Positions 1 through 64,000 of a stretch of DNA of 64,000 nt are shown here, one piece after another. The stretch covers positions 124,001 to 188,000 of the forward strand of contig NZ_CP104991.1 of the NCBI RefSeq assembly GCF_030323265.1. The letters are read 5' to 3'. This DNA is from Terrirhizobium terrae. Lineage in GTDB: Bacteria > Pseudomonadota > Alphaproteobacteria > Rhizobiales > Rhizobiaceae. How positions within the stretch are numbered: position 1 is the stretch's first letter; each line of letters opens with the position of its first letter. The notes under the pieces are model-generated. The model was given only the letters and a program-made list of their open reading frames with translations. It searched no databases and had not been told where the DNA came from. Position numbers and translations under genes: made by a program.

Positions 1-227
1 GCTACAACGATCAAACCTTCCTGCGGCCGATAGACCTGTCGCTCTGAGAAACTGACTTTTGCCCAGCGATTGAGCTTCGACATCTCCGCTTTCGCCTTCG
101 AGCCAACCACGACGTAAGGCGCTGCGGGAACGACAAAAAGCGCCTCGTCGTCAATGACCTTGTCAAAGTTGGACGGACCGCTTAACCAGACGCTTTCCTC
201 GAAGTCCCACACCCGGCTATCTTCCAT
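1..227 (-). CDS. NTF2-like / DUF4440-type small protein (partial, runs off left edge)
   Basis: Read on the minus strand, an ATG at 227 opens a frame that stays open to base 1, about 75 codons. It begins MEDSRVWDFEESVW and continues with DDEALFVVPAAPYVVVG. This pattern of an acidic, Trp-rich N-terminus followed by a 'V-P-A-P-x-V' strand is like the SnoaL/DUF4440 group of the NTF2-like fold, small cone-shaped proteins that bind or turn over small molecules. The start overlaps the last 11 bases of the upstream NmrA-like gene, so the two are probably translationally coupled. The C-terminus lies outside the window, and the family call rests on general resemblance only. Confidence 0.5.
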   Translation of the reverse strand, partial: MEDSRVWDFEESVWLSGPSNFDKVIDDEALFVVPAAPYVVVGSKAKAEMSKLNRWAKVSFSERQVYRPQEGLIVV

Positions 228-1076
228 TCTGTTTCTCCAATGTCGATTTGAAGTGCTGTTCGAGCGTGACTTCCCCACGGATCGGATCATCGGGAAGTTC
301 GGAACCCTGATCGAGAGAAGCGAGCATCATGTTGGTAAAGGCCTGCGCCGCTTCGTCGGAAAATCCCTGCCTGAGATAACTGGCGTTTATGCCGTCGCGC
401 GGTATGCGCTCGAGATGAACATGCCGGCCGAGGGTATCTGACAAGATTGCGGCAACATCCGCGGAGCTGTATCTGCGCGGCCCTTCGACGTAGCTGACGC
501 CGACATCGTCGATGGCACTCGTCAGTCTGGCAACGACGCCATTCCCGAGGTCGATCGGGGCATCACGAGGTTTTCTGGGAAGGGTGTGGATAGCTCGCCC
601 TTCTTCGCGGGTTCGATTAGCATGTCAATATTAGTGAAGTAATATGCGCCCCGATTGACCGCCATCGCAACGCCGGTCGCCTTGATCTGCCTTTCGAATT
701 TCCAGAGCACGGAGAGATCGCCGATGGCGTGGCCTTCCTGTGCGCCGTAGGTCGAGACCACCATGACCTTTTCGAGCCCCGAACCTTCGACCGCATCCGC
801 TATGGAATTCGCCGTCCGCAGTTCCTCAGTATTCGTATCCGTCGTAGGGGGCGCTTGCGGAACGAGCAGGAACGCTCGCTTCCCTCTCCTGAAGACATCT
901 CGAAGGGCGTCCGTATCCTTGAGGTCCACCGCAACGCCTTCGACCTCGCCGCCCGTGATAGAATGCGCCTTCTCGTTGTCGTGCGTCACCGCAAGAACAT
1001 TCTCGTTTGACGCCTTGAGACTTTGGACCACCTGCGAGCCGATGTTTCCGGTTGCTGCGAGAACAATGCAGGTCAA
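217..1076 (-). CDS. NmrA-like NAD(P)-binding protein, single frameshift
   Basis: This is an atypical short-chain dehydrogenase/NmrA-type Rossmann protein, probably a quinone or azo reductase relative or a redox sensor. The N-terminal half (1076 to 522) starts MTCIVLAATGNIGSQV with the TGxxG nucleotide-binding turn, followed by VMVVSTYGAQEG. Near 556 the frame breaks inside a CCCC run. Adding one base joins it to IDLGNGVVARLTSAIDD and then to the segment ending STLEKQNGR at 217, giving about 286 residues, the usual family length. The start is a TTG preceded by GAGAGGAA. It is divergent from the alpha/beta hydrolase at 1398 and overlaps the NTF2-like gene at its 3' end. The break looks like a homopolymer undercall. 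Confidence 0.72.
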
Positions 1077-1397
1077 TTCCTCTCGTCTCCCTTACCACGT
1101 TCTGGGGGCGAGATCGCGGCGGACGGGTTGGGCACTCGCCTGGCATTTCGTTGCCCGCAACGAGAAACCGGAAAAACCGTTGCGTCTGCCATCCCCGTCG
1201 CGTCCGTTGACACGCCGCGATCTCGCAAGGCTAACCATTGGACTGCGGGATCGTTGCGACACAGATCGCGCAAGCAGGTCCGACGCGACGAAGCACCCTA
1301 CTGACGGATGACAACTCTCTCGGGAACTCCAGCGCCCGTTAAGGAACGATCGGCTCCCGGTCGGGTTTAACCTCGTCATAAAAGGGAGGAAAAACCC
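1077..1397. other. Divergent intergenic region
   Basis: This 321-base spacer lies between the minus-strand NmrA-like gene and the plus-strand hydrolase. It should hold both promoters. A Shine-Dalgarno AGGGAGGA lies just before 1398. I see no convincing ORF or strong palindrome here. Confidence 0.5.
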
Positions 1398-2216
1398 ATG
1401 GCATTCATCGAGGCGAAAGACGGCGTCCAGCTCCACGTCAAAGACGTGGGAACCGGTCATCCTGTGGTGCTGATCCACGGTTGGCCTTTGACGGGGGATA
1501 TGTTCGAATACCAGACGCTGGCGCTTCTTGAGGCGGGCTATCGAGTGATCACCTACGACCGCCGTGGATTCGGCCAGTCCGGACATCCCGCCGACACCTA
1601 CAATTATGACGTCTTCGCAGACGATCTCGGCGCGGTGCTGGAGGGTCTCGATCTCCAGGAGGCGCATCTGGTCGGCTTCTCGATGGGTGGCGGCGAGATT
1701 GCCCGCTACCTATCGCGCCATGGGACCGCGCGTGTCGCCAAGGCTGTGCTGGTTTCGTCTGTCGTCCCGTATCTGTTGAAGGACAGCTCCAACCCGGATG
1801 GTGTCGATTCCAGTGTCTTTGTCGACATGAAGCAGCAAGTCCGTGAGGATCGTTTCGCCTTTCTGCAGAGCTTTGCGAAGACCTTCTATGGTGTCGGTCT
1901 CGTTAGCAAGCCCGTCAGCCAGGGCGTGCTCGACTGGTCGTTCGTCCTTGGTGTCATGGCGAGCCCGAAAGCCACCATCGACTGCATTGATGCTTTTGGT
2001 CGGACGGATTTCCGACCGGATCTGAAAGCCTTCACCATTCCGACCCTGATTATCCATGGCACGTCGGACAAGACGGTTCCCATCGATCCATCAGGTCGAG
2101 CCGCAGCCGCAGGAATCAGCGGCGCGAAATTCATCGAATATGACGGAGAACCTCACGGGCTGTTTGCCACCGCACCGGAGCGTCTCAATCGCGATCTGAT
2201 CGAATTCCTTGGCTGA
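1398..2216 (+). CDS. Alpha/beta hydrolase (non-heme chloroperoxidase/esterase type)
   Basis: A complete 272-residue single-domain alpha/beta hydrolase. The oxyanion-hole segment HGWPLTG is at residues 27-33, the nucleophile elbow GFSMGG places the catalytic serine at 95, the acid is Asp224 in GTSDKTVP, and the histidine is His253 in EPHGLF near the C-terminus. Length and motif order match the cofactor-free haloperoxidase/aryl-esterase group, cytoplasmic enzymes that hydrolyse small esters and can perhydrolyse acetate. No signal peptide is visible. The ATG start has an AGGGAGGA ribosome site. The P19-like gene follows after 76 bases and may be co-transcribed. The physiological substrate cannot be told from sequence. 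Confidence 0.88.
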   Translation: MAFIEAKDGVQLHVKDVGTGHPVVLIHGWPLTGDMFEYQTLALLEAGYRVITYDRRGFGQSGHPADTYNYDVFADDLGAVLEGLDLQEAHLVGFSMGGGEIARYLSRHGTARVAKAVLVSSVVPYLLKDSSNPDGVDSSVFVDMKQQVREDRFAFLQSFAKTFYGVGLVSKPVSQGVLDWSFVLGVMASPKATIDCIDAFGRTDFRPDLKAFTIPTLIIHGTSDKTVPIDPSGRAAAAGISGAKFIEYDGEPHGLFATAPERLNRDLIEFLG

Positions 2217-2292
2217 CAGAAACTCTGATCCGCTGCCATCCTGTCTGGCGGCGGGTCAAGCCCCTCCAACGTCCAACCGGAATGGAAAGACC

Positions 2293-2849
2293 ATGACGAC
2301 ATCAGCCCGCAAGCCGCCCGAGAAGCCGAGCGACGAAGCAGACCGTCATCAGATCGCGATGGCCAAGAAGGAAGGCGCTGCCTACCACGCCTCGCTCAAG
2401 TACATGGCCGAAGAAGTAGCCGACAGCGGCGGCATGAAGCGTGCGGGCGACTATATCGTCGCCTACGCGCAGGAACGCGCCGAGGGCATGTATATGCTCA
2501 AGGGGAAGGCGAGCTCGAATGGGACGCGCCGACGGACGAAAACTGCCATCTGGAGATTTCCGTCAGCGACGCCGGCGACCAGCGCTTCATCCCCTATCTG
2601 GAAATCACGGCAAGACTGACCCCTGAAAGCGGCAAAGCCGTCGGCCCCTTCGAGGTACCTTTCGTGTGGCATCCCGGCCTCTACCACTACGGCACGAACA
2701 TCAAGGTCCCCGGAGATGGGAACTACAAGCTTGACGTGACCATCAAGCCGCCAACATTCATGCGGCATGACGAGGTAAATGGGAAACGCTACGCGAAAAC
2801 CGTCGAGGTGACGTTCGAGAAAGTAGCGATCAAGACCGGGCAAGAATGA
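2293..2849 (+). CDS. P19/Tp34-type iron-transport family protein, single frameshift
   Basis: The C-terminal half, in the frame ending at 2849, carries VPFVWHPGLYHYGTNI and PPTFMRHDEVNGKRY. These resemble the conserved HYGxN and RHD segments of the P19/Tp34 'Fe2+ transport' family (Pfam Iron_transport). The N-terminal half (MTTSARKPPEKPSDEADRH, then YMAEEVADSGGMKRAGDYI) lies in another frame. The two join near 2505 in AAGGGGAAGGC if one G is restored, giving about 185 residues. Characterised P19/Tp34 proteins are periplasmic, but no signal peptide is visible here; the start is polar and probably helical. The ATG follows GGAAAGACC. It converges on the VOC gene with three bases between the stops. 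Confidence 0.62.
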
Positions 2850-2852
2850 GGG

Positions 2853-3278
2853 TCAACCCATTTTCCTTTCGTGAAGCTCCTTCTGCGCTTTCTCAGTCTT
2901 GAGGAGGCGCAGGCCCATGGCGTGCAGGACGCTCGGCGATTGGTAAACTGAAGATCGCCGTATTCAATAACCTCGATACGGTTACCCCATGGATCGAGGA
3001 AATCGGGAAAGTTTCCGCCCAGAAGTTTCGCGCCCGCCTTTTCAGCGAGGACGCGGACATGGCTTCCGTCATCGACCACCAGCCGAAATGACGATCGCGG
3101 TCAGGCCTCTGATGTCTACCACGGCTCAGCGCGATGAACTGATCGCCCATATCGATGAACGCCATCGCGACACAGCCCGTATCGTCTTTATGGCTGCCTC
3201 GAAGGTTGGAGGTGAAAATACTTCCGTGGAAATGCAGCGCTTGCTCGATATCCCCGACTTCGAGCGCGTCATCGCCAT
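2853..3278 (-). pseudogene. VOC-family (glyoxalase/dioxygenase fold) protein, three frame breaks
   Basis: A small vicinal-oxygen-chelate protein can be assembled from three frames: DALEVGDIEQALHFHGSIF, then FIDMGDQFIALSRG, then LVVDDGSHVRVLAEKAGAKL, FLDPWGNRIEVIEYGDLQF and a lysine-rich tail ending HERKMG. FxDPWGNxIE is the typical second metal-ligand strand of VOC proteins. Breaks lie near 3270, 3080 and 2945. The last two are each repaired by lengthening a two-base run by one, so they may be consensus errors. Its ATG overlaps the stop of the FMN-reductase gene (TGATG-type junction), placing it last in a minus-strand stress operon. Substrate is unknown. Confidence 0.6.
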
Positions 3279-3890
3279 CACGCGTTCTCGCCTGGATACT
3301 GCGAGGCTTTGAGCAATTCTGCCAGATGGACGGTGTTGCGGACGAGCATATCGACGGTTTTGGTGACGACGTCGGGCGCCGTTTTCAGATCCACGAAGTT
3401 GGTGCTGCCCATGGCTTCTCCGACTGAGTAGGCGTCCGCGTTGCGGGGATCGTAAACCCGACATCGTTCAGCGTTTGATAGACGTCGGCGGAGACATTGT
3501 GCGCGCCGTCCTCGTTGCCGACCACAGCGACCGCTGCGACGCGACCGTAAGACACCATTCGGCCCTGCTCGTCAGTCTCTTCCAGAAAAGCGTCCATACG
3601 CTCGAGCGCTCGTTTGGTCACCAACGATGTCTGCCCCATCCAGATCGGGGTACGCATGACCCGGATGTCCGCGTCGAGAATTGCGGCTCGGATGGCAGGC
3701 CATGCGTCGCCCTCTCCTTCGTCGGACGTGACGCCCGGCAAGATGTTATGGTCTGCCAGGCGAAACAGTGTCGTCTCGACGCCATAACCCTGCATACCGT
3801 CAGCTATAAGAGCAAGCATGCGAGCCGTCGAAGATGGGCTCACCCCAGACGACTTGAGCGGTCCATTGAATCTACCGCTGTCAGGGTCAT
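3278..3890 (-). pseudogene. NADPH-dependent FMN reductase / flavodoxin-like protein, two frame breaks
   Basis: The main segment reads SPSSTARMLALIADGMQG followed by DADIRVMRTPIWMGQTS, with SSxxxML and 'TPxWxGxxS' typical of the NADPH-dependent FMN reductase family (flavodoxin fold, flavin binding at the phosphate loop). The extreme N-terminus (MTLTAV, then FNGPLKSSGV) is one frame away, broken near 3876. The C-terminus (ADAYSVGEAMGSTNFVDLK, ending QYPGENA) is one frame away after about 3440, repaired by one extra A. The whole gene is about 204 residues. The ATG at 3890 follows GGAGAT and lies 16 bases after the GST stop, so it is in the same operon. Confidence 0.62.
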
Positions 3891-3906
3891 GACGATCTCC
3901 ATCTCA

Positions 3907-4542
3907 TCATCGGGAATACGCATAGGCCCCGCCCCGCTCCAAGGCAGTCCGGTAGGCAGGTCTCGCGTGAATTTTCTGAAGCCATGCCATCGTCGCGGGG
4001 CGACTTTGGTCCAACCCTGCGCGTTTCGAAGCCGCCTCGAGCGGAAAGCTCATCATGACATCAGCCGCGCTTATGTCGTCGCCGGCAAACCACGGTCGAG
4101 ACCGCAACTGGCTTTCGACATAGTCCAGATGGACATCCAGCATCGGCCTGATCTTCTTCGCGGCCAGCTTTCCGACCAAGGGGATCTTTGAGGCAACGAG
4201 AACAGCGAACAGGACCGGCATCACCGACCCTTCCGCATAGTGCAGAAACTGCCGGTATCTGAGTGTGCCCTCAAGATCCTGGGGCGGCCCCAATCGGCCT
4301 CTAACCTTCGCCACCAGGTACTCACAAATCGCACCGGTTTCCACCAGCGTGATTGTGCCTCCATCACTTGTGTCCTGAACGATCGGAGATTTGCCGAGCG
4401 GATGTATCTGTCTCAGCTTCGCTGGGGCTGACATGTCCGCGTTTCGCTCATATCGCCGGATCTCGTAGTCGAAACCGAGTTCTTCCAGCATCCAGAGAAT
4501 GCGCTGGGATCGGCTATTATTGAGGTGATGTACAACGAGCAC
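3907..4542 (-). CDS. Glutathione S-transferase family protein
   Basis: A complete 211-residue cytosolic GST. The N-terminal thioredoxin-like domain has HHLNNSRSQRILWMLEELG with the Ser/Arg positions where the glutathione thiolate is stabilised, then GKSPIV with the conserved cis-proline and ETGAICEYL. The all-helical C-terminal domain carries FAGDDISAADVMMSF, the N-capping box typical of GSTs. It conjugates or reduces electrophiles with glutathione. The best start is a GTG at 4542 preceded by GGGAGGATG. The SDR gene ends 27 bases upstream and the FMN-reductase gene begins 16 bases downstream, indicating a detoxification operon. Confidence 0.85.
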   Translation of the reverse strand: MLVVHHLNNSRSQRILWMLEELGFDYEIRRYERNADMSAPAKLRQIHPLGKSPIVQDTSDGGTITLVETGAICEYLVAKVRGRLGPPQDLEGTLRYRQFLHYAEGSVMPVLFAVLVASKIPLVGKLAAKKIRPMLDVHLDYVESQLRSRPWFAGDDISAADVMMSFPLEAASKRAGLDQSRPATMAWLQKIHARPAYRTALERGGAYAYSR

Positions 4543-4569
4543 TGAGGCATCCTCCCAACTGGCGGGCGA

Positions 4570-5448
4570 TCACGGCTGGCCGCCACCTCCTGCCGCTCCA
4601 TAAACCTGCCCGGTCGCATAGCTCGCCTTGGGATCCGCAAGCTGCACGTAGATAGAGGCGAGTTCCGCCGGCTGGCCAGGTCGGCCCATCGGCGTGTCGC
4701 CGCCGAATCCTTGAAGCTTCTCCATCGTCGCGCCGCCGGATACCTGTAGCGGCGTCCAGATCGGTCCCGGCGCGACACCGTTCACACGGATCCCCTTCGG
4801 CCCGAGCTGCTTGGCCATCGATTTGGTGAAGCTCATGCCGGCAGCCTTGGTGATCGCGTAATCGACGAGATTGGCCGATGGATCGTAGGCCTGCTCGGAT
4901 GTGGTCTGAATGATGACCGATCCCGGCGTCATGTGCTCGAGCGCCGCCCTGGTCAGCCAGAACATTGCGTAGATGTTCGTCTTCATCGTCGCGTCGAAGT
5001 CCTCCGAGCTGATATCGCTGATCGACTGCGCCTGCTGCTGCCGCCCCGCATTGTTGACAAGCGTGTCAATTCCGCCCAAGGCTGCGACGGTGTCCTCGAT
5101 GAGCGTCTTGCAGAAGGTCTCGTCACGAAGATCGCCGGGAAGCGCCACGCCTTTGCGGCCTTCCTTCTCGATCAGCGCGATGACTTCCTGCGCGTCGGCC
5201 TCCTCGTCAGGGAGATAGTTGATCGCGACATCCGCGCCCTCGCGTGCGTAGGCGATCGCGGCAGCCCGGCCCATGCCGGAATCGCCGCCCGTGATCAGTG
5301 CCTTGCGGCCGGTGAGACGACCGGAACCGACATAGGAGGTCTCGCCGTGATCCGGCCTTGGGCTCATCCGGCCAGCAAGGCCCGGGAACGGCTGGGTCTG
5401 CTTGTCAAACGGCGGCTTCGGATAGGTCTTGGTCGGATCGACGGTCAT
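4570..5448 (-). CDS. SDR family oxidoreductase, YghA/general-stress type
   Basis: A full-length 292-residue short-chain dehydrogenase with the proline-rich N-terminal extension (YPKPPFDKQTQPFPG) typical of the YghA/GsiB-neighbour stress SDRs. It has TGGDSGMG for NAD(P) binding, NNAG, and a YAITK active-site pair. These enzymes oxidise or reduce small carbonyls, and the substrate is not known. The C-terminus ends in a glycine run, GAAGGGGQP. It is followed after 27 bases by the GST gene and preceded 75 bases upstream by the PRC-barrel gene, all on the minus strand. Confidence 0.85.
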   Translation of the reverse strand: MTVDPTKTYPKPPFDKQTQPFPGLAGRMSPRPDHGETSYVGSGRLTGRKALITGGDSGMGRAAAIAYAREGADVAINYLPDEEADAQEVIALIEKEGRKGVALPGDLRDETFCKTLIEDTVAALGGIDTLVNNAGRQQQAQSISDISSEDFDATMKTNIYAMFWLTRAALEHMTPGSVIIQTTSEQAYDPSANLVDYAITKAAGMSFTKSMAKQLGPKGIRVNGVAPGPIWTPLQVSGGATMEKLQGFGGDTPMGRPGQPAELASIYVQLADPKASYATGQVYGAAGGGGQP

Positions 5449-5523
5449 TGCAATCTCCGGGAGGCTATTGGCATTTGAGTAGTCAAGCGAAGAGCCCGGC
5501 GCTGAGGCCGGGCTCCTGTCATC

Positions 5524-5820
5524 TCAGTGCTTGTGCTCAGGCATGTCCTTGAGCTGGTCCTTGGTCCAGGTCGTGACGGCATGCACGTCGCCATCCTCGT
5601 CGCGCATAAACTCGAGGTCGGACAGCGGAACAGCAACCGGCTTGGCACCGATCCCTAAGAACCCGCCGACATCGATGATAGCCTGGCTGCCCATGCCGGA
5701 GCCGTGGACGTGATCCAGCTTGCCGATTTTGTGGTCATCTGCGCCGTAGATGGTTGCGCCTTCGAGGATAGCCGGGGTGAGCTCGGTCTGGGTCAGGCGT
5801 ACGTGATTGGTGTGGTCCAT
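5524..5820 (-). CDS. PRC-barrel domain protein
   Basis: A 98-residue protein starting MDHTNHVRLTQTELTPAIL. It contains a single PRC-barrel: GATIYGADDHKIGKLDHVH, then AIIDVGGFLGIGAKPVAVP. Such stand-alone PRC-barrel proteins are common in Rhizobiaceae stress loci and their role is not established. An ATG 33 bases further upstream (5853) is possible, but GGAGGAA sits seven bases before the ATG at 5820, which decides the start. It is the first gene of the minus-strand run that continues with the SDR. Confidence 0.82.
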   Translation of the reverse strand: MDHTNHVRLTQTELTPAILEGATIYGADDHKIGKLDHVHGSGMGSQAIIDVGGFLGIGAKPVAVPLSDLEFMRDEDGDVHAVTTWTKDQLKDMPEHKH

Positions 5821-6049
5821 TGTCGTTTCCTCCGTGTGCTCGGAGACTGGCAAACAGATCTACAGAGAGATTGTTCCAGGTTCGCCTCGGGGCCACGCAA
5901 CTCCCAACTTACCTCCGCCGGCGGTTCTGGGTTTCCAATCGGCCTAGGCACCGCTCTCATGGTATGCCTGACGGCACAATTATGCTTCCCGCGCGTTGAG
6001 GACGATCCTCTCACGTCGGTATAACGCCGGCTGCACTCGGAGATAGCCC

Positions 6050-6556
6050 ATGACCATGTCCGTCAACGGCCAAGCCGTAACGCTTCCCAACGATGCCCGT
6101 GTCTCACTCCTAGATTTCCTGCGTGAAGACCTCCACCTTTCCGGTACCAAGAAAGGCTGCAACCAAGGTGCTTGCGGCGCCTGTACGGTTCTGGCGGATG
6201 GCGAACGCATCCTTTCCTGTCTGACGCTGGCAGTTCAATGCGAGGAGCGTGCGATCACCACGATCGAAGGGCTGGAGCAAGAGGGCGTTCTTCACCCACT
6301 ACAGCAGGCCTTTATCGAGCACGACGGCTTCCAATGCGGATACTGCACGCCGGGACAGATCTGTTCTGCGATCGGCATGGTGGCCGAAATGCGCCGTGGT
6401 GTGCCAAGCCAGCTGACCGACGACTTGGCTGCGGACGTCGTCCCGCTCGATCGGGACGAGGTCCGCGAACGGATGAGCGGTAATCTCTGTCGCTGCGGAG
6501 CCCATAACGGCATCGTCGAGGCCATTGAGGATGCGCTGAAGGAGGCGGCAGAATGA
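6050..6556 (+). CDS. paoA: Molybdenum aldehyde oxidoreductase, [2Fe-2S] subunit (PaoA-like)
   Basis: A 168-residue iron-sulfur subunit of the xanthine-dehydrogenase family. The plant-ferredoxin cluster motif GCNQGACGACTVL is at residues 36-48 and the second cluster motif is QCGYCTPGQ followed by GNLCRCGAH. It passes electrons from the molybdenum site to the FAD subunit. Unlike Escherichia coli PaoA it has no twin-arginine leader, so the complex is probably cytoplasmic. GGAGATAGCCC precedes the ATG. The stop overlaps the start of the FAD subunit (ATGA). The gene name is by resemblance, and the true substrate may differ. Confidence 0.85.
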   Translation: MTMSVNGQAVTLPNDARVSLLDFLREDLHLSGTKKGCNQGACGACTVLADGERILSCLTLAVQCEERAITTIEGLEQEGVLHPLQQAFIEHDGFQCGYCTPGQICSAIGMVAEMRRGVPSQLTDDLAADVVPLDRDEVRERMSGNLCRCGAHNGIVEAIEDALKEAAE

Positions 6557-7539
6557 TACCGTTCTCCTTCATGCGTGCGGGCGACGCCAATACCGCCCTT
6601 GATCTTGCCGCCAATGGCGCAGCAAAGTATCTCGGCGGCGGCACCAATCTCGTCGATCTCATGCGTGAGACTATCGAGAGGCCTAGCGCGCTTGTCGACG
6701 TCACGAACCTATCGCGCGAAATCGATACGCGCGAGGATGGCAGCATTCTGATTGGCGGCGCCGCGCGAAATACGGCTGTAGCGGAGCATCAGTCTATCCG
6801 GCGGAACTATCCGATACTGTCACGGGCGATCGTGGCCGGCGCCTCCCCGCAGATCCGGAACATGGCAACGGTTGCTGGCAATATCCTCCAACGCACCCGA
6901 TGTCCCTATTTTTACGACAACGAAGGCTCGCATTGTAACAAGCGTCAGCCGCAAGATGGATGTGACGCTATCGCCGGTTTCAACCGCTATCATGCGATCT
7001 TCGGGGCCTCGCCGTCCTGTATTGCCACCCATCCTTCCGACATGTGCGTGGCATTGGCGGCGCTCGATGCGATCGTCCATCTGAGAAGCGAGAATGGCGA
7101 CCGGAGCATACCTCTCAGCGAACTCCATCGCTTGCCGGGTGACCGGCCAGACATCGAGACCGTCATGCTTCCGGGCGAATTGATCACCGCAATCGAACTG
7201 CCCGCCTTGCCGTTCGCTGCAAACTCGACCTATCGGAAGGTGCGCGACCGGGCAAGTTATGCGTTTGCGCTGGTCTCGATCGCGGCGGCGATAGATGTCG
7301 AGGACGGGCTCGTCACCGACGTCAGGATCGCGATGGGTGGCGTGGCGCCGAAGCCATGGCGTGCGTTGAGGGCCGAGGAGGCTTTGCGCGGCCAGCCAGC
7401 GTCGGAAGGGTCCTTCCGTGCCGCAGCCAGAGCTGAACTGTCTGATGCGAGGCCTGCCACTCGTAACGCATTCAAGGTCGAACTTGCCGAGCGCACGCTT
7501 GTCGCCGTGCTTTCGGACCTGACGGGAGAAGCAGCATGA
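6553..7539 (+). CDS. paoB: Molybdenum aldehyde oxidoreductase, FAD subunit (PaoB-like)
   Basis: A 328-residue FAD-binding subunit. The flavin loops are YLGGGTNLVDLM and AGASPQIRNMATVAGN. Between them and the C-terminal CO-dehydrogenase flavoprotein domain is the four-cysteine insertion RTRCPYFYD, HCNKR, GCDAI, which in PaoB binds an extra [4Fe-4S] cluster. Ordinary xanthine dehydrogenase FAD subunits lack this, so assignment to the Pao branch is good. It overlaps both neighbours by four bases (ATGA), so the three subunits are translationally coupled. Confidence 0.86.
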   Translation: MIPFSFMRAGDANTALDLAANGAAKYLGGGTNLVDLMRETIERPSALVDVTNLSREIDTREDGSILIGGAARNTAVAEHQSIRRNYPILSRAIVAGASPQIRNMATVAGNILQRTRCPYFYDNEGSHCNKRQPQDGCDAIAGFNRYHAIFGASPSCIATHPSDMCVALAALDAIVHLRSENGDRSIPLSELHRLPGDRPDIETVMLPGELITAIELPALPFAANSTYRKVRDRASYAFALVSIAAAIDVEDGLVTDVRIAMGGVAPKPWRALRAEEALRGQPASEGSFRAAARAELSDARPATRNAFKVELAERTLVAVLSDLTGEAA

Positions 7540-9868
7540 GCATGTTCGACAAAGCAAAGGAAACAGCTCAGGGTGCGATGCAGGCGGTCATGAAGAAGGC
7601 GGTCGAGGTCGCTCCGGACCGGTGGATGCCAGGCGGCGTCCCCGACCCATTGATCGACGCCAAGCATGGTCATGTCGGTCGGCCGGTCACGCGGATCGAC
7701 GGCCCACTCAAGGTCAAGGGCGCAGCCCGCTTCGCGGCAGAGTTTCGCTCGGACGGAATGCTCTATGCGGCACTCGCCTACAGCACCATTCCCAAGGGCC
7801 GGATCTCGCATATGGAAACCTCGAAAGCTCAGGCAGCGCCGGGCGTCTCGCTGGTTATGACCTATCGCAACGCGCCACGCATGAACCCTCCGCCCAAGTT
7901 TCTGTCACAAGAAAAGGCAGCGGGTGGCGATGATCTGCCCGTGATGCAAGGCGACGATGTTCATTGGAATGGCCAGCCGGTTGCACTCGTTCTGGCAAGC
8001 ACGCAGGAGCAGGCCGATCACGCGGCATCGCTGCTTGAGGTGAGCTACGTCGCTGAGGCCGCAGCGACATCGCTTTCCAACGCCAGAGTGAAAGGTACCG
8101 AGACCGGTGCCTTCATGGGCGAACCGCTTCATAACGAGGTCGGCGATGCCGAAGCGGCTTTTGCCAATGCCGAGGTGAAGGTTGACAGCACCTACCATTC
8201 GCCACGTCACAACCACAACGCCATGGAGCCTCACGCTGCCACCATTCTGTGGGAGGGCAACAGGCTTATCATCCATGATGCTACTCAGGCTGTTGCGCAT
8301 ACCGCCTGGTCGATGGCACAGGTCTTCGACATGGATGAGAAGGACGTGCATGTCACCTCCCCTATGTCGGTGGAGGATTTGGATCGAAGACCATGTGGCA
8401 GCATCAGATCCTTGCTGCTGCTGCATCCAAGCTATCAGGACGTCCTGTTCGGATCGCGCTGTCACGCGAGGGCGTATATCGCATCGTTGGCGGCCGCAGC
8501 GAAACCGAGCAGCGTGTGGCGCTCGGCAGCACAACCGGCGGCAAGCTGACATCACTCATTCATACGGGCCTGACACCACAGTCGCCACATAGTGCCCTCC
8601 CCGAACCATTCATCATGCCGACCCGTGGCGCCTATGCGGTTGAAAACATCAAGCTCGACGTGCAGACATGCCGTCTCGATATGATGGCCAACACCTTCAT
8701 GCGTGCGCCGGGAGAAGCGGTCGGCACGTTCGCACTCGAATGCGCCATGGATGAGCTGGCTGACAAGCTCGGCATTGATCCGATCGAGCTGCGTGTTCTG
8801 AACGAGCCGGACCAGGACCCGATTGGTGGAAACCCGTTTTCCTCCCGTAACATCGTCGAGGCTTATCGTCTCGGTGCTGAACGGTTCGGATGGAACGAAC
8901 GCAATCCAATCCCGGCGAGCCGGCGGGAGGGCGAGTGGTTGATCGGCATGGGTTGCGCTACCGGCACCTATCCCTACTACCGCATGCCGGGCGCGGCGGC
9001 CCGCCTGACAATGGCCGCCGACGGGCATGTCACGGTGGATGTCGCCGCCCATGAAATGGGCATGGGTACATCAACCGTGCAGACCCAAGTCACTGCCGAT
9101 CGCCTCGGCCTGCCCCTAGGCAAGGTGACGTTTCGTTATGGCGATAGCTCGCTCCCTGGTGTGATCCTGGCCGGCGGTTCTCAGCAGACCGCAGCAATAG
9201 GCATGGCTGTCATGGTTGCCTATGGCGAACTGGTCAGCGAGCTTCTGAAACTCGCTGGCAATGACTCGCCGCTGGCGGGCCTGGGCGCCGAGGATGTCGT
9301 CAGCGCGAACGAAGGCCTTGCCAAGCGCGACGAGCCCGGTCGCTTCGAAACCTATTCCTCGATACTGTCGCGCGCCCAGAAACGCGAGCTGGTCGTAGAC
9401 GGCAATCCGCCCATGCCGTTAGAGCTTCAGCACTGGTCGATGCATTCCTACAGCGCCATATTCTGCGAGGTCCGCGTAAACGCGATCACAGGCGAACCAC
9501 GCGTCAACCGCATGCTTGGCTCGTTTGATTGCGGCCGCATTATCAACCCGAAGACGGCGGCGAGCCAGTTCAAGGGCGGCATCATCATGGGAATGGGCCT
9601 CGCTCTGACCGAGGAGACCTTGTTCGACGAACGGAATGGCCGGATCATGAACCCGAGCCTTTCCGATTACCATATCCCCGTTCATCTGGATGTCCCCGAT
9701 ATCGACGTCATCTGGACCAACATCCCCGACCCCCATACACCTATGGGCGCCCATGGTGTGGGCGAGATCGGCATCACCGGGACTGGTGCGGCGATCGCTA
9801 ATGCGATCTATAACGCCACCGGCAAGCGTGTCCGTGATCTCCCGATCACGCTCGACAAGCTGCTCTAG
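7536..9868 (+). CDS. paoC: Molybdenum aldehyde oxidoreductase, molybdopterin subunit (PaoC-like), single frameshift
   Basis: The large catalytic subunit, about 777 residues, binds the molybdenum cofactor. The N-terminal part has VTRIDGPLKVKGAARFAAE and ends its frame at about 8360. Restoring one C in a CCCC run continues into SPYVGGGFGSKTMWQHQ and the rest of the protein. The C-terminal region contains HGVGEIGITGTG, where the Glu is the catalytic base of the family, and INPKTAASQFKGG. An N-terminal extension (MSMFDKAKETAQGAM) is not typical. It is the last gene of the first Pao set; the next gene is convergent. Expected reaction: oxidation of aldehydes to carboxylic acids. Confidence 0.82.
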
Positions 9869-10044
9869 GCGGGAGTGTGCCTGCTGACCAGAACCAGCCC
9901 GCAGGTACCTCTTGGACAGATCCAGGCCGTCGGCTTGGAGGTAATTGCTCCAACTAAGCGACTTGAACCCCGACTTGTTTGCGACGTTCGATGCTGAATA
10001 ATCAATAGCCAGGATCTACGCCGAACACCCAAGGCATGCCGGTT

Positions 10045-13589
<3,545 letters not shown>

Positions 13590-13741
13590 ACGCCGGAACA
13601 TAGGTGGGGACACGATGAGATTTCGCTTATCAGCTCCTGGCGGACGCATGTTCTTGAGCGCGCTGTACTATCCTGATCGATCGCATGACTCGTAGTGCTT
13701 TTGAGCGGGATCGAACAATCGGCCCACCTGATTGTAGTCGC

Positions 13742-14033
13742 TCAGTTCTGCGGCAGATATTCTGGCCATTCCTGCGCGCCATGGAGTATGCGAAGAATTC
13801 GGACTGTCGTATCGGTGATGGCGTAGGCGGCAACGTAAGGCGTACCATTGATCACGAGTTCGCGTGTGCCGGCAACTCTACCAATGCGCCCACTAGCAGG
13901 AAAATCGAGCAGGCGACGGGCGGCCTCCTATCCGCTCCTCGATGAGAACCGCGGCTACAGGCTTATCTGCCTCAAAGTGCGTGAAGATGGCGTCGCGATC
14001 CGATAGCGCAAACGCAGACCGAGTAAGCTTCAC
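13742..14033 (-). pseudogene. RelE/ParE-family toxin, frameshifted, antitoxin not found
   Basis: Two minus-strand frames combine into a ParE-like toxin of about 96 residues. The first is VKLTRSAFALSDRDAIFTHFE followed by AAVLIEERI. After a shift near 13930 it continues RRLLDFPASGRIGRVAG, ELVINGTPYVAAYAI and ILHGAQEWPE, the usual ParE C-terminal strands and 'H.....WP' tail. The GTG start at 14033 has GGAGGAAA upstream. The shift needs one base removed or two added, unlike the homopolymer undercalls elsewhere, so this may be real decay. A preceding short frame (MSIQELKRAW) is too short to call as an antitoxin. Confidence 0.55.
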
Positions 14034-14525
14034 AGAAGGTTTTTCCTCCGCACTATCCGCTCCAAGCGCGTTTGAGTTCCTGAATGGACATGAACCTTTG
14101 ACCCCCATTTTTTAGAAGAGACATGGATTCAACCGCTTAGAGTTTGGACGGCACGCGCCCCTTATGGAATCAGCCGTATCGCTGGCAAGAACGAAAGCCT
14201 GAAGCACGAGCGAGCCGAGGAACTTTCTGGCGACTTGTTAGGCCGGGCCTCAGGAAATAATGCCATCAGATCAACCTTACCCGCTCGTCAAAGCCATGGG
14301 ACTGCCAGCTTTTTACCCTGCAGGGTCCAGACCAACCTACCGCTTCAGTTTTGGAGTTGATGCTCCTCGGGATTGCCGTCCATCAGCATAGTCATATATA
14401 GGACCGCAAAAACGCCTTCGGGGCGAAGGACGGGGTTAATGGACAAAGCAGCGCGCAGTTCCCAGCGCGTGTCGGTTGGACCGGACGCGCCAGCGCTCAC
14501 TACGATTTTTGGAGGGACACTCGAG
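14034..14525. other. Intergenic region without recognisable gene
   Basis: About 490 bases with stop codons in all frames and no family-like segment. It ends with the ribosome site GGAGGGACA for the receiver remnant at 14526. A small G/C hairpin (CGCC-TTCG-GGGCG) is near 14412. Nothing further is supported. Confidence 0.4.
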
Positions 14526-14760
14526 ATGACTGACGCGCCTGACCTGACGACCCGAAAGGTCCTGGTCGTGGAGGATGACTACTTCATCGCCAGCGACATG
14601 GCCGCAGCGCTTCGCGGTGCAGGTGCGGAGGTTCTCGGTCCATGCCCCAACCAGGAGGCGATGCTCGATACAGTCGCAGACGCCGACACATGTCGTGCTT
14701 GATTCGAACTTGGGCGGTGGCGGACCATTCAATGATGTCTCCCTGCTCGCTCATAACAGG
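14526..14760 (+). pseudogene. Response-regulator receiver domain remnant
   Basis: The frame opens MTDAPDLTTRKVLVVEDDYF with the acidic pair (Glu-Asp-Asp) of a CheY-like receiver, and includes AAALRGAGAEVLGP. Near 14690 the frame is lost; in another frame THVVLDSNLGGGGPFND follows, the expected phospho-acceptor strand with Asp. After that the sequence no longer matches a receiver and the conserved Thr and Lys are missing. It is therefore a truncated, frameshifted copy. It has a good GGAGGG ribosome site, so it was once expressed. The intact receiver at 27776 is a relative. Confidence 0.55.
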
Positions 14761-15166
14761 AACTGCGCCGGACAATGTCCAACCGATTTGGCCATCGGCT
14801 TAGCGCACACGATGCTCGAACTCGGAAGCCTGTCCCTCAGCGACAGGATGACCGTCAGGAACTAGCGCTGGATATGGCTCATTCAATGCACGAAGTGATG
14901 CAATGCGTGCCACCTGACCGTCACATCACACTTTGCATCTGTCCAGATCCCGCAATATCCGTGCGGATGTCAGCGCAACATTGGCGATCGCTGTTGGCTC
15001 GCGCATCCACTCAAGAGTGTTCTATCGGAAGGCATGCCTAGAAACCAATGGGCCTCGGTTCACCTTTTAGCCGCTTCTTTTGAGGCGGACTTTCGGCCCC
15101 AGTAGAGGAACAATCAGCATAGCGCTCCGTTAGGCCGCCATCACCCGGTAAAAGAAAGGCTGTTTC
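14761..15166. other. Intergenic region upstream of the second Pao set
   Basis: About 400 bases. Short open frames exist but none shows family similarity or consistent codon use. The region should contain the promoter of the 15167 operon. No clear operator was seen. Confidence 0.4.
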
Positions 15167-15691
15167 ATGGACATTAATGCTACCCAGTCCGCCCTTCCAA
15201 GCTGTCCCATCACCCTGAAGATCAATAGCGAGATCCACTCGCTTAATATCCAGCCGTGGGTGACGATGCTCGACCTCTTGAGAGGGCCGCTTGAACTGAC
15301 TGGCACAAAGAAGGGTTGCGACCACGGCCAGTGCGGCGCCTGCACGATCCTTATCGACGGCGAGCGGGTCAACTCGTGTCTCAAGCTCGCTGTCTCGCTG
15401 GATGGTTGCGAGATCACTACGATCGAAGGCCTTGGTTCGCCAGAAGCAATGCATCCGATGCAACGAGCCTTCGTGGAGCATGACGCGTTCCAGTGCGGCT
15501 ATTGCACTCCGGGACAGATCTGTTCAGCCGTTGGCTTGATCAAGGAAGGCCACGCCCATAGCCGCGCAGAGATCCGCGAACTGATGAGTGGCAACCTGTG
15601 TCGCTGCGGCGCCTACACCAACATTGCCGATGCTATCGAGGACGTTTTGGGCTCGGAAGCCGCTCGCAATTTCCGGGAGGCCGCAGAATGA
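15167..15691 (+). CDS. paoA: Second molybdenum aldehyde oxidoreductase, [2Fe-2S] subunit (PaoA-like)
   Basis: A 174-residue iron-sulfur subunit. The first cluster motif is GTKKGCDHGQCGACTIL, closer to Escherichia coli PaoA (GCDHGQCGACT) than the copy at 6050. The second is QCGYCTPGQICSA and GNLCRCGAYTNI. No twin-arginine signal is seen. It is the first gene of the second set and ends in a four-base ATGA overlap with the FAD subunit at 15688. The copy at 6050 has a longer loop before the second cluster pair, so the two sets are diverged paralogues and not a recent duplication. Confidence 0.86.
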   Translation: MDINATQSALPSCPITLKINSEIHSLNIQPWVTMLDLLRGPLELTGTKKGCDHGQCGACTILIDGERVNSCLKLAVSLDGCEITTIEGLGSPEAMHPMQRAFVEHDAFQCGYCTPGQICSAVGLIKEGHAHSRAEIRELMSGNLCRCGAYTNIADAIEDVLGSEAARNFREAAE

Positions 15692-16704
15692 GAGAGTTTT
15701 CTTATACCCGCGCCGAAACCGTCTCAGACGCCGTTTCCGCCCTCGCCTCCAACCCGCAAGCCCAGCTTCTCGCCGGCGGCACCAACCTCGTTGACTTAAT
15801 GAAATACGACGTCATGCACCCGGCCGCGATCATCGACATTAACCGCCTGCCGCTAAAATCCATAGAGGAAACCGAGGACGGCGATATTCGTATCGGCGCC
15901 CTCGTGAGCAATTCCGCCATTGCCTATGACGAACGGATCAAGGAACGCTTTCCGCTGCTTGCCAACGCGATCCTTGCTGGTGCCTCTCCGCAGCTTCGCA
16001 ACGCCGCGACTACCGGCGGCAACCTTTTGCAGCGCACCCGCTGTTACTACTTCTATGACCCGTCGACTCCTTGCAACAAACGCGAGCCCGGCTCGGGCTG
16101 CGGCGCAATCGGCGGCGTCAATCGAATACATGCCATTCTCGGCGCGAGCGACAAATGCATTGCCGTCCATCCGTCGGATATGTGCGTGGCGCTCGCCGCC
16201 CTCGCCGCCACCGTCGAGGTAGAAGGCCCGGCCGGCCGCCGGGACATTCCGTTCACCGAATTCCATCGCCTTCCTGGCGATTATCCGGAGCAGGACAACA
16301 CCCTGCAGGCTGGCGAAATGGTTACGGGCGTGCGTCTCGAAGGTCATCACTTCACCCGTAACTACACCTACCTGAAGCTCCGCGATCGCTTGTCCTACGC
16401 CTTTGCGCTGGTTTCCGTTGCCGTCGCCATGGATGTTTCCGATAGCCGCATCGTTGACCTGCGCGTCGCACTCGGCGGCGTAGCTCATAAGCCGTGGCGC
16501 AATACGTTGGTAGAAGCCCAATTTGCTGGCGCAACTGCCGACGAACCCACCTTCCGCCGTGTTGCCGACCGCCTGCTCGCGGGCGCCGAAGGCCAGGGCG
16601 AAAACGACTTCAAGATCCCGCTCGCCCGCAAGGCGATCGTCCGGGCGCTCAGGCAGGCCGCCGCCGGCACACCCCAGGATCAGACCGTCAAGGCGATCCA
16701 GTGA
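15688..16704 (+). CDS. paoB: Second molybdenum aldehyde oxidoreductase, FAD subunit (PaoB-like)
   Basis: A 338-residue subunit starting MREFSYTRAETVSDAVSAL. FAD loops are LLAGGTNLVDLM and AGASPQLRNAATTGGN. The extra [4Fe-4S] insertion is present as RTRCYYFYD, PCNKR and GCGAI. HPSDMCVALAALA and RLSYAFALVSVAVAM are characteristic of PaoB. A longer open frame begins at 15598 but it lies over the PaoA C-terminus; the ATGA overlap at 15688 is the natural start. An SD, GAAGGAGG, follows the stop and serves the next gene. Confidence 0.88.
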   Translation: MREFSYTRAETVSDAVSALASNPQAQLLAGGTNLVDLMKYDVMHPAAIIDINRLPLKSIEETEDGDIRIGALVSNSAIAYDERIKERFPLLANAILAGASPQLRNAATTGGNLLQRTRCYYFYDPSTPCNKREPGSGCGAIGGVNRIHAILGASDKCIAVHPSDMCVALAALAATVEVEGPAGRRDIPFTEFHRLPGDYPEQDNTLQAGEMVTGVRLEGHHFTRNYTYLKLRDRLSYAFALVSVAVAMDVSDSRIVDLRVALGGVAHKPWRNTLVEAQFAGATADEPTFRRVADRLLAGAEGQGENDFKIPLARKAIVRALRQAAAGTPQDQTVKAIQ

Positions 16705-16719
16705 AGGAGGACACGACAC

Positions 16720-18973
16720 ATGCTGAACGAGATCCAAAGTCGTCGGCCTTCCGAAATCCCGCATTGACGGGCCGCTGAAGGTCACCGGGCGGGCGCGCTA
16801 TGCCGCCGAGCACTTCGAGCCCGGCATGCTGCAGGGTTATGTCCTCTGCTCCACGATCGCCACCGGCCGCATAGCCGAGATCGATACTTCGGTCGCCGAC
16901 CGTTTTCCCGGCGTGATCAAGATCTACACCCATGAAAACCGGCCGAAAGTCGCCGAAAGCGACAAGAAGTGGAAGGACGAGGTCGCCCTGCCCGGCCACC
17001 CGTTCCGGCCGCTTGAAAGCGACCGCATCCTGTTCGACGGTCAGCCGGTCGCGCTCGTCGTGGCGGAAAGCTTCGAAGCTGCCCGCGACGCCACCTCGCT
17101 GATCCGGGTCACCTACGCAGGCGAAACGCCCCATACCGACCTCAGCCGCGAGGAGCCAAATTCCTACGTCCCGCCGGTCCCGCGCATGGAGGCCTTCATG
17201 CCGCCGCCGCCGCGAGGAGACGCCGAAAAAGCCTTTGCCGAGGCGCCCCGGAAGATCGCCGTCGATTACACGATCGAAGGCGAACACCATAATCCGATGG
17301 AGCTTTTTGGCACCACGGTCCTTTGGGAAAAAGACGGTGAACTGACGATCCACGACAAGACGCAAGGATCGCAAAACAGCCACGACTTCGTCTGCAACGT
17401 CTTCGGTCTCGACCCCGAGACGGTCACTGTGCAGAATAAATTCGTCGGCGGCGCGTTTGGCTCGGGCCTGCGCCCCAAATATCAGCTCTTCCTCGCCGTT
17501 ATGGCGAGCCTCGACTTGAAGCGGTCGATGAAGGTCGAGATGAGCCGACGCGAGATGTTCTACCTCAGTTGGCGTCCCAAGGCGATCCAGCGTGTGGCGC
17601 TCGCGGCAGATGCAGAAGGCCACCTTCAGGCCGTCTTACACCACGCCCTCCATGCCACCTCACGCTACGAGGACTACCAGGAAAACGTCGCCAACTGGTC
17701 AGGCCTCGCCTACAAGTGCGACAACGTCAAGATTTCCTACGAGATCGCCAAGCTCGACGTTTCGACCCCGGGCGACATGCGCGCTCCCGGCGCCGCCACC
17801 GGCGTCACGGCGCTTGAAACAGCAATGGACGAACTCTCCTACGAAGTCAGTATCGACCCACTTGAACTGAGGATCAGGAACTTCGTCCACCGCGACCAGA
17901 ACACGGATAAGGATATCACCTCCAAAGCCCTGCATGCCTGTTACCGCGAAGGTGCCGAGCGATTCGGCTGGGCGAAGCGCTCACCCGAACCCCGCTCGAT
18001 GCGCGATGGGGAGGAACTGGTGGGCTGGGGCATGGCGACGGGCTTCTGGGAAGCTCAGCTTTCCCCGGCCGAGGCCAAGGCGCGCCTCTCGTCCGACGGC
18101 AAGGTCGTTGTCTCTGCCGCCGCCTCCGATATCGGGACCGGCACCTACACCATCCTCGCCCAGCTTGGTGCCGAAGCTTTTGACGTGCCGCTTGAGGACG
18201 TAACGGTCAGGATAGCCAAGTCAACGCTGCCCAAGACCTCTGTCGAAGGCGGCTCCTGGACCGCAGCGTCAACCGGGTCCGCTGTTCAGGTTGCGGCAAA
18301 GACCGTCATCGCCACGCTCTTGAAGCACGCCCTTAAGATGGACAACTCGCCTCTCGAGGATGCCAAGTCGGAACAGGTTGAGATCGTCGGGGGTCGCCTC
18401 GTACTGGAAGCCAACCATCAGGTCGGCGTCGCGATTTCCGACATCATGCAGGCCGCCGGCGTCTCGTTCATCGAAGAACTTGGTCAGGTCGCGCCTGACA
18501 AGGCGATCCAGAAAAGGTTCTCCGCCTATACCCACTCCGCCGTGTTCGTGGAAGTGAAGGTGGACGAGGAGCTCGGCCGCCCACGTGTCACCCGGGTCGT
18601 TAGTGCCATTGGCGCCGGTCGCATTCTCAACCCAAAGACGGCGCGCAGCCAGATCCTCGGCGGTGTCGTTATGGGAATCGGCATGGCGCTTCATGAGGAA
18701 GGCATGGTCGATCACCGCACCGGCCGGATTATGAATCACAATATCGCCGAATACCATGTGCCGGCCCATGCCGACATCGAAGATATCGAGGTGATCTTTG
18801 TGGACGAGGACGACGACAAGGCGAGCCCAATCGGCGTTAAGGGCCTTGGTGAAATTGGTATTGTGGGGGTCGCTGCGGCTGTTTCGAACGCGATCTTCCA
18901 CGCGACAGGAAAGCGCATTCGCCATTTTCCCATCACGATCGACAAAATCCTCAAGGACGAAACAAGCCAATGA
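16720..18973 (+). CDS. paoC: Second molybdenum aldehyde oxidoreductase, molybdopterin subunit (PaoC-like), frame break near start
   Basis: The catalytic subunit, about 751 residues. The long frame from 16740 on carries KVVGLPKSRIDGPLKVTG, VGGAFGSGLRPKYQL, NPKTARSQILGG and the catalytic Glu segment KGLGEIGIVG. The start ATG at 16720 (with GAAGGAGG upstream) reads MLNEIQS in a different frame, so there is a break near 16738. Because this frame has a stop just upstream, the repair needs one base removed or two added. The next ATG within the long frame, at 16826, would delete the conserved RIDGPLK segment. A catalase-family gene overlaps its stop by four bases. Confidence 0.82.
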
Positions 18974-20114
18974 GCAATGGAATTTTAGCTGCGCCAGTCC
19001 GCTACACTCTTGGCCTGGAAGACATCCAGCCGGACGAGCCGCAGACGGCCCGCGATCTTGCCGAAACGATGCTGTCGATCTCGGAAAAGACTTACGCCGA
19101 TTCCGGTCAAGCGATGCGCGCCGTTCATGCAAAAAGCCATGGGCTGATCGGCGCGACGGTCGAAGTGCTGGACAACCTGCCGCCGGAACTGGCGCAGGGA
19201 ATTTTCGCCGAACCGCAGCGTTATGAGGCTGTGATCCGGCTTTCGACGACGCCCGGCGATCTTCTGCATGACAGCGTCTCAACGCCCCGCGGCATGGCGC
19301 TGAAAATTCTCAATGTCGAGGAGCGCGTCTTCCCGGATCGGAGGGATCGCTCAGCCAGGACTTCGTCATGGTTAATGGTAAGGAGTTCAACTCGCCATCG
19401 GGCAAGGCTTTCCTCAAAAACCTCAAGTTACTCGCCTCTACGACCGATCGGATGGAAGGTACGAAGGAAGTCCTCTCCAGGATTATGAAAACGCTAGAAA
19501 AAGTATTGGAGAGCGTTGGAAGCGAGAGCGCTGCTTTGAAGTCGATGGGAGGCAATCCCAAAACTTATATACTTGGAACAAGCTTTTTCACCCAGCTTCC
19601 GCTTCGATACGGCGAGTACATCGCCAAGATTGGCGTCGTTCCGGCATCCGACAATCTCAAGGCACTCAACGATGCGACTGTGGACACATCCACGGATCCC
19701 GACATCATACGCCACGAGACGGAAAAATTTTTCGAGAACGAGACGGCCGTCTGGGACCTGCAGGTCCAGTTGTGCAGGGACATCGATGGCATGCCAGTAG
19801 AAGGCGTTAAGGCTTGGGACGAGGAAAATAGCCCGTTCGTCACAGTCGCGCGCATCACAGCATCGCCGCAGGCGGCATGGAGCGAGCAGCGCTCAAAAAC
19901 CGTCGATGACGGCATGCATTTTAGTCCATGGAACGGCATTGTCGAGCATCAGCCGCTCGGGTCGATCATGAGGCTCCGCAAGCTCGCCTATCATCGATCG
20001 GCAGCCTTTCGCTCTCAGCGCAATCGTACCCCGGTGACCGAGCCGCTCGCCTGTCCATTGAGCTACGGAACCGCCACTAACTCGTCGCCCGGACTGGATA
20101 AAGTCGACCGATAA
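18970..20114 (+). CDS. Catalase-family (SrpA-like) heme protein, single frameshift
   Basis: The first part reads MSNGILAAPVRYTLGLEDI and VIRLSTTPGDLLHDSVSTPRG, a degenerate version of the catalase core 'RFS...G..D..RD.RGFA' region. Near 19335 the frame breaks; one added G joins VEGARLPGSEGSLSQDFVMVN, then YILGTSFFTQLPLRYGEY and FSPWNGIVEHQPLGSIMRLR. The Pro-Leu-Gly and Arg segment is the heme-proximal region of small catalase relatives, about 381 residues. These proteins are catalase-related peroxidases. ATGA overlap with the preceding PaoC-like gene shows co-translation, and Pao-type oxidases can release hydrogen peroxide, so peroxide removal is a sensible role. Confidence 0.75.
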
Positions 20115-20204
20115 CCCTCGGTAGTCTCGGACCGGATGAGTTCAGCGCTGTCTCATTGCGAATTGGTTCGGAGCCTCCCGACGGCAACAAGCCTCTAACG
20201 AAAA

Positions 20205-20226
20205 AAGGCGGCAGAGATGCCGCCTT
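20205..20226 (-). terminator. Intrinsic terminator of the parDE transcript
   Basis: A nine-base perfect stem (AAGGCGGCA / TGCCGCCTT) closes a four-base loop. On the minus strand it is followed by a T-run (TTTTTT including the stem end). It lies about 70 bases beyond the parE stop. Confidence 0.65.
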
Positions 20227-20297
20227 GCCCAGCGTCACGTCCACATATGGGAATCGAACTCACGACCAGCACGCAATAGAGTAGGAGAATGAATTGA

Positions 20298-20591
20298 TTA
20301 AAAGGAATCTCCTGCCCAATCTTCATGACTGTTCCGGATACGGATCACGAAAACGCCTCCATCTTCGATGAGGCGATAGACTACAAGGTGAGCTTTGAAG
20401 GGATGTATCCTGACAGGCGGAGAAATCTCATCGCGTCCGCGCGCCATTCGCGGGTTCGCGGCGATGAGTTCGAATAAGGCAAAAAGTTCGTCATGATAGC
20501 GTTTGGCGACAAATGCTCCGAAGACGTGGATGCCCTCTTCAGCAATGGACACAATGTCCTCTTCCGCTTGGGCTGAAAGGCTAAACGGCAT
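20298..20591 (-). CDS. parE: ParE/RelE-family toxin
   Basis: A complete 97-residue ParE-type toxin: MPFSLSAQAEEDIVSIAEEG, then YHDELFALFELIAANPRMARG, RIHPFKAHLVVYRL and a C-terminal IRNSHEDWAG, in place of the commoner 'R..WE' ending. ParE proteins usually poison DNA gyrase and some relatives cleave mRNA; which applies is not known. The ATG shares its A with the TAA stop of the antitoxin gene, the usual translational coupling. No promoter of its own is seen. Confidence 0.85.
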   Translation of the reverse strand: MPFSLSAQAEEDIVSIAEEGIHVFGAFVAKRYHDELFALFELIAANPRMARGRDEISPPVRIHPFKAHLVVYRLIEDGGVFVIRIRNSHEDWAGDSF

Positions 20592-20845
20592 TAAGCGCGT
20601 CTGCGGTTGACATCGGCTCGCGCGGTCGCTTCTGCAAACAGTTGGTCACCTGAACGGTTCCCAACTCCACTTGCGATCCCGTCGTCGACAAAGCGCTGCA
20701 TCTCGGCAATCTTGTCTGTGCGGGTCTGGTCTCTCCGGATCAGATCTCTGACATAGTCGCTTACATTTGAATACCGACCCGTCTTGGCTTGTGCTTCAAC
20801 CCAATCCTTCATAGGGTCCGGCAGTGATACATTCATCGTCGCCAT
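20591..20845 (-). CDS. parD: ParD-family antitoxin
   Basis: An 84-residue antitoxin: MATMNVSLPDPMKDWVEAQ and YSNVSDYVRDLIRRDQ make the N-terminal ribbon-helix-helix that dimerises and binds the operon's own promoter. The C-terminal, charged half (RADVNRRRA end) would wrap the toxin. GGAGACTGC precedes the ATG. It is the first gene of a two-gene operon, and the pair ends at the terminator near 20215. Confidence 0.87.
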   Translation of the reverse strand: MATMNVSLPDPMKDWVEAQAKTGRYSNVSDYVRDLIRRDQTRTDKIAEMQRFVDDGIASGVGNRSGDQLFAEATARADVNRRRA

Positions 20846-21053
20846 TGCAGTCTCCTTGGTACCCCAAGATATCTATCAATGGCAAAGTTTGTCAAATCTG
20901 TCATCGCATGATTAAGCTCTTGAGAAGAGCTGGACTGCGAACTAGGATTTGAGCGGCTTGAAAACGCAATGTAGGACGGACATAGCGGACAACGGCTTTT
21001 CAAAACCAATTCACATGGCCAGTGCCGTTATGCACCGCTTCTGATCACTTTCG

Positions 21054-21188
21054 CTACGGCTGCAACCCTGCGCAGCGTGCAGTATTGCGGATATGTGTCT
21101 CCATTTCACTGCATGCACCATCTCCGTCATTGTTCTTCAAGGCAGCTATGATGCGGCGGTGCTCTGCCGGGCCGATGATGATGCAATA
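21054..21188 (-). pseudogene. C-terminal remnant of a GntR/FCD-type regulator
   Basis: The minus-strand frame ending with TAG at 21054 reads IIIGPAEHRRIIAALKNND, GACSEMETHIRNTARCAG. 'EHxxIxxAL...D...A...M..HI' is the last helix pair of FCD effector domains in GntR regulators. The rest of the gene is missing; the frame joins directly to a HAD-like fragment at about 21187. Only about 44 codons survive. Confidence 0.5.
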
Positions 21189-21345
21189 TCCATGGTCGGA
21201 TCGATGTCGTGTCCGAGCTCGCGTAGCGCCGCGCGGCAGCTCGACAGGATCCCAAGCTCCGATGCGATCAACGTTCCATTGAGGTCGAGTAGGATAGCAG
21301 GAAGGTCATTTGCCAACGCGGTCGTGCTCCATTGATGTGCCTGAC
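21189..21345 (-). pseudogene. N-terminal remnant of a HAD-superfamily phosphatase
   Basis: The segment LPAILLDLNGTLIASELGI followed by LSSCRAALRELGHDIDP is the N-terminus of a phosphoglycolate-phosphatase-like HAD protein. The motif that should read DxDGT is DLNGT, so the catalytic acid is replaced by Asn. There is no in-frame ATG near the start and the cap and core domains are absent. It runs into the FCD remnant. Confidence 0.5.
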
Positions 21346-21639
21346 AGCGCAATAGCTTAGAAAAACCGAAACGCATTTCGTCATGGCGCCATTCGGAATT
21401 CAGGTGGGCCATTATATCCCAGTAAATTCTTAGCCGCGGGAAGGATCGACACATGAAGACTGCCACTGCCTGCCGTGATTGCACGTTAAAGCAACAGAAC
21501 CCCCGGCTGTGAAGGGAGCAAACGAGCTCCATGCAGGTAGCATCCGACTGAAAATCATAACGTCCCAAAGATAAATTTCGAGCGCAAGCGGAATGATACC
21601 CCTAGCGTTACCTGAACAGGAACGCTAAGATGATGTCGT
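21346..21639. other. Spacer without recognisable gene
   Basis: About 290 bases between the HAD remnant and the TacT-like gene. A minus-strand frame runs through it but shows no family-like segment. Confidence 0.35.
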
Positions 21640-22137
21640 CTATGCGTTCACTGCGTTGATGAGATCTTTCAATCCAATCATCAGCATCATCGGGTCGGAC
21701 GGAGACGGTAGAAATCCAACGGCTTCATAGAAGGCACGTGCGTCATCGGATATGGCATGCACCAGCACGCCACGGATACCGAGGATCTCCGCGGCATTGA
21801 GCAGACGCAGGCCGGCATCGCGCACCAAAGCTCGACCAATACCGCGGCCCTGATGAGACAGGTCTATAGCCAGTCGACCAAGTACGGCGACTGGGATCGG
21901 ATCTGGCATGTTTCGCTTAAGGCGCCCTGGTGCTTCTGGCGTCCTCACCGCGCCAGAGGCGAGAGCGTAATAGGCAACGACGCGATTTCCGTCGCAGACC
22001 ACGAAGGTACGAGACGCACCGCCCGCCTGATTGGCTCGCGCTCGTCGACGCAGCCAGTCATCTAGCTCCGGAACGCCGGAATCAAATTCGACAAGCTCAT
22101 GATGCTCGGCCAAAGGAGCAGGGGAAGTGAGGGTCAC
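21640..22137 (-). CDS. tacT: GNAT acetyltransferase toxin (TacT-like)
   Basis: A 165-residue GNAT-fold protein. It opens LAEHHELVEFDSGVPELDDWL, the signature of TacT/AtaT-type toxins, has TFVVCDGNRVVAYYALASG, and the acetyl-CoA loop QGRGIGRALVRDAGLR. The C-terminal FYEAVGFLPSPSDPMMLMI carries the conserved Tyr. Such toxins acetylate the amino group of aminoacyl-tRNAs and stop translation. The start is GTG, overlapping the antitoxin TGA (GTGA). It pairs with the DUF1778 gene upstream. Confidence 0.87.
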   Translation of the reverse strand: MTLTSPAPLAEHHELVEFDSGVPELDDWLRRRARANQAGGASRTFVVCDGNRVVAYYALASGAVRTPEAPGRLKRNMPDPIPVAVLGRLAIDLSHQGRGIGRALVRDAGLRLLNAAEILGIRGVLVHAISDDARAFYEAVGFLPSPSDPMMLMIGLKDLINAVNA

Positions 22138-22430
22138 GCCTTATCCCATGGAGCTTTAGTCGACATTGTGCGTTTCAGACGCTCATTCAGCTGCGCTGGC
22201 GCATCGAGCCGGGCTAGGTATTCGGCATAGGCCTCCGGGCTGACCGTGAATACGGTACGGTCAAGCAGCACTTCCTCGGCGCGGCGTTCAGACGCCTCCA
22301 GCATGAAATCCGTCCGCGTCTTGCCAAGCAGTTCAGCCGCGCGGTCGATGAGATTGCGCGTCGCGGGTTTGATACGGATGTTCAGTGGAACACTTGCGTC
22401 CACATTTTTGCGAGTATGTGACGTCGGCAT
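22134..22430 (-). CDS. tacA: DUF1778-family antitoxin (TacA-like)
   Basis: A 98-residue antitoxin with an N-terminal ribbon-helix-helix (VPLNIRIKPATRNLIDRAAE, LLGKTRTDFMLEAS) and a C-terminal toxin-neutralising tail (FTVSPEAYAEYLARLDAP). A TTG twelve bases upstream is possible, but GGAGGTG placed six bases before the ATG at 22430 decides the start. A large inverted repeat at 22461-22506 lies just upstream and is the likely operator. Confidence 0.86.
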   Translation of the reverse strand: MPTSHTRKNVDASVPLNIRIKPATRNLIDRAAELLGKTRTDFMLEASERRAEEVLLDRTVFTVSPEAYAEYLARLDAPAQLNERLKRTMSTKAPWDKA

Positions 22431-22460
22431 AGGCACCTCCAATGTGATAACGTTATATAG

Positions 22461-22506
22461 TGTAACGACACCATCGTTACAAGAGCTGTACGATGGTGTC
22501 GTTACA
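22461..22506. promoter_or_regulatory. 17-bp perfect inverted repeat, likely tacAT operator
   Basis: The arms TGTAACGACACCATCGT (22461-22477) and ACGATGGTGTCGTTACA (22490-22506) are perfect complements with a 12-base spacer. The site begins 31 bases upstream of the tacA start. Ribbon-helix-helix antitoxins bind such repeats to autorepress. A transcription-terminator role for the upstream vapC transcript is possible, but no T-run follows on the minus strand. Confidence 0.65.
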
Positions 22507-22592
22507 CGCCCACATGCTGAAAGGTTTTATTGGTGCTGTTGATGAGATACGAACCTCAGCCCCGTAGTTCACGTGAACGTACAGCTAGCTTT

Positions 22593-23042
22593 TTAAATGG
22601 CTCTGAAAAAAGCTGGGAGGTCAACGGCTACATTCAGAGGCTCGAAGTGCCGCAAATTATCGGTAATCACCGTCAAATCGTAGGCGCGAGCTGTCGCGGC
22701 GATGACGATGTCACCTAACCCGGGGCTCTGGCCTTTTCCTCTCGCTTCATCCTCCATGGACCCGGCGATTCGAGCGACAACGGTGTCCAAGGGTAATATT
22801 CGATCATCAAAGGTCGTGGTAATAAAATCCAGCCAGAGCGAAAGCCTCTTCGCCCGTAAAAAACCACCACGGCGATGGAGCGACCGCAGCCCTCTCTCGA
22901 CCTCAGCTACCGTCATCGCGGACAAGAATAGCGCATCCGCCTCACCTTGCTGATGAAACCATTCGCGAACCTCAGCAGAGGGCGGATTTTTATCCGGTGC
23001 AAACTTGATGATGATATTTGTGTCTAGCAGATACGCGGTCAC
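22593..23042 (-). CDS. vapC: PIN-domain toxin, VapC family
   Basis: A 149-residue PIN-domain ribonuclease toxin. The acidic active-site residues are Asp7 (YLLDTNIIIKF), the Glu in MTVAEVERGL and the Asp pair around GLGDIVIAATARAYDL and VITDNLRHF. FitB-like length. The start is GTG at 23042, overlapping the antitoxin stop (GTGA). These enzymes cut tRNA or rRNA. The antitoxin upstream is of the Phd/YefM kind. Confidence 0.88.
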   Translation of the reverse strand: MTAYLLDTNIIIKFAPDKNPPSAEVREWFHQQGEADALFLSAMTVAEVERGLRSLHRRGGFLRAKRLSLWLDFITTTFDDRILPLDTVVARIAGSMEDEARGKGQSPGLGDIVIAATARAYDLTVITDNLRHFEPLNVAVDLPAFFRAI

Positions 23043-23238
23043 AGATCGGCGTCGCGCATAGTTGAATGGTCACGCCCGAGGTCCGCACCGCCTGGAAAGG
23101 TCAACAAGAAATCCCCAAAGTTCGCCCTAGGCTTCATCAGCGCCTTCTTTGCTGCTTCCGCAGCCTCAACGCTCACAATCACCGCAGCCGGTTTTCCATG
23201 CCTTGTGATATGTCGGCGATCTCGTTTGTGGTCGTCAT
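23039..23238 (-). CDS. Short Phd/YefM-type antitoxin of VapC, single frameshift
   Basis: The frame ending at 23039 reads HITRHGKPAAVIVSVEAAE and then FGDFLLTFPGGADLGRD. HxxRHGKPAAVIV is the core of Phd/YefM antitoxins. The ATG at 23238 reads MTTTNEIAD one frame away; adding one C near 23210 joins them (NEIADHITRHGK) into 66 residues. That is shorter than most Phd proteins because the N-terminal DNA-binding strand region is reduced. It overlaps the vapC GTG. Confidence 0.6.
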
Positions 23239-23431
23239 GGCAGTCCTCGTTGCTCGAAGACCACAGCTTTTCTCCACTTGGAGCGAACTGTCAGTAGTGA
23301 CTTTGACATCCGAGCCTCAGAGGCGATGATGTCCACAGCTAAAGAGCTACAAGGCCGTCCCTCCGGTTCGTCCGGTCCACTTCCGTCTTGCCACCTCCTC
23401 TGTCACGCGCAATTGCTCCTGGATTAAGGGA

Positions 23432-23608
23432 TTACCCTCCAGGCGACGGCTCGGCTGCCTCGGCGCCCGCATCGCCTCCTGATGGCCGCCCTTCAGGCGG
23501 ATCCCTTGGGGACTTATCTTTGCTGTCTTGCCTCTGCAGGTCGCGCTCAATCGTCTCACGCGAACCTTCGGCGGGATCCTGTTCGGGGTGGTCTTTTGGG
23601 TCGGCCAT
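23432..23608 (-). CDS. Small charged hypothetical protein
   Basis: A 58-residue, very hydrophilic frame: MADPKDHPEQDPAEGSRETI, RDLQRQDSKDKSPRDPPEG, ending AEAAEPSPGG. It is rich in Asp, Glu, Pro and Gly with no hydrophobic core, so probably disordered. Similar short proteins occur in rhizobia, from memory, without known function. No strong ribosome site is seen and a longer in-frame extension exists, so the start is uncertain. Confidence 0.4.
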   Translation of the reverse strand: MADPKDHPEQDPAEGSRETIERDLQRQDSKDKSPRDPPEGRPSGGDAGAEAAEPSPGG

Positions 23609-23881
23609 ATCAAATCTTCTGTCCGTGACGAACCAGATCAAAGGTCGAAATGTTCCGCGCCGGACCACCTTGATGCTTAATGCCGGGCCTGTGGTCGCTC
23701 TGATGCACTCGAGCGCAATACCCTCATCCGCAAGCATGGTGCGGGGATGACCTTCTCAAGGCTGCGGCGTATGGCGGCAACGGGCTGCGATCGACTTATC
23801 AGCGACGAAGGAGATCGATGCCAAACTCGGTTCCCATGTCTCGATGGGAAGTCTCGCTGGTCGAAGAACTTTATCCGACCC

Positions 23882-25120
23882 TCAATCAAGACAGTCGTCT
23901 CGGCGGCTTACGACGCGCAGATTTCCTTTGCCATTTTGATTGTTCCCATCGGCTTGTAGACCTGAGCTCTTGCTAAGCTTAACCCGATTTCGGCCGGAAT
24001 TCTTCGCATCATAGAGCGCCATGTCAGCTCTACGGAAGGCGGCCGAAAGATCGTCGGCTGAAGCAACTGCCGTCACTCCGAAGCTCGCGGTAATTTTCAC
24101 ATCGGCCGGTAGATCGCCGATCGTCGCTGTGGCGCTGCGCAAAGTCTGCGCAAACAACACTGCAACCTCAATATCTGTCGCTGGCAAGAAGATAGCGAAT
24201 TCCTCTCCACCCAGGCGCCCAGCAACCCCACCGTCCAGCATGTGTCGGCGCAAAAGCCTGCTGAACTCCTGGATCACAAGATCCCCGACATGATGTCCGT
24301 GCGTATCGTTGACAGATTTAAAATGATCGAGATCGCAGACGACGAGAGCATGGCCAACAGTGCCGGATTTCGCGAATGCAGATTGGATCGCCCGATCGAA
24401 ACCACGGCGATTGGAAAGGCCGGAAAGTGCGTCGCTGTCGGATTCATTCTGCTGAGCCGTCATGATCTCCAGCACGAGCACAGCAAGCAGCGTAAGACCC
24501 ACCGCCACCACAAGCACCGCCGTTGAGCTTTGCGAAATCAGCGCGTAGTTGGTTCGCACGTAATCGCTTGCGGTTACTCCCGAACCGACCAGCACCGCTA
24601 GCCATGCCTTGGCAAAAAAATGCACGCCGGTAAAAAGCATCAACCAACCGAGAAATCGGTCAATCATCAGACGCCTGCGTGATGAAAGAACGGCGAGCGC
24701 ACTAGACAGGACTGCGATTGCAAAAGGCGCTTGATAGGAGAATGACTGTACCGTTGTGCCCCGCGGAAGACCGTAGATGAAATAGCTGAACAGCATGCTT
24801 GCCGCGAGAAAGGAGATTCCAACGTCTTTCCTCAGCGGCCGGCCATAAAGCTCGCCGATCCCGAGACGAAGCAGCACCATTCCTCCAAGAAGCGAAGAAA
24901 AGGCGGCAAGGCCGAAGAGTTTCGGGAGATTCGTGTAGGCGACCAGCATCTCGCAGACAGCCGATAGCGAGGCGACGCCAAATCCAGCAGCCAGCCAAAG
25001 CGCACCCGCGCGAGACCGACACCGTGTCGCGACGACCGCGAACACGGCGCCAAAGCACATGGCGACGAGAAAATTCACCGCCAGAAGAAATACCGCACCG
25101 TTCATCATGTCGTCAGTCAA
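23882..25120 (-). CDS. Membrane diguanylate cyclase (GGDEF domain)
   Basis: A 412-residue protein. The first ~220 residues form about six hydrophobic helices. A GGDEF domain follows from about residue 235: LSGLSNRRGFDRAI, DLDHFKSVNDTHGHHVGD, RLGGEEFAIFLP at about residues 302-313, and ADMALYDAKNSGRNRV. The signature GGEEF is an active variant, so cyclic-di-GMP synthesis is expected. The RxxD inhibitory site normally just upstream is absent (HMLDGGVAGR). The C-terminal ~25 residues are polar. It stands alone, with the start uncertain between two near Met codons. Confidence 0.87.
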   Translation of the reverse strand: MTDDMMNGAVFLLAVNFLVAMCFGAVFAVVATRCRSRAGALWLAAGFGVASLSAVCEMLVAYTNLPKLFGLAAFSSLLGGMVLLRLGIGELYGRPLRKDVGISFLAASMLFSYFIYGLPRGTTVQSFSYQAPFAIAVLSSALAVLSSRRRLMIDRFLGWLMLFTGVHFFAKAWLAVLVGSGVTASDYVRTNYALISQSSTAVLVVAVGLTLLAVLVLEIMTAQQNESDSDALSGLSNRRGFDRAIQSAFAKSGTVGHALVVCDLDHFKSVNDTHGHHVGDLVIQEFSRLLRRHMLDGGVAGRLGGEEFAIFLPATDIEVAVLFAQTLRSATATIGDLPADVKITASFGVTAVASADDLSAAFRRADMALYDAKNSGRNRVKLSKSSGLQADGNNQNGKGNLRVVSRRDDCLD

Positions 25121-25389
25121 TCCGTTTGTAGCCAGCCGTATTAGAGCAGAAGTCTGAAACTGCCATTGAGCTACAGCACTATAATCGAATGAATTTTAGA
25201 CGAGCTTAATGTTCCGTTACACATTATGGAAGTGTCAAATAGGAGTGGGGCTCGTATCGTAGCCCTGTCGCGCGAAAATGCGGCGCGCCGATATGACGCA
25301 CTTGCATTCCTACCTTCTAATATACTGCGTAGTAACTATATCATTGCTGGCGTATATGAACGCCACTTCATAAACCGATTGGAAAAATC
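25121..25389. other. AT-rich intergenic spacer
   Basis: About 270 bases with lower GC than its surroundings, upstream of a divergent gene pair. It should hold the promoter of the diguanylate cyclase. No clear motif was identified. Confidence 0.35.
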
Positions 25390-25656
25390 TTGCTCCCAGG
25401 ACTCTCGGCCGCAGAAAGCGCCCGCTTCTTCGAACGTGTCAGCGCGACCGCTATCGCCAACCAGGCGACATTGAAGTGCTGTCTAGAGGGAATGCCCCTT
25501 ACGGTCGACAATGTCATTCTCTTTGTAGGAGACTTCGTCGAGCCGGAACACGCTGAAGCAACTGGTTTGTTCCAGGGGATTATGGGCGCGATCCAGGAAG
25601 TGCTCGATTGTAAGGGGATGATGTCGCGCGTCGGTGCGGCGAATGACATGCGCTGA
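25390..25656 (+). CDS. Hypothetical protein
   Basis: An 88-codon frame: LPGLSAAESARFFERVSATA, NQATLKCCLEGMPLTVDNV, LFVGDFVEPEHAEATGLFQ. The codon use, with G or C in most third positions, is that of a real gene. The start would be TTG; no strong SD is visible and no family was recognised. Confidence 0.4.
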   Translation: MLPGLSAAESARFFERVSATAIANQATLKCCLEGMPLTVDNVILFVGDFVEPEHAEATGLFQGIMGAIQEVLDCKGMMSRVGAANDMR

Positions 25657-25708
25657 CGTTCCTGAGTGGACAGGGGATGTCGCGGCCGGGACGCACCGAT
25701 CAAGATCA

Positions 25709-25941
25709 TCACAGGTCGTGAGCCGCCGCGAGATCCCCTAGCGCCCTGTGGCGTTCCATTGCGCCAAGCAGGTTCGGAAGCGTATCGTAACCTTCACGGA
25801 AAAGATTAAGGCAGATTTCTGCGGCGATGACTGCGTCGGGATCATCTTTGGATAGCCCGTACCGATTTCTCCAGGAGCTCAAGGCGAAGTCGATGATTTC
25901 TAGCTCGACCGGGCCAAACGTAGTCTCGAAAAAGATGGCAT
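25709..25941 (-). CDS. Hypothetical protein, frame break near the start
   Basis: A minus-strand frame reads FGPVELEIIDFALSSWRNR, DDPDAVIAAEICLNLFREG, YDTLPNLLGAMERHRALGD, AAHDL. It has no start codon of its own, but an ATG at 25941 with AAGGA upstream lies one frame away; adding one T to a TTTTT run joins them (MPSFFETTFGP) into about 77 residues. It is probably a real small cytoplasmic protein. No family was recognised. Confidence 0.45.
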
Positions 25942-26273
25942 TCTAAATTCCTTCATAGCGCTGAGCGATTTGGAGGAATAGGGGGCGAATTCAAGATTTT
26001 GTCTCAAGGATTTACGTATCACCCGCCCGGGATCGAGCACACTGCACTGAATAGTCCGGATCCTCGCCCTCTGGTCTCGACGCGCCGACCGGCGTCATCG
26101 TTTCCTTCATGAGCAAGTCTCGTCTCGCCCAAGGAAGGATAGCCAGCCGGGCAGTTAGATTTCACCCATATCGTAAGCGAAGAAAATTTCCGCTTTAGGA
26201 ATATTGCAGATGGCTTGTTCTTTAGCTGGTTGGCGATAGTTATCCGGCCAGTGCAATGTATTGCGAGTAACCC

Positions 26274-27775
26274 GTGCTTCAGCCAGCCAGCGACGACGCC
26301 GATCCGTTTCAATTCCTTGGACACCAAGGTGAGGTCGCTGACCTCATTCGAAAGCATGAGTGGTCGAAAACGCCACTGGGTGGCGTCGAAAGCTGGCCCT
26401 CCTCTCTGAAGACCGCTACCGCCCTGCTGCTCCAGTCCCCTGTTCCGATTGTGATGCTGTGGGGCGAGCAAGGCGTGATGATCTATAACGATGCCTATTC
26501 GGTTTTCGCTGGCCATCGTCATCCCGAGCTTTTCGGATCAAACGTCCGCGAGGGCTGGTCGGAGATCTCTGATTTCAACGACAACGTCATGAAGGTCGGC
26601 CTTGCTGGTGGCACGCTGTCCTATCGCGATCAGGAACTGACACTCCACCGGCATGGTTATCCCGAGCAGGTGTGGATGGACCTTGCCTATTCCCCAGTGC
26701 CGGACGAAAGCGGGAAGCCTGCCGGCGTCATCGCCATTGTGGTCGAAACAACCGAGCGCGTTTTGGCCGAGCGGAGAAACAGGGAAGAAGCGCAGCGACT
26801 TCAAAATTTGTTCGAGCAAGCGCCAACCTTTATGGCGATGATCAGTGCCGACCAGCAGCGTTTCGAAATGATCAACCCGGAATATCGAAGGCTGATAGGC
26901 GATCGAGACATCGTAAGCCTGCCCTTCGCTGAAGCATTGCCGGAAGTCGCCGAGCAAGGTTTTGACAAGTTGCTTGCTCAGGTCTTCGCCTCAGGAGAAC
27001 CGATCAGACGGACGTCGGAACGCGTGATGTTCCGATGGCGCAAGGACGGTCCGCTCGAGGAGCGGTTCGTCGATTTCGTCTATCAGCCGATCCGGGAGAA
27101 GGGCCAAGTCACCCACATCTTCGTGCAGGGATCGGACGTAACCGAACGTGTACGTGCGGAAAACCATCAGAAGCTTCTGATCAACGAGTTGAATCACCGG
27201 GTGAAGAACACCCTGACGTCGATTCAGTCGATCGTGACGCAGACCCTTAGGGGCGTTCAGTCTAAAGAAGAGGCCTCAAGCGCGATCACGGCGCGGATAT
27301 TGGCGCTGTCGCGTGCCCACAACGTTCTGACCGACGAGAATTGGGATGGAGCGGATCTGCATGGAATGGTAGAAAGCGCCCTCGAGGCGTTTCAGCAGGA
27401 AGGCCGACAGTCGATAAACATCAGCGGTCCAGCTCTTCGCGTCGGACCCCACGCCGCACTTTCGATCGCTCTGGCTCTGCATGAGCTCGCGACAAATGCG
27501 GTGAAATACGGTTCTCTATCAAGCAGCAATGGAGCGGTTGACGTATCCTGGCATGTCGATGGCCATGATCTGTTCAAGCTGGAGTGGACTGAGATCGGGG
27601 GCCTGAAGTTATCCGGGGAGACAGACATGGTTTCGGATCGCGCCTGATCCTGCGGGTCTTGCCAAGAGAGCTTCAGGGAACAGCAGACATAGATTTCCGT
27701 CCGACCGGCGTTGTCTTCGTGCTCGAGACGTCATTGGAGGCCATCAGCGATCGACCTTTGGTGGATAAGACCTGA
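26274..27775 (+). CDS. HWE-family sensor histidine kinase with two PAS-type domains, single frameshift
   Basis: About 500 residues. The N-terminal region (DPFQFLGHQGEVADLIRKHE, WSKTPLGGVESWP) is typical of rhizobial HWE kinases and begins a PAS-like module; a second PAS follows at about residues 175-300. The HWE core has the phospho-acceptor His in NELNHRVKNTLTSIQ at about residue 308, and the N box LALHELATNAVKYGSL. Near 27605 one G is missing from a G-run; repair gives GGPEVIRG, HGFGSRLILRV, LQGTADIDFRPTGVV, the C-terminal G box. No membrane helix is present. The receiver gene begins one base after its stop. GTG start is the best guess. Confidence 0.83.
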
Positions 27776-28123
27776 ATGGCCCGAATTCTGATTGTTGAAG
27801 ACGAGATGCTGGTTGCCATGCTGGTCGAGGATGTCGTCCTCGAGCTTGGACATCAGGTCGTCGGTCCGGCAATGCGGCTTGAGGATGCTCTTTCCGCGAC
27901 TGAAGTCGAAGATTTCGACTTTGCTATCCTCGACATCAATCTTGCAGGCAAGCAGTCATTCCCGGTTGCCGACCGGTTGGCCAGGCGCGGCATCCCATTT
28001 ATGTTTGCTAGCGGTTATGGGGCCGCGGGCCTCGCCGAGGCTCACCAAGCCGCTCCGGTTCTTCAGAAGCCGTTTTCGCCGGCGCAAGTGGAAGCCATGT
28101 TGCGCCGTCTTTGTCCGGCATGA
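27776..28123 (+). CDS. Single-domain response regulator (CheY-like)
   Basis: A 115-residue receiver: ILIVEDEMLVAMLVEDVV with acidic Glu8/Asp9, the phospho-acceptor Asp53 in FAILDINLAG, a Ser/Gly at the Thr position (FASGYGAAG) and Lys98 in LQKPFSP. No output domain. It starts one base after the kinase stop, so the two form a two-component pair. In alphaproteobacteria HWE kinases with such receivers often act in light or general stress signalling. Confidence 0.9.
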   Translation: MARILIVEDEMLVAMLVEDVVLELGHQVVGPAMRLEDALSATEVEDFDFAILDINLAGKQSFPVADRLARRGIPFMFASGYGAAGLAEAHQAAPVLQKPFSPAQVEAMLRRLCPA

Positions 28124-28177
28124 GCCGCAACGTCATCGGCGGCTGGAAATCACTCGTCGCGTCGTTCCCAATTCCGC

Positions 28178-28430
28178 TTATTCGGCGGCCGCTGCCCCGG
28201 CACCCGCATCTTCAGAGGTCAACTGGTTTGCCTCCAACATATCTCTGCTGTAAGTCCATCAGGCTCAAACTGAACCTTCACCGATCCTGTGTCCTTCGAC
28301 AGCGAACTCATCAGCAAGCGTGTGCCGAAACCACGGCGCGAAGGCTGAGGGCTGACTTGTGGGCCACCTGTCTCCCACCACCCGATCACCAGCGACGCAT
28401 CCTCATAGAGGTGGCGACGTTGACCCGGCC
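28178..28430 (-). pseudogene. C-terminal remnant of an HWE/HisKA_2 histidine kinase
   Basis: On the minus strand: GRVNVATS, then one frame away YEDASLVIGWWETGGPQVS, RRGFGTRLLMSSLSKDTG, FEPDGLTAEICWR. These are the last ~70 residues of the kinase ATPase domain. Frames break near 28385 and 28240, and all upstream domains are missing. It meets the truncated oxidoreductase at GGAATTCC (28431-28438). Confidence 0.6.
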
Positions 28431-28432
28431 GG

Positions 28433-29353
28433 AATTCCAGAGGTGACCGAAGGCAAATTGCTGGTGAAGACGCTCTGGCTCTCTGTGGACCCATATATGC
28501 GTGGGCGGATCAGCCCAGCGAAGAACTATGCCACGGGCTTCAAGATCGGCGACCTCATGCGAGGTGGCGGAATTGGCGAGGTCATAGCTTCCGAATCCAT
28601 CGATTTCCGTGCTGGCGACATCGTAACCAGCGATTATTTCGGATGGCAGCCATTCAGCACCATTCCGGCGGGAAGTGCAAAGACAGTGGCAACAGAAGAT
28701 GCGCCGGTTCAGTCCGCACTCAGCTATCTCGGCATGCCGGGTCTTACCGCCTATTTCGCCCTGCTCAAGACGGGGCAACCAAAGGCCGGCGAGACAATCC
28801 TGATCTCGGCGGCATCGGGCGCTGTTGGGCAGATCGCGGGCCAGATTGCCCGGATAAAGGGGCTCGATCCCGTGGCAGTCGCCGGGTCGGACGAAAAGCT
28901 CGATTGGTGCAACGCACTTGGATATCGTGCAGGCATCAATCACCGGACCTCGCCCGACCTTGTTGCGGATGTAGCGGCTGCCTGCCCCAAGGGTGTGGAT
29001 GTGTACATCGACAACACGGCAGGACCCATACACGATGCCGCAATGCTGAATCTCAACACATTCGGCCGAGTAGTGATAGTCGGGACGATCTCCTTGCCGA
29101 TCGCTTCGACCAACCGGATATCGGCTTGAGACATCTCAGAAGAGCTCTGATCACACGTGCCCGGCTCGAAGGCTTCCTTCTCGACGATCATGAACAAGAA
29201 TATCAAATGGCAATCGCCGATCTGGTGTCGTGGTACAGGCAGGGATTGCTCGAAACGCGCGAAGACATTGCCGAAGGGATCGAGAGCGCGCCCCACGCCT
29301 TCTTAAGAAGGTTGAGGGGAGAGAACTTCGGAAAGCAGTTGGTCCAGCTGTAA
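28433..29353 (+). pseudogene. NADP-dependent MDR-family oxidoreductase, 5'-truncated and frameshifted
   Basis: The frame contains EVTEGKLLVKTLWLSVDPYM, FKIGDLMRGGGIGEVI, LGMPGLTAYFALLKTG and the NADP-binding AASGAVGQIAGQIA. These are hallmarks of the CurA/leukotriene-B4-12-hydroxydehydrogenase type. About 35 N-terminal residues and the start are missing. Near 29095 a further break leads to LADRFDQPDIGLRHLR, FLLDDHEQEYQMAIADLVS and a normal C-terminus. The second break is a one-base undercall; the 5' truncation is genuine or a misjoin. Confidence 0.68.
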
Positions 29354-29544
29354 ACACACGCGAGCAGTCATGCCGGCGACGTCTGCGTGGGGCCGAAAGC
29401 TGACGACGCTTTTGTTATGGCTCTTGAGCTGAATCGGACCAAGAACCGTTAGATTCAGAATCGTAACCTCAAAAGAGATCAGTTACTTCGAGCAACAGGT
29501 TGGAGACGGCCATAACCTTCCAGTGCCCCCTCAACGAGGTAGCA
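29354..29544. other. Convergent intergenic spacer
   Basis: About 190 bases between the oxidoreductase remnant and the minus-strand nucleoside hydrolase. No gene or clear terminator was seen. Confidence 0.35.
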
Positions 29545-30456
29545 CTATAGGAGTGAAGCTGAGAACAGTGTCCTAAATTCTGCGGCCTGGACATCCGTGA
29601 CGATGGTGCAGTTCGGCGCGCGGCCAGCAAGATGCCGCTCACTCACCGCCGCGATAACCTGACCGGCAGCGGGGCCACTGTCCGTGTAGATCGAAACATG
29701 TGCCTGCACGGTCTTAAAGATTTCGGGCTTCAGCATCCACGCAATCGCCGCGGGATCATGAAGACAGGGATCCTTGGAGCCGTAATTGATCAGCAGATGC
29801 GCCGCTTCAGCCGCAACCGGCGTATCAACCGCCTGCACCTGGCGGATCATCTCATCCGTAACGGTCGCCTGGCGCGTGACGTCGAGACCCAGCATTGTGA
29901 TCGGGATGCCGCTGTCGAAGACGATCGCGGCCGCATGCGGGTCGACCGCAAAGTTGAACTCCGCAAGGGGTGTCGTATTGCCAGGACAGAAGGCCGCACC
30001 GCCCATGATGGTAATGGCACTGATGAACTCCGGCAATTCCGGATCGAAAAGCAGGGCCAGCGCTAGATTGGTCAACGGACCCGTTGCGCAGACATGCAGC
30101 CCGCCTTCGGCGCGAGCGATGCGCGAGATTTCGTTGGCCGCATGGCCGCTGGCAAGCGGCATTGACGGCGCTGGAAGCGTGCTACCGGCAAGACCATCTG
30201 ACCCGTGCATAATGGAAAGGCGGCCACGCGACGCCATGATCGGGCGGGCGGCACCCGAATAGACCGGGATATCCTGACGTCCGCACAATTCGAGGATGCG
30301 TCTTGCATTGTTGACGACAGGCTCGAGACCGACATTACCGGCAACGCAGGTCACGGCGATCATGTCGAGCGCATCCCGTCGACCAAGCGCCAGCACCATG
30401 GCAAGCGCATCATCGGCGCCGGGGTCGCAATCATAGAGAAAACGCAGTGCGGCCAT
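29545..30456 (-). CDS. Inosine/uridine-preferring nucleoside hydrolase
   Basis: A 303-residue nucleoside hydrolase that splits the N-glycosidic bond of ribonucleosides. The calcium-binding N-terminus is YDCDPGADDALAMVLAL, a form of the family's DxDxxxDD. Further conserved parts are GPLTNLALAL, ITIMGGAA, EFNFAVDPHAA, and DPAAIAWML. The ATG at 30456 with GGAGC upstream places the DxD motif near residue 10, as usual; a start at 30525 would add 23 residues not typical of the family. It lies 120 bases after the ABC ATPase gene, separated by a strong stem-loop. Confidence 0.87.
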   Translation of the reverse strand: MAALRFLYDCDPGADDALAMVLALGRRDALDMIAVTCVAGNVGLEPVVNNARRILELCGRQDIPVYSGAARPIMASRGRLSIMHGSDGLAGSTLPAPSMPLASGHAANEISRIARAEGGLHVCATGPLTNLALALLFDPELPEFISAITIMGGAAFCPGNTTPLAEFNFAVDPHAAAIVFDSGIPITMLGLDVTRQATVTDEMIRQVQAVDTPVAAEAAHLLINYGSKDPCLHDPAAIAWMLKPEIFKTVQAHVSIYTDSGPAAGQVIAAVSERHLAGRAPNCTIVTDVQAAEFRTLFSASLL

Positions 30457-30522
30457 GTTTCGTTTGCTCCGGTCCAATAGGGTAGGAAGCACCCGGGAGG
30501 CGCCACCAAAGTTTTTAATTGC

Positions 30523-30560
30523 CACCCGAGCCGGGAGCGCTGCCGCTCCCGGCTCGGGTG
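30523..30560 (-). other. 17-bp perfect stem-loop between ABC ATPase and nucleoside hydrolase genes
   Basis: Arms 30523-30539 and 30544-30560 (CACCCGAGCCGGGAGCG and its complement) flank the loop CTGC. No T-run follows on the minus strand, so it is more likely an mRNA-stabilising or partial-termination hairpin than a full terminator. Confidence 0.6.
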
Positions 30561-30576
30561 CAAAGGCCCTGGGGAA

Positions 30577-31633
30577 TTAGGCCTTATCGATCAGGAAACG
30601 AGCAGCTTCCGACGCCCAGCCGAAACGGACGGTGGAGCCGACCTCGACATCACCCGCGGTTGCAGGCGCGCGGGCGATGATTTCCTGCTCGCCGGCATCG
30701 ATGATGACGCGCAGTTCCGAACCGCCATAGACGGTTTCGCGTACGCGCCCCTCGCAAAAACCTTCGCCGAGTGTGATCATTTCCGGGCGAATGACGAGCG
30801 CGCCCTTGATGCCATCTGTGGGGGGCACCGGCAATCGGCAGCGTGCCGATGGCGGTCTCAAGCGCGCCGGCCTTGACCGTGCCACGGATGATCGACGACA
30901 CGCCGATGAAGTCGGCTACAAAGAGGTTCTGCGGCTCGTCATACATCTGGCGCGGCGTGCCGAGCTGGGCGATCTTGCCGTCGTTCATCAGGCAGATGCG
31001 GTCGGAGAGTGCCAGTGCTTCCTGCTGGTCGTGGGTGACAAAGATGATCGTCGCGCCGGTTTCACGGTGAATGCGCTTGATCTCGATCTGCATGACTTCG
31101 CGCAGCTTGGCATCGAGCGCGCCAAGCGGTTCGTCCATCAGGATGATGGCCGGATCGTAGACGAGGCAGCGGGCAAGCGCGACGCGCTGCTGCTGGCCGC
31201 CGGACAGCTGCGAGGGAGAGCGCTGCGACGCGTGGGCAAGACCGACGGTTTCCAGCGCCTTGGCAACCTTGGCGTCGATTTCCGCCTTTGGCAGGCTGCG
31301 CATCTTCAGCGCAAAACCGACATTTTCCGCCACCGTCATATGCGGGAAGAGCGCGTAGTTCTGGAAGACCACGCCGATATCACGCATGTTGACCGGCGCA
31401 TGCGTCTGGTCCTTGCCGTCGATGATGACGGTGCCGGATGTCGGCTCCTGCAGGCCGCAGATCAGTTGCAGGAGGGTGGTCTTGCCCGAGCCCGAAGGAC
31501 CAAGCAGGGTGAGAAGTTCGCCCTTGCACACTTCGAGATTGACGTGATCGAGTGCGGTGGTCTGGCCATAGAGCTTGGCAAGCCCCTGAACTTGAAGCTT
31601 GATTTCCGGCGTGTTGGCAGAAGCGGCTGACAT
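30577..31633 (-). CDS. ABC transporter ATPase, polyamine/2-aminoethylphosphonate type (PotA-like), single frameshift
   Basis: About 352 residues. Walker A GPSGSGKTT, signature LSGGQQQRVALA, Walker B IILMDEPLGALD and switch His in FVTHDQQEA. The C-terminal TOBE region lies one frame on: restoring one C to a CCCCCC run near 30830 joins LPIAGAP to TDGIKGALVIRPEMITLGEG. The ATG at 31633 has AAGGAAC upstream. It is the ATPase of the importer encoded by the next two upstream genes (fused permease and Tat-type binding protein). Confidence 0.85.
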
Positions 31634-31682
31634 GTCGAAACGTGTTCCTTTGGTCGTGATGGGATCGGCAGGGTTGCGCATA

Positions 31683-33419
31683 TCAGCGCGGCCTTGCCTT
31701 TTCGGCGATGACGAAAAGTACTGTCACCACCGCCACGATGAAGACCGAGGCCGCGGCCAGGGTCGGAGAAATGCTGAGAATGATATCGTCCCACATCTGC
31801 TTTGGCAGGGTCTGCTTGACGCCCGCACCGACGAACAGCGCGATCGTCAGTTCTTCGAAGGAATGCAGCAGGCCGAACAGGAAGGCTGCGATGGCGCCGC
31901 CCTTGACCAGCGGCAGAAGCACGAGACGGATCTGCTGCCAGCGGCTGGCACCGAGCGTTGCCGCCGCCTGAAGCAGGCGCCAGTCGAAACCACGGAACGT
32001 GGTCAGCAGGATGACGAAGACGATCGGCATAGCCGACAGCGTGTGGCCGAGTATGATGCCGGTATCCGTCGCGATCAGGCCGACCTTGGCCAGCACGTAG
32101 AACAGCGACACGCCGATGACGATATTTGGCACGATCATCGGCAGCATGAAGGACAGGAAAATCAGGCCGCCCGCCTTGCGCTGCGTTCGGGCCAGACCAT
32201 AGGCTGCCATGCCCGAGATGATCGTGGCAGCGATACCGGTCACGATGGCGACGATCACCGAGCGGGACGTCGCGCCCATCCACTGGCTGGAATTCAGATA
32301 GGTCTGGAACCATTTCAGCGAAAAGCTCTTCGGCGGAAATTCGAGAAAACTCGATCCGGAAAAGGCCATCGGCGGGAATGCCAGAACCGGGATGACCAGG
32401 ACGGCAATGACGATCCACACGAACACGGTGAAAACGCCGCGACCGAAACGCGCCGGAAACAGGTTGGCGACAAAATCGCTGACGGCGGCCCCCATCTCGA
32501 TGACTGCGCCACCGATGGCCCCAATCACGCCACCACGCCTGGTCGCCGCGCCATTGCCGGAAACGGCCGACATGCCGAAAAAGCGGTCGTAGACGGCGAT
32601 GGTGATCAGCGTGACGGCAAGAAGAAGCGCTGCGAGAGCACCGGCGAGGCGCAGATTGAAGAGTTGCTGTACCTGGGTGATCATCATCTGACCGATGACG
32701 GTTTCGCGCGGCGAACCAAGCAGAGCCGGCGTGATGAAGAAGCCGAGGCCCATGACAAAGATCAGCAGGCCGGCGGCGGCAACACCCGGCATCGAAAGCG
32801 GCACAAAAATGCGCCAGAAGGACTGGCTGCGGCTTGCACCCATGGTCATGGCGGCAGGGATGAGACGGCCATCGATGTTCAGCATGGTCGGCAGCATGGT
32901 CAGGATCGCGATCGGCAGCATGGCATGCGCCATGCCGAAGATCACCGCGCCGCGCCCATAAAGCAGATCGAGTTGCGTGTCGAAACCCATGCCGGTCAGC
33001 ATCTGGGCGACGATGCCCTTGCGAGCGAGCAGAACGATCCAGGCGAAATTTTTCAAGAGTGGACTGACCCAGAAAGGAAGAAGCACCAGCCACATGGCCA
33101 TGCGGCGGCGGCGCTCAGACATGCCGGCCAGCCAGACTGCGATCGGATACCCCGCGAGAAGACTGACGATGGTCACCTGCGCGGCAATGGCAAATGTATT
33201 GCCCAGAACCCGCACATAAACGCCGGCCGAGATCATCTGCTCGTAGACGCTGAGGTCGAAGGCGCCGGATTTGGGGTCGATGAAGGATTGCCAGATCAGC
33301 GCGCCGGCCGGAAGGATCAGCAACAGCGCCATATAGACAAGCCCCGGCATGGACAACCAGAGGCTATCCAGCCTCAGGCGCTTCCGTGAGATCGTGTCTG
33401 TGGCAGAAAGTTCAGCCAT
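31683..33419 (-). CDS. ABC transporter permease, both halves in one polypeptide (PotB-PotC fusion type)
   Basis: A 578-residue membrane protein with about twelve hydrophobic segments. Two EAA-type cytoplasmic loops mark two permease halves: TMGASRSQSFWRIFVPLSMPG near residue 210 and TLGASRWQQIRLVLLPL near residue 490. In most spermidine/putrescine systems these are two genes; here a single chain would form the channel. Between them is a hydrophilic linker around residues 285-330. It stands between the binding-protein gene (120 bases upstream, with a stem-loop between) and the ATPase gene. Confidence 0.88.
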   Translation of the reverse strand: MAELSATDTISRKRLRLDSLWLSMPGLVYMALLLILPAGALIWQSFIDPKSGAFDLSVYEQMISAGVYVRVLGNTFAIAAQVTIVSLLAGYPIAVWLAGMSERRRRMAMWLVLLPFWVSPLLKNFAWIVLLARKGIVAQMLTGMGFDTQLDLLYGRGAVIFGMAHAMLPIAILTMLPTMLNIDGRLIPAAMTMGASRSQSFWRIFVPLSMPGVAAAGLLIFVMGLGFFITPALLGSPRETVIGQMMITQVQQLFNLRLAGALAALLLAVTLITIAVYDRFFGMSAVSGNGAATRRGGVIGAIGGAVIEMGAAVSDFVANLFPARFGRGVFTVFVWIVIAVLVIPVLAFPPMAFSGSSFLEFPPKSFSLKWFQTYLNSSQWMGATSRSVIVAIVTGIAATIISGMAAYGLARTQRKAGGLIFLSFMLPMIVPNIVIGVSLFYVLAKVGLIATDTGIILGHTLSAMPIVFVILLTTFRGFDWRLLQAAATLGASRWQQIRLVLLPLVKGGAIAAFLFGLLHSFEELTIALFVGAGVKQTLPKQMWDDIILSISPTLAAASVFIVAVVTVLFVIAEKARPR

Positions 33420-33440
33420 TGGGAGTCCCGTCTGTTAAAA

Positions 33441-33472
33441 TGGCCCGTCCCGCATGTCGCAGGACCGGGCCA
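33441..33472 (-). other. Stem-loop between binding-protein and permease genes
   Basis: The minus-strand RNA can pair TGGCCCGGTCC with GGACGGGCCA with one bulge, followed by TTTTAA. Such hairpins after binding-protein genes commonly limit read-through and raise the ratio of binding protein to permease. Confidence 0.55.
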
Positions 33473-33539
33473 CCCTTTGTCAGATATGCAGCTCCGCCGG
33501 AAAACGGAACTTGAAGCTCAGGTGGAATTCAGGGACTGA

Positions 33540-34610
33540 TCAGCTCAGGATCCACTGCTCGAAACGCTGCGTCAGCGCATCCTGGTTTTCGGCCCAGTAT
33601 GCGGCGTTGAGAACCGTCAGACCCTTGATGTTTTCCGGCGAGGTCGGTAGAAGCTGCGCCTTCTCGGCATTCAGGTGTTCGTAAGCCTTCATGTTGGTCG
33701 GGCCGCAAGCGAGAATGTCGGTGTAGGCAGCCTGACGCTTTGGATCGAGGCACCATTCGATGAACTTGCGGGCGAGATCAGCCTTTTCGGTGTTGCCGGC
33801 GATCGTCCAGCCATCGATGTTGAACAGGCCACCGTTCCAGACGATGCCTGCCGGTGCGCCGGCATTGATGGCCGCCTGCGCGCGGGTCGACCAGGTCGAC
33901 ATCATGTCCAGTTCGCCGTTCTGGAGAAGCTGCGTGGCGTGAGCGCCCGAGGTCCACCAAATGTCGATGTTGGACTTGATCTTGTCGAGGCTTTTGAAGG
34001 CGCGGTCGACATCGAGCGGATAAAGCTTGTCGAGCGGAACGCCATCGGCCAGCAGTGCCATTTCCAGTGTCGTTACCGGGCTGCGCCACAGGCCGCGACG
34101 GCCCTTGAAGGATTCGACATTCCAGAAATCGGCCCAACTGGTCGGCACCGTCTTCATCGTGTCCTTGCGGTAGCCCATGGCCAGCGCGAAGATGGCGACG
34201 CCGGCAAAATCATTCTCGAACGTGTGCGGCGTGAAGTCGTCCTTGTTGGGCACTTCGATATTGAGCGGCAGCATGTAATTGCCGCCGAGCTTGCGGATAC
34301 GCAGCACGTGTTCCGGCGTCATCAGCGCGACGTCGAACAGTTTGGTGTCGGTGTCGATCGCCATCTTGTATTGCGGGATCGGATCCGGCTCGTTGGTATT
34401 GGTCTGAATCGTCACGCCGGTTTCGGCGGCAAAGGTGTCGTAGAAGGCGACCTTGAAGCCTTCATAGAAGGCGCCGCCCATATCGCGTACGACCAGCGTT
34501 TCGCCGGCAAAGGCGCGGGTGCCCTTCAGCAGCGCCGGAGCAGCAAGCGCTACGGCGGCAAGGCCGGTGGTCGCCTTCATGAAGCCACGGCGCGATACAT
34601 TGTTATTCAT
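33540..34610 (-). CDS. Periplasmic substrate-binding protein, polyamine-type ABC transporter
   Basis: A 356-residue PotD-like extracellular binding protein. The N-terminus SRRGFMKATTGLAAVALAAP is a twin-arginine (Tat) signal, with likely cleavage after AFA. The mature protein begins GETLVVRDMGGAFYEGFK. WWTSGAHATQLLQNGELDM and FIEWCLDPKRQAAYTD are typical of the spermidine/putrescine/thiamine-like cluster D family. The ATG at 34610 follows GAGGGTAAAA. The ligand cannot be read from sequence. Confidence 0.86.
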   Translation of the reverse strand: MNNNVSRRGFMKATTGLAAVALAAPALLKGTRAFAGETLVVRDMGGAFYEGFKVAFYDTFAAETGVTIQTNTNEPDPIPQYKMAIDTDTKLFDVALMTPEHVLRIRKLGGNYMLPLNIEVPNKDDFTPHTFENDFAGVAIFALAMGYRKDTMKTVPTSWADFWNVESFKGRRGLWRSPVTTLEMALLADGVPLDKLYPLDVDRAFKSLDKIKSNIDIWWTSGAHATQLLQNGELDMMSTWSTRAQAAINAGAPAGIVWNGGLFNIDGWTIAGNTEKADLARKFIEWCLDPKRQAAYTDILACGPTNMKAYEHLNAEKAQLLPTSPENIKGLTVLNAAYWAENQDALTQRFEQWILS

Positions 34611-34679
34611 TTTTACCCTCCGGCGTTTTTGTTTGACCTTCGTCAACTCTACTCTTTCCGTCACTGCGGCTTCGGTAAA

Positions 34680-35885
34680 TTACATTTTTCCGTGCATCTG
34701 CTTTGGCACATGCGAAGCAAGCGGCCGACGGCTTGCGCAAAAGCGAAGAACAGCCTCGGCAAGCACGTTGTCACAGATCGCTAGCTGGGATTCCTCGATG
34801 AATTCATCGGGGCGATGCCCCTGTTCCATGCTACCCGGCCCGCAAATGACCACCGGCACATCCAGCGCCTGTGCGAACAGACCCGCTTCCGTGCCAAAGC
34901 TGACGCGACATTCCTTGCCACCCTTCGGCAGGCAGGCGGCAAAGGCCTGCACGACAGGATGATCGCCATCAATCGAGTGGCCCGGATAATTGCCGGTGAT
35001 CTCGATATCGATCGACGCCTCCTTGAAACGTTCCTTGTGCGGGGCGACGGCCGCAGCACCTGCCTTGCGAACCTGCTCGGCCAAAGCCAGCGGATCGTCC
35101 GCCGCCATCATGCGGCATTCCATCAACAGCTCGGCATTGTCCGGCACCAGATTGACCGCCGTGCCGCCCGAAAGCTTGCCGACATGCACGGTGGCATAAG
35201 GAACGGAATAGCCCGGCTCACGCGGACCACGGGCCTCGATTTCATCCTGCAATTTGCGCAGGCCGGAGATGAAATCGCTGGCGATATGCAATGCGTTGAG
35301 CGCGAGCGGTGCCTCGGCGGAGTGGCGCGGCACGCCGGTCGCCTTAACGTGCAAGGCCATCTTGCCCTTGTGGCCAAGGCCGAGCTGCATCGATGTCGGC
35401 TCACCGACCACGATCAGGTCCGGCAGGATGTCGCGTGCGGCGATTTCCTCAAGCATTGGTCTCACTCCGACACAGCCGATTTCCTCGTCATAGGAGATTG
35501 CAAGCCACAAGGGGGCCGCCAGGCTTTTCACGTCGATCGTTTGTGCCAGCGCCAGCGCCGATGCGACAAAACCCTTCATGTCGGTCGTGCCGCGCCCATA
35601 AAGCTTGCCATTCTTAAGCGTGAGACTAAACGGCGGCACCGTCCAGTCCTGCCCGACAACCGGAACGACATCGACATGGCCGGACAACATCAACCCGCCA
35701 GGTGCATCCGGGCCAAGCCGCGCCAGTAGTGCTGCCTTCTGTCCGGTCGCGTCGTAGAAGCGTTCGCAGACCGCGCCCGCTTCTTCCAGTGCTGTCTCGA
35801 CTTCGTCGATCAGCGGCAGGTTGGTGTCCGAACTGACGGTGGGATGCGCGACGAGGCGCTCAAGCCACGCTTGCGTCACCGTCAC
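34680..35885 (-). CDS. M20-family deacylase, acetylornithine deacetylase (ArgE)-like
   Basis: A 401-residue zinc-dependent amidohydrolase. Metal ligands are visible in MLSGHVDVVPV (His and Asp), GRGTTDMKG (Asp), ISYDEEIGC (catalytic and ligand Glu pair) and EPTSMQLG; the C-terminal ligand His is in EQGHRPDEF. The dimerisation domain lies in the middle. ArgE removes the acetyl group of N-acetylornithine, but the gene sits in a catabolic operon, not with arginine genes, so another N-acyl substrate is likely. It overlaps the GH3 stop by four bases. Confidence 0.85.
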   Translation of the reverse strand: MTVTQAWLERLVAHPTVSSDTNLPLIDEVETALEEAGAVCERFYDATGQKAALLARLGPDAPGGLMLSGHVDVVPVVGQDWTVPPFSLTLKNGKLYGRGTTDMKGFVASALALAQTIDVKSLAAPLWLAISYDEEIGCVGVRPMLEEIAARDILPDLIVVGEPTSMQLGLGHKGKMALHVKATGVPRHSAEAPLALNALHIASDFISGLRKLQDEIEARGPREPGYSVPYATVHVGKLSGGTAVNLVPDNAELLMECRMMAADDPLALAEQVRKAGAAAVAPHKERFKEASIDIEITGNYPGHSIDGDHPVVQAFAACLPKGGKECRVSFGTEAGLFAQALDVPVVICGPGSMEQGHRPDEFIEESQLAICDNVLAEAVLRFCASRRPLASHVPKQMHGKM

Positions 35886-38223
35886 AGCCTTGCCTCCGCC
35901 TCATCCATCGCCGCGTTGATGTCGGCAACCAGGCCGGCAACCTCGGCTTCCGGAATGGACACGCGAAGACGGCGTTCCAGTGAGGTGAAGATGCCGAAGA
36001 ACGAGTTGGCGCAATGGTTGAGCATGCGCATCGCGTCGTCTTTCGAGATATTGCAGCGGCTGACCAGATAGGCGCAGATATGCTCGCAGGCGATGGCATT
36101 CGGCAGCACATAGGCTGGCTGGGTGTCATAGGCGATGCGACGGAACGGCAGGACCGACGGCTTGATCGTCAGGTCGGCGGACAATTTTGGATCACGCGAG
36201 GACGCGCCGATAACGAGGCGGGCATCCACACCTTCCAGCACCCAGCGTCCGAGCGCCGGGTCCCAGATCGCCAGATCCGAGCCCTTGAGGGTGATCTCGA
36301 TCCGTTTGCTTTCGCCGGGCGCCAGAACGGGCTTGGCAAAACCCTTCAACTCCTGCGGCGAACGCTTCAAACGTTTGCCCGGTGCATGAAGATAAAGCTG
36401 CGTCACTTCCGCACCAGCACGGCCGCCCGTGTTGGTGACGGTGAAGGCAACAGTGATTTCATCCTGCAGGCCGATCTGGGCGGACGACACGCTGAGATCG
36501 GAATACGCGAAGGTCGTATAGCTCAGGCCATGACCGAACGGGAAGAGCGGTTCTATTTCGCGCAGATCATAGGAACGATAACCGACATGAATGCCTTCGC
36601 CATAAATATGGCGGCCGTTTTCGCCGGGATAATGCAGGAAGCCGGGAACATCTGCCAGACGCTTCGGGAAGGTGACGGAAAGCTTGCCGGACGGATTGAC
36701 CTTGCCGGTCAACACATCGGCAACGGCACCGCCCATGGCCTGGCCGGCATAGAAGGTGACGAGCACCGCCCCAACCGCATCCACCCACGGCATTTCTACC
36801 GCATCCGGGCATGCGATCACAACTGCGACCTTATCCGAAGCCTCGGCAAGCGATGCGATCATGTCATCCTGACCAGGGCCAAGCGCCAGCGTCGTACGGT
36901 CGGAACCTTCGCCATCATAGGCGCCCTCGGTCGAGGTATAGACCAGAACCAGATCCGCCTTTGCGGCCAGCGCCAGCGTTTCGGCATCGGCCTCTTCACG
37001 GAAGGTCAGCATATGGTTTGCGCCAAGCGCCTGCTGCAACTGCTCCAGCGGCTGGTCGACCATGGTGGGGATTGTGGTGGCACAACCGGAACCCTGAATG
37101 ACCGGCGTGCCAGCATCACGACCGACGACGAGAATGGTCTTCATGTCCGGCGTGATCGGCAGCAGGTCTGCGTTGCGCACCAGAACCATGGAAGCAGCCG
37201 CCATGGCGCGCGCTTCGGCATGATGGTCCTCGGCGGTGTAGACCGGCACCGGATTTGCCGCGCCTGCATTGCAGCGCTCGATCATTTCCAGCATGCGCGT
37301 GCAGGACAGGTTCGCCACGTCTGACGGAACGGTGCCGTTGTCGAGTGCGGCCAGAAGATCGGCCTTGCGGCGCGGGCTTTCCGGCATGTCGAGATCGCCA
37401 CCCGCCATCAGCGAAACCGGACGATCCTTGATGCCGTGCCAATCGGAAACAACCACGCCGTCAAAGCCCCAGTCATCGCGCAGCACGTCGTTCAGGAGCC
37501 ACGGATCCTGTGAAGCCTGCACCCCGTTGAGGCGATTGTAGGAGGACATGATCGTCCAGGGCTTTGATTGCTTGATGGCGATCTCAAAACCCTTGAGATA
37601 GATTTCCCGAAGCGCACGTTCCTCGATGACACTATCCATCGTGGTGCGCTCGACCTCGGAATTGTTGCAGGCAAAATGTTTGAGCGAGGTACCCACGCCT
37701 TGGCTCTGGATGCCTTCGATAACGGCTGCCGACAGCTTGCCGGTGACCAGCGGATCTTCGGAGTAATATTCGTAGGAGCGGCCGGCGAGCGGCGTGCGGC
37801 GCAGATTGATGCCGGGACCAAGCAGCAGATGCACGCCCATGGCGCGGCATTCCTGACCGAGCAGCACGCCGAGCCGCTGCATCAAACCTTCATCCCAGCT
37901 GTTACCCATCGCCGAACCGTTGGGGAAGCAGGTCGCCGGCTTCATTTCCCCCACGCAATCGCGACATCGCTGGCACGCTGGTTGACAACGGAGAGGAAGG
38001 CATCGAGATCCATGCCGCCGCGTTCATCACTATCGATCTGTGGGATCGAATATCGTACGCCATAGGTGCCGTCAGTCATGACGATCGGCTTGATGCCATA
38101 GGCGGGAACAGCCGCAGTCTTCCACATTCCGAAACCGGAAAGCAGGTCGACCTTTTCCTGATTGGTCATCGCCTCGACGATCGATGCGATTGTCTGATCT
38201 GCGGACTTGGTCTTCTCGTGCAT
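35882..38223 (-). CDS. GH3 family beta-glucosidase, single frameshift
   Basis: About 780 residues. The N-terminal part (MHEKTKSADQTIASIVEAM, MTDGTYGVRYSIP) joins the main frame near 37945 when one G is added to a GGGGG run (VAIAWGEMKPAT). The (alpha/beta)8 domain holds LLLGPGINLRRTPLAGRSYE and the nucleophile Asp in VVSDWHGIKD. The second domain has the KxxDLVLVYTSTEGAYDGEG region and the C-terminus a fibronectin-III-like fold (NTGGRAGAEVTQLYL). There is an added helical tail of about 60 residues (ISKDDAMRMLNHCANSFFG) of unknown role. No signal peptide, so it acts on imported glycosides. Confidence 0.85.
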
Positions 38224-38342
38224 TCTGGACTCCGTGATGCGGCACTCACCGCGCTGGTCAGGCGGTGTTGGCGCGCACATTGTCAGCCACCGAACAAAAA
38301 TCAAAATAAGATATTCAGAAGTGATGCTTTGAAAAAGCGAGC

Positions 38343-39296
38343 CTAGCTTTGGCTTGTCCGACGCAGGTTGAGGATCGGCGCCTCCATGCCCGGCACATAA
38401 TTGTCGGAAATGAGGTTGCTGCAATGCTCTTCAAACGTCCGCACCATACGCGTCGAAACCTGCTGGCCGACGCGGATCAGGCCGATACGCATCGGCCGGT
38501 GCTCTCCCGACAGGCGCAGGCTGACAAGCCGTCTCCCATCCAGCGCTGCCTTGTTCTTCGGCCGGACATTAGCAAGCGTATAGCCGTAACGGCTGGCCAC
38601 CATCGTGCGGATGACTTCCTGATGCTGGATCTGCGCGACGATATTCGGTGTTGCTCCGGCGGCCGCGAACAGGCCGAGGAAATAGTCGCGCGACAGCGGC
38701 AGATCGAGCAGGATGAATTCATGTTCCTGTAATTCGACCAGCGAAATCGCCGAGCGTTCGGCCAGCGGGTCGGTTTCGGCCACCTGAACATAGGGCGGAA
38801 GCTCCGCCAGCGGCGTAAATTCGAAACCTTCCGGAACAGACAGATCGTATGAGAGCGCGATATCCAGTTCGGCGCGTTCCAGGCGCGTCAGCAGTGTCCG
38901 GTGATCGGCGACAGTCGGCCTGACAGTCACGCCGGGATAGGCTGCCTTGAAACTCTGGCTCACTTCCGGCAGCAGCATCGGCGCAAAGGTGAGCAGGCAG
39001 CCGAGCGACAGGGTTCCGCGAATCTGGTCCGTTGCTTCCGAGGCTGCGGTATAGAGGTTCTGCACCTGCTCGATCACCGCCTTCGCCTGCAGCAAAAGTT
39101 TCTGTCCGGCCGGGGTCAGCGACAGTCCCTGCGCATGGCGCCGCAGGAATAACTGGGTGTTGAGCTCGATCTCCAGCTGCGAGATCGCCGTCGAGATAGA
39201 GGGCTGAGAAACCCGGATACGGTCCGATGCAAGCGTGATCGAACCGGCTTCTGCCGTGGCGATGAAATATTCGAGCTGCCGCAAAGTGAACCGCAT
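38343..39296 (-). CDS. LysR-family transcriptional regulator
   Basis: A 317-residue LysR regulator. The N-terminal helix-turn-helix is MRFTLRQLEYFIATAEAGSI and RIRVSQPSISTAISQLE. The effector domain contains LLPEVSQSFKAAYPGVTVRP. The ATG at 39296 is the usual family start; one at 39314 is possible. It lies at the head of the minus-strand catabolic genes and divergent from the monooxygenase gene at 39569, so it likely controls both directions from the 270-base region between. Confidence 0.87.
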   Translation of the reverse strand: MRFTLRQLEYFIATAEAGSITLASDRIRVSQPSISTAISQLEIELNTQLFLRRHAQGLSLTPAGQKLLLQAKAVIEQVQNLYTAASEATDQIRGTLSLGCLLTFAPMLLPEVSQSFKAAYPGVTVRPTVADHRTLLTRLERAELDIALSYDLSVPEGFEFTPLAELPPYVQVAETDPLAERSAISLVELQEHEFILLDLPLSRDYFLGLFAAAGATPNIVAQIQHQEVIRTMVASRYGYTLANVRPKNKAALDGRRLVSLRLSGEHRPMRIGLIRVGQQVSTRMVRTFEEHCSNLISDNYVPGMEAPILNLRRTSQS

Positions 39297-39568
39297 GTGA
39301 GGCCCTGATGCCAAAAGTCACGCCGCAAGGCAGACGGATAGGCCCCCGTCAAACGAGGCGCCGGACGGCAGCCTAATATTTGTGCTTTGCTAAAATGTAA
39401 ACGTTCCCTCACCGAAGTGACCTCGTCAGCCCGCCCGTGCCCTGCTTTCGGCAATCCTAACCAGTGCTGCAGCAAATCATAATTTTCCGAATGCCAAGCC
39501 TTCGCTAGACCGGAACGATAGCTGAGCGCCGAACGGCGGGTCGTTGCGAAATAAAGAAGGGCGAATGC

Positions 39569-40818
39569 ATGTCAGTCGAAAAGATCCATACGCTGGTGGT
39601 TGGCGCCGGCCAGGCGGGTGTCGCCATGAGCGAACACCTGAGCCGCAACGGCATCGACTACATCGTGCTCGAGCGCGGGCGTGTTGCCGAGCGCTGGCGT
39701 TCGATGCGCTGGGATTCGCTGGTCGCCAACGGCCCGGCCTGGCATGATCGCTTTCCGGGGATGGATTTCCCCGGTCATCCTGACGCATTCGTGCCCAAGG
39801 AAGGCGTCGCCGATTATTTTGAAGCCTATGCCGACATGCACAAGGCGCCGATCCGCTGCGGCGTCGACGTCACCAAGGTCGAACGGCTTGAAGACCGGCC
39901 CGGTTTTCGCGTCGAAACCTCCGATGGCGTCATCGAAGCTCTCAACGTCGTTGCCGCTACCGGCCCGTTCCAGAAACCTTCCATTCCACCGATCGTGCCT
40001 GCGGATGCCGGTATCACGCAAATGCATTCGAGCGATTACCGCAATCCCGCGCAGCTCGCCGAAGGCGCGGTGCTGGTCGTTGGCGCAGGTTCGTCCGGCG
40101 TGCAGATTGCCGAGGAACTGATGTTATCCGGCCGCAAGATCTATCTCTCCGTTGGCCCGCATGACCGCCCGCCGCGCGCCTATCGCGGCCGCGATTTCGT
40201 CTGGTGGCTCGGCGTGCTTGGCAAATGGGACGCACAGGCACAGGCCCCCGGTTCAGAGCATGTGACCATTGCGGTCAGCGGCGCACACGGCGGCAAGACC
40301 ATCGATTTCCGCCGTCTGGCGGCGCAAGGCATGGTGCTGGCCGGCATGACAGTTGCCTATAATAACGGATCGCTTTCCTTCGCCGACGATCTTGTCCGAA
40401 ATCTCGATCGCGGTGACCAGAATTATCTGTCCCTGCTCGACGAGGCGGATGCCTTTATCGCCCGCAATGCTTTCGATCTGCCGGAAGAACCCGATGCCCG
40501 CACGCTGGGACCGCAGGTCGACTGTGTCACCAATCCGTTGCGCGAGCTCAACCTGCAAGAAGCGGGTGTAACCACGATCATCTGGGCGACCGGTTTTGTC
40601 TCGGACTACAGCTGGCTGAAGGTCAACGCTTTCGACGAGGCCGGTCGTCCAAAACACCAGCGCGGCGTTTCCGCTGAAAAAGGTATCTACTTCCTCGGCC
40701 TCCTTGGCTTTCCGGCCGCGGTTCCAGCTTCATCTGGGGCGTATGGCACGATGCCAAGCATGTGGCCGACCATATCCTCATCCAGGACACGTACCTCGCC
40801 TACGCGCCGCAACCCTGA
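39569..40818 (+). CDS. Flavin-containing monooxygenase (CzcO-like), single frameshift
   Basis: About 417 residues with two Rossmann motifs: VVGAGQAGVAMSEHLSRNG near residue 10 (FAD) and VVGAGSSGVQIAEEL near residue 170 (NADPH). VAATGPFQKPSIPP is the linker usually found between them. Near 40712 one C is missing; repair gives GLPWLSGRGSSFIWGVWHD and a C-terminus ending YAPQP. The exact FMO fingerprint is not present, so it belongs to the wider class-B flavoprotein group. The next gene, RidA-family, starts 54 bases on. Confidence 0.82.
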
Positions 40819-40872
40819 TCATCCGGCAAAAACCTGCCGACGACCAACATGAACAATCCGATGGAGAAGAGA

Positions 40873-41286
40873 ATGGCCCATACGCGCATTCGCAAGTTCA
40901 ACACCAAGGAAACATACCCCGAGCAGAAGCTCGACAACGACCTCTGCCAGGCCGTCGTCGCCCGTGGCACGATGATCTTCCTGCGCGGCCAGTGCCCGCA
41001 GGATCTCGACACCGCCAAGAACATCGACAGCCATGATCCGGTGGACCAGACCCACAAGGTGATGCAGAACATCCGCCAGCTGGTTGAAGAATCCGGTGGC
41101 AAGATGGAGCACGTCACGAAGCTGGTCGTCTATCTCACCGACGTGCGTCACCGCGAAGCCGTTTACCGGACCATGGGCGAATACATCAAGGGCGTCTTCC
41201 CGGTCTGCACCGGCCTTGTCGTCGTCGCGCTGGCACGCCCCGAGTGGCTGGTGGAAATCGATGCGACCGCCGTCATTCCGGACTGA
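40873..41286 (+). CDS. RidA/YjgF-family protein
   Basis: A 137-residue RidA-family protein: MAHTRIRKFNTKETYPEQK, FLRGQCPQDL, HKVMQNIRQLVEESGGKME, VYLTDVRHREAV, EIDATAVIP. RidA proteins hydrolyse reactive imines or enamines, and RutC of the uracil pathway is a member. The ATG at 40873 with GGAGAAG upstream is preferred over 40849. It is between the monooxygenase and DUF1028 genes on one likely transcript. Confidence 0.88.
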   Translation: MAHTRIRKFNTKETYPEQKLDNDLCQAVVARGTMIFLRGQCPQDLDTAKNIDSHDPVDQTHKVMQNIRQLVEESGGKMEHVTKLVVYLTDVRHREAVYRTMGEYIKGVFPVCTGLVVVALARPEWLVEIDATAVIPD

Positions 41287-41366
41287 TTCTTCCTCACATG
41301 GTGGCGGTCGGCATTTATCGGCGGCCACAAAGGCACACCGACATCCCACCTGATACAGGAGTTCCC

Positions 41367-42044
41367 ATGACCTTCTCCATCGTCGCGCGCTGCGATGAGA
41401 CCGGCCAGTTCGGTGTGGCGATTTCGTCTTCTTCTCCGGCTGTTGCCGCCCGCTGCGCCTGGGCGCAGGCCCGTATCGGCGCAGTGACCACGCAGAATGT
41501 CACTAATCCCGCGCTTGGTCCCAAAATGCTGGAGGAGCTCGCAAAGGGTGCCCACGCGGCGGATGCAGTTGCAGCAGCCCGTCAGAGCGATGATTTTCCG
41601 GACCATCGCCAATTGCTGGCAATCGATACCGAGGGCAATACAGCCATTCATTCAGGCCCCAAGGCGCTTGGAATCTGGAGCTCTGCGACCGGTCACCAGT
41701 GCGTTGCCGCCGGCAATCTGCTGGCCAATGACGGCGTGCCGCAAGCAATGATCGACACGTTCGAGAAAACACCCGGATCTCTCGGAGACCGCCTCGTCGC
41801 GGCACTGAAGGCGGGCACCGATGCCGGCGGCGAAGCTGGCCCTGTTCGTTCGGCAGGTCTGCTGATCGTCGACAAGCAGAGCTGGCCCTATGCCGAATTG
41901 CGGATCGACTGGCTCGATGAAGGGTGCCCGATCGCGGCGGTTGCACGCGCATGGGAAGTCTACAAGCCTCAGGCCGCAGATTACGTGACACGCGCCCTCA
42001 ATCCGCTATCTGCGCCGTCATATGGGGTGCCGGGCGACGAATGA
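41367..42044 (+). CDS. DUF1028 domain protein (Ntn-hydrolase-like)
   Basis: A 225-residue DUF1028 protein: MTFSIVARCDETGQFGVAIS, SSSPAVAARCAWAQARIGA, TTQNVTNPALGPKMLEEL, HQCVAAGNLLANDGVPQAM. DUF1028 is thought to be related to Ntn hydrolases, amide-bond-cleaving enzymes, but has no firmly known reaction that I recall. Its position behind a flavin monooxygenase and RidA suggests a step in degrading a nitrogen compound. A hairpin follows at 42092. Confidence 0.88.
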   Translation: MTFSIVARCDETGQFGVAISSSSPAVAARCAWAQARIGAVTTQNVTNPALGPKMLEELAKGAHAADAVAAARQSDDFPDHRQLLAIDTEGNTAIHSGPKALGIWSSATGHQCVAAGNLLANDGVPQAMIDTFEKTPGSLGDRLVAALKAGTDAGGEAGPVRSAGLLIVDKQSWPYAELRIDWLDEGCPIAAVARAWEVYKPQAADYVTRALNPLSAPSYGVPGDE

Positions 42045-42091
42045 CCCGCAATGCGGCCTGAACGGCAAGAGCAAACGCGCGGTATCGTCTT

Positions 42092-42135
42092 GACCTTCCC
42101 CCGATCCTGCCCCGGGATACGAGGATCGAAAGGTC
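42092..42135. terminator. Possible terminator/hairpin after the DUF1028 gene
   Basis: Two nested arms: GACCTT/AAGGTC outside and CGATCCT/AGGATCG inside, with an asymmetric internal loop and a 13-base apical loop. No T-run follows, so its strength is doubtful. Confidence 0.35.
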
Positions 42136-42181
42136 GGCTCTGTCGCCCAGAACCATCACAGTCGTATGTTAAAGGCATTTT

Positions 42182-43095
42182 ATGGAAACCATCCCCACCC
42201 GTGCCCGTCAGCAAACATTAGGCGCGAGCGGCATCACCGTTTCGTCGATTGCATGGGGCATGTGGCGCCTGGCATCCGGCAATCCTTCCCTGAGCGACGT
42301 CCATAAACTCGTTTCATCCGTTCTGGATGCCGGGATAAACTTCCTCGATACGGCAGATCTCTATGGATTTTCCGCTCCCGGTGGTTTCGGGAGCGCCGAG
42401 GCGCTGCTGGGGGATGCTATCGCCGCCGATCCGTCCCTGCGAAATCGCATGGTGCTTGCCACCAAGGCCGGCATCCGCCCGGGTGTGCCTTATGACCAGA
42501 GCCGTTCCTATCTGGCGGAAGCCCTCGAGGCCTCTTTGCGTCGATTAAAAGTCGATACGATCGACCTGTGGCAGATCCACCGGCCGGATGTGCTCGCACA
42601 TCCGCAGGAGGCCGCCAGGTGCCTGCAGGATGCCATCGCCAAGGGGAAGGTCAGGGCGCTTGGCGTGTCCAATTTTTCCATACATCAGGTTCAGGCGCTC
42701 CAGCATTTTCTCGGGCATCCGCTCGTTTCAACGCAGCCGGAGATCAGCCCGTTGCGCATCGACTGCTTCGAGAACGGCGAACTCGATCAGGCCATGATGA
42801 TGGGGCTTACACCTCTGGCGTGGTCGCCCCTGGGGGCGGCAGGCTTCTTGATCCGCGCGACGACAAAGATAAAAATGTTGCCGCAGAACTGGATAGGGTC
42901 GCAGAACGCGCGGGCGTCACACGCGATATCGCATCGTATAGCTGGCTGATGTCCCATCCTTCCGGGATCATTCCGATCATTGGCTCGCAAAATCCCGAAA
43001 GAATTGCTGCTGCGCTTGCCGCTTTCGATGTCCGGTGGACCCGAAGCGAATGGTACGCTGTTTTTACATCCGCCCGCGGCAAAAAGCTTCCTTGA
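42182..43095 (+). CDS. Aldo/keto reductase (YdhF-like), single frameshift
   Basis: About 305 residues. The catalytic tetrad of the family is visible: Asp and Tyr in FLDTADLYGF, Lys in VLATKAGIRPG, His in WQIHRPDV. Near 42835 one G is missing from GGGG; repair gives SPLGGGRLLDPRDD and continues YSWLMSHPSGIIPIIGSQNP, the NADPH-binding end. NADPH-linked carbonyl reduction is expected. It starts 137 bases after DUF1028 and may or may not share the transcript. Confidence 0.82.
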
Positions 43096-43757
43096 CCTCA
43101 GGATGGGTGAGCAAGCTAGCGGGTGACAGGTCAATCGACTCCCGCGACCGGTCATGCCATGTCACCGGAGAAAATGGGCTGATTTGGCGAACGTCTTAAA
43201 GGCGACTGATTTCCACAAGACGCCACGCAGCTCGTTACCCGATGGCTGGCCAACAAGGCTGTGCTCCCGCGGTTCGCAAAATGCGTAGAAATCTGCAACC
43301 CAACAACCGTGCATCCGCGTGAGGCGGTGGCGTGCGCTATGGTCTTGAAGGAATGTGATCCCTCAACCCACTCATAGAAACCTCGATTATCGGCACTTCC
43401 AGATCGAAAACGCGAAAATTTCTTGCAAAAGGCGATTTCTCGGTCGAGCTTTCCGAGACAAAGTTGTGGGAAGATACGACATTTGAGGGGTTGCGCTTGC
43501 AATGGATTCTGAGCGCCTTCCTCGTGAGGACAGCACGCTCGGAGCCTATGGGCGCGCTCTGGCAAATGCTACAAGGAACCTTCTCAGCAGCAGCGCATTG
43601 TCGCTACGTCACGAGGGCCGCGCCCCCGTCCCCCTGCGTATAGAGAGTCTGGACCCCACCCCGAACTCCCAGGCCCTCGTGACCATTCCCGATGATGGCA
43701 ATGGACCGACGAGAATTTCATTGAAAAGCCTCCGCACCCTGTCGCGACTGAAACAGG
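43096..43757. other. Intergenic region without recognisable gene
   Basis: About 660 bases between the aldo/keto reductase gene and the convergent pit gene. Open frames of up to 137 codons occur on both strands but show no family-like segments, and their codon use does not resemble neighbours. Decayed sequence is likely. Confidence 0.4.
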
Positions 43758-44762
43758 TCAGGAAAACAGGGCAACGACTCTGTACGTTATGTAGGAGATC
43801 AGCGCCGCCGCTGGCATGGTGACGATCCAGGCGATGACGATGTTGCCTGCCAGCCCCCAGCGCACCGCCGACATCCGACGGGCGGCACCCACGCCGATAA
43901 TGGCACCGGTGATCGTGTGCGTCGTCGACACCGGTATACCGAGCCAGGTCGCGCCGAACAGGGTCAGAGCCCCACCGGTCTCCGCACAAAAACCCTGCAT
44001 CGGGTTGAGCCGGGTGATCTTCGATCCCATCGTGTGGACGATGCGCCAGCCGCCGAAGAGCGTGCCGAGCGCCATCGCCGACTGGCAGGTGATCACCACC
44101 CAGAACGGCACGTAGAACTCGGAGCCGAGATAGCCCTGGCTGAACAGCAGCACGGCGATGATGCCCATCGTCTTCTGCGCATCATTACCGCCATGGCCGA
44201 GGGAATACAGCGAGGCCGAGATGAACTGCATGATGCGGAATGTCCGGTCGACAGCGAAGGGCGTCTGGCGCACGAAGATCCAGGAGACGGCAAGCACCAG
44301 CACCAGCGCCAGGAAGAAGCCGATTGCAGGTGACATGAAGATCGCCCCCGCCGTCTTCAGGAAACCGCTCCACACGATCGAGGAAACACCGACCTTGGCA
44401 AGACCTGCACCGATCAGCCCGCCGACCAGCGCATGCGATGAGCTGGACGGAATGCCGAAGACCCAAGTGACGATGTTCCAGACGATTGCGCCCATCAGCG
44501 CGGCAAAGATCACCGCAGGCGAAACGATGCCGGGATCGATGATGCCGGTTCCGAGCGTTTCGGCCACATGCAGGCCGAAGAAGAGGAAGGCGATGAAGTT
44601 GAAGAATGCCGCCCAGGCCACCGCATATTGCGGCCGCAGCACACGCGTCGAGACGATTGTCGCGATCGAGTTGGCGGCGTCGTGCAATCCGTTGAGGAAG
44701 TCGAAGAACAGCGCGATGCCGATCAGGCCGGCAAGAAGCGGAAAAGCGAGCGTCGCGTCCAT
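43758..44762 (-). CDS. pit: Low-affinity inorganic phosphate transporter (Pit)
   Basis: A 334-residue membrane protein of the PiT family. The two signature repeats are FDFLNGLHDAANSIATIVST near the N-terminus and ISTTHTITGAIIGVGAA-type IPVSTTHT near the C-terminus, together with GIPSSSSHALVGGLIGAGL and GHGGNDAQKTMG. About ten hydrophobic helices. It takes up phosphate, usually as a metal-phosphate complex, with protons. The start overlaps the DUF47 stop (TGATG). Confidence 0.92.
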   Translation of the reverse strand: MDATLAFPLLAGLIGIALFFDFLNGLHDAANSIATIVSTRVLRPQYAVAWAAFFNFIAFLFFGLHVAETLGTGIIDPGIVSPAVIFAALMGAIVWNIVTWVFGIPSSSSHALVGGLIGAGLAKVGVSSIVWSGFLKTAGAIFMSPAIGFFLALVLVLAVSWIFVRQTPFAVDRTFRIMQFISASLYSLGHGGNDAQKTMGIIAVLLFSQGYLGSEFYVPFWVVITCQSAMALGTLFGGWRIVHTMGSKITRLNPMQGFCAETGGALTLFGATWLGIPVSTTHTITGAIIGVGAARRMSAVRWGLAGNIVIAWIVTMPAAALISYITYRVVALFS

Positions 44763-45406
44763 CAGACGTTCTCGATCACGATGCCGCTGATCTCGTTGGC
44801 GACGTCCTCGAACCGGTCGACGACCTTTTCAAGTTCGCTATAGATCTCGCTGCCGATCATATAGGCCATCGCGTTGCCGGCTGCGCCATGGCGGATGAAG
44901 AGATCCTTGAGACCCTGGTCGTGCAGGTCGTCGGAACGGCCCTCGACGCGGGTGACTTCCTCGGCGATGGCGCTGAGCCGCTGCGCATTTGCACCGACCT
45001 TGTCGAGTAGTGGAATGGCCGCGGCGACCAGGTGCGCGGCGCGCACGACCTCCTCGCCCATCTGCCGCATCAGTGGATCGAAGCTGGTTTGTTCGAACAG
45101 ACGGATGGTCTTGACCGTCTTGTGCATCATATCGATCGCGTCATCCATCGACTGAATCAGGTCCTTGATGTCGCCACGATCGAACGGAGTGATGAAGCTG
45201 CGTCTGACCGCGAGAAGCACATCGCGGGTGATATTGTCAGCGCGGTCCTCCAGTCTCACGATTCGTTCGCAGTTGTTCTGGACATCCACGCCATTGAGAA
45301 GATCGCGCAGGGCCTCGGCGGCTTCCACCACCGTCTTCGAGTGCTCGCAAAACATGTCGAAGAACTTGTCCTCACGCGGCATCAATTTTCGGAAAATACT
45401 CATCAT
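44762..45406 (-). CDS. DUF47 / PhoU-like protein (OrfA of orfA-pit)
   Basis: A 214-residue helical protein of the DUF47 family (TIGR00153-like): FFDMFCEHSKTVVEAAEAL, RIVRLEDRADNITRDVLLA, FITPFDRGDIKDLIQSMDDA, and the end VVDRFEDVANEISGIV. The E/D-rich helices bind metal ions in PhoU relatives. In Sinorhizobium meliloti the equivalent orfA lies upstream of pit and the operon is repressed by PhoB. The first of two Met codons is preceded by GGGAGC. Confidence 0.88.
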   Translation of the reverse strand: MMSIFRKLMPREDKFFDMFCEHSKTVVEAAEALRDLLNGVDVQNNCERIVRLEDRADNITRDVLLAVRRSFITPFDRGDIKDLIQSMDDAIDMMHKTVKTIRLFEQTSFDPLMRQMGEEVVRAAHLVAAAIPLLDKVGANAQRLSAIAEEVTRVEGRSDDLHDQGLKDLFIRHGAAGNAMAYMIGSEIYSELEKVVDRFEDVANEISGIVIENV

Positions 45407-45443
45407 AGGCTAGCTCCCTACGTGATTTTTGCGTGCGGCAGCG

Positions 45444-45461
45444 CTGTCATAAAACTGTCAT
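45444..45461 (+). promoter_or_regulatory. Pho box (PhoB binding site)
   Basis: CTGTCATAAAACTGTCAT is a full match to the 18-base Pho-box consensus, two direct CTGTCAT repeats with a four-base A/T spacer. It lies 38 bases upstream of the DUF47-pit operon and about 50 bases upstream of the NUDIX gene on the other strand. The repeats are oriented toward the NUDIX gene. Confidence 0.82.
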
Positions 45462-45512
45462 AAACACAGGCTGGCCATTGTAGCAACGGCGAAAATAACC
45501 GATTGATATTAC

Positions 45513-46031
45513 ATGAAGGCCATAAGAAAGGACCGCAGGCGGTCAGTTGCAAAAGACAAGACGTTGCTCCAGCAGCTTGCCGCGATGCCCGACAGGTTGT
45601 TCAGCGGAGAGTTCCGGACACAATATGGCGCTCTCTGTTACCGATGGACTGATGACGGGCGAGATCTGCAAGTCCTTCTGATTACATCGCGAGGCACCGG
45701 ACGTTGGATCATCCCGAAGGGTTGGCCGATGAAGAAGAAGAAGCCGTACGAAGCCGCCGCGATTGAAGCTTGGGAGGAAGCTGGGGTACGCGGCCGTGCG
45801 AAGAAGGCGCCGGTTGGACGCTATACCTACATAAAGTGGCTTGACGACGGGAATGTCGCTCCGTGTGTCGTTGAGGTGTTTCAGGTCGAGGTCTCAGCGA
45901 CTGCTACCGAGTTCAAGGAACGCGGCCAGCGGACTCTGGCTTGGCTCTCTCCTGAAGAGGCGGCGCGGCGAGTACGCGAAGTCGAGCTCAAGTCGATGCT
46001 GATCGATTTCAGACCCAAGAAGAGGCTTTAG
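45513..46031 (+). CDS. NUDIX hydrolase
   Basis: A 172-residue NUDIX protein. The box reads GWPMKKKKPYEAAAIEAWEE followed by AGVRG, a form of GX5EX7REUXEEXGU in which the usual Arg is Ala-Ile-Glu, common in the diphosphoinositol-polyphosphate-hydrolase-like group found in rhizobia. An N-terminal basic region (MKAIRKDRRRSVAKDK) precedes the fold. It hydrolyses a nucleoside or inositol diphosphate linked to another group. The Pho box at 45444 lies in front, suggesting phosphate control. Confidence 0.85.
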   Translation: MKAIRKDRRRSVAKDKTLLQQLAAMPDRLFSGEFRTQYGALCYRWTDDGRDLQVLLITSRGTGRWIIPKGWPMKKKKPYEAAAIEAWEEAGVRGRAKKAPVGRYTYIKWLDDGNVAPCVVEVFQVEVSATATEFKERGQRTLAWLSPEEAARRVREVELKSMLIDFRPKKRL

Positions 46032-46220
46032 GCGAGCGACGATTGAGTTGGTTGAAGCAAAGTATCTGCTACGGTCTTGAGCGGATCAGAACCGTCGCCC
46101 CATAATTTGATAGTCTCTTTTTCGCGGAACAGATTTCAGCTCTATACGTGCCATCCAATACAAATACCCTCGTCACTCAATCAATTTTCCCAAAAGCGAA
46201 ATATCTTGATAATATGGAAA

Positions 46221-46237
46221 ATCCAGATATTCTGGAT
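46221..46237. promoter_or_regulatory. Palindrome upstream of the Phd-type antitoxin, probable operator
   Basis: ATCCAGA-TAT-TCTGGAT is a perfect 7+7 palindrome 20 bases before the antitoxin ATG at 46258, where an autorepressing Phd/YefM antitoxin would bind. Confidence 0.5.
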
Positions 46238-46257
46238 ATCCATTTCGGAGATAGTCT

Positions 46258-46518
46258 ATGCGCCATTACACGACGGGTGACCTCAACAAGCAGGTCGGAG
46301 ATGTCACAGATGCGGCCAGCCGTGAGCCGGTAGTTCTCACCAAACACAGGAAGCCACGCTTCGTGTTGATGAGCTATGAGCATTATGAACGGTTGCGCAC
46401 CGGTGGCGACCCCCGCAAGCCTCATCGGGCCGCGGACATGCCCGATGAGCATGTAGAGCTGTTTGGTGCGGAAATCGATCGGTTGGCGCGTGGTGACGGG
46501 TACGGCGATGAGCCGTGA
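46258..46518 (+). CDS. Phd/YefM-family antitoxin
   Basis: An 86-residue protein: MRHYTTGDLNKQVGDVTDAA, EPVVLTKHRKPRFVLMSYEH, YERLRTGGDPRKPHRAADM. The 'V.LTKH.KPRFVLM..E.Y..L' pattern is the Phd/YefM fold. The C-terminal tail would block the toxin. Its stop is eight bases inside the toxin gene. A palindrome lies in front of it. Confidence 0.83.
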   Translation: MRHYTTGDLNKQVGDVTDAASREPVVLTKHRKPRFVLMSYEHYERLRTGGDPRKPHRAADMPDEHVELFGAEIDRLARGDGYGDEP

Positions 46519-46930
46519 GTTCCTTCCCGGTCAGATAATCAGCTATCCATATCTATGGAGTTGGCAGGATGAGCGTGGTGAGACTGAAGGACGCAAGTCG
46601 CGCCCGACCTGCGTCGTCGTTGCGGTTCGTAGTGCCAAGGACGGCCTTACCCACCTGGCTCTTCTCGCAGTGACAACGCATCCTCCGAGGACCGACCGCG
46701 CCGCCCTGGAAATCCCTGATACGGAGGCACGTCGAGCCGGCCTGAGCGATCTGAAGCGCTGTTGGGTGATGGTCGATGAATACAATTACGATGTGGCTGA
46801 GCGTTCTTGGTACATTGAGCCAGACGAGAAGACGCTCGGTCGTTTCAGCAAGGCGTTCATGATGAAGATTGCGGCCGCCTTTGGCGAAGCTTCTAGAAAT
46901 TCAGGCCGCCGGATAAACAGAATGGATTGA
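46508..46930 (+). CDS. PemK/MazF-like growth-inhibitor toxin
   Basis: A 140-residue protein starting MSREFLPGQIISYPYLWSWQ. GRKSRPTCVVVAVRSAKDG, LALLAVTTHPPRTDRAALEI, CWVMVDEYNYDVAE fits the larger PemK-like class, which act as mRNA interferases. The ATG at 46508 overlaps the antitoxin gene by eleven bases; an upstream start at 46463 would overlap far more. A full toxin-antitoxin pair. Confidence 0.68.
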   Translation: MSREFLPGQIISYPYLWSWQDERGETEGRKSRPTCVVVAVRSAKDGLTHLALLAVTTHPPRTDRAALEIPDTEARRAGLSDLKRCWVMVDEYNYDVAERSWYIEPDEKTLGRFSKAFMMKIAAAFGEASRNSGRRINRMD

Positions 46931-47098
46931 ATCGCTAGATTCGATTTTCGCGGGTTCACTACCCACCACCATTCCGGCTAGTGTTGGAGCAGCCACGCCC
47001 ACCGATGACGGTTTTGCTCTTGAAAGGAATCGAACCTCTGCCCCCGTGAATTTTCTAGGGAGCTGTTACTTCGCTAAAATGAACTATCCTGGCCAAAC

Positions 47099-48575
47099 CT
47101 AGCGTGCCTCAGCCTCGCGCAGCGACAGGAAAACCACCACAGCAAGGATGCCGATCGCGGTTGCGACTGCGATCAGAACAGTCCCGTGCGCATCGACGAA
47201 AGACGTCCTCGCGGCATTGGCGATCTGCATGCCAAGATCCCCAGTAGCGCTCTTTGCGGCAGTCATCGCCTCCCCGATCGAGTTGGCCGAAGCCTCCGGA
47301 GCACCCGGCGGTGTAATGAACGAGCTCCGATAGATCGAGTTCACCAGAACCCCGAAGATAGTCACTCCGAGACCGCCGCCCAGTTCGTATCCGGTGCTTT
47401 CGATCGCACCCGCTGCGCCCGCCTTCTCTTCCGGAGCGCTGCCCATGATGGCAATCGACGACGCCAGCAGCCCCACGCCAAGCTGCAAAGCCCAGGATCG
47501 CAGAAGGGTTGGCACCAGAACGCCCGGATCCTTGAGGTCGAACATGGCAAGCGCAGCAAGCGCCGCGGCAGCCACGACGAACGAGCCGGACGCAACTAAC
47601 CTCAGGACAAACCATGTCGCCAACTTGCCACCGATCGGACCACCGACTGCTGCTGCAATGACGAGTGGCAACATGAACAGACCAGCCTCCAACGGCGATT
47701 TTCCGAGGACGAACTGAAGCTCCTGCGCCAGCACCAGCTCGAACCCTGCCAAGGACCCACTAGCCACAAATGCCATCATGAAGCCGACGGCAATCGCAGG
47801 CTTGCGAAGCAGCTCGAGATCCAGCATCGGATGCTCCGACGCGTTCTGGATCCTTGCGAACCATAGGAGCAGCAGCGCTCCCAAGAGGAGTGGGCTGATG
47901 GCGCCGATGTCTAGACCGGACTTGAACACGGTTTTGATGCCGTAGACAGTGAGCATCAGTCCCGCGATGACGATGACAGCTTGGCCCGGCTTCCACACCG
48001 CTGCAGGATTTCCGGAACGTTCCGGCACCAAAAACCAGACGATGGGAATGACGAGCGTCATCACCGGGATGTTCACGAGGAAAACCGAACCCCACCAGAA
48101 GTGTTCGAGCAGCAATCCTCCGGCCAGCGGGCCGATGGCGGCACCAGCCATGCCGACGACACTCCAGATGCCGAGAGCCGTCGCACGCTCCGCATCATCG
48201 GCGAACGCCTGACGGATCACCGCCAGCACTCATGGCATGATCATGGCCGATCCCACGCCAAGGGCCGCGCGTGCGGCGATCAGCGCGCTGACGGACGGCG
48301 AGTAGGCGGCAGCAAGGGACGCGATGGAAAATATGCCGAGGCCCAGCAGCAGAATCCGGCGCTATCCGATCTTGTCTGCGAGCGTGCCCATCGGAACGAG
48401 CAGACCCGCCATCACCAGCGGATAGATGTCGATGATCCACAGAACCTCGGTTCCTGACGCACCGAGCGCCAGGGTCAGCGAGGGAACTGCAATGTGCAGG
48501 ATTGTCATATCCACGACGACAGGCGGGAACGCCAGCATGGCCGCCACGAGGATCAGCCAGGGATTACGGGACGTC
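47099..48575 (-). pseudogene. DHA2-type MFS drug transporter, two in-frame stops and truncated start
   Basis: A 14-helix MFS exporter of the EmrB/QacA kind: [19 protein letters not shown], then [38 protein letters not shown], and after two stops GIWSVVGMAGAAIGPLAGGLL and the rest to FLSLREAEAR. Unlike elsewhere, the frame is kept: there is a TAG at 48362 (after LADKIG) and a TGA at 48230 (after AMIMP). The N-terminal residues before RNPW are missing where the sequence meets the RND remnant. Confidence 0.75.
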
Positions 48576-48774
48576 GCTCGCCTTCACGCTTGGCGTGGTG
48601 CCGCTGGCAATCGCGACCGGGCCGAGCGCTGCCAGCCAGAACGCCATCGGCACTGCGGTGCTCGGCGGCATGATCTCGGCGACGGTCCTAGCAGTGTTCT
48701 TCGTCCCGGCCTTCTTCGTCTTCGTGCTCAAGCTGCTGCGCACGAAGCGTCCGGTCGAGGACGACGCCGCTTAA
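48575..48774 (+). pseudogene. C-terminal remnant of an RND efflux permease (AcrB-like)
   Basis: About 66 codons remain: [55 protein letters not shown]. This is the last two helices of AcrB-type permeases (the GAGSGAQ-like region is here GPSAASQNA). Almost the whole gene is absent. A NodT-type outer-membrane gene follows 74 bases later, as in normal RND operons. Confidence 0.72.
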
Positions 48775-48848
48775 GTCCGCACAGCCCGCCCATCCTTGAC
48801 CGGATGGGCGGAAGCCCGACACCCCGTTCTCTGTTTCAGGAAATACCC

Positions 48849-50318
48849 ATGCGCCTCGAACCGCGTAAACGAGCCATCGTTGCAGTCCTCTCCCTCACAA
48901 TGCTCTCCGGCTGCGTTGTTGGCCCCGACTACCAGACCCCCGGATCAGTCTTGCCAGCATCCTGGTCATCCCGCCAAGGGAAAGAGGCGGAGAAGCCAGC
49001 CCAACTGAGCCATTGGTGGCGCAACCTGAACGATCCGCTCCTAAATTCCTATGTGGATCGGGCGATGGGGGCGAACCTCAGGGTTCAGGCGGCGATGGCA
49101 AGGGTGACGGAAGCCCGCGCGCAGCTCCGCCAGGATGAAGGGGGCCTGCTGCCCACGCTTGGGAGTTCCTCCTCGGTCCAGCGATCCAAGGTGGCGGAGC
49201 AAAGTGCTGCTGTCGGTGACAATCCGGCAACGCAGTGGCGCAGCGGCTTCGATGCCGGATGGGAGATCGATCTGTTCGGCGGCAGGCGCAGATCAGTAGA
49301 GGCGGCCCGCTACGGCCTCGATGCATCGCAGGAGGATCTGCGCAACACGATGCTCGTGCTGATCGGCGATGTGGCGTCGAACTACGTCCAGGTCAGAGGT
49401 TCGCAGGCGCAGCTCGCCCTCGCGCGCCGAACGGGAAGATCCCAGCGAGACACCGCGGCGTTGACGAGAGCGAAGGCGGACGCGGGCACCGCGACCGTTG
49501 CGGAAGTCGCACGATCGGAGGCATTGGCAGCAAGCACCGAAGCGCAGATCCCCGCCATCGAGATCAACAGGTCTGCTGCCATCCATCGTCTCGGCGTGCT
49601 GCTCGGCTTGCCGCCAGCGTCACTGGCGCTTGAACTCGAGAAAAGTAGACCGATCCCGCGCCCGAAGCTGCCGATGCCCGTCGGGATCCCGGCGGATTCC
49701 ATACTTGCACGACCCGATGTGCGCATGGCCGAACGGCAACTCGCCCAGTCGACGGCAAGGATCGGAGTTGCGGAGGCCGCGCGGTATCCATCCCTCAGTC
49801 TCACGGGCAACATCGCGTCCCAGGCGCTCTCGCTCGGCGATCTCGCAGAGAAGTCGACGATGTCGTGGGCGATAGGACCGGCACTCACGATCCCTCTCTT
49901 CCGAGGCGGACAGCTTAAGACGGCTGTCGAGGTCTCTCGTGCCCGGCGGGATGCGTCTGCTGCTGCCTACCAGACGGCGGTGCTCACGGCGATGGAGGAT
50001 GTCGAGAATGCGATCGTTTCCCTGAACCAGAACCGCATCCGTGGCGCCAAGCTGACCCAGGCGGTCTCGTCCTACTGGACCGCGTATCAGGCATCGCGCG
50101 TCCAGTACGAGAGCGGCACGCTGGACTATCTCAACCTGCTGGATACGCAGAGAGCTCAGTACGATGCCGAAGCATCACTGATCGACAGCCAGATTGCGCT
50201 GACGAAGGCTTACATATCCCTCAACAAGGCGTTGGGCGGCGGCTGGTCGGGTCAACGCGCAGGCGTAAAGGTGGCGAGTAACGAGGCGTCGCCTGCTACA
50301 ATAGAGGCGTCACGATAG
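48849..50318 (+). CDS. NodT/OprM-type outer-membrane efflux lipoprotein
   Basis: A 489-residue RND outer-membrane channel. The signal peptide ends in the lipobox LSGC with Cys22, then VVGPDYQTPGS, the usual start of NodT proteins. Two efflux repeats of long helices: WWRNLNDPLLNSYVDRAMG, EIDLFGGRRRSVEAARYGL in the first and FRGGQLKTAVEVSRARRDA, QYESGTLDYLNLLDTQRAQ in the second. It would form a trimeric tunnel with an RND pump, but the adjacent pump gene is only a remnant. Confidence 0.88.
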   Translation: MRLEPRKRAIVAVLSLTMLSGCVVGPDYQTPGSVLPASWSSRQGKEAEKPAQLSHWWRNLNDPLLNSYVDRAMGANLRVQAAMARVTEARAQLRQDEGGLLPTLGSSSSVQRSKVAEQSAAVGDNPATQWRSGFDAGWEIDLFGGRRRSVEAARYGLDASQEDLRNTMLVLIGDVASNYVQVRGSQAQLALARRTGRSQRDTAALTRAKADAGTATVAEVARSEALAASTEAQIPAIEINRSAAIHRLGVLLGLPPASLALELEKSRPIPRPKLPMPVGIPADSILARPDVRMAERQLAQSTARIGVAEAARYPSLSLTGNIASQALSLGDLAEKSTMSWAIGPALTIPLFRGGQLKTAVEVSRARRDASAAAYQTAVLTAMEDVENAIVSLNQNRIRGAKLTQAVSSYWTAYQASRVQYESGTLDYLNLLDTQRAQYDAEASLIDSQIALTKAYISLNKALGGGWSGQRAGVKVASNEASPATIEASR

Positions 50319-50711
50319 CCGGTTGTTGATGCGTTCAGGCCTTGGCCGGACCATCTGCCCGGCGACACTCTGCCGTGACGTGTAGAATGGAGCAAAAGCG
50401 CCGGCCACGTTTAGCTCTTGAACCATGTTTTTTCGGCATTGGTAGCGACGTCGTCCAACGTCGCATCTAATTGCTCGAGCCATCGCCGAAGGAGCTAAAG
50501 CGTCATGCTCGCTATCCTGGAAGCACTCGGTTCGCAATGCCACGTTACACGGGCATGAGTAGGCAAGAGATATTTTTCCAGCCTCCGCATCTACTAAAAT
50601 GCTTATCGAAAACGGTCGGTACAAAAATCGGCATTATGCTCACAATTTGCATGCTGTTGACTTATTGATACGTAGCAGTAGTTTACTGATACGTATCAAT
50701 AAAGGACTGAG
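50319..50711. promoter_or_regulatory. Intergenic region with likely LacI operator
   Basis: About 390 bases. The last 50 hold the palindrome TGATACGTATCA (50687-50698) and an upstream half copy TGATACGTA (50666-50674), a plausible LacI-type operator pair 14 bases before the ATG at 50712. No gene is seen in the remainder. Confidence 0.55.
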
Positions 50712-51770
50712 ATGCGCGGGCGGAGAATTACCCAAAGGGAAGTTGCAGAGCTTGCAGGCGTTGCCCAAGCAACAGTGTCGCTCGTTCTGAACGGTGGGCG
50801 AGACAAGGTATCTGTCGACACTGCCGAACGGGTGGAGAAAGCAATCACAGAGCTTGGCTATCAGCCAAATCGCTTCGCTCAGGCCCTTCGCACACAGCGC
50901 AGCCATGTGATCGCCTGTGTCGTGCCTGATCTCGCCAATCCGTTCTATCCTTCGCTCGTCGTTGCCGTGCAGCGTGTGGTTCGCGCTGCGGGATATGAAG
51001 TCATAACCATCGACACCGAAGGAAAATTGAGTAACGAGAGGCAGGTCGTCGCCGCGGCAAAGCAAGGCCGGTTCGATGGAATTGTTGGTGTATTCTTCAA
51101 TCTCGGCGCGAAGGAGCTTGCTCCGCTTGGAAAGTCGGGAGTTCCGGTTGTTCGGATCGAAGTCAGTCGCAAGGCTGGCGGTTCGCTGCCAATTGATGAT
51201 CTGTTCATAGACAATGAAGCGGCGGCGCGGGCGCTAACAGAACACCTGTTGCACATCGGTCATCGCGCAGTGGCGATGATCGCAGCACCCGGTGGCCCGC
51301 AACAGGTCCGGCTGAGAGGCTATTTGAGCGCGATGGCCACCATCGACGCGGCTCCGATCGTGCTGGAGGCCCCTCATTTCACGGTCGAAGGAGGCCGCAA
51401 GGCGGCCGACAACCTGATTGCAAGCGGCAAAACCGTGACCGCGATCGTTGCCGCCAATGACCTTATGGCGATCGGCGTGATGCAGAGCCTGATCTCACAC
51501 GGCCTATCGATACCCAGGGATATTTCCGTGGCCGGCTTCGACGACATCCTCGCCTCCGCGCTCGTGACGCCAGCCTTGACGACAGTGGCCCAGTTCCAGG
51601 ACCAGATCGGAGCGCGGGCCGCAGAACGACTGCTGGCGCGCCTGGCCGACGGGAAGACGGACCCGGGCCGCGCCGAGGAGATGCCATACGAGCTCATCAT
51701 CCGGGCTTCGGTGGCGTCGCCGCCGCATAGGCAGGAACAACATCATTCGACTAGGGAGAGAAGTCTATGA
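50712..51770 (+). CDS. LacI-family transcriptional regulator
   Basis: A 352-residue LacI regulator. Helix-turn-helix and hinge: ITQREVAELAGVAQATVSLV and ELGYQPNRFAQALRTQRS. The effector domain has VVPDLANPFYPSLVVAVQR, and near the C-terminus AANDLMAIGVMQSLISHGL and DISVAGFDDILASALVTPAL. Expected to sense a sugar of the following transporter. It overlaps the binding-protein gene by four bases (ATGA), so the regulator heads the operon. Confidence 0.9.
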   Translation: MRGRRITQREVAELAGVAQATVSLVLNGGRDKVSVDTAERVEKAITELGYQPNRFAQALRTQRSHVIACVVPDLANPFYPSLVVAVQRVVRAAGYEVITIDTEGKLSNERQVVAAAKQGRFDGIVGVFFNLGAKELAPLGKSGVPVVRIEVSRKAGGSLPIDDLFIDNEAAARALTEHLLHIGHRAVAMIAAPGGPQQVRLRGYLSAMATIDAAPIVLEAPHFTVEGGRKAADNLIASGKTVTAIVAANDLMAIGVMQSLISHGLSIPRDISVAGFDDILASALVTPALTTVAQFQDQIGARAAERLLARLADGKTDPGRAEEMPYELIIRASVASPPHRQEQHHSTRERSL

Positions 51771-53070
51771 CCAAGAACCGGCTTTTGATCGCCACCGTCC
51801 TGCTCGTTGGCACGGCTCAGGCGGCAGTGTCTCAGGAACGCGTATCCTGGTGGTATGAGCAAGCAACGCCCGATCAGCAAAAACTCATCCAGCAGAACAT
51901 CATCGAGCCATATAACAAGGCCAATCCGGATTATGCATTGAGCGTCGATTACCGCGGCAGCGAGTTGGACAAGCAGTTGCGCGTCGCCATGCTGTCCGGC
52001 AACGGCCCCGATGTCGTCTATACTGCGGGGCCGAGCTATGTTGCGCCGATGGCCCAGTCCGGCCAGTTAATGGCGCTCGACGACTATGCGGCGAAATACA
52101 AGTGGCAGGACCGCATCCTCCCGGTCTTCCTGAAGATGGGAGAATATGACGGCAAGCTCTACGCCCTGCCGAAGACCTACGAGACCGTCGGCCTGTTCTA
52201 CAACAAGACGCTGTTCGAAAAAACGGCTGGCAGGCACCGAAGACGCTCGACGAACTCGAAAAGGTCGCCGACGCGATGCTGGCGGCCGGGGTCACGCCGT
52301 TTGCGGCCGGCAATGCCGATTGGCGCGGTGCCAACGAATGGTTCGTGACCCTGGCGCTCAATTCGGTCGCAGGCCCCGAAAACCTCAACAAGGCACTCCG
52401 CGGCGAGATGCCCTGGACGGCCGAACCCTTCGTGCAGGCGATCGATCGTCTGAATGGCTGGTGGCAGAAGGGCTATTTCGGCAAGAACTATTTCTCGCTG
52501 ACCAGCAGCGAACAGGCGGCAGACATGATGGCATCTGGCCGGGCCGGCATGATGCCGACCGGCACATGGCAATTTCAGAATGTGGCCACCTATGGCAAGA
52601 AGGCAGGTTCCGAAGCGGGCTTCGTCGGCTTCCCGAGCGCCAGCGGCGATCCGGTCTTCCCGCTCGGTGTCGGCTCGACCTTCTCGATCGCCACACGCGC
52701 CAAAAATGCGGACGGCGCGGCTTCCGTCATCAACTACGTCTTCTCGCCGGAAATCTACGGCTCGATGAACTCGGCCTGGCAGGGTGAATGGAACGTGCCG
52801 CTCAAGGACATTTCCAACGTCAAGATGACGAGCGAGGTGGCACCGCTCTTCACGGAGACCATGCAGACATTGTCGGCCGCCGTGAACGAGGGCAACTATG
52901 GCTACACGACCTGGACCTTCCTGCCGCCGGCGACGGACAGCTACGTGATCAACGGCATTGAGGAGGTCTGGCTGAAGAAGGCCACGACGCAGGATTTCCT
53001 CACCAAGCTTGACGCTTCCTTCCAGAAGGAAATGAAGGCCGGAAAGGCGCCCGCCGTCCCGGCCCGCTAA
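51767..53070 (+). CDS. Sugar ABC transporter substrate-binding protein, single frameshift
   Basis: About 434 residues. A Sec signal peptide (LLIATVLLVGTAQAAVSQ) precedes VSWWYEQATPDQQKLIQQN. Near 52222 an A is missing from an AAAAAA run; repair gives FEKNGWQAPKTLDELEKVA, MASGRAGMMPTGTWQFQNV, a typical solute-binding family 1 pattern, and a C-terminus KAGKAPAVPAR. It captures a sugar in the periplasm. The ligand is unknown. Confidence 0.86.
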
Positions 53071-53115
53071 CCTCGATTGCAGATTGCGGACCGCTTTCCG
53101 GTCGCACGCTTTCAC

Positions 53116-53138
53116 CCTCCGCCGTCGACCGGCGGGGG
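53116..53138 (+). other. Stem-loop between binding-protein and permease genes
   Basis: A nine-base stem (53116-53124 with 53130-53138, one G-T pair) and a five-base loop. It has no T-run. It resembles the hairpin at 33441 in the other ABC operon, a likely mRNA processing or stability element. Confidence 0.5.
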
Positions 53139-53171
53139 ACAAGGACCGGTCGGTCTCGAAAGGTTAACCTC

Positions 53172-54017
53172 ATGCATCGCCTCTACGTCTTGCCGACATT
53201 GGTCATCAATGTCGTCATCATTGCCATACCGGCGCTCTTGACCGTGATGCTCGCGTTTTTCGAGTGGGACGGCATCAGCGATCCGATCTTTGTCGGTCTC
53301 GACAATTTCCGTGCGCTCTGGGACGACAGCGTCTTCTGGACCGCTCTGACCAACAACATCATCTGGACGATCATCTTTTTGATCGTCCCGATCACGATGG
53401 GCCTCTTGGCGGCGACGATGATGCTCGTCGCCCGGCGCAGCTCAAATTTCTTCCAGGTCATCTATTTCCTGCCCGTCATCATTGCGACCGCAATCACCGG
53501 CCGTGTCTGGCAGGGCATGATCTATTCGCCCGTGACGGGCGTGACCGGCCTCTTGCAGAGATACGGTATCGATATCGCCAATCCCCTGACGGAAACCTCG
53601 AGCGCACTCTACGGCATTGCAGTCGTCGATCTCTGGCACTGGTGGGGTTTTCTTTGCGTCATCTTCTTTGCCGCACTGCGGCAGGTGCCGGCCGAGCAGA
53701 TCGAGGCCGCCCGCGTCGAGGGGGCAACTTTCCTGCAGACGATCCGCTACGTGCTTCTGCCCGGCATCATGCCGACGATCACGCTAATGATGATCATGAC
53801 GGTGATCTGGTCATTCCTGGTCTTCGACTTCGTTTACATCCTCACCCAGGGCGGCCCTGCCTACTCCTCCGAAGTCCTGTCGACCTTCGCCTATCGATCC
53901 GCCTTCTATGACCTGGCGGTCGGCAAGGCAGCGGCGATCTCTGTCGTTATCAGCCTGTTCGGTCTGGCCGCAACCGTCTTCTACATCCGTGCCCAGGCCA
54001 AGGAGTTCGACCAATGA
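53172..54017 (+). CDS. Sugar ABC transporter permease (MalF-type)
   Basis: A 281-residue inner-membrane permease with six hydrophobic helices. The EAA loop reads IEAARVEGATFLQTIRYVLLP followed by GIMP. FEWDGISDPIFVGLDNF is typical of this family. The next permease begins four bases before its stop (ATGA). Confidence 0.9.
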   Translation: MHRLYVLPTLVINVVIIAIPALLTVMLAFFEWDGISDPIFVGLDNFRALWDDSVFWTALTNNIIWTIIFLIVPITMGLLAATMMLVARRSSNFFQVIYFLPVIIATAITGRVWQGMIYSPVTGVTGLLQRYGIDIANPLTETSSALYGIAVVDLWHWWGFLCVIFFAALRQVPAEQIEAARVEGATFLQTIRYVLLPGIMPTITLMMIMTVIWSFLVFDFVYILTQGGPAYSSEVLSTFAYRSAFYDLAVGKAAAISVVISLFGLAATVFYIRAQAKEFDQ

Positions 54018-54846
54018 ACATGTCCGAAAGCCGCGTAACACGGTGGCTGGTTCACTTCACGCTTGCAGTGCTTTTGATCATCACACTCTTCCCGATCGCG
54101 CTTATGGTGTTGAATTCGATTAAGCCGTCGGCAGAGATCGTGCAGAACCCGCTAGCCTGGCCGTCGCAACTGCGCTGGGATAATTTCTCTCGTGCTTGGA
54201 GCGACGCCAATTTCGGGCGCACGCTTTTGAACTCCGCCGTCCTCACGGCAATGACGATCGTGCTCGTCTGCACGACGGGCTCGCTGACCGCCTATGTTTT
54301 GGCGCGACGCAAGATCAAGACGTGGAAAATCCTGACATTCTATCTTCTGGCCAGCACCACCGCGCCGATCCAGCTGTTTCTCTTCCCACTTTACTTTGGG
54401 TTCGCCCGGTTCGGTTTGATCAACAATCCAATTGCCGTCTCCTTTATCTACACGGCGGTGTACTCCCCTTCGCGATCATGCTTTTGCGCACCTATTTCCT
54501 GGCCGTACCGAAGGAACTGGAAGAAGCTGCCCTGATCGACGGTGCCACGCACTGGCAGGTCTTCACCAAGGTCTTCCTTCCCATTGTCTCGCCCGGGATC
54601 CTGACGGTCGCGCTGATCATCGGGCTCTATTCGTGGAACGAGTTCCTGATCGCCACGACCTTCCTGCAGGGACAGGAGCAGCTGACCGCGGTCGTGTCCT
54701 TCTTCCTTCTCTCCGGCCAGTACTCGTCCGACTGGGGTGTGATCATGGCCGCCGCACTCATCATCATCCTTCCGATCGTCATTCTCTTCGTTCTTCTGCA
54801 GCGCCGCTTCATTGACGGCATGGCCGGCGGTTCGGTGAAGGGCTAA
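54014..54846 (+). CDS. Sugar ABC transporter permease (MalG-type), single frameshift
   Basis: About 278 residues. The N-terminal part has LFPIALMVLNSIKPSAEIV. Near 54465 one C is missing from CCCC; repair gives VYSPFAIMLLRTYFLAVPKE, the EAA loop LEEAALIDGATHWQVFTKVF followed by LPIV, and SWNEFLIATTFLQG. It pairs with the permease at 53172. ATGA overlap with the former gene shows translational coupling. Confidence 0.86.
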
Positions 54847-54859
54847 CAAGGAGTATCGC

Positions 54860-56949
54860 ATGTCCATTCCCGCAGACTACAACAACCGCGTCTATGCAGG
54901 CGTCCTCGGCAAGCTGATTGGCGTTTATCTCGGCCGCCCGTTCGAGAACTGGCGCTACAAGGACATTCTCGAAAAGCTCGGTCCCATCACCTATTACGTT
55001 CACGACCGGCTGGGTGATCCGCTCGTCGTCACCGACGACGACGTCGCCGGAACCTTCACCTTCCCCCGCGCGCTCGACGACTACGGTATTTCTCCGGATC
55101 TGTCGGCGGAGGATATCGGCAAGGCCTGGATGAATTACATCATCGAGGAGCGCTCGATCCTCTGGTGGGGAGGCGCCGGCAACTCCACTGAGCATACCGC
55201 CTGGCTCAATCTCGCGCGTGGCATCCCTGCCCCGGCGTCCGGCTCGATCGAGACCAACGGCGCAACTGTCGCCGAACAGATCGGCGCACAGATCTTCATC
55301 GACGGCTGGGCACTTGTCTCCCCGGCAACCCGGCACAGGCAGCCAAGCTCGCGCGGGCCGCAGGCTCCGTCAGCCATGACGGCGAGGCGGTCCACGCAGC
55401 AGTCCTGTGGGCCGCGATGGAAGCCGAAGCATTTCTCAGCAAGGACGTCGACCATCTGCTCGATACCGGCCTTGCCCATATCCCCAAGGACAGCCTGATT
55501 GCCAAACTGATCGCCGATATCCGTAAGTGGACGTCCGGCAACGAGGACTGGGAAGCAACGCGTCAGAAGATCGAGGACAATTACGGATACGACAAATATC
55601 CGGGCAATTGCCATGTTGTACCGAACCACGCACTGATGATCATGGCGCTCCTGCACGCCCCGCACGATTTCCAGCGCGGCCAAATGATCGTCAACACCTC
55701 TGGCTGGGACACCGACTGCAATGCCGGCAATCTCGGCTGCCTTCACGGCATCATGCTCGGACTGGACGGACTTGATGCCGGTCCGGACTGGCGTGGCCCC
55801 GTCGCCGACCGGATGTATATCTCGTCTGCCGACGGCGGCCGCTCGGTCAATGATGCCGTCGATACCGCGCTCTGGCTCGCCAACCTCGGCCGCAAGCTGG
55901 CCGGTGTTACCGCGGAGCCTGCTCCGAAGAACGGTGCCAAGTTCCACTTCTCGCTGCCGGGCGCCGTCCAGGGCTTTCGCGCGCAACCCGGCCAGATTGC
56001 GCTCGATGGTCTGACGGTAACCGGCACCGGCAAGGCGCTGGCACTCGATTTCCGCGCACTGGCGCCTGGTCGCGAAGCGGCGGCGACCACGCCGGTCTTC
56101 ACGCCACTCGACGTCCTGAAAATGCGGACCTACGATCTGATGGCGAGCCCGCGCATCCATGCCGGCCAGACACTGCGCGCCTCTGTCAGCGCCGAGGCCG
56201 GCAATAGCGGGTCAGTCGAGGCAAAGCTTCGCATCCGCCATTACGATAGCAACGACAAGCTCGTTGACATCGACATGCCGACCGGAAAACTGCTTTCGGC
56301 GGGCGAGACCGCAACGCTCGAATGGATCGTTCCAGAAACCGGCTTTCAGCCTATCGCCGAGGTCGGCGTTGTCCTGTCGGCCGCTGACGGTCGCGCCAAC
56401 GGCCGCGTTCTCGTCGATTCGCTGACCTGGGACGGATGCCCGGACGTGACCTTCCGGCGGCCGGAGGGTGCGGGCGACTTCTGGCGTCGCGCCTGGGTCT
56501 CCAATGTCCATTTCTTCTCCAAGCATTTTCCGCAGGACATCCGCATCAGCCAGAACCGCGGTTCGGGCCTGATCCTCCAGGGCACACGCGACTGGACGGA
56601 CTATGCCGTCGAAGCCGACCTGATGCTACATCTCGGCGATTTCGGTGGCCTCGTGCTGCGCGCGGAAGGACAGCGCCGCTATTATGCCGCCCGCCTCACC
56701 CGCAAGGGCGAACTGCAGATCGTAAGGCGTCGGGATCAGACGGAAGAGATCCTCGCATCGGCAGCGCTCGATATCCCGTTTGAGACCGCCTTCACCATGG
56801 TCGCATCGGCCAAGGGTGAACAGATCACCGTCAAGGTCGGCGATCTCACGCTCGAGGCGCAGGACGGCATGTTTGCCGGAGGTTCGGCGGGCATGGAAAT
56901 TCACGAGGGCGCCTTGTCCTCCACACGCATCCGCATCCGGGCAGTTTGA
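54860..56949 (+). CDS. ADP-ribosylglycohydrolase-family enzyme with C-terminal beta-sandwich extension, single frameshift
   Basis: About 697 residues. The N-terminal ~340 form an ADP-ribosylglycohydrolase fold: VYAGVLGKLIGVYLGRPFE, the metal-binding TDDDVAGTF (Thr58-Asp61), and SGWDTDCNAGNLGCLHGIM as the second metal cluster. Near 55322 one C is missing; repair gives SPGNPAQAAKLARAAGSV. From about residue 370 follow two beta-rich regions: a domain with AGQTLRASVSAEAGNSGSV and a LamG/concanavalin-like one (FGGLVLRAEGQRRYYAARL). The family usually cleaves ADP-ribose links; here, lying between permease and ATPase genes of a sugar importer, it probably hydrolyses an N- or O-glycoside. No signal peptide. 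Confidence 0.8.
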
Positions 56950-56959
56950 GGAGACGATC

Positions 56960-58018
56960 ATGGCCAGTGTTACAATCGACAAGGTCGTCAAGAAATACGG
57001 CAGCCTGCAGGTGGTCCACAGCATCGACGCCGAGATCGCCGACGGCGAATTCGTCGTGCTTGTCGGCCCGTCGGGCTGCGGCAAGTCGACCCTGCTGAGG
57101 ATGATTGCAGGGCTCGAAGAGATCTCCGGCGGCAGAATTTCGATCGGCGATCGCGTGGTCAACGACCTGCCGCCGAAGAGCCGCGATATCTCCATGGTCT
57201 TCCAGAACTACGCGCTTTATCCGCATATGACGGTGGAGGAAAACATGGCCTTTTCGCTGACGCTTGCCGGCGCCAGTAAGGAGGAAAAGGCGAAGAAGGT
57301 TCGCCAAGCCGCCGAGATTCTCGGTCTCGTTCCGCTTCTCGACCGCAAGCCGAAGGCGCTTTCGGGCGGCCAACGGCAGCGTGTCGCGATGGGACGTTCA
57401 ATCGTCCGCAATCCCCAGGTCTTCCTGTTCGACGAGCCACTTTCCAATCTTGATGCGAAGCTGCGGGTTCAGATGCGTGGTGAGATAAAGTCGCTCCATC
57501 GTAGGCTCCGCACGACCATGATCTATGTCACCCATGACCAGATCGAAGCCATGACGATGGCGGACCGGATCGTCGTCATGCAGAGCGGCATCATCGAGCA
57601 GGTCGGTACGCCGTTGGAGCTTTATGACCGGCCGGCAAATGCATTCGTGGCGCAGTTCATCGGATCCCCCGCAATGAACCTGTTTTCCACGGTGGTCAGG
57701 GGAACGGATCTGGTCCTTGAGGATGGGAGTGCAATCGGCTTATCGCCCCCGACGGCGGCGCGCGACGGTCAGGAAATCCTTGTCGGCAAACGACCGGAAG
57801 AAATCGATGTTGCAACAGGGAGCGGGCTTCAGGCGACCGTCGAGAACATCGAGCCAACCGGATCGGAAACGTTCGTCGAGATGTCGGTCAACGGTCAGAT
57901 GATTTCCGTCGTACTTCGTGCCCGTCCCACTTTCGACGTTGGGAACCGTCTATCTCTATCGCTGGCTCGCGGTGCAACACATTTCTTCGAAAAGGATAAC
58001 GGCAAGCGAATTGGGTGA
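56960..58018 (+). CDS. Sugar ABC transporter ATPase (UgpC/MalK-type)
   Basis: A 352-residue ATPase: Walker A GPSGCGKSTLL, signature LSGGQRQRVAMG, Walker B VFLFDEPLSNLD, switch YVTHDQIEAMT, and the C-terminal regulatory OB-fold (LVGKRPEEIDVATGSGLQA). GAGGAGACG precedes the ATG. It is the last gene of the LacI operon and powers the two permeases. Confidence 0.9.
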   Translation: MASVTIDKVVKKYGSLQVVHSIDAEIADGEFVVLVGPSGCGKSTLLRMIAGLEEISGGRISIGDRVVNDLPPKSRDISMVFQNYALYPHMTVEENMAFSLTLAGASKEEKAKKVRQAAEILGLVPLLDRKPKALSGGQRQRVAMGRSIVRNPQVFLFDEPLSNLDAKLRVQMRGEIKSLHRRLRTTMIYVTHDQIEAMTMADRIVVMQSGIIEQVGTPLELYDRPANAFVAQFIGSPAMNLFSTVVRGTDLVLEDGSAIGLSPPTAARDGQEILVGKRPEEIDVATGSGLQATVENIEPTGSETFVEMSVNGQMISVVLRARPTFDVGNRLSLSLARGATHFFEKDNGKRIG

Positions 58019-58352
58019 AGAGAAACGGATAAGGGCGCGATGTCGTCTTCGACGGGATCTACGCCGACCGCCTGCCTTTTCCGCTGACATTATACGCTTT
58101 GGCCGGACCAGCATGTCCATCGGCGCGTCCGCCGGCTGGCCAAAGGTTAACTGCGAGACTTTAGCACGGCGCCCCTCTGCGCTTCATGAAGAAATCGAAC
58201 GCCGCGCCGTTGCCGGCATCTCAATGCTCGTGCCGTAGGAACCGCTTCATTTTCCCATACTATCAACTATGGTCTTGAACGGAAACAAGCCGCGGCCCAG
58301 ACGATGGCAAACATCCGGAAATGCACACTCTTCTTTGATTGGAATGGTTCGG
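58019..58352. other. Convergent intergenic region
   Basis: About 330 bases between two operons converging from either side. No gene, terminator hairpin or repeat could be supported. Confidence 0.4.
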
Positions 58353-59098
58353 TTACCCGCAGTGATATCCGCCGTCGACCGGCAAGGTAACTCCAGTCAC
58401 GAAGGTTGCGGCAGGTGAACACAGAAAAAGGACGGGCCCGACCAAATCCTCGGTGGTTCCCCAACGCTTCAGCGCTGAACGATCCGCGATCTTCCTTTCG
58501 CTTTCGGCGACCGACCAGAGCGGCTTCGTCATTTCCGTCCTGTGATAACCGGGGCCGACGGCGTTAACGCGCACGCCGTCGCGGCCATATTTATGCGCAA
58601 GCGCACGTGTCAGTCCGACAATGCCGGTCTTGCTCGCGGTGTAGGAGGGCACGCTCTCATCGGCGAGATAGCTCAGCATCGAGGCAAAGTTAACGATGCA
58701 GCCGCCGCTTGCCTTCAGCAGGGGAAAGCCGCGCGCGACAGGCGCATGGCGCTGTTGAGATTGACGTCCATGACGTCGAGAAAGACCTCTTCCTCCCATT
58801 CGGCGTCGGGCCGGGCGATGCCCTGGCAATTGACCAGCACGTCGAGCTGATCGAGCCCGGCAAAGAAGCGAGATACCGCTTCACCATCGCGAACATCAAG
58901 TTGCTCGAAGCGAAGGCCCTTAGGAACCTCTCCCGAGGCCGCTGCCTGCAGCCTGTTCTGCGAACTGCCTGTGGCGATCACCTCAGCGCCGGCTTTTGCA
59001 AACCCCTCCGCGACGCTGAGCCCGATTCCGCTCGTGCCGCCGGAAACAACCACGGTCCTGCCGTGCAAAAATGGTCCGAACGCCGAAATCTCCTGCAT
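58353..59098 (-). CDS. SDR family oxidoreductase, single frameshift
   Basis: About 249 residues. N-terminal VVVSGGTSGIGLSVAEGF is the cofactor-binding turn, then VLVNCQGIA. Near 58728 one C is missing from CCCC; repair gives FPLLKASGGCIVNFAS, the active site SYTASKTGIVGLTRAL (Tyr and Lys) and TGVTLPVDGGYHCG at the end. An NAD(P)-linked polyol or sugar dehydrogenase is likely. It is the most distal gene of the polyol operon, 20 bases after GldA. Confidence 0.83.
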
Positions 59099-59118
59099 GG
59101 TTTCCTCCCCTCATGCTT

Positions 59119-60207
59119 TCAGATCAGTACCTTCAAGGCAGCGACGACCATTGCTTCCGTCACCGTAATGGGCTCGTTGTGAATGATTTCGCCGGGCCGG
59201 CAGGCGCGTTTTGCGACGATCGCGAGTTTTGCCTCGGAAGCATCGACGATGCCGATATCGGCGAGCCGGGTCGGCAGGCGCACCGACAGGCAGAAGTCGC
59301 GGACCTTTCGGAATTCCTCATCCTGCCCGTGAAGCTTCAGGCCTGCCAGAACACCGATTGCGACCTTTTCCCCGTGCAGATGGTGGTGAACATCCTCGAG
59401 TTCGCAAAGGCCATGATGGATCGCATGCGCTGCCGCCACGCCGCCGGATTCAAAGCCGATCCCCGAAAGAAGAATATTCGCTTCGACGATCCGCTCCAGC
59501 GCAGGGCTCGCCTCTCCCGCATCGCAATCCGCCAGTGCGGCTGCGCCGAATTCGAAAATCGTGTCCCGGCAAGCCCTCGCGACTTCGAAGGCAAGGCTGA
59601 CACCCGGCATTTTCATGCAGTTGAACGCACCGCTGCGGCGGCAGGAATCCGCCTCGTAGAATGTCGCCAACGCATCGCCTATTCCGGCCGCGAGAAAACG
59701 GGCTGGGGCCTTGGCGATCAGGGCCGTATCGACCAGGACAAGATCGGGGTTTCTTGGCAGGAACGTGTCATAGGCGACGGTACCGTCATCGTTGTAGACG
59801 ACGGCAAGCGCGCTGCAGGGCGCATCCGATGCCGCAATCGTCGGAAAGATGATGACCGGCAGGCCGAGATCGCGGGCCGCGGCCTTTGCCGTGTCGAGCG
59901 CCTTGCCGCCGCCAACACCGATGATGACCTCGGCTGCGCCATCGCGCGCCGAGGCGGAGAGTGCGGCGATCTGGCTCTCGGAGCATTCGCCGCCATGGCG
60001 GATCAACCGGGCCTCGACATGTCCTTCAAGCGCTGCAGAAAGAGTAGCTTCCAACATGTCGTAGATACCGCGATCGACGAGAACCGCGGCGCGATGGCCG
60101 AAACCGGCGGCCTCCGCACCCAGCATCCCGATTGCGCCCGCCGCCTGGATATAACGCCCGGGAAAACGGGCGCCGCGGGCGGTGCCGGCCAAAGCGTTTA
60201 CCAGCAT
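59119..60207 (-). CDS. gldA: Iron-containing alcohol dehydrogenase, glycerol dehydrogenase (GldA)-like
   Basis: A 362-residue group III alcohol dehydrogenase. GVGGGKALDTAKAAA binds NAD, FPTIAASDAPCSALAVVY is the cofactor cap, and metal ligands lie in GIGDALATFYEAD, AHAIHHGL and HLHGEKVAIGVLAG. GGAGGATATGT precedes the ATG. Glycerol is the classical substrate, but in this operon another polyol may be used. The start overlaps the upstream SDR by ten bases. Confidence 0.86.
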   Translation of the reverse strand: MLVNALAGTARGARFPGRYIQAAGAIGMLGAEAAGFGHRAAVLVDRGIYDMLEATLSAALEGHVEARLIRHGGECSESQIAALSASARDGAAEVIIGVGGGKALDTAKAAARDLGLPVIIFPTIAASDAPCSALAVVYNDDGTVAYDTFLPRNPDLVLVDTALIAKAPARFLAAGIGDALATFYEADSCRRSGAFNCMKMPGVSLAFEVARACRDTIFEFGAAALADCDAGEASPALERIVEANILLSGIGFESGGVAAAHAIHHGLCELEDVHHHLHGEKVAIGVLAGLKLHGQDEEFRKVRDFCLSVRLPTRLADIGIVDASEAKLAIVAKRACRPGEIIHNEPITVTEAMVVAALKVLI

Positions 60208-60970
60208 ACATATCCTCCGTCAGCAAGCACGATCGAGCCGGTCATCAGGCTGGATGCTTCGCTGGCAAGGAAAAGGATGACGGAGGCCACCTCGTCGGTG
60301 CGGCCGAGCCTGTTCATCGGCGTGCCGCCGACCCAGTGGCGGTACATTTCCGGGTCGTCGTAGACGTATTTGTTCATTTCGGTGTCGATATAGGTCGGCG
60401 CCACGGAATTGACGCGCACGCCCCGCGCACCCCATTCGGCCGCAAGCGACTTCGTTAGGTGATGAACGGCGGCCTTGGAGGCGTTGTAATTTGCCTGTTC
60501 CTGTGGTCGGTTGACGATGAAGCCGGACATGGATCCGACATTGACGATGCTGCCGCCCCCTGTTCCAGCATGGTCTTGCCGAAGGCGCGGCAGCACCAGA
60601 ACACGCCGTTCAGGTTGACGTCGATCACCTTGTTCCAGACCTCGTCCGCCATGGTTTCGGCCGGATGATTGCTGATGGCGATGCCGGCATTGTTGACGAG
60701 GACATCGACACGGCCGTGGCGAGCGAGGATGGCGTCGTGGACGGTTTTCACGCCTTCGACATCGGTAACGTCGAGCAGTTCGCCCTCGACCTTGAAACCC
60801 TTGGCTTTAAGTTCGCCGACGGCCTTTTCCAGCAGTTCGGCATTCATGTCGGTCAGCACGACCGTCGCGCCGGCCTCGCAAAGGGCTTCGACAGCGGCAT
60901 AGCCGATGCCTCTTGCCGCTCCCGTCACGACGGCGATCTTGTCGGTCAGCTTGAATCTATCGAGATACAT
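60198..60970 (-). CDS. SDR family oxidoreductase, single frameshift
   Basis: About 258 residues. VVTGAARGIGYAAVEALCE, VLVNNAGIAISNHPAETM. Near 60563 one G is missing from a G-run; repair gives GGGSIVNVGSMSGFIVNRPQ, the active-site ANYNASKAAVHHLTKSL, and TGSIVLADGGYVCW. Similar to sorbitol or xylitol-type dehydrogenases. Start at the ATG of MYLDRF; it lies 13 bases inside the HAD gene. Confidence 0.84.
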
Positions 60971-61649
60971 GGACAATTTCCTTTGCGGGTGTTTTCGGCG
61001 CCGTGGCGAGGCAAGCGCTCAATGTCGGCATCAGATCATGCGGGTCGGCGAGGATTGCGTCGGCCGGAAAGACGAGGTCTTCGCGGCCCGGCTCCGGCCA
61101 GGCAATCACGGTCATGCCCGCGGCAAGGCCGGCAACGGCGCCGGGAACGCTGTCTTCCACGACGATGCAATCCGCAGGATCAAGCCCGAGCAGGTAGACG
61201 GCGCGGAGATAGGGCTCCGCATGCGGCTTGCCGTTGCGCACGTCGTTGCGCGTAACGGAGACCAGGCCGGGCCGCTGCAGGTCGATGGCGCGCAGGTTCG
61301 CATCGACCAGAATGCGGTCCGAATTCGAGACGATCGCGTGGGGAATACCGTCGCGCTTCAGGGCAGCGATCACAGCCTCGGCCGATGGCCGCCATGATAG
61401 CGAGGCGGCCATTTCCAGATAGGTCGTATTTTTGGCGGCGGCATGGTCAGTGAAGGAAAGCGCAAGCCCCAGCCTGTCGCACAGCAGCGCATGGCATGCT
61501 TCGCCGGTCATGCCGGTGATCTCTTCCGAAAGCCCGTCCGGCACCGTATGGCCGTGGTTTCGAAGCACCGCCACCATGGCGGCAAAATGGGTCGGCTCGC
61601 TGTCGACAAGCGTCCCGTCCATATCAAAGAGTACGGCACGCGTCGTCAT
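60957..61649 (-). CDS. HAD-superfamily phosphatase (beta-phosphoglucomutase/sugar-phosphatase type)
   Basis: A 230-residue HAD protein: LFDMDGTLVDSEPTHFAAM (catalytic Asp pair), AIVSNSDRILVDANL (motif II), GKPHAEPYL (Lys of motif III) and CIVVEDSVPGAVAGLAAGM (acidic motif IV). With the helical cap type of sugar phosphatases and phosphomutases. The ATG at 61649 overlaps the FGGY stop by four bases. It likely handles a sugar or polyol phosphate. Confidence 0.87.
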   Translation of the reverse strand: MTTRAVLFDMDGTLVDSEPTHFAAMVAVLRNHGHTVPDGLSEEITGMTGEACHALLCDRLGLALSFTDHAAAKNTTYLEMAASLSWRPSAEAVIAALKRDGIPHAIVSNSDRILVDANLRAIDLQRPGLVSVTRNDVRNGKPHAEPYLRAVYLLGLDPADCIVVEDSVPGAVAGLAAGMTVIAWPEPGREDLVFPADAILADPHDLMPTLSACLATAPKTPAKEIVHVSR

Positions 61650-63148
61650 TGCGGCAGCCTGTCGAGGTCGTCGTAAAGCGTCTGGCTGTGCTGATAGAGC
61701 TTTTCGAAGAAGGTCTGCATGGGACGATAGGTATCCGCCCATGCCGGATCGGGCCGGATCTCCTCATCATAGGCGACATAGGCATCGGCCGCCGCCTGCA
61801 GATCGGAAAACCGCCCCGTGGCCGTCGCTGCCATGATGCCGCAGCCCACAAGTCCGCATTCGGCTTCCCGCGGCACGAGGATCGGGATGTCGTAGACACT
61901 CGCCTTGATCTTCAGCCAGAGTTTAGTCTTCGCGCCGCCGCCCGAGGCAATCACGCGCTCCAGCGGTGCGCCTGAAATCCTGTCTAGAATGTTGATATGC
62001 CGCTTCACCGCGAAGGCGACGCCTTCGAGGATCGACCGGTGCATATGCGCAAGGCCATGGCCGGCGCCGATCCCGAAATATTGCGCCCGGGCGTTGCGGT
62101 GGTCTCCCAGCCGTTCGCCGGTGAGATAGGGCATGAAGAACAGCCGTTCGGACCCGGCCGGCGCTTCGGCCGCCTTTGCAACGATATCCTCGTAGGAAAA
62201 CTGCTTGTCATGGAAGGCGCGGCGCGCCCAGCGCATGGCATCGCCGCCGGATTCCAGCAGCATGAAGGCACCCCAATTGCCCTCGACGGTGCCGACATTG
62301 CAGACGGAGGGATCAAGCAGGGGCTGGCTGGCGATCGCTGTGATGATGGCGGATGTGCCCATCACTTCCGACCCGACGCCCGGCCGGCAGACGCCGGAGC
62401 CGAGAAGTGCGACCGGATAATCGGCACCGCCGACCAGAACCGGCGTGCCTTCCAGAAGGCCGGTCTCCACGGCAGCCTGTGCCGTAACCGAGCCCAGGAT
62501 CTCCACCGGATTGCGCAGCGGAGCGAGTTTTTCACGATCCAGGCCAAGCAGCGCGACCATCTTTTGCGACCAGTCGCCGGTGCGGGGATCCATGAGAAAA
62601 CTTGCCCCGCCGTCACCGCGGTCCATAGCGATCTCGCCGGTCAGGCGCAGATTGATGAAATCCTTCGGCATCAGCACGGCTGCGGTGTTGCGATAGGCAG
62701 AAGGATCATTGTCGCGCAGCCATTGCAGCTTGAAACCCGGCCAGGCCGGGGTCGGCGGATTGGCGCAGTCCGCAAGATAGCTTTCGGGACGGTTTTCCGC
62801 TTCGAAGGCCGTTACATGGTCGACTGTGCGCTTGTCGTTCCAGAGTGGTACCGTCTCGCGCACCAGTTCGCCACGATCGTCGACCAGAACCGTTCCGTGC
62901 ATTTGGCCGCAGGCGGCGACAGCCGCAATCCGGCTTGCTGCATCCGGCAGTTCGGCAAGCACCGAGCGCGTTGCGGCGGCAACGCCCGCCCACCAATCCC
63001 GCGGCCGCTGTTCCGACCATCCGAACTGGGGAACGATCTGGTCATGTTCGCGGCTGGTGACGGCAAGGATCTTGCCGTGTGTATCGAGCAGCGCCGCCCG
63101 GACGCTGCCCGTCCCGACATCGATTGCGAGAAAGAGGTCTTTTGACAT
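61646..63148 (-). CDS. FGGY-family carbohydrate kinase (xylulokinase-like)
   Basis: A 500-residue kinase: LAIDVGTGSVRAALLDTHG (phosphate loop), GQMHGTVLVDDRG with the MHG substrate motif of xylulokinases, and ERVIASGGGAKTKLWLKIKA in the C-terminal ATPase lobe. It phosphorylates a ketose or polyol. It is 21 bases downstream of the permease gene. Confidence 0.87.
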   Translation of the reverse strand: MSKDLFLAIDVGTGSVRAALLDTHGKILAVTSREHDQIVPQFGWSEQRPRDWWAGVAAATRSVLAELPDAASRIAAVAACGQMHGTVLVDDRGELVRETVPLWNDKRTVDHVTAFEAENRPESYLADCANPPTPAWPGFKLQWLRDNDPSAYRNTAAVLMPKDFINLRLTGEIAMDRGDGGASFLMDPRTGDWSQKMVALLGLDREKLAPLRNPVEILGSVTAQAAVETGLLEGTPVLVGGADYPVALLGSGVCRPGVGSEVMGTSAIITAIASQPLLDPSVCNVGTVEGNWGAFMLLESGGDAMRWARRAFHDKQFSYEDIVAKAAEAPAGSERLFFMPYLTGERLGDHRNARAQYFGIGAGHGLAHMHRSILEGVAFAVKRHINILDRISGAPLERVIASGGGAKTKLWLKIKASVYDIPILVPREAECGLVGCGIMAATATGRFSDLQAAADAYVAYDEEIRPDPAWADTYRPMQTFFEKLYQHSQTLYDDLDRLPQ

Positions 63149-63169
63149 GTCTTTGCTTTGGATTGCGGC

Positions 63170-64000
63170 TTACTTGCGGAACCAGTTCGAGGCGTATTGC
63201 AGCAGCATGGCACCGATGATGATGCATCCCATGAACACCTGCTGGTGATAACCGGGCACGCGCGCCAAGTTCATCATATTCGCGATAATCCCGAGCACAA
63301 GCACGCCGATGAAGGTGTTGACCACACCGCCGCGGCCGCCCATCAGACTGGCACCGCCAATCACCACGGCCGCAATCGCATCGAGTTCGGCGCCGACACC
63401 GATATTGGCCGAGCCGATGCCCGTGCGGCTGGTGGAGACGATACCGGCCGCTGCCGCAAGTACGCCGGAGATGACATAGACCGAGGTCGTGTAGAAGGCG
63501 ACCGGAATGCCGGACAGGCGGACAGCCTCGACATTCGAACCGATCGCCTTCACCAGCCGGCCGAAGCGGGTCAGCGACAAGACGATGCCGGCGACTACGA
63601 AGACCGCCGCCATCAGCCAGACCGGATAGGGCAGACCGGCAAACGACATCGATCCAAAGTTGACGATCATCATGCCGGCATCACCCATCTGGATCGGCTG
63701 CCCCGACGAGACGGTGAGCGACAAGCCGCGGGCAACCGTCATCATCGCCAAAGTCGTGACGAAAGGCGGCAGTTTCAGAAATGCCACAAGGATGCCCGAG
63801 ACGAGCCCGCAGGCACCGCCGGCCAGAAGTGCTGCGCCAATCGACATCCCGGTCCCATATTGCTGGATGAGGATGGCGCAGATGACGCTGCCGAGTGCAG
63901 CGATAGAGCCGACAGACAGGTCGATCCCTCGGGTGAGGATGACAAAGAGCAGGCCCATCGCCATCAGACTGGTGCCGGCACTCTGGCGCAGCACGTTGAT
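63170..64000 (-). CDS. RbsC-type sugar ABC transporter permease (partial, runs off right edge)
   Basis: At least 276 residues of a ribose-type permease: AMGLLFVILTRGIDLSVGSI, AALGSVICAILIQQYG, FVTTLAMMTVARGLSLTVSS, AAVVIGGASLMGGRGGVVN. GIDLSVGSI and GGxSLxGGxG are the RbsC family signatures. The 5' end is outside the window. It belongs with an ATPase and binding-protein gene presumably just beyond the right edge. Confidence 0.9.
   Translation of the reverse strand: MNVLRQSAGTSLMAMGLLFVILTRGIDLSVGSIAALGSVICAILIQQYGTGMSIGAALLAGGACGLVSGILVAFLKLPPFVTTLAMMTVARGLSLTVSSGQPIQMGDAGMMIVNFGSMSFAGLPYPVWLMAAVFVVAGIVLSLTRFGRLVKAIGSNVEAVRLSGIPVAFYTTSVYVISGVLAAAAGIVSTSRTGIGSANIGVGAELDAIAAVVIGGASLMGGRGGVVNTFIGVLVLGIIANMMNLARVPGYHQQVFMGCIIIGAMLLQYASNWFRK

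Follow-up and report, generated by a model that had tools for sequence, protein, structure and literature searches.

Proteins with the ADP-ribosylglycohydrolase (ARH) fold are commonly annotated as removers of ADP-ribose. What does such a protein do when it is encoded among the genes of a sugar importer? The question is raised by a gene in a 64,000-nucleotide stretch of the Terrirhizobium terrae genome (hereafter, the window), located on the + strand at 54860..56949 and encoding an ARH fold followed by two C-terminal beta domains (long ARH). The original prediction placed this gene between those for a MalG-type permease and a UgpC-type ATPase, which our analysis confirms, and the operon to which it belongs starts with lacI.

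A LacI-headed importer cassette with three broken reading frames

The cassette is preceded by a double LacI-type operator (50662..50702), an inverted repeat in which the palindromes TTGATACGTAGCAG (50665-50678) and CTGATACGTATCAA (50686-50699) lie 21 bp from each other, the latter ending 12 nt upstream of the lacI start. The first gene (50712..51770, + strand) encodes a LacI-family repressor with PF00356 and Peripla_BP_3 domains that is 77-81% identical to the cassette LacI proteins of two related loci, L003 and L001. It is followed on the same strand by genes for an SBP_bac_1 solute-binding protein (SBP; 51767..53070), a MalF-type permease (53172..54017; PF00528, ~85% identical to that of L001), a MalG-type permease (54014..54846), the long ARH protein and a UgpC/MalK-type ATPase (56960..58018, its start inferred from alignment with relatives), so that the order is operator, lacI, SBP, malF, malG, ARH, ugpC. 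The ATPase matches the NCBIfam UgpC subfamily with 501.7 bits against a cut-off of 432. An SBP_bac_1 protein, two BPD_transp_1 permeases and a MalK/UgpC ATPase together make up an importer of the CUT1 class, although the frames of two of these four genes are broken. The solved structures nearest to the L003 SBP include a sugar-binding lipoprotein, chitin-oligosaccharide-binding proteins and a XOS-binding protein.

Allowing at most one mismatch, the 14-base site TTGATACGTATCAA was found only at this operon in the T. terrae genome. The palindrome TGATACGTATCA, at the same stringency, was present in 46 of 80 related loci (63 matches, compared with 0.8 in letter shuffles), nearly always upstream of lacI; in L042 and L043 it lies upstream of the ARH gene. 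These sequence data support the earlier proposal that the operon is under LacI control.

The ARH gene itself is not an uninterrupted open reading frame. The original prediction described a product of 697 residues; a match to the Pfam profile PF03747 bears out the location of the gene, but no open frame of that length exists. The first frame, beginning at 54860, reaches a stop at 55498, and the remainder of the protein is encoded in another frame that ends at 56949, with comparison to relatives placing the switch at ~55321-55324. The stretch is 2090 nt long, compared with 2091 nt in the closest relatives, and alignment with them places the single missing base in a C-run near 55321. The same type of single-base gap occurs in the SBP gene (near 52217, in an A-run) and in the MalG gene (near 54466, in a C-run). 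When codons of the second part of the ARH gene were compared with those of three relatives, dN was 0.10-0.14 and dS 0.95-1.25, giving a dN/dS of about 0.08-0.13.

Gaps in SBP, MalG and ARH, three of the six genes, could mean that this copy of the operon is decaying into pseudogenes. We regard decay as unlikely, because all three gaps fall in short homopolymers, dN/dS is low, splits are also apparent elsewhere in the genome (in an SDR gene near 60.55 kb and in a ribokinase match with a TGA), and the assembly, which consists of 3 contigs, is 91.25% complete compared with 96-100% for 35 listed genomes of the same genus. Given a dN/dS of about 0.1, the intact genes of relatives and the short-homopolymer positions, the breaks in the ARH, SBP and MalG frames are most likely long-read assembly errors.

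An ARH fold with an apparently modified metal site and two carbohydrate-binding-type domains

The catalytic domain (~residues 1-350; 54860..55908, + strand, in two frames) is a member of PF03747: the two parts encoded in the window scored 65.9 and 67.5 bits, compared with a gathering cut-off of 26.2, and the L001 protein scored 178.2 bits. NCBIfam assigned no family to either ARH part of the window. For structural analysis we used an AlphaFold2 model of the L001 protein from Rhizobium sp. Leaf306, the first-listed relative, built from a 48-row alignment (mean pLDDT 86.3, pTM 0.88; residues 103-106 below 50). Because the second part in the window and L001 residues 187-696 are equal in length, window coordinates correspond to those of L001. 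In a fold search, residues 4-348 of the model matched ARH3 (6g1p; Z 31.2, rmsd 3.0 over 305 residues), as expected for an ARH fold. Among the matches listed, ARH3 entries, both apo and ADP-ribose-bound, were the best for this domain (Z ~31), MJ1187, DraG and ARH1 had Z scores of 26.5-30, and the ARH3 variants E41A, D77A and D314A were named in PDB titles.

Three motifs mark the domain: E29 (54944-54946), TDDD at residues 58-61 (55031-55042) and DTDC at residues 284-287 (55708-55719; DTDCN from 55708), all on the + strand. E29, TDDD and DTDCN (284-288), like many further ARH residues, are invariant in all 48 aligned relatives (of 80 fetched), and a profile of 13 diverse ARH domains shows E29, D60, D61, D284 and D286 unchanged in every row. 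When this profile was aligned to MJ1187, DraG and ARH3 to map the metal site, D60-D61 fell on the Asp pair of their T-D-D motif and D284/D286 on those of D-x-D-(T/S). The Thr that precedes the first Asp pair is replaced by D59, and the Thr/Ser that follows the second by C287; T58 is not at a ligand position. The metal-binding clusters, earlier described as intact, are thus conserved in their four Asp residues but not at two Thr/Ser ligand positions. As judged from these alignments, the metal site of the long ARH family is not canonical, and the changed hydroxyl ligand positions may mean that its metal chemistry is altered or lost. The expectation of hydrolase activity is likewise only partly sustained: the hydrolase fold and the metal-binding Asp and Glu positions are consistent with it, but two hydroxyl ligands are altered.

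The remainder of the protein is predicted to form two domains. The middle domain (~residues 354-530; 55918..56448, + strand) has a CBM22/15/27-like beta-sandwich fold predicted from relatives. Modelled alone (45 rows, pLDDT 88.1), it resembled most closely, among the matches listed, the CBM22 structure 4xup (Z 14.7, rmsd 2.9, 148 residues), followed by CBM27, CBM15, CBM28, CBM29 and CBM4 entries (Z 10.7-12.8); the predicted fold is a CBM22-type beta-sandwich, and we make no claim to one CBM family. The C-terminal domain (~residues 531-696; 56449..56946, + strand) is CBM66-like by both profile and fold. L001 residues 531-695 superimposed on the CBM66 of Bacillus subtilis levanase (4b1m) with Z 22.6 and rmsd 1.8 over 152 of 161 residues, and the family profile matches the levanase CBM66 by sequence as well (E 1.9e-05). 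Structure prediction and fold search of the C-terminal part, the check that had been proposed, thus returned carbohydrate-binding-module folds for both of the beta-sandwich regions that had been anticipated there, one predicted to be CBM22-type and the other CBM66-type. The two domains had also been called uncommon for this fold, but they are no oddity of the window copy, since the three-domain architecture is the rule in the long family. As the literature on a Cohnella CBM66 presents it, binding of fructan ends was the sole function known earlier for CBM66, to which that protein adds xanthan binding (PMC11002231). The CBM66 fold does not fix the ligand, as the Cohnella domain binds xanthan and not fructan (PMC11002231), and likeness of fold is no proof that a sugar is bound.

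The replacement of Thr by Asp and of Thr/Ser by Cys at two ligand positions of the metal site, together with two binding-type domains, would also fit a non-catalytic sugar-binding protein built on a dead ARH scaffold, which might tune the importer or the repressor. We consider such a protein very unlikely: the complete conservation of E29, TDDD, DTDCN and numerous further positions across all 48 sequences argues against a dead site, as does the finding, described below, that an enzyme of glycoside hydrolase family 172 (GH172) takes the slot between MalG and the ATPase in several Rhizobiaceae operons.

A conserved neighborhood and its links to other sugar enzymes

Scanning GTDB genomes with the second part of the ARH protein identified at least 578 stretches that encode a relative, beyond what chance would give, and the best 80 of these were retained. 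Most ARH proteins of the 80 loci have 694-706 residues. At bit thresholds of our own choosing, all five partners (LacI, SBP, MalF, MalG and UgpC) were present in 63 of the 80 loci, and in 57 of the 80 they were in the window order on one strand, so that the comparison of neighborhoods, which had also been proposed as a check, points to a conserved sugar-importer cassette. The 17 loci short of five partners include seven that lack UgpC only and two (L068 and L071) that are short contigs. In one clade (L044, L051 and L053), a metallophosphoesterase gene occupies the usual UgpC position; a PDB search with the L044 protein gave no match. In 46 of the 80 loci, no open frame of at least 200 residues starts just behind UgpC (in a few of them the contig stops soon afterwards), which indicates that the cassette is often self-contained. 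Candidate genes lie behind UgpC in 17 loci, and the 11 of these that were scanned yielded a kinase in L065 and otherwise unrelated families or no match.

Occurrence of the family is patchy. A relative was found in 2 of 60 genomes chosen as relatives and in 4 of 385 genomes in a class-level search, with T. terrae itself counted in both. Within the Rhizobiaceae, 38 of 394 genomes had an ARH match at E <=1e-25, which scores divide into 21 of the long class, 14 of a two-ARH class (neighborhood checked for 9 of the 14) and 3 of a short class, all from one genus. Downstream of the window cassette, an operon on the - strand (58353-63994) encodes an SDR, a glycerol-dehydrogenase-like protein, a second SDR, a HAD protein, a xylulokinase-like protein and a ribose-type permease. 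We rejected it as the downstream pathway, since the genes flanking the cassettes of relatives mostly form clusters represented in one or a few loci each. A distant SDR matched the SDR gene near 60.55 kb in two frames.

The conserved linkage bears on the reading that the common annotation would give, namely that the protein is a true ADP-ribose hydrolase, acting on protein or small-molecule substrates, that lies in a sugar operon by chance. ARH3, apo and with ADP-ribose, is the best fold match among those listed, and the four Asp and the Glu are conserved. A search for DraT (PF07357) gave no match in the T. terrae genome and none in the controls either, and is thus no evidence of its absence. 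We judge this reading highly improbable, the least probable of those considered here, given the importer linkage in 63 of 80 loci, the two CBM-type domains, and Asp and Cys at two hydroxyl ligand positions; protein-ADP-ribose hydrolysis as the first reading was set aside on the importer linkage and the domains. Although a PF03747 member by profile and fold, the long ARH protein should by function not be catalogued among protein-ADP-ribose hydrolases.

Two kinds of neighbor hint at the substrate. The first is GH172 (DUF2961), encoded in 2 of the 80 loci (L074 and L016), where, from its frequency in the Rhizobiaceae (see below), we would expect ~0.005 occurrences in the 1.03 Mb that the 80 loci span, assuming 5-Mb genomes on average, a rough figure because host backgrounds differ. 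Both loci lack the usual importer and have instead a GH172-type CUT1 importer. In L074, genes for the SBP (partial), MalF, MalG, GH172 and ARH follow one another on one strand; in L016, an SBP-MalF-MalG-UgpC-GH172 operon, cut by the locus edge, is divergent from the ARH gene. Permease identity between these two loci, and of both with the Sinorhizobium meliloti pSymB GH172 operon, is 65-71%, compared with 26-31% identity to the window-type permeases of relatives, and for this reason we rejected the idea that the window-type importer is orthologous to the GH172 importer. Across 241 residues, the GH172 proteins of L074 and L016 share 76% identity. Among solved structures, the L074 protein comes nearest to an exo-alpha-D-arabinofuranosidase (8ic8, 455 bits), with difructose dianhydride I synthase/hydrolase at 123 bits. 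The ARH proteins of L074 and L016 are on different branches of the ARH tree, L074 being a long branch of unsure position.

GH172 is rare in the Rhizobiaceae, occurring in 9 of 394 genomes, and a search of the T. terrae genome for GH172 gave no match. Across the 394 genomes, co-occurrence of ARH and GH172 was not significant (2 of 9 GH172-positive genomes compared with 36 of 385; p 0.21). In 8 of the 9 positive genomes GH172 is near MalF/MalG-type permeases, and in four of them (G523, G812, G818 and G792) MalG and UgpC flank one GH172 copy, an arrangement shared with S. meliloti. The slot between MalG and UgpC is therefore held by GH172 in several Rhizobiaceae operons and by ARH in the window.

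The second kind of neighbor is ribokinase. Ribokinase-like genes occur in L031, L051, L053 and L065, compared with ~0.3 expected in 80 loci, a figure that we estimated from the 51 matches found across 40 genomes. Two of these loci, L051 and L053, are closely related and have the kinase ~5 kb away on the opposite strand. In Deinococcus aetherius and in Agrobacterium HAMBI 105, too, the ARH operon includes such a gene. The sole ribokinase match in the T. terrae genome contains one TGA, as does one match in G005. Because ribokinase is found in just 4 of 80 loci, we rejected it as a partner typical of long-class genes and gave it no leading weight in the interpretation. Short ARH relatives (~460 residues) lie near a ribokinase gene in five examined loci (L088, L163, L164, L165 and L169), which amount to three lineages because L163, L164 and L165 come from one genus. 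The L163 operon encodes a Bmp-type importer, the ARH protein and an inosine-uridine nucleoside hydrolase. Escherichia coli YegU, a predicted ARH protein, is described as encoded alongside a nucleoside symporter and a sugar kinase, both putative (PMC10819704).

These observations would be accommodated if the long ARH protein were an N-ribosidase of imported nucleoside-like compounds, such as modified or alpha-linked ribosides, with the freed ribose then phosphorylated by ribokinase. The short relatives near ribokinase genes at five loci in three lineages, the L163 operon and the YegU arrangement (PMC10819704) all speak for such an activity. We nevertheless hold it to be improbable for the long class, although less so than operon decay in the window: long ARH genes accompany CUT1 importers with oligosaccharide-type SBPs and encode two CBM-type domains, ribokinase is nearby in just 4 of 80 long-class loci, and the importer of L163 is of a different type.

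A proposed furanosidase and its relation to known systems

Our preferred interpretation, which we consider reasonably probable, is that the ARH gene product is a furanosidase that acts in the cytoplasm on an imported oligosaccharide or glycoside, and not a protein-ADP-ribose hydrolase. It draws on the conserved cassette, the operator, the fold and domain matches, the invariant motifs, the GH172 and ribokinase links, and the oligosaccharide-type SBPs, and inspection by eye found no signal-like segment at the ARH N terminus. That the substrate is an imported glycoside and not protein ADP-ribose had been proposed from the operon context; the GH172 and ribokinase links strengthen that proposal, which continues to be drawn from gene context. 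Several observations count against the furanosidase: the hydroxyl positions of the metal site are changed; GH172 is linked in just 2 of 80 loci, does not co-occur significantly at the genome level and has no match in the T. terrae genome; two of the four ribokinase loci are close relatives; the CBM66 fold is compatible with different ligands; and the metallophosphoesterase in the place of UgpC in L044, L051 and L053 is not explained by it.

In this scheme, an inducer would release the LacI repressor from the double operator in front of lacI, and SBP, MalF, MalG and UgpC would take up the glycoside intact. The CBM22-type and CBM66-type domains would keep a portion of the sugar close to the active site, where the ARH domain, with metal on D60-D61 and D284/D286 and with the conserved Glu, would hydrolyze a furanosidic bond, much as ARH3 and DraG act on ADP-ribose. 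Because many cassettes encode no additional enzyme, the freed sugar would then be passed to general metabolism.

GH172 enzymes act on alpha-D-Araf and alpha-D-Fruf linkages. ARH enzymes cleave 1,2-cis (alpha-D-ribo) furanosides, and beta-D-Araf and beta-D-Fruf are likewise cis. We tentatively suggest, as a narrower and distinctly more doubtful proposal, that the long ARH proteins represent a previously undescribed kind of glycoside hydrolase, a metal-dependent exo-enzyme for 1,2-cis D-furanosides that would cleave terminal beta-D-arabinofuranosyl or beta-D-fructofuranosyl residues from imported oligosaccharides while the CBM66-type domain grips the same residue. By our own stereochemical argument, such an enzyme could act on beta-D-Araf or beta-D-Fruf because these share the 1,2-cis arrangement of the alpha-D-ribose in ADP-ribose. 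These ends are also suggested by the position of ARH in L074 and L016, where it holds, beside GH172, the place of the matching beta-furanosidase (GH116 or putative GH32) of the two described clusters. The D-arabinose variant is disfavored by an untargeted view of the examined loci, which noticed no dedicated D-arabinose enzymes, so that fructose or ribose would be easier products. Among the titles and abstract openings listed in searches of the open-licence PMC literature, none concerned this ARH-CBM family, its activity or its substrate.

Together, our data suggest that part of the ARH superfamily has moved into sugar catabolism, namely the long ARH family, with at least 578 related stretches, mostly in sugar-import cassettes and with two CBM-type domains. 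The cassette would give rhizobia and related bacteria a regulated, accessory nutrient trait, with a substrate that is easy to screen. If the furanosidase interpretation is true, it would found a new glycoside hydrolase family, correct a common annotation and provide a test case for an ADP-ribose metal site re-tuned to plain sugars.

The long ARH protein shares with ARH3, DraG and MJ1187 the catalytic fold (Z 27-31), both Asp pairs and the Glu in the first helix region. It differs from them in its two additional C-terminal CBM-type domains, in having Asp and Cys at two Thr/Ser ligand positions, in having Val where their 'GD(A/C)' motif has Asp, and in being encoded with a sugar importer. The C-terminal domain shares profile match and fold with the CBM66 of B. 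subtilis levanase SacC, a likeness of sequence profile and fold; there the CBM66 is borne by a levanase, whereas here it is on an apparently cytoplasmic ARH enzyme.

The context also resembles those of two GH172 systems. In Bifidobacterium dentium, the cluster of alphaFFase1 (GH172) includes a putative GH32 beta-fructofuranosidase (PMC8605356), and in the D-arabinan cluster of Microbacterium arabinogalactanolyticum, GH172 is found together with a GH116 exo-beta-D-arabinofuranosidase, where oligosaccharides are proposed to enter by import before exo-enzymes that lack a signal sequence cut them (PMC10509167). As these sources describe them, both clusters combine an ABC importer with furanosidases, and in L074 and L016 the long ARH gene adjoins a GH172 gene of the exo-alpha-D-arabinofuranosidase type in like manner. 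The partner of GH172 is GH32 or GH116 in the described clusters and ARH in L074 and L016; at most long-ARH loci, unlike in the GH172 clusters, ARH stands alone with its own importer.

By analogy, the nearest known arrangement in spirit is E. coli yegTUV, in which, as reported, a predicted ARH-family enzyme, a transporter and a putative sugar kinase are placed under one repressor (PMC10819704). According to the same source, the transporter is a putative nucleoside:H+ symporter and the regulator belongs to the GntR family, which distinguishes yegTUV from the long-ARH cassette (PMC10819704).

A second cassette type with adjacent ARH genes

In a second cassette type, one importer operon holds two different, adjacent ADP-ribosylglycohydrolase-fold (ARH) enzymes, with the gene order LacI, two permeases, solute-binding protein (SBP), an ARH of ~400 residues, an ARH of 700 residues, and the ATPase UgpC. 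We found this arrangement at loci L089, L098, L099, L100, L101, L156-L162, L166 and L167, where L160 is, judged by its length, the same record as L099 and the L156 copy is cut by the start of its contig. L089, L098, L099, L100 and L101 are plasmids. The ~400-residue enzyme has canonical TDDT/DTDS motifs in the four copies read (L089, L099, L100 and L101), and the 700-residue enzyme shares ~32-35% identity with the window-type ARH.

ARH genes in other settings

At L163 (3637-14054), a Bmp-type importer operon with genes for an SBP, an ATPase and two permeases also encodes an ARH of 461 residues together with an inosine-uridine nucleoside hydrolase; adjoining it are a divergent ribokinase gene and a gene for a RuBisCO-like protein. 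In enterobacteria (L076, L077, L079 and L090, 9053-17152 in the last), a three-gene LacI-ARH-SBP island lies between chiP and glnS, as named in the L090 annotation; the L090 copy sits on a large plasmid of Enterobacter with a chromosome-like fur-chiP-nag region. No permease or ATPase genes lie beside the island at these four loci; its SBP would need to rely on the components of a different importer. In one clade (L044, 7605-9401; also L051 and L053), a 598-residue metallophosphoesterase-domain protein, with N-terminal stretches that appear hydrophobic by eye in L044, follows the ARH in the usual UgpC slot.

The adjoining operon and assembly quality

Adjoining the window cassette on the minus strand (58353-63994) is a polyol/pentulose-type operon encoding an SDR, a glycerol-dehydrogenase-like protein, a further SDR, a HAD phosphatase, a xylulokinase-like kinase and a ribose-type permease; no conserved linkage between it and the ARH cassette was observed. 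Its SDR genes at ~58.7 and ~60.5 kb (within 58353-60976) are also split, based on overlapping frames, as the SBP, MalG and ARH genes (51767-56949) are each broken by single-base gaps. Such gaps in several genes suggest an unpolished long-read assembly, and annotation may be affected genome-wide, beyond the window.

A GH172 operon on pSymB

Sinorhizobium meliloti pSymB carries a LacI-SBP-MalF-MalG-GH172-UgpC operon (L103, 5268-11948), matched by 51 Sinorhizobium plasmid records. SMb20231, mentioned in one paper, is a candidate name for one of these pSymB genes. The L103 GH172 protein resembles the difructose-dianhydride enzyme more closely than it does the arabinofuranosidase.
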